From: a virus
Direction: 5' to 3' (one strand)
IMG/VR virus record: IMGVR_UViG_3300043399_000128
Span: 1-31,679 of that record
DNA length: 31,679 nt
Notes under the pieces: generated by a model
What the model saw: the letters and a program-made list of their open reading frames with translations, nothing else
The model's database searches: none
Told to the model about the DNA's origin: nothing
In this document: positions 1-31,679 of the stretch, piece after piece
Numbering within the stretch: the first letter of the stretch is position 1
How the letters are laid out: each line of letters begins with the position of its first letter
Program-made: the position numbers and the translations under genes

Positions 1-201
1 ATTGAGCTAAACAAAGACGTAGAATCTCTCGGTAAGGGTAACTTTACTCGAGAGATTTTGTTTTTCTGCAAATCAAAAGCAGAATGTTCTTACATAGAAG
101 CTAGGGAGCAGTTTACAAGGAAAGTGCTCGAATCCGATGACTACTATAATGGACAGATATCTGTCCGTGTTCACGGGTCACACATCAAAGGAAAGATATG
201 A
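1..201 (+). CDS. C-terminal end of a GIY-YIG-like phage nuclease (partial)
   Basis: Open from the window edge in frame 1 to a TGA at 199-201, leaving 66 residues. The visible part has the pattern KGNFTREILFFCKSKAECS, then YIEAREQF, then DDYYNGQISV. This resembles the C-terminal part of the GIY-YIG/Seg-like putative nucleases common in T4-like phages, where a conserved E and a YYN motif occur. The N-terminal GIY-YIG motif would lie outside the window, so activity cannot be judged. The stop overlaps the next gene's ATG (ATGA), which suggests translational coupling. The family call rests on pattern recognition only; a nuclease-derived protein without activity is also possible. Confidence 0.55.
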   Translation: MELNKDVESLGKGNFTREILFFCKSKAECSYIEAREQFTRKVLESDDYYNGQISVRVHGSHIKGKI

Positions 202-1256
202 AATATCTACTATTTGCAATTGCATTAGGATTATCAACAGTAGCTGAGTGGTATGCCATCGTTGGTTTAATGGCTATCTTTGCTGCAGCACCTATACCAA
301 TTGCTATCATGGGCGTATTATTAGGCGCTGCTAAACTTGTTATTGCTTCATGGTTGTATCGTAACTGGAAAGAAATTCCAGTGTTAATGAAGACATACTT
401 TACTGCATCCTTGATCATATTGATGTTCTTGACATCAATGGGTATCTTTGGATTCTTGTCCAAGGCTCACTTGGACCAAGCTGTGCCATCTGGTGATATC
501 GTGGCAAAGCTAAGCATTGTTGATGATAAGATTAAAACCGCAAAGGATAATATTGATGCGAATCGCCGAGCACTCAAGCAGCTTGATGAGGCTGTGGACC
601 AAGTTATGGGTAGAAGTCAAGACGAAAAGGGTGCCGAAAAAGCGGTTGCGATTCGTCGTGGGCAGACCAAAGAACGCGCTAGATTACTTCAAGATATTGA
701 AGCCGAACAGAAAACTGTTGCCAAACTTAATGAGGAAAGGGCACCCATCGCCACTGAAGTACGTAAGGTGGAAGCAGAGGTTGGTCCAATAAAATATATT
801 GCTGCTGTTATCTACGGTGATCAGCTAGGTGATGACATTTTAGAAAAAGCAGTGCGTGCAGTAACCATGTTGATTGTTGCTGTGTTTGATCCGCTGGCAG
901 TGCTGTTACTGATTGCTGCCAACTGGCAAATGCGTAGAGAACAAGTGGTGGTACAGCCACCACAAGAAGAAACGTATAAGCCAGATGCATGGCTTGCTGA
1001 TGTTGGTGAACCACCAACTGAACAAGAAAAGAAATCTATCGAGGATTTTGTACCACAGCCACAAGAATACATTTCTGAAGAGCCTTTAGATATTGTGGTT
1101 GATGAAACCAAAGATTGGGATCCTAAACTATATCAAAGAACAGAACCGAAGATGCATTGGACTCCAAAGGCTCAATCTTTCTTATCAAAGGTGCGTGAAG
1201 TATTCAATTCAAAGACTATTGAATCAGAAGTGGAAGATCTGCAGAAATCTAAATAA
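198..1256 (+). CDS. Membrane protein with central coiled coil
   Basis: A protein of 352 aa. Residues 1-90 hold about three hydrophobic helices (one near 5-30, one near 32-52, one near 66-88). Residues 100-200 are charged and heptad-like, rich in K, E, D and A, which suggests a coiled coil. A further hydrophobic stretch near 222-242 is followed by an acidic, proline-containing tail. It overlaps the upstream gene by four bases (ATGA). The gene opens a block of membrane and secreted proteins that ends with a holin-like gene at 4688, so an envelope-linked role is plausible. I do not recognise a named family; similar coil-containing membrane proteins occur in T4-like marine phages. No enzyme motif is visible. 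Confidence 0.75.
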   Translation: MKYLLFAIALGLSTVAEWYAIVGLMAIFAAAPIPIAIMGVLLGAAKLVIASWLYRNWKEIPVLMKTYFTASLIILMFLTSMGIFGFLSKAHLDQAVPSGDIVAKLSIVDDKIKTAKDNIDANRRALKQLDEAVDQVMGRSQDEKGAEKAVAIRRGQTKERARLLQDIEAEQKTVAKLNEERAPIATEVRKVEAEVGPIKYIAAVIYGDQLGDDILEKAVRAVTMLIVAVFDPLAVLLLIAANWQMRREQVVVQPPQEETYKPDAWLADVGEPPTEQEKKSIEDFVPQPQEYISEEPLDIVVDETKDWDPKLYQRTEPKMHWTPKAQSFLSKVREVFNSKTIESEVEDLQKSK

Positions 1257-1294
1257 CAATGTAGTTCCCTACAATTATAACAACAAGGATTATC

Positions 1295-1771
1295 ATGTAC
1301 AAAAAGATCGCTACAGCGGTGCTTTTTGTTATGGCTACATCAACAGCGATGGCTATCGATCCCATCGTAACTGACTCGACTTCTAGAAGCACCACAGATT
1401 CTAACAGCACAAGCACAACGACTGTTAAATCACCTCCTCCAACTGCAGTTGCTCCTGCAATCACTGTAATCAACTCAGACGTTTGCGCAGTCGGCGCATC
1501 AGCAGCAGTGCAAACTCAGATTCTTGGTATCTCCATGGGTGGTACTATGACTGACAAAAACTGCGAACGTCTAAAACTTGCCCGTGGTATTTACGACATG
1601 GGTATGAAGGTTGCTGCAGTTTCTATCATGTGTCAAGATGAACGTGTGTTCACTGCCATGATGAATGCTGGTACTCCATGTCCAGTAGACGGCAAAATCG
1701 GCGAGCAAGCTAAAGCAATCTGGGAAGCCAACCCAGAAAAGATCCCACAAAAAGTTAAAAGCAAGGACTAA
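1295..1771 (+). CDS. Small secreted protein with signal peptide
   Basis: A protein of 158 aa beginning with a clear signal peptide: lysines, a hydrophobic core and a likely cleavage after residue 21 (AMA-ID). A Ser/Thr-rich low-complexity linker follows (about 25-50). A folded C-terminal part contains four cysteines (about 66, 90, 113 and 129), which could form disulfides in the periplasm. Spacing to the next gene is only 2 bases, so it is likely co-transcribed and co-exported with the large Cys-repeat protein at 1774. I do not recognise the family. The ATG is preceded by AAGGAT, a reasonable ribosome-binding site. Confidence 0.75.
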   Translation: MYKKIATAVLFVMATSTAMAIDPIVTDSTSRSTTDSNSTSTTTVKSPPPTAVAPAITVINSDVCAVGASAAVQTQILGISMGGTMTDKNCERLKLARGIYDMGMKVAAVSIMCQDERVFTAMMNAGTPCPVDGKIGEQAKAIWEANPEKIPQKVKSKD

Positions 1772-1773
1772 CC

Positions 1774-3579
1774 GTGTCTAGACTGGTTAGTCTTGTACTT
1801 GGTTTTGTACTGAGTTGCTCAGTAGCACAAGCACAAATAAATGTTGTACCAGTTAATAGCGGTACAGGCAATCTTGTATCCATCCCGATTCCAGGTGGTT
1901 CTGGTTTATCGGTAACAGTTGGTACGGGATCCGCTGCACTGCCTCTCCAGGAAATTAAAAATAATCCCAATGCTGTTAATATAACAACACACGACGATTC
2001 TTATAATAATGTTCCACTGGGTTTTGACTTTCCGTTTTATGGAAGAGTGTTTAACAACTCTTGGGCTATGACCAATGGTTTAGTTACATTCCAAGATCCT
2101 ACTCAATCTGGTCTAGGTGGCGCTTGCTGTGAGGGTGTTGACTTAAGAACTACTACAGATCCAAGATATAACTACACCATCTACGGGTTGCATACAGATC
2201 TTTATTCTTGGAATGGACAGAATCAATATTACCTGCGTGAAGGTAATAGTATGACTTACGGTTGGTATGGGGTTAGTCAATGTTGTAGTTCTCAGGGTGG
2301 TAATAGTTTTGAGATTAAAATCAACTCTGCTGGTTTAGTTGATACACGTATTACAGGGGCAATGGTTTCTGGTAATAGAGTAACATCTGGTATGGCAGGT
2401 GACTTGTCTAAAGGTGAGTACTATCAGTACTATCACGGTTCTGGTATAAACATAACACCTGGAAGCTCAAGCATTTTTAGTTGGCAAGCACTTGGTGGAA
2501 CTGGCGCGCTAGATCAATGTATTATCAATCCACTATCATCCCCAACTTGCTCAGGATACCAAGCTGCTTATACTACTCAGCAGTGTACTATTAGTGCTCT
2601 GTACGATCCATCATGCCCAGGATACCAAGCTGCGTACTTTACACAACAGTGCACATTAAACCCATTGTATGATAGAAGCTGTTCAGGTTATGAAACTGCA
2701 TATCACGATCAACAGTGTTCTATCAATGCTTTATATGCTACTGACTGCAGAGGTTATGCTGCAGCATACTTAGAGCAACAATGTTCACTCAATCCACTAT
2801 ATTCTACAACTTGTTCTGGATACGCCAAGGCTTACTTTGACCAGCAGTGTTCTCTGAATGGTTTATATGATCGCACTTGCCCTAATTACGGTGAGGCATA
2901 CGCTAAAAAGATGTTGCTTGAACAACAAGGTATGGCTTCAACTGTCGCTACAGCTGGTGTGATCGCTCAGACTGCTCCAGTAGCTACTGTTGGCTCAGAA
3001 GGTTCTGTTTCTACTGCTCCATCATCAACTGGTAACTCAACAGTAGATAAAGTTATCTCCACTCCAGCACCAACTGCAAATGCTGCAGCAGCACCTGCTG
3101 CTCCAGTTCAACTGACAGCCCCCGCACCAGCACAACAACAGCAACAGGCGCAGCAAGAAAAGAAACCTGAGGGTGGTGAAAAACCTGCTGGTGGTCCAAC
3201 GCAAATGGCTCAAGCGCCCAGCGGTGATAAGCCAGCTCAACCTACTGCTCGTCAAGCACTAGCCGAACGTAGAGCCGAAGCAGCTAGAAAAGATGCTGTT
3301 GAAAAAGGTAAGAACTTAGCAAATGATATGGGTAAAGCTGCTGATATGGAAAGTCAAAAGGCAGTACAAAGTGTAGTTATTCAAGCTATGGGGTTTACTC
3401 CAGGCTTTGATACTTACAATAAAACTATTATTCCAGACACAACATTCTATAAACCAGTGAGTGTCTATAATAATCAAAAGAATATTGACAATCGTGCCAA
3501 CTTAAGAATGTGGACTGGTACAGATAGACTACATAATGAAATGGTCGATTCACAATACAAGGAGAAAAGAAATGACTGA
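1774..3579 (+). CDS. Large secreted protein with Cys-rich tandem repeats
   Basis: A protein of 601 aa starting at GTG, 2 bases after the previous stop, with AAGGAC upstream. Residues 1-21 form a signal peptide (cleavage after AQA). Residues about 60-235 are rich in G, Y and N and have the look of a NIDO-like or beta-sandwich domain (GFDFPFYG, then WAMTNGLVTF). Residues about 248-378 are tandem repeats of roughly 22 residues with the plan C-x(4)-L-x(4)-C-x-G-Y-x(2)-A-Y-x(2)-Q-Q, repeated about six times. A long A/P/Q-rich linker and a charged tail (about 480-601) follow. Paired cysteines and the export signal point to an extracytoplasmic, possibly host-surface protein. It overlaps the next gene by 8 bases. 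Function is unknown. Confidence 0.8.
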   Translation: MSRLVSLVLGFVLSCSVAQAQINVVPVNSGTGNLVSIPIPGGSGLSVTVGTGSAALPLQEIKNNPNAVNITTHDDSYNNVPLGFDFPFYGRVFNNSWAMTNGLVTFQDPTQSGLGGACCEGVDLRTTTDPRYNYTIYGLHTDLYSWNGQNQYYLREGNSMTYGWYGVSQCCSSQGGNSFEIKINSAGLVDTRITGAMVSGNRVTSGMAGDLSKGEYYQYYHGSGINITPGSSSIFSWQALGGTGALDQCIINPLSSPTCSGYQAAYTTQQCTISALYDPSCPGYQAAYFTQQCTLNPLYDRSCSGYETAYHDQQCSINALYATDCRGYAAAYLEQQCSLNPLYSTTCSGYAKAYFDQQCSLNGLYDRTCPNYGEAYAKKMLLEQQGMASTVATAGVIAQTAPVATVGSEGSVSTAPSSTGNSTVDKVISTPAPTANAAAAPAAPVQLTAPAPAQQQQQAQQEKKPEGGEKPAGGPTQMAQAPSGDKPAQPTARQALAERRAEAARKDAVEKGKNLANDMGKAADMESQKAVQSVVIQAMGFTPGFDTYNKTIIPDTTFYKPVSVYNNQKNIDNRANLRMWTGTDRLHNEMVDSQYKEKRND

Positions 3580-4123
3580 AGAAATTAAAGACGTCAACGC
3601 TAAGATTGATGATGCAGAAGCAGCAATGAAAAAGTATGCCAGCAAGGACACAGTCATCAGCATTGGTGGCTACGAGTTCACACCTGCTAAACTTATGGTT
3701 GCATTCACATTGGTATCATCTACACTTGGTGGTTTGTATGGAGCATTTGAAGTTTACAAAGACTATCAAAGCATGAAAGAAAAGATTGCCAAGTACGTGT
3801 CACCAGACTTGACTGAGATCTACAAGAAACTTGATGTTGTTCAAGTACAATCTGAAAAGTCTATGCAATACACACAAGACATCAAGAACGATTTAAAGAA
3901 TGACATTCGTCGCGTTGAAGGTGTTGCTGAAAACGTAGAGCGTTCTGTCAAACAAAGTCAACGTGATACAGACCAGTCTGTTCAAGCCTTACGCAATGAA
4001 GTTCAAGCTGTGCGTAACGATCTAAGAAGCACAACTAGGGAAGTTGACCAGACTCTAAAACAGATTGATCGTTCTGTAGACCAAAAGATCCAAAAGGCTT
4101 TAGACAACCCATTGGCTAAATAA
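3572..4123 (+). CDS. Membrane-anchored coiled-coil protein
   Basis: I place the start at the ATG at 3572, which has AAGGAG at 3559-3564; an earlier in-frame ATG at 3536 lies inside the previous gene and has no such site. The product is 183 aa. One hydrophobic helix lies near residues 44-66. The rest, from about 80 to the end, is a highly charged heptad-like segment rich in D, R, Q and V, typical of a long coiled coil. It overlaps the Cys-repeat gene by 8 bases and sits between secreted and membrane genes, so it may bridge the inner membrane to a phage or host partner (inference). No catalytic motif is seen. Confidence 0.75.
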   Translation: MTEEIKDVNAKIDDAEAAMKKYASKDTVISIGGYEFTPAKLMVAFTLVSSTLGGLYGAFEVYKDYQSMKEKIAKYVSPDLTEIYKKLDVVQVQSEKSMQYTQDIKNDLKNDIRRVEGVAENVERSVKQSQRDTDQSVQALRNEVQAVRNDLRSTTREVDQTLKQIDRSVDQKIQKALDNPLAK

Positions 4124-4147
4124 TCATTGTTTATATAAGGAATTACA

Positions 4148-4678
4148 ATGGCAGAAGAAGTAAAGAAAGCGCCCACTCGAAGTGAACGCGAAGCAGCAAT
4201 TAAAGATAAAGCAGGTTTAGTTATCGTTGTTATGGCATTGTTCCTAGCACTTAATACTTACTATGCCAATAGTTTCTCCAGCGCTGCGATGTCAAATTTA
4301 ATCGAAGCGTCTGATACATATAACTTTTTTCAAGCAAAGTCTATCAAGCAGTCAATTGCTGAGGGTCAGCTAGAAGAAACCAAAGATCCAGCACGTAAAG
4401 AATACCTACAAAAGAAAATTGATCGCTATGAAACCGATCCAAAAACAAATGAAGGTAAGAAGGAATTGTTGGCTAAAGCCCAAGCGCACAAAGATGCTCG
4501 TAACGAAGCCAAACTTCACAGCCCTTGGTTGACATTCTCTGGTATGTTATTCCAATTGGCTATCGTGTTGCTGTCTGCTTCTATCATCGCAGTTGATATG
4601 CGTATGTATTGGGGTTCATGGGGTGTAGGTGTCTTGGCATTAGTGCTAATGATGCAAGGTATATTTTTAATCGTCTAA
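4148..4678 (+). CDS. DUF4337-like membrane protein
   Basis: A protein of 176 aa. An N-terminal hydrophobic helix (about 23-45) is followed by a stretch with SDTYNFFQAKSIKQS near residues 56-70, then a charged helical middle and two hydrophobic helices at the C-terminus (about 127-150 and 153-176). This order, one helix, then a motif of the form Y-x-A-K-S-I, then two helices, matches what I know of the DUF4337 family of uncharacterised membrane proteins. AAGGA lies upstream of the ATG. It sits between the coiled-coil protein and the holin-like gene, spaced by 24 and 9 bases. Its function is not known. Confidence 0.65.
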   Translation: MAEEVKKAPTRSEREAAIKDKAGLVIVVMALFLALNTYYANSFSSAAMSNLIEASDTYNFFQAKSIKQSIAEGQLEETKDPARKEYLQKKIDRYETDPKTNEGKKELLAKAQAHKDARNEAKLHSPWLTFSGMLFQLAIVLLSASIIAVDMRMYWGSWGVGVLALVLMMQGIFLIV

Positions 4679-4687
4679 GGAATTATA

Positions 4688-5155
4688 ATGGACTCTCAAG
4701 ATAAAAATAATAATGTAATGAGTGAGAGTGAAAAGAAAAAAGAAGATTGGATGAATAGCAAGTGGCGTCCAGCCATGGGTTGGATTTACATGGGTACATG
4801 TGTTGCTGACTTTGTTCTATTCCCTATTCTATGGAGCTTGTTGCAAGCTGTATTAAAACAGCCAGTCACACAATGGCAACCACTAACATTGCAAGGTGCT
4901 GGTTTGTACCACATCGCAATGGGTGCTGTTCTTGGTATCGCTGCAATGGGTCGTACACAAGAAAAACTTGCAGGAGCAAACAATGGCGGTGCAGCAGCAA
5001 TCTCCCAACCATCAATTTTGCCAACAGCACCTAGCGTACCTGCGCCAGTTGCAACCCCAGCACCAGTCGCAAGACCAGTACCCAAAGTTGCAGCAGCGCC
5101 AGTAGTTGAACTAGAAGCTGGTGACCCACCAGTGCGTAATACACGCAACGACTAA
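4688..5155 (+). CDS. Holin-like protein (3TM phage holin type)
   Basis: A protein of 155 aa. After a charged N-terminus, residues 27-60 (WRPAMGWIYMGTCVADFVLF and on) form one or two hydrophobic helices, and residues 75-90 (LYHIAMGAVLGIAAMGR) form another. The C-terminal 50 residues are a low-complexity P/A/V linker ending in charged residues. The WRPAMGW opening and the G-x-Y-H-I-A-M-G segment resemble small phage proteins annotated as 3TM holins. Such proteins permeabilise the inner membrane at lysis. It is the last gene before a strong terminator, so it closes the operon. No endolysin is visible nearby, which weakens the lysis assignment. Confidence 0.55.
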   Translation: MDSQDKNNNVMSESEKKKEDWMNSKWRPAMGWIYMGTCVADFVLFPILWSLLQAVLKQPVTQWQPLTLQGAGLYHIAMGAVLGIAAMGRTQEKLAGANNGGAAAISQPSILPTAPSVPAPVATPAPVARPVPKVAAAPVVELEAGDPPVRNTRND

Positions 5156-5175
5156 AACTTTAGTTTTCTGGAAAG

Positions 5176-5198
5176 ACCCCACCTAGTGTGGGGTTTTG
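5176..5198 (+). terminator. Rho-independent terminator after the membrane-protein operon
   Basis: A 7-bp stem ACCCCAC (5176-5182) / GTGGGGT (5188-5194) with a 5-nt loop, followed by TTTT. It ends the 198-5155 operon. Confidence 0.9.
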
Positions 5199-5208
5199 TC
5201 ATTTAAAT

Positions 5209-5237
5209 TTGTCTTGCATTTGACTTTATGCCATAAT
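5209..5237 (+). promoter_or_regulatory. Sigma70-type promoter
   Basis: -35 TTGTCT (5209-5214), 17-bp spacer, -10 CATAAT (5232-5237). It lies directly after the terminator and before the small genes starting at 5268. The spacing matches the other early-type promoters in this window. Confidence 0.6.
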
Positions 5238-5267
5238 AACGGTGTTAGGGTTGATTAAGGATATATT

Positions 5268-5426
5268 ATGAATCTTGATACTATTAACAAAGAATTGCAG
5301 CTGATTGCAGATCTGTCTCAACAAGAATACATCGATGCCCTTTACGATGAATTCATGGATGAGATGTATTACCTGTTAGAATGTGAGCAGTGGGAAAGAG
5401 ATATGGAGTTTTATGAATTCGGTTGA
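5268..5426 (+). CDS. Small acidic hypothetical protein
   Basis: An open frame of 52 aa from the ATG at 5268, with AAGG 8 bases upstream, ending at TGA 5424-5426. The peptide is strongly acidic and aromatic (DEFMDEMYYLLECEQWERDM near the middle) and probably helical. It overlaps the MazG-like gene by 14 bases, as is common for coupled small phage genes. It is the first gene after the promoter at 5209. I do not recognise a family. The leader position, ribosome-binding site and tight overlap support it as real. Confidence 0.65.
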   Translation: MNLDTINKELQLIADLSQQEYIDALYDEFMDEMYYLLECEQWERDMEFYEFG

Positions 5427-5682
5427 AGAAGAAATTTTGGATATCGCGCAAGAAGAATGCGCAGAAGTAGTTGTAGCAATTAGCAAGATTCATCGATTTG
5501 GTATCGACAACTACAAACCAGGAAAACCAAAGACTAACCGTGAGCACCTTGAAGAAGAGATTGGTGACTTGGTTTGCATGTTTGACTTGATGCGCGAAAG
5601 GGGTTTGATCCGTTGGGAAAATGTGATTGAAGCCTCTGAAAAGAAACGTGAAAAGTTAAGAACTTGGAGTAATATATTATGA
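5413..5682 (+). CDS. MazG-like nucleotide pyrophosphohydrolase
   Basis: The ATG at 5413 (GGAG at 5405-5408) gives 89 aa; the in-frame start at 5383 lacks a comparable site. The all-alpha NTP pyrophosphatase pattern is visible: EECAE near residues 13-17 and EEEIGD near 46-51, spaced as in MazG-type metal sites (E-x2-E ... E-x3-D). Enzymes of this family hydrolyse NTPs or dNTPs to the monophosphate and pyrophosphate. Phage MazG proteins are thought to tune nucleotide or alarmone pools. It overlaps the next gene by four bases (ATGA). The metal ligands are present, so it should be active; its substrate cannot be told from sequence. Confidence 0.8.
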   Translation: MNSVEEEILDIAQEECAEVVVAISKIHRFGIDNYKPGKPKTNREHLEEEIGDLVCMFDLMRERGLIRWENVIEASEKKREKLRTWSNIL

Positions 5683-6152
5683 TTCGTTGGATTGAAAATG
5701 TCAGTATGAGCGATGTTCATCTTGGTCATCACAGTGACCTTGGAGAGAACTGCATGCTCATTCGCATTCAAGATCCAGCCACTGAGTTTTGTCCAACAAA
5801 GCATGCATTTAAGGAAGTGCACCAGTTTGAATTCCTTGACGCTGAGGATGAAGATGGGTTTCCTGATGAGTGCAAGATCAGCGATGAGCAAGCAAGCACA
5901 ATCACAAGTTTGTTGCAACGTGCGCTAGACAATCATATGAATGTATTGGTACACTGCCATGCAGGTATCTGTCGTAGTGGTGCTGTTGTTGAAGTTGGTT
6001 CTATGATGGGGTTTACTGCCACAGAGCGTTTCCGTCAACCTAACTTGCGAGTCAAGCACAAGATGATGAAGGCTCTTGGATGGACTTACGATGCAGACGA
6101 AAAGCCTCAAGCTGATTCATGGAGAAACATGAAGTTGGCTTGGGAACAATAA
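5679..6152 (+). CDS. Cys-based protein phosphatase, dual-specificity type
   Basis: A protein of 157 aa. The P-loop of Cys phosphatases is seen as H92-C93-x5-R99-S100 (HCHAGICRSG), preceded by the beta-strand MNVLV. Upstream, the D/E-rich segment around residues 54-64 is where the general acid Asp of this fold lies. Cys93 would be the nucleophile and Arg99 would bind phosphate. The protein may act on phosphotyrosine or phosphoserine/threonine proteins or on other phosphoesters. It follows the MazG-like gene in the same short operon. The length is typical of compact dual-specificity phosphatases. The target is unknown. Confidence 0.8.
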   Translation: MIRWIENVSMSDVHLGHHSDLGENCMLIRIQDPATEFCPTKHAFKEVHQFEFLDAEDEDGFPDECKISDEQASTITSLLQRALDNHMNVLVHCHAGICRSGAVVEVGSMMGFTATERFRQPNLRVKHKMMKALGWTYDADEKPQADSWRNMKLAWEQ

Positions 6153-6154
6153 AG

Positions 6155-6183
6155 TTGCCTTGCAATAACACCTGTTGTATAAT
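6155..6183 (+). promoter_or_regulatory. Sigma70-type promoter
   Basis: -35 TTGCCT (6155-6160), 17-bp spacer, -10 TATAAT (6178-6183). It lies between the phosphatase and the gene at 6205. Confidence 0.75.
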
Positions 6184-6204
6184 TGTTGTATGCAAAGGAG
6201 TGAT

Positions 6205-6396
6205 ATGTACCCACATAAAATTTTAATCAATGATATCCCTGTGCCGCCTGATTCTGTTCGAGTTGCATTTGAAACAGACTACGGCACACATACATCATAC
6301 TCTGAATACTTTTGTACAACAGAAGAATTCCTAGAGTTTTTTAAACCTGTTGTACAACATTATGAGAGATTGAAGAATGAACAACATTCAAACTGA
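6205..6396 (+). CDS. Small hypothetical protein
   Basis: The ATG at 6205 with AAGGAG at 6195-6200 gives 63 aa; the in-frame ATG at 6175 lies inside the promoter -10 region and cannot be the start on that transcript. The peptide has a mixed alpha/beta look with several aromatic residues and ends in a charged helix (FFKPVVQHYERLKNEQ). It overlaps the DUF2693-like gene by 20 bases. No family is recognised. The promoter, the good ribosome site and the coupled downstream gene support it. Confidence 0.7.
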   Translation: MYPHKILINDIPVPPDSVRVAFETDYGTHTSYSEYFCTTEEFLEFFKPVVQHYERLKNEQHSN

Positions 6397-6685
6397 AGTT
6401 AATCCAACCAACCCAGAATTTCAAACATGGCTTAAAGGAGTCTTACACGATGATGGAATCAAAGATTTGTGCATTACTTTCACCAAGAAAGATGGGACAG
6501 AGCGAAAAATGTTCTGCACTCTCTCAGAAAGCAGAATCCCCGTTGACAAGCAACCAAAGTCAGGGGTGGAGGAAGCGACAAATAGCCCGACTAGTGGATC
6601 CGCAATTCGCGTGTTTGACACCGAAGCAAATGCATGGCGATCATTCCGCTGGGACTCAATCAAAGACGTAAATTTCACACTTTAA
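6377..6685 (+). CDS. DUF2693-like (SH3-barrel) small phage protein
   Basis: A protein of 102 aa. It has a beta-rich core with FTKKDGTERKMFCTLSES (about 35-52) followed, after a linker, by IRVFDTEANAWRSFRWDSI (about 77-95). The pair of motifs, one with TKKDGTER and CTL and one with VFD...WRSFRWDSI, is what I associate with the DUF2693 family of small SH3-fold proteins found in T4-like phages. Function is unknown; a nucleic-acid-binding or WYL-like role is often guessed. It is separated by a single base from the next gene. Confidence 0.7.
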   Translation: MNNIQTEVNPTNPEFQTWLKGVLHDDGIKDLCITFTKKDGTERKMFCTLSESRIPVDKQPKSGVEEATNSPTSGSAIRVFDTEANAWRSFRWDSIKDVNFTL

Positions 6686-6686
6686 T

Positions 6687-6902
6687 ATGACTATGTTTAA
6701 ATTTAAACCAACCCCACTTAATATTACATTGTTTATCGCTCTGGCGATTTTCCTAATTGTAGTATTTCCGTTCCTGTTTATTTGGGCATTGAATACACTA
6801 TTTCCCGTCCTTGCAATTCAATATACTTTTGATACTTGGTTGGCTGTTATTTTGATTCAATCATTCTTTAAAACAGCTATCACAACCAACAAGGATAAAT
6901 AA
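6687..6902 (+). CDS. Small two-helix membrane protein
   Basis: A protein of 71 aa with two hydrophobic segments, about 13-37 and 38-58, and a basic C-terminal tail. The start could be the ATG at 6687 or the one at 6693; neither has a strong ribosome site, and translation may be coupled to the gene ending at 6685. It overlaps the DsbA-like gene by one base (TAATG). No family is recognised. Confidence 0.6.
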   Translation: MTMFKFKPTPLNITLFIALAIFLIVVFPFLFIWALNTLFPVLAIQYTFDTWLAVILIQSFFKTAITTNKDK

Positions 6903-7156
6903 TGGCTATTACTATTTCCAATCCAGCCGATCGTAAAAAGATCAAAGACGCTATTCAAGAGATTAGCAATTCAATGCTACGTATGGAAGCTGAACGTGAT
7001 CTAATTAAAGAGATCGTAAAAGAAGTTTCTGCTGAGCATCAGATTCCCAAGAAGATTCTTGCAAAAATTGCCAAGACTTTCCACAAGCAGAACCTGACTC
7101 AAGAAGTTGCAGACCACGAGGACTTTGTAGACCTGTACGATACAGTCACTAAGTAA
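6902..7156 (+). CDS. dsbA: DsbA-like double-stranded DNA-binding protein
   Basis: A protein of 84 aa, close to the 89 aa of T4 DsbA. The first half is helical and charged (RKKIKDAIQEISNSMLRMEA). The second half, with IPKKILAKIAKTFHKQN at about 49-65 and DFVDLYDTV at about 74-82, matches the T4 pattern LLALYHKDN ... VELYDTV. In T4, DsbA binds double-stranded DNA near late promoters and modulates late transcription. A T4-type late box at 15300 fits such a role here. It ends a small operon just before a hairpin and a new promoter. Confidence 0.75.
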   Translation: MAITISNPADRKKIKDAIQEISNSMLRMEAERDLIKEIVKEVSAEHQIPKKILAKIAKTFHKQNLTQEVADHEDFVDLYDTVTK

Positions 7157-7178
7157 CCCTTAATTCCGTAGGGTTATT
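7155..7178 (+). terminator. Weak hairpin terminator
   Basis: The stem AACCCT / AGGGTT brackets a 9-base loop, followed by ATT. The U tract is poor, so it may be a pause or processing site rather than a full terminator. Confidence 0.5.
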
Positions 7179-7189
7179 ACAAATAGTTC

Positions 7190-7218
7190 TTGTCTTTTAA
7201 GGCTATTTGGTGTATAAT
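7190..7218 (+). promoter_or_regulatory. Sigma70-type promoter
   Basis: -35 TTGTCT (7190-7195), 17-bp spacer, -10 TATAAT (7213-7218), upstream of the gene at 7244. Confidence 0.75.
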
Positions 7219-7243
7219 ATGTTATTATTTGAGGAATAATCCT

Positions 7244-8347
7244 ATGGCTATTAATGCAAAAAAGCGTGCAAAGGCTCATGCAACTCTTAACAAAACAGTT
7301 GATGAGCCGATGCTCGACCAAGAAAAATATGTCGTTTCCATTACGCAAGCACTGCAATGGTACTCGCTGAATGTTGATGAGAAACGCCATCGCAAGTATG
7401 CTATCGAATACTTTGCAAAACTAGGCAAGAAAGCTGAAGTTGTTGCCATCGACAAAGCAAGTGATTACGATGTGCGCCAACTTGGTATTCTGTGTCGTCT
7501 TGTTACCAATGGTAATACTCTGAGTGATCAACACATGCAGCGTATCGAAACTATGGTGGCAGACATTGTCCGTAAGGCTGGTCGTCCTGTCAAGGTCAAG
7601 ACTACAGAACAAGAAAGTCCAGTTGTAACCCAACCATCTATTCAAGAACGAATGGACGAAAAGGCACACGAACTGGCTGGTGAGATCGAAGGTGCCATCG
7701 ACGACTTTACCACAAATAAATCTACTGACTTTTCGACAAAGAACTATCTGTTGTCCAAAGAAGTTTCTGCGCCCATTGCCAAACGTATTGGTGACTTTTT
7801 CGTTGGTCGTGCACAAGAGTTGCGCGAAGCCCTTGAAGGTGACGACAAGCAACTTGTTGAAGGTTACTCCAACTTCACTAAACGCGAGTTGAAGAAGTTT
7901 GCCGAGTTTATGGAAACTATCATCGGTGACTGTAATCAGCAAGTACAAACTGCCAAGGCTAATCGTGCTCCACGTAAACGCAAACCAACATCACCAACCA
8001 AACAAGTTGCTCGCATCAAGTACATGCGCGAGTTCCCTGAACTGAATCTAAAGTCTTGCAAGCCAGAAGAAATTATTGGTTCCAGCGAACTGTGGGTCTA
8101 TAATACCAAGTACCGTAAGGTTCAGGTGTACAAAGCCGAAGGTGCTCTGGCTGTCAAAGGTACTACAATCATTGGATTCGATATCAAAGAGTCCAAGTCT
8201 ATGACTTTGCGCAAGCCAGAAGAATTCTTCAAGGGTCTTTCTATGGGCAAACGTGCACTGAATGGTGCGTTGAAGAAACTGACTACCAAACCGACTGTGC
8301 CCAATGGACGCATCAATGAAGAGTGCATCTTGCTCGGAGCGTTTTGA
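7244..8347 (+). CDS. Conserved hypothetical phage protein, basic
   Basis: The ATG at 7244 with GAGGA upstream gives 367 aa; the possible TTG at 7190 is the promoter -35 and is rejected. The N-terminus is basic (MAINAKKRAKAHATLN). A helical region spans about 20-240. A short very basic stretch (NRAPRKRKPTSP near 245-256) separates it from a C-terminal beta-rich domain with SSELWVYNTKYRKVQVY and a segment beginning GTTIIGFDIKESKSMTL. The basic linker suggests nucleic-acid contact. No catalytic motif is recognised. The stop overlaps the next ATG (TGATG), so it is coupled to the 2OG oxygenase. Confidence 0.75.
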   Translation: MAINAKKRAKAHATLNKTVDEPMLDQEKYVVSITQALQWYSLNVDEKRHRKYAIEYFAKLGKKAEVVAIDKASDYDVRQLGILCRLVTNGNTLSDQHMQRIETMVADIVRKAGRPVKVKTTEQESPVVTQPSIQERMDEKAHELAGEIEGAIDDFTTNKSTDFSTKNYLLSKEVSAPIAKRIGDFFVGRAQELREALEGDDKQLVEGYSNFTKRELKKFAEFMETIIGDCNQQVQTAKANRAPRKRKPTSPTKQVARIKYMREFPELNLKSCKPEEIIGSSELWVYNTKYRKVQVYKAEGALAVKGTTIIGFDIKESKSMTLRKPEEFFKGLSMGKRALNGALKKLTTKPTVPNGRINEECILLGAF

Positions 8348-8997
8348 TGGAGTTTACTTATATCGAAGATGGTATTGACGCCATCGTTGTTGATAACTTC
8401 TACACGCCAGATCAACTGGCAGAGATAAAGACTGAATTGAATTGGTTGACCAAACAATCAATCTTTTCAGGTGAAGGCGATCTTGCTCCAGCTACTATTG
8501 ATGGAATTCCGCTAACATCTAAACGTGGTGTGTTTCTGGAAACTGTTTTTCGTAACTGGAAACATTCTGCGTTGATCTCGCATTCAATGCGTCAGATGTC
8601 TGATCCGCAGTTTATAGAGCGTGTTTTATCATACAACTCTTTGTATAAAACTCTATTCGCTTGTAACAGTCGTGCTCACTTGCTTTCATATTACGAGAAC
8701 TGCGACTACTATAAACCACATACAGATTCTTTCTTTTATACAGTGTTGACATATTTTAACACAGAGCCAAAACAATTTTCTGGCGGTGAGATAGTTCTTA
8801 AGTCTCATAACTCTACAAAAGAAGCTACTATTGAACCTGTGAATAACAGGATTGTTATAATTGCTTCATGCACATTACACGAAGTTAAAGAACTAAAATC
8901 AGATCTGAATAATACATACAGTGGCGATGGTAGATACTGTAATGCTATTTTCTTGACACACATTGACCAAAGGCAAATTCAAAATGATTCTAATTGA
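8347..8997 (+). CDS. 2OG-Fe(II) oxygenase, prolyl-hydroxylase-like
   Basis: The ATG at 8347 (TGATG overlap) gives 216 aa. The jelly-roll iron site is visible: H125-T-D127 in YKPHTDSFFYTVL, then GGEIVL at about 146-151, and the distal H178 in TLHEV. A basic residue near R196 could bind 2-oxoglutarate. Enzymes of this superfamily hydroxylate proteins, nucleic acids or small molecules with Fe(II), O2 and 2-oxoglutarate. It lies between a conserved hypothetical gene and RNase H, overlapping the latter by 14 bases. It is the first of seven such enzymes in the window. The substrate is unknown. Confidence 0.85.
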   Translation: MEFTYIEDGIDAIVVDNFYTPDQLAEIKTELNWLTKQSIFSGEGDLAPATIDGIPLTSKRGVFLETVFRNWKHSALISHSMRQMSDPQFIERVLSYNSLYKTLFACNSRAHLLSYYENCDYYKPHTDSFFYTVLTYFNTEPKQFSGGEIVLKSHNSTKEATIEPVNNRIVIIASCTLHEVKELKSDLNNTYSGDGRYCNAIFLTHIDQRQIQNDSN

Positions 8998-9877
8998 TTA
9001 TTCCCAAGTATCTCTGGCTACTATCCTAACGTTCAAACGAGAGCTAAAGGGTACTGAGTCTGAGATTAAAAACCTTATTCGTCATGTGACCTTGTCCACC
9101 ATTAAGTCGTACAAGAAAAAGTACGGCAAAGAGTTTGGCGATGTTGTTATTTGCTGCGATGGACGTCAGTACTGGCGCAAAGAAGTATTTGCGCACTACA
9201 AAGCCAGCCGTAAGAAAAACCGCGATGCTTCTGATCTTGACTGGAAACTTATCTTCGATACACTTAGTGAGATGCGCGAAGACTTGGTCAAGTATTTTCC
9301 TTACAAAGTCATTCACGTAGATCGCGCCGAAGCTGACGATGTTATTGCTGTGCTGACGAACTGGGTTCAAGAAAACGAATTGATCCAGCAAGGTTTGATG
9401 GAAGAACCACAAAAGGTTTTGATCCTGTCGTCAGACAAAGACTTTAAACAACTGCAGTTGAAGATGGATGTCAAGCAGTGGTCACCAATGGTCAAGAAGT
9501 TTATCACTGCCAGCAAGACTGAGATTCAGCACTGGATGATCGAGCATATTGTTAAGGGTGACTCTGGTGATGGTATTCCAAACATTCTGTCTGAAGACGA
9601 TGTGTTTGTTAAAGGTGAGCGTCAAAAGACTGTATCAGCCAAACGCCTAGACGAGTTCTTGGAAAGGGGTGTTGATGCTTGCCGTACAGACCAAGAACGA
9701 ACTAACTGGGATCGCAACAAACGCTTGGTTGATTTCTCTTACATTCCTGAAGATGTTAAGAAAGATATCGTAAACGCTTATCTAAATAGTAAGCCTTCTA
9801 AGGATAGAATGGCTATTATGACATACCTAATGGATAACCGTTGTCGTCTGCTTTTGGACGAGATTGAGGAATTTTAA
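8984..9877 (+). CDS. rnh: T4-type RNase H (5'-3' exonuclease / flap nuclease)
   Basis: The ATG at 8984 gives 297 aa, near the 305 aa of T4 RNase H; the upstream in-frame ATG at 8963 is less likely. Acidic metal ligands of the FEN/5'-nuclease family are in place: D5 (LIDYS), D59 (ICCDG), E116-D118-D119 (AEADD), D151 and D153 (SSDKDF), and D193/D196 in GDSGDGIPN. The conserved helical arch basics (RKEVFAHYKASRKK) are also present. In T4 this enzyme removes RNA primers from Okazaki fragments together with gp32 and the replisome. All key residues are present, so it should be active. Confidence 0.92.
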   Translation: MILIDYSQVSLATILTFKRELKGTESEIKNLIRHVTLSTIKSYKKKYGKEFGDVVICCDGRQYWRKEVFAHYKASRKKNRDASDLDWKLIFDTLSEMREDLVKYFPYKVIHVDRAEADDVIAVLTNWVQENELIQQGLMEEPQKVLILSSDKDFKQLQLKMDVKQWSPMVKKFITASKTEIQHWMIEHIVKGDSGDGIPNILSEDDVFVKGERQKTVSAKRLDEFLERGVDACRTDQERTNWDRNKRLVDFSYIPEDVKKDIVNAYLNSKPSKDRMAIMTYLMDNRCRLLLDEIEEF

Positions 9878-10321
9878 ATGAGAAAATATATCACCCAGTT
9901 GTTAGAGGACATCAATGATGATCCCAAAAAGCTGGAACAATATGCAAAAGACCAAGTGTACAGTAACACACTCAAGGTCTTGTTTGAGAATGCTTTTGAT
10001 CCTGCTAAAAAGTGGATCTTGCCAGAGGGCGAGCCACCATTCAAACCTGCTGCTGAACCACTTGGTATGACGCCAAGTAATCTGTACGGTGAGTTGCGTC
10101 GTTTGTATGTGTTTACCAGAGCAGACTTACATGCAGTCAAACGTGAGTCGTTGTTTATTTCTTTGTTAGAGGGTGTACACCCAAGTGAAGCTGAAGTGTT
10201 GATTGCTGTTAAAGATCAAACACTACATAAAAAGTATCCCAAGATTACTAGAAAGCTAGTAGAATCTTGTGGCTTTATTCCTGCTTTGCCTAAGAAAGAA
10301 AAAGAAAGTGCAACATCTTGA
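9878..10321 (+). CDS. DUF6433-like T4-family protein
   Basis: A protein of 147 aa starting directly after the RNase H stop. The order MRKYITQLLEDIN, then SNTLKVLFENAFDPAKKWIL, PEGEPPFKPAAEPLGM and LLEGVHPSEAEVLIAVKDQT is that of a conserved small protein of T4-like phages now called DUF6433. It is mostly helical with a proline-rich central loop. Its place after RNase H suggests a link to replication or late functions, but no function is established to my knowledge. It overlaps the next frame by 14 bases. Confidence 0.75.
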   Translation: MRKYITQLLEDINDDPKKLEQYAKDQVYSNTLKVLFENAFDPAKKWILPEGEPPFKPAAEPLGMTPSNLYGELRRLYVFTRADLHAVKRESLFISLLEGVHPSEAEVLIAVKDQTLHKKYPKITRKLVESCGFIPALPKKEKESATS

Positions 10322-10523
10322 GGATGAAGACAGAGACTTTTTACTTTTCTTGTTGGGTTTAGAGCACGACGAGTTTGCCATGATGTTGAATGCCATGACA
10401 CAACAAGATGCGATGAGAGTGTTAGTCATGATTCAACAAGCCAAAGACGAGTTGTTTGACGATCATATGGAGAAAAACGGGATGCCCGAAGCCAGAGACA
10501 TTCTGGCTAAAATAATGTATTGA
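10308..10523 (+). CDS. Small helical acidic protein
   Basis: The frame runs to TGA at 10521-10523. I favour the GTG at 10308, behind a purine-rich stretch and overlapping the previous gene by 14 bases, giving 71 aa. An upstream GTG at 10269 is further inside the previous gene. The peptide is very acidic and helical (LEDEDRDFLLFLLGLEHDEF, then DELFDDHMEKNG). The stop region overlaps the -35 box of the next promoter. The family is not recognised; the start is uncertain. Confidence 0.6.
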   Translation: MQHLEDEDRDFLLFLLGLEHDEFAMMLNAMTQQDAMRVLVMIQQAKDELFDDHMEKNGMPEARDILAKIMY

Positions 10524-10548
10524 CTTTATACACTACATGTTGTATAAT
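10520..10548 (+). promoter_or_regulatory. Sigma70-type promoter
   Basis: -35 TTGACT (10520-10525), 17-bp spacer, -10 TATAAT (10543-10548), 26 bases before the gene at 10574. Confidence 0.85.
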
Positions 10549-10573
10549 AATTTAATAATGTATGGACTAATAA

Positions 10574-11377
10574 ATGTTATTCTTCTTTAAGAAAAAGAAA
10601 ATTGTAGTAGACTGCTTCACTTATTCTGACGCAGCTTACCAATTATATAAAATTAGAAAAGCCACAGTCTTTTATCCAGAAGAGTGGAAAAAGATGTCAG
10701 CTTGGGTAGAAAACCCACCTATCGACAGAGGCACGGGAATTAAGATTCCAATGCCAACTATCAAGCAGTGTACTGGTATTAACAAGCTGTATAAACAAGG
10801 TGCTATCATACCTCTTTGGTTAGACTTTATTATGCAACCAAAGACAGCTGCTGAAGGTAAAACAAAACTTGGTATGACTGAGCCAATGTTTGCTGAGCGT
10901 ATCATCCCACACCCAAGATCTCAATACCCTGGATTCTTAGAGAATTACATCCACGTTAAAATTAGCAGCGTTTGGAATCTTGTAGAAAAGTCAGGTGTTA
11001 ATTTTGTTTGGTTGCCTGCTCTGTACAATCTAAATGCTCTTGCCGAACACATTATCATTCCACCTGCCATAACTTACTATGATTGGCAAGCTCAAACTAA
11101 CCTTAATATGTTTGTGCATAAGAATGCACCTGACATGACACTAAAGGCTGGTACGCCAATGGTTCAGATTGTTCCAATGACTGATAAAGAAGTTGAGTAC
11201 AAGTGCCACTTGGTTGGGTTTGAAGAGTACACTTCTAAGAACACGATCCCTCAACATTTCCCATCAGTAATGGGTGTTAGAAATAATCGCTTTATGAAGG
11301 ACAAAGCTACTGCTGAACGTCTAGACAAACTAGAACAGCAAGAGTCCAAGTGTCCATTTGGGTTTGGTAAGAAATGA
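10574..11377 (+). CDS. Conserved hypothetical protein (cupin-like look)
   Basis: A protein of 267 aa. The N-terminus is short, hydrophobic and basic (MLFFFKKKKIVVD). The core is rich in P, I and aromatics. A segment near 155-205 reads as beta strands (IIPPAITYYDWQAQTNLNMF, then LKAGTPMVQIVPMTD), with KAGTPMVQIVP looking like a strand-turn-strand of a barrel. The tail has a short Cys motif (SKCPFGFGKK). I recall similar uncharacterised proteins in T4-like cyanophages but cannot name a family with confidence. It overlaps the dCMP deaminase by four bases, so the two are coupled. Confidence 0.7.
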   Translation: MLFFFKKKKIVVDCFTYSDAAYQLYKIRKATVFYPEEWKKMSAWVENPPIDRGTGIKIPMPTIKQCTGINKLYKQGAIIPLWLDFIMQPKTAAEGKTKLGMTEPMFAERIIPHPRSQYPGFLENYIHVKISSVWNLVEKSGVNFVWLPALYNLNALAEHIIIPPAITYYDWQAQTNLNMFVHKNAPDMTLKAGTPMVQIVPMTDKEVEYKCHLVGFEEYTSKNTIPQHFPSVMGVRNNRFMKDKATAERLDKLEQQESKCPFGFGKK

Positions 11378-11802
11378 AACAAAAGTGGATTAACGCATTC
11401 ATGGACACAGCTGAACGATTCGCTCAGCTGAGTTCTGCAAAGCGATTACAAGTTGGTGCTGTTGTCGTAAAAGATGAACGCATCACATCAATTGGTTATA
11501 ATGGCACACCTGCTGGATGGGACAACAACTGTGAAGAACTTGTTCACAGAATCGCTGAAGAGCCGATTCTTAAAACTAAACCAGAAGTGATCCATGCAGA
11601 AGCCAACGCTATTTCTAAGTTGGCTAAATCATCTGAGTCTGGTGCTGGCTCTACTATTTTTATCACTCATGCCCCATGCGTTGAGTGCGCTAAATTAATA
11701 TACGGTGCTGGCATCAAGCATGTCTACTACCGTAACTCATACCGCAATGATGACGGATTGAATTTTTTATCTAAATGTAATATTGAAACGGAGAAAGTTT
11801 GA
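11374..11802 (+). CDS. dCMP deaminase
   Basis: A protein of 142 aa with the zinc deaminase signature: H74-A-E76 (IHAEANA), with E76 as the proton shuttle, and P101-C102-x2-C105 (PCVECAK). The N-terminal segment SAKRLQVGAVVV and the GYNGTPAGWDN loop are typical of dCMP deaminases. The enzyme converts dCMP to dUMP, feeding dTMP synthesis; T4 carries the equivalent gene cd. The four-base overlaps on both sides show tight coupling, including to the Bug protein gene that follows through a TTGA overlap. No thymidylate synthase is seen in the window. Confidence 0.9.
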   Translation: MKQKWINAFMDTAERFAQLSSAKRLQVGAVVVKDERITSIGYNGTPAGWDNNCEELVHRIAEEPILKTKPEVIHAEANAISKLAKSSESGAGSTIFITHAPCVECAKLIYGAGIKHVYYRNSYRNDDGLNFLSKCNIETEKV

Positions 11803-12674
11803 AGAATTACTTGATCGCTTTACTGTTTGCTTTTGGCACAGCCCATGCAACAGAAACTATTAAAATTTACTCACCATATAGTCCAACACATTCTGGTACA
11901 CCAGCAATGTACAAGATTATAGAGACAGCAAACCGTAGTCAAAACATCTATAATTTTGTTTTGGAGTTCAAGCCTGGAGGCAATCAAATCATTGCTCTCA
12001 AGTCTATGGATGCCAACAGTCTTGGTATCATTGCTCCAGCATTTGTAGAAAATGTAGCTGCTGGTAAGGTCAAAGAGTCAGATTATATTCCTGTTCATGC
12101 TCTTGGTGATGCTTGCTGGACTGTTATTACTAATGGACCAATCAATGTCAACAAAGAGTTGACCGTTGGTGGTGTTGGATTCGGTAATGCTGCGCACCTG
12201 ACTGCTCTCGCTCTTGGTGAGAAGTACAAGTTTGATGTCAAGTACATTGTGTTTAAATCAAACAATGATGCGCTGGTCAATATGGCAGGTAACAATGGTA
12301 TTTTTATGGTTATCGATCGTCATGAAGCATATGAATCCATGAAGATCAAGAATTCTAACTTACAAGCATTCGCTGCTTCTTGTCCAACACGTATTCCCAC
12401 TGCGCCAAATGTCAAGACCCTAAAAGAAATTGGTATTGATGCACCTTACGTGTTCAACATCACAGTTGCTTCAAAGTCTATGGATGAGACTCGTCGTAAA
12501 GCAATTAGTATCATTCTTAATGATGCACAAGCCAAGGTTGGAGCCGATGAAATCTTTAAAGTTTCTGGTATGAAAGTTCCTGCTGTTACACCAGAACAAT
12601 TCTACACAAAGTCTATTGGTACTGTTAGACGTTTACAAGAAAAGTATCGCGATAAAATTGAGGCTTCTAAATGA
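11799..12674 (+). CDS. Bug/TctC-type periplasmic substrate-binding protein (first copy)
   Basis: A protein of 291 aa starting at TTG in a TTGA overlap with dCMP deaminase. Residues 1-17 form a signal peptide (cleavage near AHA). The mature part has the features of the tripartite tricarboxylate transporter receptor family: YSPYSPTHSGTPAMYKI near the start, FKPGGNQIIALKSM, GGVGFGNAAHLTALALGEKY, and the C-terminal pattern TLKEIGIDAPYVFNITVASK. These proteins bind small carboxylates in the periplasm and hand them to TctAB membrane partners. It diverges more from the family norm than the second copy at 14351. The membrane gene at 12671 overlaps it. Phage carriage is unusual. Confidence 0.75.
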   Translation: MKNYLIALLFAFGTAHATETIKIYSPYSPTHSGTPAMYKIIETANRSQNIYNFVLEFKPGGNQIIALKSMDANSLGIIAPAFVENVAAGKVKESDYIPVHALGDACWTVITNGPINVNKELTVGGVGFGNAAHLTALALGEKYKFDVKYIVFKSNNDALVNMAGNNGIFMVIDRHEAYESMKIKNSNLQAFAASCPTRIPTAPNVKTLKEIGIDAPYVFNITVASKSMDETRRKAISIILNDAQAKVGADEIFKVSGMKVPAVTPEQFYTKSIGTVRRLQEKYRDKIEASK

Positions 12675-13021
12675 CATTAGAACAAATTGTATCAGCAACC
12701 TTAGTATGGGTTGTTCTTTGTGCCATAGTATTCACACACTCGAACTGGGGTAAAATCCGCGATTGTTTTGCCATGTGGTTTACTCGTGAGTACTGGACAA
12801 ACTATAACACAGTTGAGTTTGCCAGCTGGACTGCAAAGGCTGTTATTATAATTCCTGGTCTTATTTTTGGTATCCAAATTTGGTGGTTATACTTCTTTAC
12901 TCTAGCTACATCCCTAACTCTTATCTGGGCAAGTAACAAGAAGCTGCTGCCAACCTTAGTTGGATTCAATGTTATCTGGGCTTGGATCTCTTGTATGGTT
13001 TTGGCGCAACACTTGCTATGA
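12671..13021 (+). CDS. Multi-span small membrane protein
   Basis: A protein of 116 aa with three to four hydrophobic segments: about 5-23, 55-72, 73-86 and 93-114. It overlaps the first Bug gene (ATGA) and the following gene (ATGA). The position invites comparison with TctB, the small membrane subunit of tripartite tricarboxylate transporters, but I see no TctB-specific motif and the protein is shorter, so I leave it unnamed. A partner role for the adjacent binding protein is inference from gene order only. Confidence 0.6.
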   Translation: MTLEQIVSATLVWVVLCAIVFTHSNWGKIRDCFAMWFTREYWTNYNTVEFASWTAKAVIIIPGLIFGIQIWWLYFFTLATSLTLIWASNKKLLPTLVGFNVIWAWISCMVLAQHLL

Positions 13022-13332
13022 TTGTACCTACACTAAATGGATGGGTTTGGAATATTTCTTTCTACCCATGTTCTGCTGATAATCGTAGAACAGTAAAGAA
13101 TATTTTTTGGTATGACTCGTCAACTGATCTAGAGTTTGTTAAGCACACAGAAGAATATCAGATAGTCTTACCAGAGTTCACAATCATCGGATCTCTAGAA
13201 GAAAAAAGTATAGTCAGGAAAAATCTTGATTATATCTGGAAGAATAAAATTCAAGTTGTACACCAAGTAGGTGACGATTGGCGAGTTTCTTTACCCGATG
13301 CTCTGGTCGTTAATAATTTCTTAAGCATATGA
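13018..13332 (+). CDS. Hypothetical protein
   Basis: I choose the ATG at 13018, in an ATGA overlap with the membrane gene, giving 104 aa. A longer in-frame ATG at 12982 lies deep inside the upstream gene. The sequence is mixed alpha/beta with several tryptophans (GWVWNISFYPC, NIFWYDSSTD, LDYIWKNK). No signal peptide or catalytic motif is evident. It is coupled to the PP-loop gene that follows through a four-base overlap. The family is not recognised. Confidence 0.6.
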   Translation: MIVPTLNGWVWNISFYPCSADNRRTVKNIFWYDSSTDLEFVKHTEEYQIVLPEFTIIGSLEEKSIVRKNLDYIWKNKIQVVHQVGDDWRVSLPDALVVNNFLSI

Positions 13333-14348
13333 TACTTAATTTATTAATTCATCGTCTACCTGAAGTTATTAACAGTCCAAAGATGGACAAGTTTAAAGCT
13401 GAACGATTTGACGAACTTTATCCACTGTACCAAAAATTAGAACTTGAGCGTTATAATGCCAAGGACAATCTAATCACAGCTGGTAATATGAGTTTGTTTG
13501 CAGACCGAACAGGAACATTACCACATTACCTAAAGGTTAGTGGAGTAACACCACTACCAAAAGTTGAACCTACATTCAACAAGTCATTTAAACAAATTTG
13601 TTTAGAAACAGCCAAGGATCTAGTTGAGTGTGCCAACGGTGAACAGATTGTTGTTTCATGGTCTGGTGGTCTTGATAGCACAACTGCACTATTTTCTCTG
13701 ATGCAATATGCAGACCCAAAACAAATCTTGGTGGCTTGCAATTACTACTCTATCATAGAGTCTGGATCTGTATTCGACAAGTTTATCAAAGGTCGTGGTA
13801 TTCGTTATAGTCTAAGTACACCTATGAATAATCCAGAGTTTTCTTCTGGTATCATTGTTTCTGGATATCTTGGAGATCAACTGTTTGGTAAAGTTCAAAC
13901 TCTATCTCAAGAGCAGTTTACAATGAATTGGAGAGACAGTCTAACACTAGATCAAGTTGACTGCATGGAGAAAATACTAGATAATTATCCACTAAAGGTT
14001 GAAACCTTACCAGAGTTCCAAGCGTTCATTGAACTCAATAGCAAATGGCACATGGGTCAAACTAATAGAAAACGTAACATGCCTAGTCAGATTGCTGATA
14101 GAATGTACAATTTCTACGAGACCGATGATTTCCAACGCTGGAGTCTTGGTAACTATGAACCTAAGTTTTTGAGTTCTGATCCACTAACTTTCAAATGGCC
14201 AATTCGTTGCTTGCTGAAAGAGTTGATGGAAACGGACTATTACTCGGCAAACAAAGTTATTCAAACATCACACTACCACATTCTAGATCATAAATGGGTT
14301 ATGCTACTAGAAGACGGCACTAATCTTTACTTAAAGGATTTCGTATAA
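13329..14348 (+). CDS. PP-loop ATPase, asparagine-synthase-C-like
   Basis: A protein of 339 aa. The PP-loop SGGLDSTT is at residues 112-119 (QIVVSWSGGLDSTTALF), the pyrophosphate-binding motif of N-type ATP pyrophosphatases. Farther on, GYLGDQLFG (179-187) resembles the G-D-x-x-D-E-L-F-G-G motif of asparagine synthase C domains. Such enzymes activate a carboxyl or carbonyl with ATP, releasing AMP and PPi, and then transfer nitrogen. There is no N-terminal Ntn glutaminase domain in this protein. A separate class I glutaminase lies at 16178 and could supply ammonia (inference). It is coupled upstream (ATGA) and spaced 2 bases from the second Bug gene. Confidence 0.75.
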   Translation: MILNLLIHRLPEVINSPKMDKFKAERFDELYPLYQKLELERYNAKDNLITAGNMSLFADRTGTLPHYLKVSGVTPLPKVEPTFNKSFKQICLETAKDLVECANGEQIVVSWSGGLDSTTALFSLMQYADPKQILVACNYYSIIESGSVFDKFIKGRGIRYSLSTPMNNPEFSSGIIVSGYLGDQLFGKVQTLSQEQFTMNWRDSLTLDQVDCMEKILDNYPLKVETLPEFQAFIELNSKWHMGQTNRKRNMPSQIADRMYNFYETDDFQRWSLGNYEPKFLSSDPLTFKWPIRCLLKELMETDYYSANKVIQTSHYHILDHKWVMLLEDGTNLYLKDFV

Positions 14349-14350
14349 TC

Positions 14351-15295
14351 ATGAAGAAATTTTTACTGTTGTTGCTATTCCCAGTGCTGGCGCATGCATG
14401 GCAACCAGATTCGTCAAAACCAATTGAAGCGATTATGGCATGGACTCCAGGGAGCGTTAATGAAATTTCCTTTAGGGTTTTGGCCAAACAAGTTGAACAA
14501 AATACAGGAGCAAAATTTGTTATTGTGAACCGTCCAGGTGCTGGTGGTGTTATTGGCACTGAAGAACTAAGCAAGAAACCAGCTGATGGTTACTTTGTCA
14601 CTAACGTGTCAGTTCCAGGTATTGCTGCAATGGACAAAGTTTCTGTTCGCGGTGAAGGCAGAACATACACAACAGACAGCTTTGTTTACCCAACTCATGT
14701 GGCATCAAGCCCATTTGTTGTAGTTGCCAAGGCTGGTGATCCAGTTAAGAATCCAAAGCAATTAGTCCAAGCCTTGAAGACAGAAAAGGTTACTATCGCT
14801 GCCAGCGGTGGTGCTAGATTAGTCTATGAGTCTATTGCGTCTAATGTTAAGTTTGGCGATGTTGTTCGCGTAGATCACAAAGGTCCAGTTGATGCTCTTA
14901 ATGATGTGGTTGGTGGACACGTAAGATTCGCTATTGTTCCAGCACTTGTTGCTAACCCTCTTTACAGAGATGGACGAGTACAAGTTGTGGCACTAAGTGG
15001 TAACACACCGCTAGTTCAGATTCCTGATGCTGCGACTATGGATACAGCTATTCCAAAGTTCAATGTATCTGGTATGTGGGCTCTAATGTTACCTGCGAAC
15101 GCACCAAAAGAAGTTGTTGAATGGTACAACCGAGAGTTCACCAAGGCTATGAAGTCTGAAGAAGTCAAAGCTGTGTTCTACGACAACCTATTGACTGAAA
15201 ATAAGGCTTTACAGAACCCAGAAGCCATGAAATTATGGGTAAAAACACGCGAAAAACAGTGGCAACCGTTGGTAGAAGCCGTTTTAGCTAAATAA
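14351..15295 (+). CDS. Bug/TctC-type periplasmic substrate-binding protein (second copy)
   Basis: A protein of 314 aa with a clear signal peptide (MKKFLLLLLFPVLAHA). It matches the canonical Bug/TctC layout: W-T-P-G near residue 33, then NRPGAGGVIGTEELSKKPADG at about 58-78, the ASGG turn, and the C-terminal WALMLPANAPKEVVEWYNREF segment followed by a helical tail. In tripartite tricarboxylate transporters such proteins bind carboxylates. Bug paralogs are highly expanded in Burkholderiales, which suggests the host group. The gene is 2 bases after the PP-loop gene. A T4-like late box begins five bases after its stop. Confidence 0.88.
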   Translation: MKKFLLLLLFPVLAHAWQPDSSKPIEAIMAWTPGSVNEISFRVLAKQVEQNTGAKFVIVNRPGAGGVIGTEELSKKPADGYFVTNVSVPGIAAMDKVSVRGEGRTYTTDSFVYPTHVASSPFVVVAKAGDPVKNPKQLVQALKTEKVTIAASGGARLVYESIASNVKFGDVVRVDHKGPVDALNDVVGGHVRFAIVPALVANPLYRDGRVQVVALSGNTPLVQIPDAATMDTAIPKFNVSGMWALMLPANAPKEVVEWYNREFTKAMKSEEVKAVFYDNLLTENKALQNPEAMKLWVKTREKQWQPLVEAVLAK

Positions 15296-15299
15296 GTAT

Positions 15300-15307
15300 T
15301 ATAAATA
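15300..15307 (+). promoter_or_regulatory. T4-type late promoter box TATAAATA
   Basis: A perfect match to the T4 late promoter -10 box, five bases after the second Bug gene and upstream of the ferritin-like gene. No other perfect copy was seen on the + strand of the window. It fits the DsbA-like gene at 6902. Confidence 0.7.
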
Positions 15308-15332
15308 AAAGTATGAGTGCAATGTGATGTTG

Positions 15333-15351
15333 ACACTCAGTAAATGAGTGT
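15333..15351 (+). promoter_or_regulatory. 5'-UTR hairpin of the ferritin-like gene
   Basis: The stem ACACTCA (15333-15339) / TGAGTGT (15345-15351) with loop GTAAA lies just downstream of the late box, near the expected mRNA 5' end. Such hairpins stabilise some T4 late mRNAs. There is no U tract, so it is not a terminator. Confidence 0.6.
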
Positions 15352-15388
15352 TTAACTCTTTAACTTTTTAAACTTAAAGGAAATAAAA

Positions 15389-16159
15389 ATGACAGCGCAA
15401 GCAAGACCAGTAAATGAATTCCTAGATGACCTATGGGATTCTTTCAAGCCTCTACACAAGGTTGCCGAGATTCAAACTCGTCAATTCTTTGCAGAAAAGG
15501 GTCAAGACAAGAAAGAATTGGCTAACTTCTTCCACATCCGTTTGTCTAACGAACGTATGAACATGATCGAACTTTCTAAGAAAGTTTCTGAGCTACCAGC
15601 TTTGACAGATCCAGAAGAATGCCGTTTGCTTTCTAAGCAAGCATGGGACGAAGCAGAACACTTCCGCATCGTATACGAAATCCTTGAGCACCTAACTGGC
15701 GAGAAACCAGACCTAGAAGCTATCTGGAAAGAGTACGGTAAAGTTGACGTTCGTATGGGCGCTTCTCTAATTCAAAAGTACGAAGCACATGATAATCCAA
15801 TCATGATGCACATGTATCAGTACATGGCAGAAGGTCGTGCTGCTGAAGTTTGGAAGACTATGGCACAATGTGCTGGTGATGAATTCATCCAGCGTCGTTA
15901 TGACCGTGTTGCCCGTGACGAAAAGTTCCACTCTAACATTGGTCGTTTGATGTTGGAAAAAGTTTGTACTACTAAAGAAGCACAAGACGAAGCTCTTTCT
16001 TACGTTAAAGAAATGGTTTGGGACTTGTTCGAATGCTCTTGCACTTCACTAGGTGACTTCAAGACAGCTTCTCCAGAAGTTCAAGCTATCATGCTAGAAG
16101 CATACGGTGAACCACACCGTGATCTATGTGTTGCATTTAACGGTAAAGAAGCAGTCTAA
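15389..16159 (+). CDS. Ferritin-like di-iron protein
   Basis: A protein of 256 aa, almost all helical. The four-helix di-iron pattern is complete: E55 (or E61) in NERMNMIEL, E88-x-x-H91 in WDEAEHFRI, E148 in MAEGRAAEV, and E178-x-x-H181 in RDEKFHSN. The two E-x-x-H motifs about 90 residues apart are diagnostic of ferritin-like di-iron carboxylate proteins, including oxygenases such as PaaA-type subunits. It is the only gene in the window behind a T4-type late box, with a 5'-UTR hairpin and a good AAAGGAAA ribosome site, so high late expression is likely. The role is unknown: oxygenase, oxidase or iron storage. Ligands all appear intact. Confidence 0.8.
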   Translation: MTAQARPVNEFLDDLWDSFKPLHKVAEIQTRQFFAEKGQDKKELANFFHIRLSNERMNMIELSKKVSELPALTDPEECRLLSKQAWDEAEHFRIVYEILEHLTGEKPDLEAIWKEYGKVDVRMGASLIQKYEAHDNPIMMHMYQYMAEGRAAEVWKTMAQCAGDEFIQRRYDRVARDEKFHSNIGRLMLEKVCTTKEAQDEALSYVKEMVWDLFECSCTSLGDFKTASPEVQAIMLEAYGEPHRDLCVAFNGKEAV

Positions 16160-16177
16160 ACACCGCTCTTTATTGTA

Positions 16178-16747
16178 ATGCGTATTTTGATCTCAATGAG
16201 GGATGTTCGCATCCCTCCAAATAATTTCTTGTTTGACTGCTTGGAAAGAAGTTGGTACGACTTTCTAAGCGGTCACACTCTTATTCCACACGCCAATACT
16301 GTTACTGTGGATGAGAGCATTGAGTTTGATTGTCTTGTTCTAACTGGTGGTCCAGATTCTCTTGCACGTAACACAACAGAAAACAATCTGTTTTTGCATG
16401 CAATTAAAAGAAAGAAGCCTATCATTGGAGTCTGTCACGGTGCGTTTGTTGTGAACGAACTAACTGGTGGATCCAACGATATCATCCCAGAGTTGATCCC
16501 AGCACATGACAATACAAAGCACATGGTAGAGATGGATGGTAAGACGATAGAAGTCAACAGCTATCATGGTCAAGTGATTCGTAAGTTAGGGTCTACAATG
16601 ATTCCACTTGCAACTCATACACCAGATGCAACTATCGAAGCGTTTCGTCATCACACCTTGCCAATTTTTGGTATCGTCTGGCACCCAGAAAGAATGGAGA
16701 ATCCAGTGCTACCACAAGCAGTGCAAAATATTTTAGAAAATACTTGA
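16178..16747 (+). CDS. Class I glutamine amidotransferase
   Basis: A protein of 189 aa of the GATase-1 (peptidase C26) type. The nucleophile is C86 in the elbow PIIGVCHGAF; the partners H169 and E171 are in IVWHPERM; LTGGPDS at 55-61 and NSYHGQ at 127-132 are the usual oxyanion and substrate loops. Such domains hydrolyse glutamine to glutamate and ammonia for a partner synthase. No synthase domain is fused, and the PP-loop protein at 13329 lacks a glutaminase, so they may act together. It could also act as a gamma-glutamyl hydrolase or peptidase. The next promoter overlaps its stop. Confidence 0.85.
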   Translation: MRILISMRDVRIPPNNFLFDCLERSWYDFLSGHTLIPHANTVTVDESIEFDCLVLTGGPDSLARNTTENNLFLHAIKRKKPIIGVCHGAFVVNELTGGSNDIIPELIPAHDNTKHMVEMDGKTIEVNSYHGQVIRKLGSTMIPLATHTPDATIEAFRHHTLPIFGIVWHPERMENPVLPQAVQNILENT

Positions 16748-16772
16748 CTTTTTTCCGTTTCTGACGTAAAAT
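16744..16772 (+). promoter_or_regulatory. Sigma70-type promoter P1 of the small-RNA run
   Basis: -35 TTGACT (16744-16749), 17-bp spacer, -10 TAAAAT (16767-16772). The -35 overlaps the stop of the amidotransferase gene. Confidence 0.75.
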
Positions 16773-16778
16773 TTGTCT

Positions 16779-16824
16779 AAATAGATCGAGAAGAGAAAAC
16801 CTTACAGGTTGTAGGGTTTTTCAC
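16779..16824 (+). ncRNA. Very short transcript ending in a terminator hairpin
   Basis: From the expected start of P1 to a 10-bp stem AAAACCTTAC (16797-16806) / GTAGGGTTTT (16812-16821), with one G-U pair and a T run. The predicted RNA is about 45 nt. It may be a small RNA or an attenuated leader. Confidence 0.5.
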
Positions 16825-16853
16825 TTGACTTTAAACCAAGGATGTAGTAGAAT
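16825..16853 (+). promoter_or_regulatory. Sigma70-type promoter P2
   Basis: -35 TTGACT (16825-16830), 17-bp spacer, -10 TAGAAT (16848-16853). Confidence 0.75.
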
Positions 16854-16859
16854 TCAATC

Positions 16860-16994
16860 ATGTTAAAAATATCTTGTTCCAGAATGCATAAACAGCTACC
16901 GTTGAATAACGGATGGACAAGCACACGCCCATCATTTGTCGAAGGCGCTGGTTACGCGATTGAGGATACGAAGGGTTTTGGTAAGAAGATGTAA
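16860..16994 (+). CDS. Possible 44-aa leader peptide
   Basis: An ATG-initiated frame of 44 aa. The ATG sits 7 bases after the -10 of P2, so the mRNA may be leaderless; no ribosome-binding site is visible. The second half (RPSFVEGAGYAIEDTKGFGK) has a protein-like composition. Its last codons (16973-16984) are the 5' arm of an antiterminator stem, so translation would affect the folding of the downstream terminator. This layout resembles a leader peptide of an attenuator. It could also be a chance frame within a noncoding RNA. Confidence 0.35.
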   Translation: MLKISCSRMHKQLPLNNGWTSTRPSFVEGAGYAIEDTKGFGKKM

Positions 16995-17056
16995 GACGAC
17001 TTAGATTAGGTCTCTTTACCAAAACCCTCGAAGATGAAAGTCTCGAGGGTTTTTTG
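16973..17056 (+). promoter_or_regulatory. Attenuator: mutually exclusive antiterminator and terminator
   Basis: GGGTTTTGGTAA (16973-16984) pairs perfectly with TTACCAAAACCC (17016-17027). Seven bases of that 3' arm also form the terminator stem AAAACCCTCGA (17021-17031) / TCGAGGGTTTT (17043-17053), followed by more T. Only one stem can exist at a time. Confidence 0.75.
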
Positions 17057-17066
17057 TTTTAGGGTG

Positions 17067-17094
17067 TTGACTTTTATCACAACTGTGGTATAAT
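17067..17094 (+). promoter_or_regulatory. Sigma70-type promoter P3
   Basis: -35 TTGACT (17067-17072), 16-bp spacer, -10 TATAAT (17089-17094). Confidence 0.8.
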
Positions 17095-17100
17095 ACAATG

Positions 17101-17156
17101 CTCTGTTACTGATGACAGTTTTGCGAATCCCCTTCAATGTTGAGGGTCTTTCAAGA
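17101..17156 (+). ncRNA. Short transcript with terminal hairpin
   Basis: From the expected start of P3 to a hairpin with CCCTTCAA / TTGAGGG (one bulge, 2-nt loop, about 17130-17147), followed by TCTTTC. Predicted length is about 55 nt. No ORF with a ribosome-binding site is seen. Confidence 0.45.
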
Positions 17157-17162
17157 AAGTTG

Positions 17163-17191
17163 TTGACAGTAACGCTGACATGATGTAGAAT
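17163..17191 (+). promoter_or_regulatory. Sigma70-type promoter P4
   Basis: -35 TTGACA (17163-17168), 17-bp spacer, -10 TAGAAT (17186-17191). Confidence 0.75.
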
Positions 17192-17197
17192 TATGTC

Positions 17198-17258
17198 TTA
17201 GTTGGTTGAGATGATCGTATCTTAGCCAAGACCTTACGGTTAGTGAGGTTATTAAAAA
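17198..17258 (+). ncRNA. Short transcript with terminal hairpin
   Basis: From the expected start of P4 to a stem ACCTTAC / GTGAGGT with a 5-nt loop (about 17231-17249) and a following TATTAAA. Predicted length is about 55-60 nt. Confidence 0.45.
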
Positions 17259-17263
17259 CGGTA

Positions 17264-17292
17264 TTGACTATAAATCGTAAATGATGTATAAT
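17264..17292 (+). promoter_or_regulatory. Sigma70-type promoter P5, main promoter of the tRNA array
   Basis: -35 TTGACT (17264-17269), 17-bp spacer, -10 TATAAT (17287-17292). The next elements are the boxB/boxA leader and the tRNA genes. Confidence 0.85.
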
Positions 17293-17301
17293 CAATACCT
17301 T

Positions 17302-17332
17302 GCTGCGACAGCGGCATGGTTCTTTAAAAATT
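17302..17332 (+). promoter_or_regulatory. rRNA-type antitermination leader (boxB hairpin and boxA)
   Basis: A small hairpin GCTG-CGA-CAGC (17302-17312) is followed by TTCTTTAAAAATT (17320-17332). This closely resembles the boxA of proteobacterial rRNA leaders (betaproteobacterial type), which loads NusB/NusE and the antitermination complex. It stands at the head of an operon of about 5 kb of stable RNA. Confidence 0.7.
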
Positions 17333-17349
17333 CGGGACTTTGTTTTAAA

Positions 17350-17428
17350 ACGACTTAGGTTTGAAAGTCGGGGTAAGTGACTCGGTGTAAACTGATATCG
17401 ACCTCCCTGTTAGTATTGCCTAAGTCGT
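17350..17428 (+). ncRNA. Structured leader RNA closed by a perfect 10-bp stem
   Basis: ACGACTTAGG (17350-17359) pairs with CCTAAGTCGT (17419-17428). The 59-nt interior holds AAGTGAC and CGACCTCCCTGT (17399-17410). Both motifs recur in the RNA at 21451. It lies 5 bases before the first tRNA. Confidence 0.6.
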
Positions 17429-17433
17429 CTTGT

Positions 17434-17507
17434 TCCTCCATGGTGTAATGGTAACACAACGGGCTTTGAACTCGTTATCGTTGGTTCGATTCCAACTGGG
17501 GGTGCCA
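17434..17507 (+). tRNA. tRNA-Gln (TTG)
   Basis: Cloverleaf with acceptor TCCTCCA/TGGGGGT, anticodon stem ACGGG/CTCGT, loop CTTTGAA (TTG), T-arm GTTGG TTCGATT CCAAC and encoded CCA. The weak 1-72 pair is typical of bacterial tRNA-Gln. The CCA bases also begin the long stem of the next element. Confidence 0.92.
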
Positions 17508-17608
17508 AACAAAAACATACTAACCAGTATCGTAGCAGTACTGCTAGGCTACAGGATTTTCGTGGGTTCGATCCCCACAACTAGGTTCGTTAGTATGTTT
17601 TTGTTTGG
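17505..17608 (+). ncRNA. tRNA-like RNA on a perfect 19-bp stem
   Basis: CAAACAAAAACATACTAAC (17506-17524) pairs perfectly with its complement at 17589-17607; C17505-G17608 extends it. Inside are a GTAGC/GCTAC hairpin and a true T-arm, GTGGG TTCGATC CCCAC. There is no complete acceptor or anticodon arm, so the long stem replaces the acceptor stem. It is not a terminator (no T run after the stem). Confidence 0.75.
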
Positions 17609-17630
17609 TAATCGTTCACAAGGAGAAGTT

Positions 17631-17762
17631 ATGAAACGAAAACAAATCGTGCGCGAACGTAACTGCTTCGTTCGATTAGCACTATTCCGTAAAGCAGGTG
17701 TACATCGTAAGTCTAACAAGGCTCTGCGTCGTGCACAAAAACAATCACCATTGGGTTTGTAG
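17631..17762 (+). CDS. Small basic protein inside the tRNA array
   Basis: ATG with AAGGAG at 17620-17625 gives 43 aa, very rich in K and R (MKRKQIVRERN, then KSNKALRRAQKQSPLGL). The last ten bases overlap the start of tRNA-Lys(TTT). The composition is like a ribosome- or RNA-binding peptide, but no family is recognised. A longer frame from 17430 runs through the tRNA-Gln gene and is rejected. The strong ribosome site and the small basic product support a real gene; location within an RNA operon suggests it is translated from the unprocessed transcript. Confidence 0.65.
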   Translation: MKRKQIVRERNCFVRLALFRKAGVHRKSNKALRRAQKQSPLGL

Positions 17763-17829
17763 TTTAACGGCAAAAACATCTGGCTTTTAACCAGTAAGAC
17801 TCTCGGTTCGAATCCGAGCAGACCCACCA
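17753..17829 (+). tRNA. tRNA-Lys (TTT)
   Basis: Acceptor GGGTTTG/CAGACCC, D-stem GTTT/AAAC, loop CTTTTAA (TTT), T-arm CTCGG TTCGAAT CCGAG, encoded CCA. The 5' end overlaps the end of the small basic ORF. Confidence 0.92.
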
Positions 17830-17833
17830 AAAG

Positions 17834-17927
17834 TTCTTAGGGGTGGGCATAGTGTAGTGGCAGCACCCGACTCTGTGAAAGTCGTAGTATGGGATCGTTA
17901 CCCATTGTTCACCCCTAAGAATTTTTT
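17834..17927 (+). terminator. Extended acceptor stem plus T-tract around tRNA-His
   Basis: TTCTTAGGG (17834-17842) pairs perfectly with CCCTAAGAA (17913-17921), extending the tRNA-His acceptor helix by 9 bp, and is followed by TTTTTT (17922-17927). It looks like a terminator whose loop is a whole tRNA. With boxA upstream it may be read through. Confidence 0.5.
17842..17916 (+). tRNA. tRNA-His (GTG)
   Basis: Acceptor GTGGGCA/TGTTCAC with G-1 pairing C73 as required for His, anticodon stem CGACT/AGTCG, loop CTGTGAA (GTG). The T-loop is ATCGTTA rather than TTCRAxY. The 3' end reads CCT, not CCA. Confidence 0.88.
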
Positions 17928-17930
17928 AGT

Positions 17931-18006
17931 GCCCTCGTAGCTCCAATGGTAGAGCAGAGGATTGAAAATCCTTGTGTTGCTGGTTCGAATCCAGCCGTGG
18001 GCACCA
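17931..18006 (+). tRNA. tRNA-Phe (GAA)
   Basis: Acceptor GCCCTCG/CGTGGGC (one T-T mismatch), loop TTGAAAA (GAA), T-arm GCTGG TTCGAAT CCAGC, encoded CCA. Confidence 0.92.
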
Positions 18007-18014
18007 CAAATTAT

Positions 18015-18088
18015 TCCTTCGTAGCTCAAAGGTAGAGCAATCGGCTGATAACCGATAGACAGAGGATCGTTACCTCTCGAAGGAACCA
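18015..18088 (+). tRNA. tRNA-Ile (GAT)
   Basis: Acceptor TCCTTCG/CGAAGGA, stem ATCGG/CCGAT, loop CTGATAA (GAT), encoded CCA. T-loop is the unusual ATCGTTA. Confidence 0.9.
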
Positions 18089-18093
18089 AACAT

Positions 18094-18186
18094 GGAGACG
18101 TTAGCCGAATCGGCATAGCGGCAGCTGCCTTGAAAGCAGAAGGCTCAGAAATGGGTGTGTGAGTTCGAGTCTCACCGTCTCCGCCA
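18094..18186 (+). tRNA. tRNA-Ser (TGA)
   Basis: Acceptor GGAGACG/CGTCTCC, loop CTTGAAA (TGA), long variable arm, T-loop TTCGAGT, encoded CCA. Confidence 0.92.
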
Positions 18187-18191
18187 AGTTT

Positions 18192-18265
18192 GCCCTATTA
18201 GTATACTGGTATTATTCCTGTCTTGTAATCAGGAGAAGGCAGTTCGATTCTGTCATGGGGCACCA
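18192..18265 (+). tRNA. tRNA-Thr (TGT)
   Basis: Acceptor GCCCTAT/ATGGGGC, loop CTTGTAA (TGT), T-arm GGCAG TTCGATT CTGTC, encoded CCA. The first Y-like element begins at the next base. Confidence 0.92.
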
Positions 18266-18334
18266 GTTTTAGGATTCTTTCAGCAAAATACAAAATTTCA
18301 AACTTATATCTTGAAAAGAAAGCGAATCCTGTTG
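18266..18334 (+). ncRNA. Y-like RNA element 1 (CAGCAA/GTTG family)
   Basis: Closing stem AGGATTC (18271-18277) / GAATCCT (18324-18330); CAGCAA at 18281-18286 and GTTG at 18331-18334. The interior of about 46 nt is A-rich with no tRNA pieces. It starts directly after the CCA of tRNA-Thr and ends 8 bases before tRNA-Glu. Confidence 0.7.
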
Positions 18335-18341
18335 ATTTTAT

Positions 18342-18416
18342 ATCGCGTTCGACTTCAGGTGAGGTCATCAGCCTTTCAAGCTGACTAGACGGGATCGTTA
18401 CCCGTACGCGATACCA
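18342..18416 (+). tRNA. tRNA-Glu (TTC), first copy
   Basis: Acceptor ATCGCGT/ACGCGAT, stem TCAGC/GCTGA, loop CTTTCAA (TTC), encoded CCA. T-loop is the unusual ATCGTTA. Confidence 0.9.
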
Positions 18417-18421
18417 ATTAT

Positions 18422-18497
18422 GAGTCGGTAGTTCCAATGGCAGAACGACGGTCTCCAAAACCGTATGTTGGGGGTTCGAATCCCTCTCGGCTCGCCA
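18422..18497 (+). tRNA. tRNA-Trp (CCA)
   Basis: Acceptor GAGTCGG/TCGGCTC, G73, stem ACGGT/ACCGT, loop CTCCAAA (CCA), encoded 3' CCA. Confidence 0.92.
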
Positions 18498-18504
18498 ATT
18501 TTAT

Positions 18505-18583
18505 TCCGTAGAATCCAAGCAAGGTGCAAGGACTTGACTGTTAATCAATGATTAGACTGGTTCGATCCCAGTGTACGGAGCCA
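18505..18583 (+). tRNA. tRNA-Asn (GTT), first copy
   Basis: Acceptor TCCGTAG/GTACGGA, G73, loop CTGTTAA (GTT), T-arm ACTGG TTCGATC CCAGT, encoded CCA. The D-loop is long (about 13 nt). Confidence 0.88.
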
Positions 18584-18668
18584 AGGGCAAATAGAGATCT
18601 TGTTTTGATGCATGGTCTCTCAATGTTTGTTAGTTTCAATGGGTGGTATAGAAACTGACACTAATTTT
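18584..18668 (+). ncRNA. Structured spacer RNA with a 10-bp hairpin
   Basis: Between tRNA-Asn and tRNA-Ala. AGAGA/TCTCT forms a first stem; TGTTAGTTTC (18628-18637) pairs with GAAACTGACA (18651-18660) through one G-U pair. It holds no CAGCAA/GTTG signature and no ORF. Confidence 0.5.
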
Positions 18669-18743
18669 GGGCTGATAGTGATAATGGGAGCACAGGGGCT
18701 TTGCAAGCCTTTAGTCGGGGTTCGATCCCCCGTCGGTCCACCA
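18669..18743 (+). tRNA. tRNA-Ala (TGC), first copy
   Basis: Acceptor GGGCTGA/TCGGTCC with the G3-U70 identity pair, loop TTTGCAA (TGC), T-arm CGGGG TTCGATC CCCCG, encoded CCA. Confidence 0.9.
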
Positions 18744-18750
18744 AGATTTC

Positions 18751-18824
18751 CTCCGATTAGTGAAATGGTATCACCCGTGCTTTGGGAGCATGTAGCGCAA
18801 GTTCGATTCTTGCATCGGAGACCA
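18751..18824 (+). tRNA. tRNA-Pro (TGG)
   Basis: Acceptor CTCCGAT/ATCGGAG, loop TTTGGGA (TGG), T-loop TTCGATT, encoded CCA. Y-like element 2 begins at the next base. Confidence 0.92.
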
Positions 18825-18900
18825 GTTTTAGAGTAGGTTCAGCAACACATTAGAACACCAAACCGTTAATTTGTCATGTTCGACATAACTACTCTGTTGT
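18825..18900 (+). ncRNA. Y-like RNA element 2 (CAGCAA/GTTG family)
   Basis: Closing stem AGAGTAG (18830-18836) / CTACTCT (18889-18895); CAGCAA at 18840-18845 and GTTG at 18896-18899. The interior has a small ATGT/ACAT hairpin capped by TCG. It follows the CCA of tRNA-Pro directly. Confidence 0.7.
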
Positions 18901-18905
18901 ATTAT

Positions 18906-18980
18906 GGGGGCAGCACAGGGGTGCGGCGGATCCTTGCAAGATTCGTGTCTAGTAGGGTTCGATACCCTCGGCTTCCACCA
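18906..18980 (+). tRNA. tRNA-Ala (TGC), second copy, atypical
   Basis: Acceptor GGGGGCA/GGCTTCC with G3-U70, stem GGATC/GATTC, loop CTTGCAA (TGC), T-loop TTCGATA, encoded CCA. The D-arm is odd (GCAC-AGGG-GTGC with a 4-nt loop), so function is less certain. Confidence 0.7.
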
Positions 18981-18986
18981 ATTTCT

Positions 18987-19062
18987 ACCGTAGAGTTCAC
19001 CTGATGGTGATAACCGACTGTCTATCGGATTGTGGCGGGTTTGATTCCCGTCTACGGTGCCA
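18987..19062 (+). tRNA. tRNA-Asp (GTC), first copy
   Basis: Acceptor ACCGTAG/CTACGGT, G73, loop CTGTCTA (GTC), T-arm GCGGG TTTGATT CCCGT, encoded CCA. Confidence 0.9.
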
Positions 19063-19130
19063 TGTTTTAGGAAAGGTTCAGCAAACCAAAAGCTAACTTT
19101 GGATGTCTAGCGACAAAAACTTTCCTGTTG
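19063..19130 (+). ncRNA. Y-like RNA element 3 (CAGCAA/GTTG family)
   Basis: Closing stem AGGAAAG (19069-19075) / CTTTCCT (19120-19126); CAGCAA at 19079-19084 and GTTG at 19127-19130. The interior is about 44 nt. It lies between the CCA of tRNA-Asp and tRNA-Lys(CTT). Confidence 0.7.
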
Positions 19131-19135
19131 TATTT

Positions 19136-19210
19136 GGGTTGTAAACTTTGATGATGAAGCCTCGGCTCTTAACCGATGAGAAGACAGTTTGAGTCTGTCA
19201 CGACCCACCA
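19136..19210 (+). tRNA. tRNA-Lys (CTT)
   Basis: Acceptor GGGTTGT/ACGACCC, loop CTCTTAA (CTT), T-arm GACAG TTTGAGT CTGTC, encoded CCA. Confidence 0.9.
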
Positions 19211-19220
19211 AACCTCGCCT

Positions 19221-19313
19221 TAACTGATGGCGTATAATGAGATAAGTAATCAGTTATTTTTCTGAAGCACAGCGCCGAGCAGTCAAGTTAATGAGTGCTG
19301 TGCTTCAGAAAAA
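19221..19313 (+). ncRNA. Two back-to-back perfect hairpins
   Basis: TAACTGAT (19221-19228) pairs with ATCAGTTA (19249-19256). At the very next base, TTTTTCTGAAGCACAGC (19257-19273) pairs perfectly over 17 bp with 19297-19313 around a 23-nt loop. The following tRNA starts 2 bases later. The first loop contains TATAAT without a convincing -35. Confidence 0.6.
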
Positions 19314-19314
19314 T

Positions 19315-19443
19315 GGGGACATGATGTAATGGTAGCATAGCATAGCAAAAAGTCAATCCTGTCTGTAGGATTGTTTCCGCAACACTAACGCTCTAACTCT
19401 GTGAAAGTTCTTGTACGTGGTTCGAATCCCGTTGTCCCCACCA
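19315..19443 (+). tRNA. tRNA-like gene, anticodon GTG (His), with a ~54-nt internal insertion
   Basis: Acceptor GGGGACA/TGTCCCC, D-stem ATG/CAT, then about 54 extra bases containing the hairpin CAATCC/GGATTG, then stem AACT/AGTT with loop CTGTGAA (GTG), a T-arm with one bulged T, and encoded CCA. It has A73 and no G-1, unlike normal tRNA-His, so charging by HisRS is doubtful. Confidence 0.65.
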
Positions 19444-19450
19444 GTTTTAT

Positions 19451-19525
19451 GCCTTGTTAACTCAGCGGTAGAGTAGCTCCCTTACAAGGAGACGGTCGGC
19501 GGTTCAATCCCGTCACAAGGTACCA
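19451..19525 (+). tRNA. tRNA-Val (TAC)
   Basis: Acceptor GCCTTGT/ACAAGGT, stem CTCC/GGAG, loop CTTACAA (TAC), T-arm GGCGG TTCAATC CCGTC, encoded CCA. Confidence 0.92.
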
Positions 19526-19530
19526 ATTAT

Positions 19531-19604
19531 GCGTGTGTAGTTTAATGGTAAAATCAGACGTTGCCAACGTTTAGTTGAGAGTTCGATTCTCTCCACCCGC
19601 ACCA
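19531..19604 (+). tRNA. tRNA-Gly (GCC)
   Basis: Acceptor GCGTGTG/CACCCGC (one mismatch), loop TTGCCAA (GCC), T-arm GAGAG TTCGATT CTCTC, encoded CCA. Confidence 0.92.
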
Positions 19605-19714
19605 AGTTCTAGGTTAGTTACAGCAAAAATTAATGCACTGTCAATGGTTGACAAATTGCCTTCTAAGCAATCGTTTGTGGGTTCAAATCCCACTGCAAAA
19701 CCCCTAACCTGTTG
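19605..19714 (+). ncRNA. Y-like RNA element 4 with embedded tRNA-Arg-like body
   Basis: Closing stem AGGTTAG (19611-19617) / CTAACCT (19704-19710); CAGCAA at 19621-19626 and GTTG at 19711-19714. Inside are a D-like arm TGTC/GACA, an anticodon-like arm ATTGC CTTCTAA GCAAT (TCT) and a T-arm GTGGG TTCAAAT CCCAC. Only four acceptor-like pairs (TGCA/TGCA) exist and there is no CCA, so it is a tRNA mimic or decayed tRNA on the closing stem. Confidence 0.65.
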
Positions 19715-19719
19715 TTTTT

Positions 19720-19796
19720 GTCCCTTTAGCATAACTGGAGAATGTACCATCCTACGAAGTTGGGCGATGCAGGTTCGAATCCTGTGGGGGACGCCA
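19720..19796 (+). tRNA. tRNA-Arg (ACG)
   Basis: Acceptor GTCCCTT/GGGGGAC, G73, loop CTACGAA (ACG), T-loop TTCGAAT, encoded CCA. Y-like element 5 begins right after, with one junction A. Confidence 0.92.
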
Positions 19797-19906
19797 AGTT
19801 TTAGGCTACTTTCAGCAAACCAAAATTCATAGGTTCGATTCCTATATTATCCACCAGCCGAAAGGCACTTCGGATGATCGCCATTGGGGCATCAAGGTAG
19901 CCTGTT
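19797..19906 (+). ncRNA. Y-like RNA element 5 with permuted tRNA halves
   Basis: Closing stem AGGCTAC (19803-19809) / GTAGCCT (19897-19903); CAGCAA at 19813-19818 and GTTG at 19904-19907. The interior carries a tRNA 3' half first: T-arm ATAGG TTCGATT CCTAT, acceptor ATTATCC (19846-19852), A and CCA. A hairpin GCC-GAAA-GGC (19857-19866) follows, then GGATGAT (19872-19878), which pairs with ATTATCC through one G-U. The closing stem sits where the anticodon stem would be. Confidence 0.65.
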
Positions 19907-19912
19907 GTTTAT

Positions 19913-20002
19913 GGAGATATGGTCGAGTCTGGTTTATGGCACTTGTCTAGAAAACAAGCGGTGGGAAACTGCCCGTGGGTTCAAATCCTACTATCTCCGC
20001 CA
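19913..20002 (+). tRNA. tRNA-Ser (AGA)
   Basis: Acceptor GGAGATA/TATCTCC, stem CTTGT/ACAAG, loop CTAGAAA (AGA), long variable arm, encoded CCA. An A34 in a bacterial-type Ser tRNA is uncommon. Confidence 0.88.
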
Positions 20003-20023
20003 ATTTTATGAAAGAGGTGTATT

Positions 20024-20602
20024 ATGCCATCAGTATTTTTAACAAGTGACACACACTTTGGTCACACTGGTGTGTGTAAGTTTACACGCGAAGACGGTGT
20101 TACTAAATTAAGACCTTGGGATTCTCCAGAAGAAATGGACGAAGCCATGGTCAAGATGTGGAACGAAACTGTCAAGCCAAATGACAAAGTTTATCACTTG
20201 GGTGATGTTGTCATTAACCGCAAGGCATTAAAGATCATGCACCGTTTAAACGGTGACAAGATTTTGATTAAAGGCAACCATGATATCTTTAGGTTGGAAG
20301 ACTATACTCCGTTCTTCCGAGATATCCGTGGAAGCCATGTGATGAATGGATTGATCTTGACTCACATTCCTGTTCACCCACAACAATTGTATCGTTTTGG
20401 TTGTAACATTCATGGTCACTTGCACAGTAACCGTGTTATGTACCAAGACAAGCACATGGGTGAAATCATAGATCCAAGGTACTACTCTGTATGCGTTGAA
20501 CAAACAGACTTCAGACCCATCTTGTTTGAGGACGTCTTGAAGAAAATTCAAGAACAGGGTGGTACCGTGGGTTTCAAGAATGGTAACGGTAAGATAGATT
20601 AA
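20024..20602 (+). CDS. Calcineurin-like metallophosphoesterase
   Basis: A protein of 192 aa with AGAGGTG before the ATG. The di-metal motifs of the superfamily are complete: D9-x-H11 (TSDTHFGH), G60-D61 (HLGDVV), G84-N-H-D87 (IKGNHD), H114 (LTHIP) and H130-G-H132 (NIHGHLH). Enzymes of this fold cleave phosphomonoesters or phosphodiesters, including nucleic acid ends and cyclic nucleotides. It is the only full-size protein gene inside the tRNA array, and tRNA-Ser(GCT) starts one base after its stop codon, so it is read from the same transcript. A role in RNA end processing is possible but not shown by sequence. Confidence 0.88.
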   Translation: MPSVFLTSDTHFGHTGVCKFTREDGVTKLRPWDSPEEMDEAMVKMWNETVKPNDKVYHLGDVVINRKALKIMHRLNGDKILIKGNHDIFRLEDYTPFFRDIRGSHVMNGLILTHIPVHPQQLYRFGCNIHGHLHSNRVMYQDKHMGEIIDPRYYSVCVEQTDFRPILFEDVLKKIQEQGGTVGFKNGNGKID

Positions 20603-20603
20603 T

Positions 20604-20690
20604 GGAGAGTGGGCAGGATGGTAATGCAGCAGATTGCTAATCTGTCATCGTAGTGATACGGTGAGTGGGTTCGATTCCCACACTCTCCGC
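20604..20690 (+). tRNA. tRNA-Ser (GCT)
   Basis: Acceptor GGAGAGT/ACTCTCC, stem CAGA/TCTG, loop TTGCTAA (GCT), long variable arm, T-arm GTGGG TTCGATT CCCAC, encoded CCA. Confidence 0.92.
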
Positions 20691-20767
20691 CAGTTGTAAT
20701 GCAGAGTCGCTCTCTGCCGCAGACGTAAGCGAAATGCGTGACAGTCGAGGAGAGACCCGAGCCAAAT
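20691..20767 (+). ncRNA. Structured spacer between two tRNAs
   Basis: Stems CTCTC/GAGAG and CGCA/TGCG can form around a GACGTAAGCGAAA segment. It carries no CAGCAA/GTTG signature and no ORF with a ribosome site. It is probably a processed spacer or small RNA. Confidence 0.35.
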
Positions 20768-20861
20768 GCTCCCATAGTTTAATGGTAAAACACCTGATTT
20801 ATACTCAGCATCGTCGCCAGATTAGCGAGCGTTGTAGGTTCGAATCCTACTGGGAGTACCA
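20768..20861 (+). tRNA. tRNA with anticodon TAT (Ile) and an extra variable-arm hairpin
   Basis: Acceptor GCTCCCA/TGGGAGT, D-stem GTTT/AAAC, stem CTGA/TCAG, loop TTTATAC (TAT), T-arm GTAGG TTCGAAT CCTAC, encoded CCA. About 24 nt lie in the variable region and form a hairpin with CGTCGC/GCGAGCG. Class II arms are not normal for Ile. Confidence 0.75.
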
Positions 20862-20867
20862 GATTAC

Positions 20868-20944
20868 GCCGAAGTGATGGAATTGGTATACGTGCCTGTC
20901 TCAAAAGCAGGATTCTGTGGGTTCGAGTCCCACCTTCGGTACCA
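20868..20944 (+). tRNA. tRNA-Leu (CAA) with short variable arm
   Basis: Acceptor GCCGAAG/CTTCGGT, Leu-type D-arm with GGAATTGGTATACG, stem CCTGT/GCAGG, loop CTCAAAA (CAA), encoded CCA. Only about 5 nt lie in the variable region, where bacterial Leu tRNAs normally have a long arm. Confidence 0.88.
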
Positions 20945-20947
20945 AAT

Positions 20948-20976
20948 TTGACTTATCTGTACAGATAAGGTATAAT
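20948..20976 (+). promoter_or_regulatory. Internal tRNA promoter with palindromic spacer (possible operator)
   Basis: -35 TTGACT (20948-20953), 17-bp spacer, -10 TATAAT (20971-20976). The spacer is nearly filled by a perfect 18-bp palindrome, CTTATCTGTACAGATAAG (20952-20969). Confidence 0.8.
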
Positions 20977-20985
20977 AGTTGTAAT

Positions 20986-21069
20986 GCGAGTATGGTGGAA
21001 TGGTATACGCAGCAGACTTAAAATCTGCCTCCTTCGGGATTGCGAGTTCGAGTCTCGCTACTCGCACCA
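20986..21069 (+). tRNA. tRNA-Leu (TAA)
   Basis: Acceptor GCGAGTA/TACTCGC, stem CAGA/TCTG, loop CTTAAAA (TAA), normal long variable arm (CTCCTTCGGGATT), T-loop TTCGAGT, encoded CCA. Confidence 0.92.
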
Positions 21070-21076
21070 AGAATAT

Positions 21077-21152
21077 GTCGCTATGGTCTAATGGATAAGG
21101 CAACGGTCTTCTACACCGTACGATGGGAGTTCGAATCTCTCTAGCGACGCCA
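21077..21152 (+). tRNA. tRNA-Arg (TCT)
   Basis: Acceptor GTCGCTA/TAGCGAC, G73, stem ACGGT/ACCGT, loop CTTCTAC (TCT), encoded CCA. Confidence 0.92.
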
Positions 21153-21156
21153 TTAT

Positions 21157-21232
21157 GCGCTTGTAGCTCAATGGTTAGAGCAGTGGACTCATAATCCATT
21201 GGTTACAGGTTCGAGTCCTGTCGGGCGCACCA
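21157..21232 (+). tRNA. tRNA with anticodon CAT (Met or Ile2), first
   Basis: Acceptor GCGCTTG/CGGGCGC, D-arm GCTC/GAGC, stem TGGA/TCCA, loop CTCATAA (CAT), T-arm ACAGG TTCGAGT CCTGT, encoded CCA. Looks like an elongator. Confidence 0.9.
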
Positions 21233-21238
21233 GATTAT

Positions 21239-21316
21239 GTACGAGTGGCAGAGTGGTCCAATGCAACGGATTGCAAATCCGTAAAGCCGTGAGTTCAAAT
21301 CTCACCTCGTATTCCA
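21239..21316 (+). tRNA. tRNA-Cys (GCA)
   Basis: Acceptor GTACGAG/CTCGTAT, T73 as required for Cys, stem ACGGA/TCCGT, loop TTGCAAA (GCA), T-arm GTGAG TTCAAAT CTCAC, encoded CCA. Confidence 0.9.
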
Positions 21317-21324
21317 GAAATGTG

Positions 21325-21353
21325 TTGACTTTTTAATGAAGTTGATGTATAAT
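21325..21353 (+). promoter_or_regulatory. Internal tRNA promoter
   Basis: -35 TTGACT (21325-21330), 17-bp spacer, -10 TATAAT (21348-21353), between tRNA-Cys and the second tRNA-Glu. Confidence 0.85.
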
Positions 21354-21374
21354 AATGTTTAGTTAGTTGAAAAT

Positions 21375-21450
21375 GCACGATTCGTCTATCGGTTTAGGAC
21401 ACCAGCCTTTCACGTTGGTAAGACGGGTTCGATTCCCGTATCGTGTACCA
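21375..21450 (+). tRNA. tRNA-Glu (TTC), second copy
   Basis: Acceptor GCACGAT/ATCGTGT, stem CCAGC/GTTGG, loop CTTTCAC (TTC), standard T-loop TTCGATT, encoded CCA. Confidence 0.9.
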
Positions 21451-21676
21451 GTTTTTATACACATGACAATTTGTTGTCAGCAAGAGAAAGACACGCTAAG
21501 AAGATACTTCGAAGGTCAACTTAGTGTAAAAAGAATGAGGGTTCGAATCCCTGCACCAGTGGCTGGCATTCTGTCGAGTATCCCAAGTGACGTACCGACC
21601 TCCCTGTGCACATAACCGATGGGTGAATGGTATCAATAACGTGGTGATACATATAAGTTGTCAGTTGTATAAAAAT
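21451..21676 (+). ncRNA. ~225-nt structured RNA on a 16-bp closing stem
   Basis: TTTTTATACA (21452-21461) pairs with TGTATAAAAA (21666-21675); past a 2x2 loop, TGACAA (21464-21469) pairs with TTGTCA (21658-21663). Inside are TCAGCAAG near 21477, a T-arm AGGG TTCGAAT CCCT followed by CACCA within an AGAATG/CATTCT stem, a GTATCA/TGATAC hairpin, and AAGTGAC plus CGACCTCCCTGT as in the RNA at 17350. It starts right after the CCA of tRNA-Glu. Confidence 0.65.
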
Positions 21677-21680
21677 TAAT

Positions 21681-21769
21681 GGAGGTATCGCATAGCGGTC
21701 GATTGCACGGGACTGTAAATCCTGCACCCTTCGGGGTCTCGGTGGTTCAAATCCATCTACCTCCACCAG
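21681..21769 (+). tRNA. tRNA-Tyr (GTA)
   Basis: Acceptor GGAGGTA/TACCTCC, stem GGGA/TCCT, loop CTGTAAA (GTA), long variable arm with CACCCTTCGGGGTC, T-loop TTCAAAT, encoded CCA. Confidence 0.92.
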
Positions 21770-21905
21770 TTCGAGCGACGTCAGTTGCTTGTCAATCTTG
21801 ACATAGGGTCAAGCGTGTTACATGTGCGGGTCAACGCCAGTTGGTCTATTCGGTCACCACGCAGAGTGACGGCTAAAGTTCGTAATGCCACTTATTCTTA
21901 AGGTG
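21770..21905 (+). ncRNA. Structured spacer RNA
   Basis: Starts after the CCA of tRNA-Tyr. Local stems include TTGAC-atagg-GTCAA (about 21798-21812) and GCC...GTCAC-cacgcaga-GTGAC...GGC (about 21838-21875). No ORF until the small one at 21910. No homology to the other elements was recognised. Confidence 0.4.
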
Positions 21906-21909
21906 TAAA

Positions 21910-21993
21910 ATGAGAAAATTAAAAAGATTTTGCATTAGGTTACTAAGACTTAGAAGAAAGTATTTTTCTGGTTTTAGTACAGGTTTAAACTAA
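21910..21993 (+). CDS. 27-aa highly basic peptide
   Basis: ATG preceded by AAGGTG 8 bases upstream; 27 aa, rich in K and R with a hydrophobic face (MRKLKRFCIRLLRLRRKYFS). It ends one base before tRNA-Asp, as the phosphoesterase gene ends one base before tRNA-Ser. The peptide could be an amphipathic cationic helix with RNA or membrane affinity. It is too short for family assignment; a real ribosome site and precise fit between RNA genes favour expression. Confidence 0.5.
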   Translation: MRKLKRFCIRLLRLRRKYFSGFSTGLN

Positions 21994-21994
21994 T

Positions 21995-22070
21995 GCTCCG
22001 TTAGCTCAATTGGGAGAGCGCGACACTGTCACTGTCGAGGTAAGGGGATCGAAACCCCTACGGGGCGCCA
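21995..22070 (+). tRNA. tRNA-Asp (GTC), second copy
   Basis: Acceptor GCTCCGT/ACGGGGC, stem CGACA/TGTCG, loop CTGTCAC (GTC), G73, encoded CCA. T-loop ATCGAAA. Confidence 0.9.
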
Positions 22071-22077
22071 AGGTTAT

Positions 22078-22157
22078 TGCGGGATAGGGGAGTCTGGTCG
22101 TCCCCGCTAGTCTCATAAGCTAGAGATCGTGTGGTTCAAATCCCACTCCCGCAACCA
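22078..22157 (+). tRNA. tRNA with anticodon CAT, second
   Basis: Acceptor TGCGGGA/TCCCGCA, strong D-arm GGGGA/TCCCC, stem CTAGT/GCTAG, loop CTCATAA (CAT), encoded CCA. T-stem has one bulged T. Initiator, elongator or Ile2 identity is not decided. Confidence 0.85.
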
Positions 22158-22163
22158 TATTAT

Positions 22164-22238
22164 GGTGATATGACGTAGATGGATGCGTGCTGCCCTCATA
22201 AGGCATGAAGAGTGGATCGATACCACTTATCACCACCA
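22164..22238 (+). tRNA. tRNA with anticodon CAT, third
   Basis: Acceptor GGTGATA/TATCACC, stem TGCC/GGCA, loop CTCATAA (CAT), T-loop ATCGATA, encoded CCA. One of the three CAT tRNAs may be Ile2 reading AUA. Confidence 0.85.
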
Positions 22239-22252
22239 ATAAATACAAATAT

Positions 22253-22329
22253 GCGGATGTGATGGAATTGGTATACGTGTTGGTCTTAGAAGCCAAATTT
22301 TGTGGGTTCGAGTCCCACCATCCGCACCA
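22253..22329 (+). tRNA. tRNA-Leu (TAG) with short variable arm
   Basis: Acceptor GCGGATG/CATCCGC, Leu-type D-arm, stem TTGGT/GCCAA, loop CTTAGAA (TAG), only about 5 nt of variable region (ATTTT), encoded CCA. Confidence 0.88.
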
Positions 22330-22335
22330 AATTAT

Positions 22336-22410
22336 TCCGAAGTAGCACAGCGGTAGTGCAGTTGACTGTTAATCAATTGGTCGTAGGTTCGATCCCTGCC
22401 TTCGGAGCCA
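22336..22410 (+). tRNA. tRNA-Asn (GTT), second copy
   Basis: Acceptor TCCGAAG/CTTCGGA, G73, stem TTGA/TCAA, loop CTGTTAA (GTT), encoded CCA. Confidence 0.92.
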
Positions 22411-22417
22411 TTTTAAT

Positions 22418-22493
22418 GCCCTTTTAGCTCAGTTGGTAGAGCAGCACATTAGTAATGTGAAGGTCGCGTGTTCGAATCATGCAAGGGGCACCA
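22418..22493 (+). tRNA. tRNA-Thr (AGT)
   Basis: Acceptor GCCCTTT/AAGGGGC, stem CACA/TGTG, loop TTAGTAA (AGT), T-arm GCGTG TTCGAAT CATGC, encoded CCA. It ends the continuous array. Confidence 0.9.
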
Positions 22494-22516
22494 TTATAGT
22501 TTAGTTGGAGAAAACC

Positions 22517-22684
22517 ATGAGTGATGGTGGTAAAGGTTCAAAGCCACGCCCATTTAGCGTGTCACAAGACGAGTATGATAATCGCTGGGATGCAATTTTT
22601 TCTAGAGATCTTCCAAAAGAAACTGAAGAAAAAGTTACTCGCTACAACGAAGAAACTCAAGAAGTTAAAAAGAATGATAACTGA
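22517..22684 (+). CDS. 55-aa phage protein (PRPFSV type)
   Basis: ATG at 22517 with TTGGAG upstream; 55 aa. The N-terminus GGKGSKPRPFSVSQDEYDNRW is a pattern I recognise from many short phage proteins of unknown function that begin with a glycine/lysine stretch, PRPFSV and an acidic W motif. A charged C-terminal helix follows. It overlaps the next gene by 11 bases in another frame. A longer frame starting at 22521 runs through this gene out of phase and is not the true start of the downstream protein. Confidence 0.75.
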   Translation: MSDGGKGSKPRPFSVSQDEYDNRWDAIFSRDLPKETEEKVTRYNEETQEVKKNDN

Positions 22685-23336
22685 TATAAAAGTTCTTGAT
22701 AACTTTTATACACAACCGCATTCTATTGTTGGATTGGTTGATGATTTTCCTATATCTGGATGTGGTAGTGGAAATAGAAGTATTGGACTAGAATCAATCA
22801 ACAGAGAAATATATGTTGGTGTCAAGAATGCGCTTTGCTCTATTCATGGCGTTGATCCAAATAAAGTAAAGTTAAGCACATTCTTTATGCGTCATGAGTA
22901 CAATGATGTAGATGATATGTTTAATGTTTCAACTACTCATATGGATGGTAAAAATCCAGATGTTTGTAGATCTACAGTTGATGAATACAGGTTGGCATTT
23001 TGTGGTCAAATATTGTTGACCCCAAAGACAGATCCAGATTCTGTTGTAACTATTCACAGATTCAAAGATCACATTGATTGGTCGCCACAAGAAATTGTCA
23101 AACGATGTATTGACGAGTACACACTTCCAGGTGAGTTATATCGCGCTGGCAAGATTGATCTAGAAGAATTCAAACGTATGCGAAGTGCGCATGACGATAA
23201 CTTTGAGTTGACTTGTGAGATCAAAAACGTGTATAATAGAATGGTGTCTTGGAAAGGTGGAACTTTACATGGACAAAGAATAACTAAACACACTCCAAAG
23301 GTATTGAATCAATACTTTTTTGCTGAGTGGTACTAA
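22674..23336 (+). CDS. 2OG-Fe(II) oxygenase-like protein
   Basis: The ATG at 22674 gives 220 aa. The iron site appears as H89-M-D91 (STTHMDGKNP) and the distal H199 in GGTLHGQRI, followed by the strand LNQYFFAEWY. The spacing between the two halves is enlarged by a helical insert (about 130-180). The overall pattern resembles DUF6445-like jelly-roll oxygenases. It lies between the PRPFSV gene and tRNA-Gly(TCC), which starts 4 bases after its stop. The substrate is unknown; the location next to tRNA genes raises the option of an RNA- or ribosome-linked target, but that is speculation. Confidence 0.7.
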   Translation: MITDIKVLDNFYTQPHSIVGLVDDFPISGCGSGNRSIGLESINREIYVGVKNALCSIHGVDPNKVKLSTFFMRHEYNDVDDMFNVSTTHMDGKNPDVCRSTVDEYRLAFCGQILLTPKTDPDSVVTIHRFKDHIDWSPQEIVKRCIDEYTLPGELYRAGKIDLEEFKRMRSAHDDNFELTCEIKNVYNRMVSWKGGTLHGQRITKHTPKVLNQYFFAEWY

Positions 23337-23340
23337 ATTT

Positions 23341-23417
23341 GCGGGTATGGTGTTTAATGGCTAGCATGACAGTCTTCCAAACTGACGGTACGAGTTCGAA
23401 TCTCGTTACCCGCTCCA
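23341..23417 (+). tRNA. tRNA-Gly (TCC)
   Basis: Acceptor GCGGGTA/TACCCGC, stem ACAGT/ACTGA, loop CTTCCAA (TCC), T-arm ACGAG TTCGAAT CTCGT, T73, encoded CCA. It is an outlier placed between two oxygenase genes. Confidence 0.9.
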
Positions 23418-23431
23418 TATAATGAGGTTCT

Positions 23432-24004
23432 ATGGTAATTATAGATGACTTTATTCCTAAATCCTATCAAGAAGATATTAAGAATACATTTTTACAACAA
23501 CTGTCGTGGAACTATGTGCCTGATGTTACATTCTCAGTTTTAGCTAAACAAAACGAACAAGCCCCTGCTGTTGGTCATATGTTCAGAATGTCACAAAACA
23601 CGCTGTCTGCGTATTTTTCAATGTTGTTGCCAATGGCGTATAAAGCAGCTGATCATGTTGGCTATACGTTCAATGATGTTGTCAATTGTAGGTCATTCTT
23701 ACAATTTCCCTTGAATCCTGATTTTCTCGGTCTACAGACCGATCCTTGCCATGTTGATCTTAATAGAGATCACTTGGTTCTTTTGTACTATGTTTTAGAT
23801 TCAGATGGTGATACTATCATCATCGATAAAAAATTAGATGTTTCGAATGTGAAAGAGTTTGATGTTCATGTAAAAGATCATAATGTTCTTGCCAAGATTT
23901 CTCCTAAGCAAGGACGGGCTGTTATTTTTGATGGACGTTACTATCACACTGCTGAGCAACCAAAATCTAATATGAGGTGTGTAATTAACTACAATATCAT
24001 TTAA
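23432..24004 (+). CDS. 2OG-Fe(II) oxygenase
   Basis: A protein of 190 aa with a full jelly-roll signature: H107-V-D109 (DPCHVDLNRDHLVLLYYVL), the strand DGDTIIID, the loop PKQGRAVIFDGRYYH with H172, and R182 for 2-oxoglutarate (SNMRCVINYNI). The start MVIIDDFIPKSYQ is the typical N-terminal strand-helix of phage oxygenases of this group. A purine-rich run TGAGG lies before the ATG. It is followed closely by the DUF458 gene. The substrate is unknown. Confidence 0.87.
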   Translation: MVIIDDFIPKSYQEDIKNTFLQQLSWNYVPDVTFSVLAKQNEQAPAVGHMFRMSQNTLSAYFSMLLPMAYKAADHVGYTFNDVVNCRSFLQFPLNPDFLGLQTDPCHVDLNRDHLVLLYYVLDSDGDTIIIDKKLDVSNVKEFDVHVKDHNVLAKISPKQGRAVIFDGRYYHTAEQPKSNMRCVINYNII

Positions 24005-24011
24005 GGAGAAA

Positions 24012-24497
24012 ATGATGCGACAAATCAATATCGAAGAAGTCAAGGCTTTTATTCAAGCACAAAGTCCCGAAACCAAAATCTACATCGGTGGAGACTCTGA
24101 GCGTTTTAAGATCGGTAATGATTGGTACGCGGATTACACTCTAGCTGTTGTAGTGCATATTGATGGAAAACACGGTGCAAAAGTTTTCGGTGAGGTTCAA
24201 CGTGAACGTGACTGGGATCAAAAGAAAAACCGTCCACGTATGCGTCTAATGAACGAAGTTTACAAGATCGCAGAATTGTATCACAAGCTGCATGATGTAC
24301 TTGAAGATCGTGATGTTCAAATTCACTTGGACATCAACCCTAACGAAAAGTACGGTTCAAGCTGTGTTATCCAAGAAGCGACTGGATACATTCGTGGTAT
24401 GTGCAACGTAGTGCCTATGGTTAAGCCACAAGCCTTCGCTGCAAGTTACTGTGCAGACCGACTAAAGCACATCATGAGCCACCAAAAGGCTGCTTGA
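24012..24497 (+). CDS. DUF458 (YkuK-like) RNase H-fold protein
   Basis: A protein of 161 aa (start at 24012 or 24015, with AAGGAG at about 24004). The pattern YIGGDSERFKIG, then YTLAVVVHIDGKHGAKVF, a conserved helix LMNEVYKIAELYHKL, IHLDINPNEKYGSS and KPQAFAASYCADR is that of DUF458/YkuK. This family is predicted to have an RNase H-like fold, with acidic residues D28, D103 and a late D as possible metal ligands. It may act on RNA or RNA-DNA hybrids, which fits its place before the RNA-rich TROVE region. The promoter of the next RNA overlaps its stop codon. Confidence 0.8.
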   Translation: MMRQINIEEVKAFIQAQSPETKIYIGGDSERFKIGNDWYADYTLAVVVHIDGKHGAKVFGEVQRERDWDQKKNRPRMRLMNEVYKIAELYHKLHDVLEDRDVQIHLDINPNEKYGSSCVIQEATGYIRGMCNVVPMVKPQAFAASYCADRLKHIMSHQKAA

Positions 24498-24522
24498 CTT
24501 TTATTCGGTTTTGTAGTATAAT
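24494..24522 (+). promoter_or_regulatory. Sigma70-type promoter of the upstream TROVE-region RNA
   Basis: -35 TTGACT (24494-24499), 17-bp spacer, -10 TATAAT (24517-24522). Confidence 0.85.
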
Positions 24523-24528
24523 AATTGT

Positions 24529-24810
24529 ATTGATTGGGATGATTGCAGCATTTTAAACAATACTGCCTAAAGAGTAGCCCCTACAGGAGGAAACACGGTA
24601 ACGTGTCAATTTGGTGGGCTAGGTTGGTTAAAGACTGTCGCGGACTCTTATCGCCTTGTGAACCCTAGTAGGATTCAGACAGTTATGCCCGAATGCATAC
24701 CAGTTGTCTACGCTATAATGTAGACCATGCCAGAGGACTGGACGATTTTCGCTGGGTTTCCAAAAGAGCGTGGTTTTAAGCAAACCAAATAACGTCCCGT
24801 TCATCCCGTT
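24529..24810 (+). ncRNA. ~280-nt structured RNA upstream of the TROVE gene
   Basis: Transcribed from the promoter at 24494. Stems: TAGCCC (24575-24580) / GGGCTA (24616-24621), enclosing ACACG-GTAA-CGTGT (24593-24606) with a GNRA tetraloop; ACTGTC (24634-24639) / GACAGT (24678-24683); GTCTAC/GTAGAC (24706-24725). No credible ORF. It ends before the next promoter at 24813. Confidence 0.7.
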
Positions 24811-24812
24811 GT

Positions 24813-24841
24813 TTGACTTTATTGTATGTGTGAAGTATAAT
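24813..24841 (+). promoter_or_regulatory. Sigma70-type promoter of Y-like element 6 and the TROVE gene
   Basis: -35 TTGACT (24813-24818), 17-bp spacer, -10 TATAAT (24836-24841). The element's closing stem begins about 5 bases after the expected start. Confidence 0.85.
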
Positions 24842-24848
24842 AGAGTTT

Positions 24849-31679: not shown

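Follow-up and report, generated by a model that had tools for sequence, protein, structure and literature searches.

A predicted transcription attenuator with a leader peptide containing all 20 amino acids lies ahead of a viral tRNA array

The trp, his and ilv attenuators place a short translated ORF before overlapping antiterminator and terminator hairpins, so that the position of the ribosome is decisive, and their leaders carry repeated codons of one or few amino acids, whose biosynthesis they control. The T-box riboswitch also couples tRNA charging to termination. In rRNA operons, the boxA signal (NusB-S10) shields long untranslated RNA from Rho. What large phage tRNA arrays are for and when they are switched on has long been asked. 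Phage tRNAs stand in for depleted host tRNAs, countering host defences that cleave tRNA (PMC10264068, PMC11555353), and the text searched of these two sources holds no description of how phage tRNA genes are regulated. In a further source (PMC12121999), toiL, which lies 5' of topAI, and the whiB7 uORF are each a single short ORF that senses many kinds of stall; toiL works via Rho and translation initiation and responds to antibiotics, and no complete amino-acid set is described for either in the text searched.

Here we analysed a viral record of 31,679 bases (IMGVR_UViG_3300043399_000128; the whole stretch is hereafter the window), and propose that the region ahead of its tRNA operon is most probably a ribosome-mediated transcription attenuator with a specificity that spans all amino acids at once. 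Like the trp, his and ilv systems, it would combine a short translated ORF with overlapping hairpins chosen by ribosome position; unlike them, its leader lists all 20 amino acids, is leaderless and viral, and stands before tRNA genes. It shares with toiL and whiB7 the use of one short ORF for many kinds of stall, though not toiL's route through Rho and translation initiation or its antibiotic input. It has the same boxA core as rRNA operons, likewise ahead of an untranslated stable-RNA operon, but in a phage genome, before tRNA genes only and known here from sequence alone. T-boxes differ from the proposed switch in binding uncharged tRNA directly, without translation; a T-box covariance-model search gave no match in the window at the gathering score or at E<=3, and Rfam at the gathering score returned tRNAs only.

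At the DNA level, nothing in the phage collection searched matched the window, and no convincing DNA or protein relatives emerged among the cultured phages searched. A glutamine-amidotransferase-like gene upstream of the promoter region ends at 16747, and the array starts at 17434 (Table 1). Elsewhere in the window, a gene for a TctC-type tricarboxylate-binding protein (14351-15295), present here in a phage, adjoins a weakly QueC-like gene; a Burkholderiales host, to which this protein and the boxA context pointed, is not claimed, as the identity is only 29%. Further along, a non-coding stretch of about 520 bases (24494-25018) contains two strong promoters and lies directly 5' of a phrog_850 'RNA-binding protein' gene (DUF7788/DUF2828; 25018-26481); it is a candidate non-coding partner RNA.

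Table 1. Features of the region between the upstream gene and the end of the tRNA array (window coordinates).
Feature	Position	Strand	Evidence
P1 (TTGACT-17-TAAAAT)	16744..16772	+	shuffle test; promoter at the equivalent place in relatives
T1, intrinsic terminator after P1, ending at the -35 of P2	16797..16822	+	folding
P2 (TTGACT-17-TAGAAT), predicted to drive the leader ORF	16825..16853	+	shuffle test
Predicted leaderless 44-codon leader ORF (MLKISCSRMHKQLPLNNGWTSTRPSFVEGAGYAIEDTKGFGKKM), all 20 amino acids	16860..16994	+	conservation, profile search
Region 2, 5' strand of antiterminator, within the ORF's final codons	16973..16985	+	folding, covariation, shuffles
Region 3, 3' strand of antiterminator, overlapping the terminator's 5' arm	17016..17027	+	folding, covariation
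Terminator of the attenuator (3:4), stem arms 17021-17031 and 17043-17053, U tract beginning at 17050	17021..17056	+	folding, covariation
P3, bypass; absent from most relatives	17067..17094	+	shuffle test, comparison with relatives
Hairpin after P3, no T run, unconvincing as terminator	~17130..17146	+	segment z -1.0
P4, dyad across -35 and spacer	17163..17191	+	comparison with relatives
Pair of hairpins following P4, T run absent	17202..17250	+	z -4.7
P5, final promoter 5' of the array	17264..17292	+	shuffle test, comparison with relatives
boxA-like antitermination signal GTTCTTTAAAAATTCG	17319..17334	+	motif conservation, bacterial matches
Structured RNA with 10-bp closing stem, in the boxA-to-tRNA-Gln interval	17350..17428	+	isolated element z -4.8
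tRNA array, 30 tRNAs, all 20 amino acids served	17434..23417	+	tRNA calling

An earlier note on this DNA had described five promoters with TTGAC-type -35 elements and 16-17 bp spacers, starting at 16744, 16825, 17067, 17163 and 17264, and all five were recovered at these positions. Shuffling 16701-17300 with dinucleotides preserved (2000 times) gave a mean of 0.14 such promoters and a maximum of 3, and three relatives (L011-L013) each carry five promoters whose positions match the window's one-to-one. The same note had read the four interposed hairpins as stops with T-containing tails, which held for the first two: T1 (16797-16819) has a U5 tail, a folding energy of -12.1 kcal/mol and a z of -3.1, its U tail not being retained in relatives, and the second hairpin (17021-17053) is a good intrinsic terminator with a U6 tail and a z of -5.05. 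The third and fourth have no T run; the pair at 17202-17250 folds well, its tail being TTATTAAAA. On this basis the note had suggested a bank of small RNAs, decoys for the polymerase, or a graded on-switch for the array. Five strong promoters with hairpins between them do invite the first two readings, yet a small-RNA bank, in which each promoter would lead to a terminator and a non-coding RNA, is not what we found: half of the four hairpins lack terminator tails, and the RNA of about 200 nt predicted from P2, the sole long product, is coding (ATG 16860 to TAA 16994), a conserved mRNA, predicted to be leaderless, that shows the folds of an attenuator. Nothing was found in support of decoys, and P3-P5 are missing from most relatives, 17 of the 32 distinct related loci having no such promoters between attenuator and tRNAs. 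Both readings are thus very improbable. Of the three suggestions, the graded on-switch came closest; the note did not mention the small ORF and its 20 amino acids, the pair of antiterminator and terminator, or the boxA.

The start codon of the P2 ORF lies 6 nt 3' of the P2 -10 element. A search of IMG/VR (2.9 million viral contigs), using an alignment of five leader peptides as the query, yielded 45 leader loci by similarity, in most of which the start codon follows the -10 by 6-7 bases (about 10 in the others); since the start codon sits so near the -10, the leader mRNA is predicted to be leaderless or nearly so. Between the window and L011, differences in the ORF are mainly synonymous or conservative, and a pN/pS of 0.53 indicates mild purifying selection. 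In every locus whose contig reaches far enough, a tRNA array lies downstream of the leader, its first gene usually encoding tRNA-Gln, and the ORF is absent in relatives of the upstream gene that have no tRNA array. In the window, the attenuator lies about 440 bases 5' of the array.

The window's 44-residue peptide contains all 20 amino acids, a property met by only 0.4-1.6% of stretches of 40-45 residues from the same phage's own proteins. Across 49 distinct leaders, which form five similarity families and measure 31-46 residues (with a single exception of 67), 38 hold 20 amino acids, 10 hold 19 and one holds 18; for 13 of the 49, Met counts as present only by virtue of the start codon. Single-residue runs, which would mark a single-amino-acid attenuator, occur in none. 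We then compared the window's family with a null in which each alignment column was drawn independently from the residues observed there: we observed 12 complete peptides among 15 representatives where 1.44 were expected, and 0 of 200,000 simulations reached as many, showing that homology alone is insufficient to account for completeness. The set is kept while the residues shift, the single-copy Val occupying 8 alignment columns, Gln 5 and Tyr 4. No correspondence was found between the residue absent from a leader and the tRNA absent from its array. An excess of codon diversity was significant in some leaders (P=0.007 in the window) and not in others, and is not claimed. A leader in L203 (6001-6138) that is related to that of L014 has a disrupted original start (ATG AAC TAG), but another ATG further downstream begins an ORF in which inspection by eye again shows all 20 residues, Val having been lost once and gained elsewhere.

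Several of the five families came to light only through a search blind to composition, which started from GTTCTTTAAAAATTTG in viral contigs and called leaders solely by promoter and ATG spacing; an earlier, composition-guided form of this search was used just to obtain the lead. The blind calling gave 24 distinct ORFs, and, leaving out one spurious ORF of 85 residues, 17 of 23 contained all 20 residues within lengths of 34-46. Many of these are unlike the window's peptide, for example MTNFKHISFTLQPEYRTINCGDSSWAPTGFCVKREN (36 residues) and MMQNLRLSPITLSAMSPTWQANYRCENHGFIGTSKDPAEVCV (42). As a control, 53 matches to the motif without a nearby tRNA gave 5 ORFs, one of them complete, and this one is identical in sequence to a leader that stands before tRNAs on another contig (L298).

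The end of the ORF is embedded in a pair of mutually exclusive hairpins. Region 2 (GGGTTTTGGTAAG) pairs with region 3 (TTACCAAAACCC) as an antiterminator, and region 3 doubles as the 5' arm of the intrinsic terminator, so that the two structures share one strand. In the window, region 2 begins 19 nt 5' of the stop codon, and a ribosome at the stop would cover the 5' strand of the antiterminator. Step-wise folding, which replaced a full-length equilibrium folding whose loose 'terminator' label was uninformative, produced the 2:3 hairpin before region 4 was transcribed in 36/36 distinct sequences, and the terminator in 36/36 once a ribosome was modelled at the stop codon. Covariation scores were 0.128 for the antiterminator and 0.151 for the terminator, versus shuffled means of 0.052 and 0.066, with 0 of 500 shuffles as high, and when the upstream strand was shuffled, none of 500 versions matched the real antiterminator in 9 of 10 loci. 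The remaining leader families have an equal layout with a different sequence. At equilibrium, the switch region of some relatives folds preferentially into the terminator, which means that the switch must be kinetic. A 1:2 pause or protector hairpin was found in 16 of 34 leaders; it is not conserved and is not taken as a universal element.

These findings bear on two other explanations of the ORF. It could encode a functional phage protein, the terminator being ordinary and the antiterminator fortuitous; its conservation and mild purifying selection would fit, but unlike families retain composition rather than sequence, and the antiterminator covaries and outperforms shuffles, leaving this explanation with scarcely any probability. 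Alternatively, the ORF could be a general sensor of translation, responding whenever ribosomes slow down or are missing, as under antibiotic-like stress or host shut-off, with the full set irrelevant. The hairpin logic does work with any stall, and comparable uORFs are known, toiL among them (PMC12121999); such a sensor, however, leaves unexplained why 38 of 49 leaders are complete while the positions move, and we regard it as unlikely. Under the proposed all-amino-acid attenuator, a ribosome-footprint model locates the residue type placed last in the leader, usually Asp for the window's family and Val or Ala for others, at the border of the zone that can be sensed: a ribosome stalled there would already begin to cover region 2, so that 18-20 amino acids may be sensed, not always 20.

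The interval from the attenuator to the first tRNA contains no promoter reaching 10/12 quality in 17 of the 32 distinct related loci. P3-P5 are therefore an optional bypass of the attenuator, and in these 17 loci, barring internal promoters, the array would depend on the switch. For the window itself, one could argue that the stacked promoters provide high constitutive transcription of the array and that the attenuator is a relic, as P3-P5 are strong matches located 3' of the terminator. Yet the group of loci with P3-P5 also retains the leader and both hairpins, which makes a relic improbable. P4 carries a dyad over its -35 and spacer, which reads GTTGAC-N6-GTCAAC in the P4-type promoters of L040, L042, L048 and L059; it is better conserved than the spacers of the other promoters, and is likely an operator for a repressor or activator.

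Shortly 5' of the first tRNA, GTTCTTTAAAAATTTG is conserved; it is a boxA core, equal to the boxA of the 16S-23S spacers of Pseudomonas, Polynucleobacter and others. Of the bacterial matches listed for the boxA 16-mer, 43/83 lie in an rRNA-operon context, nearly all of them in 16S-23S spacers, and the window's copy differs from this 16-mer at one base (TTCG for TTTG). By analogy with rRNA operons, the core fits a role in protecting long untranslated RNA from Rho. A second copy occurs 0.5-1.5 kb downstream in the arrays of L207, L220, L237, L242, L247, L256, L266, L267, L281 and L283, as though antitermination were being restored partway through.

Several smaller elements accompany the array. 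The structured RNA at 17350-17428 is closed by ACGACTTAGG/CCTAAGTCGT and has homologs in L011, L012, L034 and L228; its motif AAGTGAC..CGACCTCCCTGT is seen again near 21585, inside the array. Two very basic small ORFs of about 43 and 27 codons (17632-17763, with a good ribosome-binding site, and 21911-21994) also lie within it. The spacers at 18272-18340, 18831-18900, 19070-19131, 19612-19715, 19804-19910 and 24854-25003 share the pattern stem-N3-CAGCA ... stem'-TGTTG, possibly an H-type pseudoknot judging by the pattern; relatives from the window's clade carry 2-6 copies, and several other groups carry none.

Taken together, we suggest the following mechanism. P2 would produce a leaderless mRNA whose short ORF holds every amino acid. 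When charged tRNAs are all available, the ribosome would reach the stop codon and cover region 2, allowing the terminator (3:4) to form and keeping array expression low. If any charged tRNA fell short, the ribosome would stall upstream, 2:3 would pair, no terminator would form and the polymerase would enter the array, where the host-rRNA-type boxA, presumably through host Nus factors, would assist it across roughly 6 kb that are not translated. In nature, the shortage would be set off by tRNA nucleases of the host, by host shut-off or by starvation. In the window, P3-P5 would add an input independent of the attenuator, giving a baseline alongside an inducible part.

The class of mechanism is old, and a complete-inventory viral leader before tRNA arrays seems to be a fresh variation on the trp/his attenuator. 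We found no precedent for such a leader in viruses before tRNA arrays in the open-access literature searched, which is not proof of absence; to our knowledge, it is the first attenuator leader constrained by a complete residue set rather than by a sequence or a repeated codon. On balance, we favour the view that diverse phages keep complete-inventory leaders as an alarm for almost any tRNA loss, which would free the viral array as an inducible counter-defence. If true, a sensor placed before the arrays would favour tRNA replacement, i.e., counter-defence, over plain codon compensation as their purpose, and would allow this to be tested directly.

Follow-up and report, generated by a model that had tools for sequence, protein, structure and literature searches.

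Circularly permuted tRNA genes, in which the 3' half stands before the 5' half and the acceptor strands pair, are known from algae and archaea. YrlA (Rfam RF02553) runs from a T-arm through acceptor strand, loop, acceptor strand and UA to a D-arm, has no anticodon arm, is closed by a basal stem and is encoded near a gene for a Ro60-family protein. In the parts of the published work available here, YrlA is described as binding Rsr via the basal stem and PNPase via the tRNA-like domain, and as being modified by DusA and TruB (PMC8394870); the authors of another report suggest its tRNA-like domain as a possible competitive inhibitor of an anticodon nuclease (PMC7790460). The available part of a jumbo-phage survey records that some phages encode TROVE proteins, seen there as a platform with a tRNA-like partner (PMC7824862). 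The Class I RNAs of Dictyostelium (Rfam RF01414) have a 5' G, a covarying 6-bp stem, CAGCAA after the 5' strand and a 3' end CTGT; they are reported to be unique to dictyostelids, and their known direct binder is an RRM protein (the sections seen of PMC7919456). A DUSE promoter element and the RRM protein Rnp1A as partner belong to the eukaryotic traits of this class.

The element studied here, E5, lies in a 31.7-kb phage fragment (31,679 nucleotides), and this whole stretch of DNA is called the window below. E5 has the order of parts of YrlA, including the missing anticodon arm and the closing basal stem, and a gene for a Ro60-like protein is nearby in both cases. The basal stem of the phage elements differs from that of YrlA in having a CAGCAA handle, and sister RNAs of E5 carry anticodon stem-loops, for which we found no description among Y RNAs in the literature examined, parts of which were accessible. 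The handle itself resembles Class I RNA in the 5' G, the covarying 6-bp stem, the adjacent CAGCAA, the 3' CTGT and the variable middle. With circularly permuted tRNA genes E5 shares the 3'-before-5' order and the pairing of the acceptor strands, but its ends are a handle stem, it has no anticodon halves and joining its ends would not restore a full tRNA. No description of the handle RNA family was found in the literature covered, which left out most subscription papers, including the main ones on YrlA, so the family may already have been published.

E5 and its surroundings in the tRNA array

The window contains a dense tRNA array with 30 tRNAs called by ARAGORN, and CCA is encoded in 29 of them. 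No ordinary tRNA was called at the position of E5 by ARAGORN or at the Rfam tRNA gathering score, E5 itself scoring 14.9 bits with the Rfam model. The features of the window are listed in Table 1.

Table 1. Handle RNAs, parts of E5 and the Ro60-like gene in the window
Feature	Position	Strand	Evidence
E1, short handle RNA; anticodon-arm-like hairpin, loop CTTATAT, mismatched closing pair	18272..18334	+	Motif scan; Class I model 28 bits
E2, handle RNA with small T-loop-like hairpin (TGTTCGACA)	18831..18899	+	Motif scan, sequence
E3, short handle RNA	19070..19130	+	Motif scan
E4, tRNA body in normal order; anticodon loop CTTCTAA, reduced acceptor, without CCA	19612..19714	+	Motif scan; Rfam tRNA 41.1 bits at 19634-19698
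E5, handle RNA with permuted tRNA domain lacking the anticodon arm	19804..19907	+	Motif scan, MFE fold, acceptor covariation
E5 handle, 5' side: GGCTAC (19804-19809), TTT, CAGCAA (19813-19818)	19804..19818	+	Sequence; common to all six copies
E5 T-arm ATAGG-TTCGATT-CCTAT, 5 bp, loop TTCGATT	19829..19845	+	Sequence, MFE fold
E5 acceptor 3' strand ATTATCC (19846-19852), then ACCA (19853-19856)	19846..19856	+	Sequence
E5 linker closing the acceptor end; hairpin GCC-GAAA-GGC (19857-19866)	19857..19871	+	MFE fold
E5 acceptor 5' strand GGATGAT	19872..19878	+	Sequence, MFE fold
E5 D-arm-like hairpin GCC-ATTGG-GGC, three pairs	19880..19890	+	Sequence, MFE fold
E5 handle, 3' side: GTAGCC (19897-19902), tail TGTTG (19903-19907)	19897..19907	+	Sequence, motif scan
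E6, large handle RNA; ends 41 nt upstream of the Ro-like start codon	24854..25003	+	Motif scan
Ro60-like protein, TROVE-type helical ring and vWA, MIDAS kept; phrog_850, DUF2828/DUF7788	25045..26481	+	Family matches, AlphaFold2, fold comparison

All six copies in the window follow the pattern A-G-stem-NNN-CAGCAA ... stem-TGTTG, in which the 6-bp stems vary yet pair, and CAGCA...TGTTG is fixed. A pseudoknot between CAGCA and TGTTG is possible in all six copies. It was dropped as a family feature because the 3' tails differ elsewhere (CTTGT in Gram-positive types, CTGG in Alf5, CCAGT in Faith1).

An earlier note had read in E5, from the letters, the order T-arm, acceptor strand, A, CCA, GAAA-capped hairpin and GGATGAT, with the last able to pair with ATTATCC over seven positions. 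Sequence and MFE fold agree with both: the acceptor pairs at 7/7 positions, one of them a G-U, and every helix of E5 (T-arm, 7-bp acceptor, GAAA hairpin, D-arm-like hairpin and closing stem) is present in the MFE fold. The MFE is -30.8 kcal/mol (z -2.77), and none of 200 shuffles was equally stable. No anticodon hairpin was found in E5 between handle and T-arm or after the D-arm; that the closing stem of the family takes the place of the anticodon stem, as the earlier note had also proposed, is borne out by the sequence, the predicted fold and covariation.

Other structured stretches were seen in the array. At 17503-17610 a tRNA-like sequence has a T-arm closed by a stem of ~20 bp (CCAAACAAAAACATACTAAC ... 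GTTAGTATGTTTTTGTTTGG) and resembles a tRNA body with a very long stem on the acceptor side. A tRNA-like gene at 19315-19443, which ARAGORN did not call, has a CTGTGAA-type anticodon loop, CCA and an extra insert of ~50 nt with a hairpin. The long structured region at 21457-21672 has a closing stem of more than 10 bp, contains TCAGCAAG, a T-arm and CCA, and is possibly a larger handle RNA. Two strongly folded, apparently non-coding regions (24517-24820 and 26481-27052) flank E6 and the Ro-like gene. Near this gene, 27517-27945 encodes a protein with a match to the C-terminal domain of arginyl-tRNA-protein transferase (PF04377, 1.9e-6), a tRNA-using enzyme.

The Ro60-like protein and the family of handle RNAs

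The protein encoded beside E6 has no match to Pfam TROVE; DUF2828 and DUF7788 were the only Pfam families above cut-off in a search with E up to 10. A search of PDB sequences with this protein alone gave no match, and a profile search gave weak Ro60/TROVE and vWA matches only. The fold comparison settled what these sequence searches left weak. With the AlphaFold2 model (pLDDT 77, pTM 0.73) as query, the top Foldseek matches were Ro60 structures, the first being that of Thermus phage phiLo (6.3e-8), and VIA-align 2 gave Z scores of 18.9 and 17.3 for Ro60 over ~400 residues, against ~10.5 and below for chains having the vWA domain only. The predicted fold of the protein is thus, over its whole length, that of Ro60/Rsr (PDB 9l5y from Thermus phage phiLo, 1yvr, 2nvo) with the MIDAS kept, whereas the protein belongs to DUF2828/DUF7788 and not to TROVE in Pfam and shows 12-17 percent identity in the structural matches. 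The MIDAS residues do not vary among 18 diverse homologues. In another collection, 676 of 50,697 phage records contain the Ro-like protein; when the Ro-like protein of the Enterococcus phage served as query, no contigs were matched.

The genes around the Ro-like gene were also compared. In Listeria phage LMTA-148 (L064, 5364-6515), tRNA splicing ligase (RtcB) genes are annotated downstream of it. Among 13 large relatives, RtcB was found in none and a protein of the RNA_ligase family (PF09414) in 6, so that an RNA-repair context is not general. A search for T4-type RNA ligase (PF09511) had no match anywhere, and the controls were likewise without match.

The handle motif was scanned in a first set of 51 viral contigs, collected with the protein encoded beside E6. 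With the strict motif, these 51 Ro-bearing contigs and the window gave 114 elements on the strand of the gene, 1 on the opposite strand and 1 in the reversed sequence. L023:3959 (minus strand) and L045:9949 (391 nt, running into coding sequence) were dropped before the counts, leaving 113 elements, many of which are closely related, so that counts of handle elements are not counts of independent events. When the strands were swapped between 27 distinct stems, full pairing was obtained in only 26 of 702 combinations. An element ends at most 400 nt upstream of 30 of 47 Ro-like genes. For the other 17 no strict element was found within that distance, several of the contigs beginning near the gene; this count omits the 5 of the 51 contigs that start inside or right at the gene (L029, L032, L042, L051 and L052).

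Loci with more distant Ro-like proteins, of the Gram-positive type and others, contained 59 elements, spread over 30 of the 69 loci; every one is on the strand of the gene, the reversed sequences had 0, and CTTGT and CTGT are examples of the tails. With a looser scan, 10 of the 14 named phage regions had elements (24 on the strand of the gene and 0 on the other, with 2 in the controls); the same scan was noisy on the first contig set, with 159 plus, 26 minus and 24 in controls. Elements stand beside the gene in Synechococcus BUCT-ZZ01, Bacillus vB_BcoS-136, Listeria LMTA-148, Enterococcus EfV12-phi1, Staphylococcus S-CoN_Ph9, Campylobacter F207, Felix-type Alf5 and mycobacteriophage Faith1, and the hosts of the phages with elements near the Ro-like gene include Gram-negatives, Firmicutes, mycobacteria and cyanobacteria. 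In Aeh1 and PHA46 the looser scan found no element within 2.5 kb of the gene. In the Erwinia jumbo phage pEa_SNUABM_47 (L125, 298500-307000), ten elements, several of them permuted, lie in an 8.5-kb tRNA region ~200 kb from the Ro-like gene.

The family was also sampled from the RNA side, with two short motif patterns and without use of the protein. One pattern matched 82 and the other 71 stretches of viral contigs, and together they gave 111 new distinct elements. A Ro-like gene is present in 10 of the 14 contigs of more than 100 kb in this sample, none of which came from the protein search (E <= 6.5e-87), compared with the 676 of 50,697 records in the other collection; the 4 without one may be fragments.

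In the available parts of a study of Listeria phage CKA15, a homologue of the Ro-like protein is reported in purified particles with 20 peptides, the authors suggest Y RNAs nearby, and three abundant non-coding regions are described (PMC12282133). We considered these regions as possible evidence of expression; the one for which the available parts give coordinates (26,236-26,727) differs from the three elements of this phage at 25,551-25,291. That region of the phage (L123) is a 492-nt stretch in which our scan found no handle motif, and it is counted among the most abundant phage RNAs (PMC12282133, available in part).

The handle carries exchangeable cargo. Besides permuted tRNAs there are tRNA bodies in normal order that lack a full acceptor, E4 being an example, and, most prominent among the sister RNAs of E5, single anticodon stem-loops. 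A further, large form stands just upstream of the Ro-like gene. Of 41 short elements, 28 reproduce exactly the anticodon loop of a tRNA gene that was called in the loci studied, whereas 200 shuffles gave 0.16 on average and never more than 2; 13 have no exact real anticodon loop, and the loop of E1 was not scored as exact. In the new sample from the RNA side, an exact real anticodon loop was found in 24 of 57 short elements (shuffle mean 0.16) and not in 33. U33 is kept in 34 of the 36 short elements whose hairpin has 5 bp or more and a loop of 7 nt. The loops include those of Thr UGU, which is the commonest, Asn GUU, Lys UUU, Ser GGA, Phe GAA and Tyr GUA.

Pairing of the permuted domain and likeness to known RNA families

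In a tRNA array every T-arm eventually precedes the start of another tRNA, and the junctions between neighbouring tRNAs were therefore taken as the natural null. In all loci collected at that stage, 496 junctions were compared, taking the 3' acceptor strand of each tRNA against the 5' strand of its successor; 1 of them paired at 7/7 and 20 at 6/7 or more. Within the window, 0 of 14 junctions reached 6 pairs. Thirty of 33 permuted candidates were kept, L011:587, L023:9800 and L082:4898 being excluded for want of a tRNA-like D-arm. Among the 24 distinct acceptor pairs of these elements, 161 of 168 positions were paired, and the best of 20,000 shuffles reached 113. Because this count had chosen the 5' strand by complementarity, the test was repeated with the D-arm located first and the acceptor ignored. 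In the tRNA register, at least 6/7 positions then paired in 15 of 23 elements, compared with 31 of 484 mismatched combinations, and of the 24 anchored permuted elements in the new sample from the RNA side, 15 paired at no fewer than six of the seven positions and 13 at all seven. A control that took the best stretch anywhere in another element reached at least 6/7 in 508 of 1028 cases; it was too permissive, and we rely on the tests with a fixed register. The pairing and the permuted order of E5 are confirmed as real and beyond chance.

An exact search of viral contigs for the T-arm and acceptor of E5 gave no match. Elements of the same subtype, with the T-arm directly after the handle and no anticodon arm, are present in L003, L004, L043, L044 and L196. 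The closest relatives of E5 (L003:1868 and L004:2175) have the acceptor ATTACTC/GAGTGAT, in which two compensatory changes preserve the pairing of GGATGAT with ATTATCC; the loss of this pairing in homologs, which the earlier note had named as a ground against its reading, was not what we observed. The further acceptors, among L043, L044 and L196, are ATTGCCA/TGGCAGC (6/7), TATTCGC/GCGAGTA and TTTTGCC/GGCAGAG. L209, with another hairpin before the T-arm, and L118, which pairs only by forced choice, are less clear candidates.

ACCA follows the acceptor strand in five of the six clear elements of this subtype (E5, L003, L004, L043 and L196) and is absent in L044:9903. In the permuted set as a whole CCA-like letters at this place are rare (5/30 elements, against 794/810 tRNAs of the same contig set). 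That CCA is kept in the subtype of E5 though rare in the whole set points to some role for it, so that processing deserves consideration, and cleavage at the acceptor junctions of E5 is possible.

The YrlA model was run across 19 records, and its best matches include permuted relatives with up to 45.2 bits; tRNA junctions reached up to ~29. No phage element attained the YrlA gathering score of 69, and E5 was unmatched at E up to 10, so that E5, although it probably works in the manner of a Y RNA, fails the formal YrlA test. The Class I consensus in Rfam is CCUUACAGCAA. With this model, a match was found in 17 of 18 phage records at E <= 1, the best having an E-value of 4.7e-6 and the best score being 33.9 bits, and in 8 of 14 named phages at E <= 0.05, with 6 of 9 matches lying within ~510 nt of the Ro-like gene; control genomes had matches in 7 of 14 at E <= 1 and in 4 of 14 at 0.05. 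The Class I gathering score of 41.5 was reached by no phage element, E5 having 16.2 bits. We know of no tRNA mimicry in Class I RNAs; the likeness of the handles may come from shared ancestry or from similar recognition by proteins.

Possible roles of the handle RNAs

That E5 is a Ro-associated tRNA-mimic RNA appears highly probable to us. The Ro60-fold gene nearby, the YrlA topology, the permuted relatives as best matches of the YrlA model and the acceptor covariation all give good support to the tRNA mimic of a Y RNA that the earlier note had foreseen. The best explanation overall, which we consider probable, is that E5 is a phage Y-type RNA by which the Ro protein presents tRNA mimics. The handle, consisting of the terminal stem and CAGCAA, would most likely be bound by the Ro60-like protein encoded ~5 kb downstream of E5, and would hold up a tRNA-shaped domain in permuted order with the handle replacing the anticodon stem. 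The handle RNAs are presumably made and stable, and most likely they are Ro-bound look-alikes of tRNA that engage enzymes acting on tRNA. Our first choice is that the look-alikes would occupy or distract host defences that attack tRNA, so that the phage's own tRNAs would be shielded. For mimics of elbow and acceptor such as E5, the alternative is that they might tether a tRNA-binding or RNA-processing enzyme to Ro, in the manner of bacterial Y RNA and PNPase.

A decoy or shield role of the handle RNAs is put forward tentatively, as a serious possibility. That the anticodon loops are exact speaks for decoys aimed at anticodon nucleases. UGU and UUU, which are among the frequent anticodons of the short elements, are also among those of the tRNAs that LshCas13a preferentially cuts (Lys UUU, Glu UUC, Gln UUG and Thr UGU; PMC11042736, available in part), and this was counted for the decoy reading. 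Because E5 has no anticodon, such a role leaves it not directly explained, and a tether or elbow-mimic role fits an element of elbow and acceptor only at least as well as a decoy. As in Deinococcus, the tRNA domain might bind PNPase or another nuclease to which Ro would feed structured RNA, the different tRNA pieces being for different partners. The topology that E5 shares with YrlA, described as binding Rsr and PNPase by its two parts (accessible portion of PMC8394870), suits this explanation, as do the Ro60 fold of the partner protein and the elbow and acceptor of E5, but the recurring single anticodon stem-loops with exact loops are left unexplained by it; a tether is possible if somewhat doubtful. 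We think it unlikely that the RNAs serve to attract or titrate tRNA-modifying enzymes (TruB or Dus on the elbow, anticodon-loop modifiers on the stem-loops). E5 does retain the T-loop TTCGATT and a D-like loop containing GG, and YrlA is modified by DusA and TruB (PMC8394870, in part), but modification could be a by-product of mimicry, and the many different anticodons indicate no single modifying enzyme.

The earlier note had also pointed to circularly permuted tRNA genes, whose transcript would be cut at the acceptor junctions and joined at its ends to give a working tRNA. E5 has the 3' half before the 5' half, a 7-bp acceptor and, like the other four clear elements of its subtype with ACCA, the letters expected after it. 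This origin finds no support in the rest of the evidence and is very unlikely, since E5 has neither an anticodon arm nor anticodon halves, its ends are the shared handle stem, the handle also closes elements without any T-arm or acceptor, CCA-like letters are found in so few permuted elements (5/30) compared with tRNAs (794/810), and the linkers of the permuted elements vary from 3 to 111 nt. An array rich in tRNA genes could also leave fragments with T-arms by recombination, and E5 might be such debris that folds by accident. The junction control (1/496 at 7/7), the covariation across phages of different bacterial hosts and the strand bias of 114 to 1 and 59 to 0 contradict this, and we give it hardly any credence.

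Returning to Ro-presented tRNA mimics, the observations can be joined in a wider reading, which we regard as speculative. Tailed phages of many bacterial groups would have a Ro60-RNA system in which one protein, a common handle and a swappable library of tRNA pieces together provide decoys for immune systems that target tRNA. The Class I RNAs of dictyostelids would share this handle and would then also be of Y type and be bound by a Ro protein of the DUF2828 type, and the CCA of the E5 subtype would permit cutting to a CCA-ended tRNA mimic with the Ro handle as its anticodon arm.

The handle RNAs would add a large modular class to the few Ro-associated RNAs, one in which the copying of tRNA by the exposed part extends to exact anticodon loops. 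Phages have been hypothesized to meet anticodon nucleases by carrying spare or mutated tRNAs (PMC10264068, available in part), and our results suggest how phages with big tRNA arrays might counter these nucleases beyond such tRNAs. Relatives with elements are accessible to laboratory work among Felix O1-type phages, Listeria P100-type phages and a mycobacteriophage. The likeness of the handles also provides a lead, open to testing, on what the dictyostelid Class I RNAs do.
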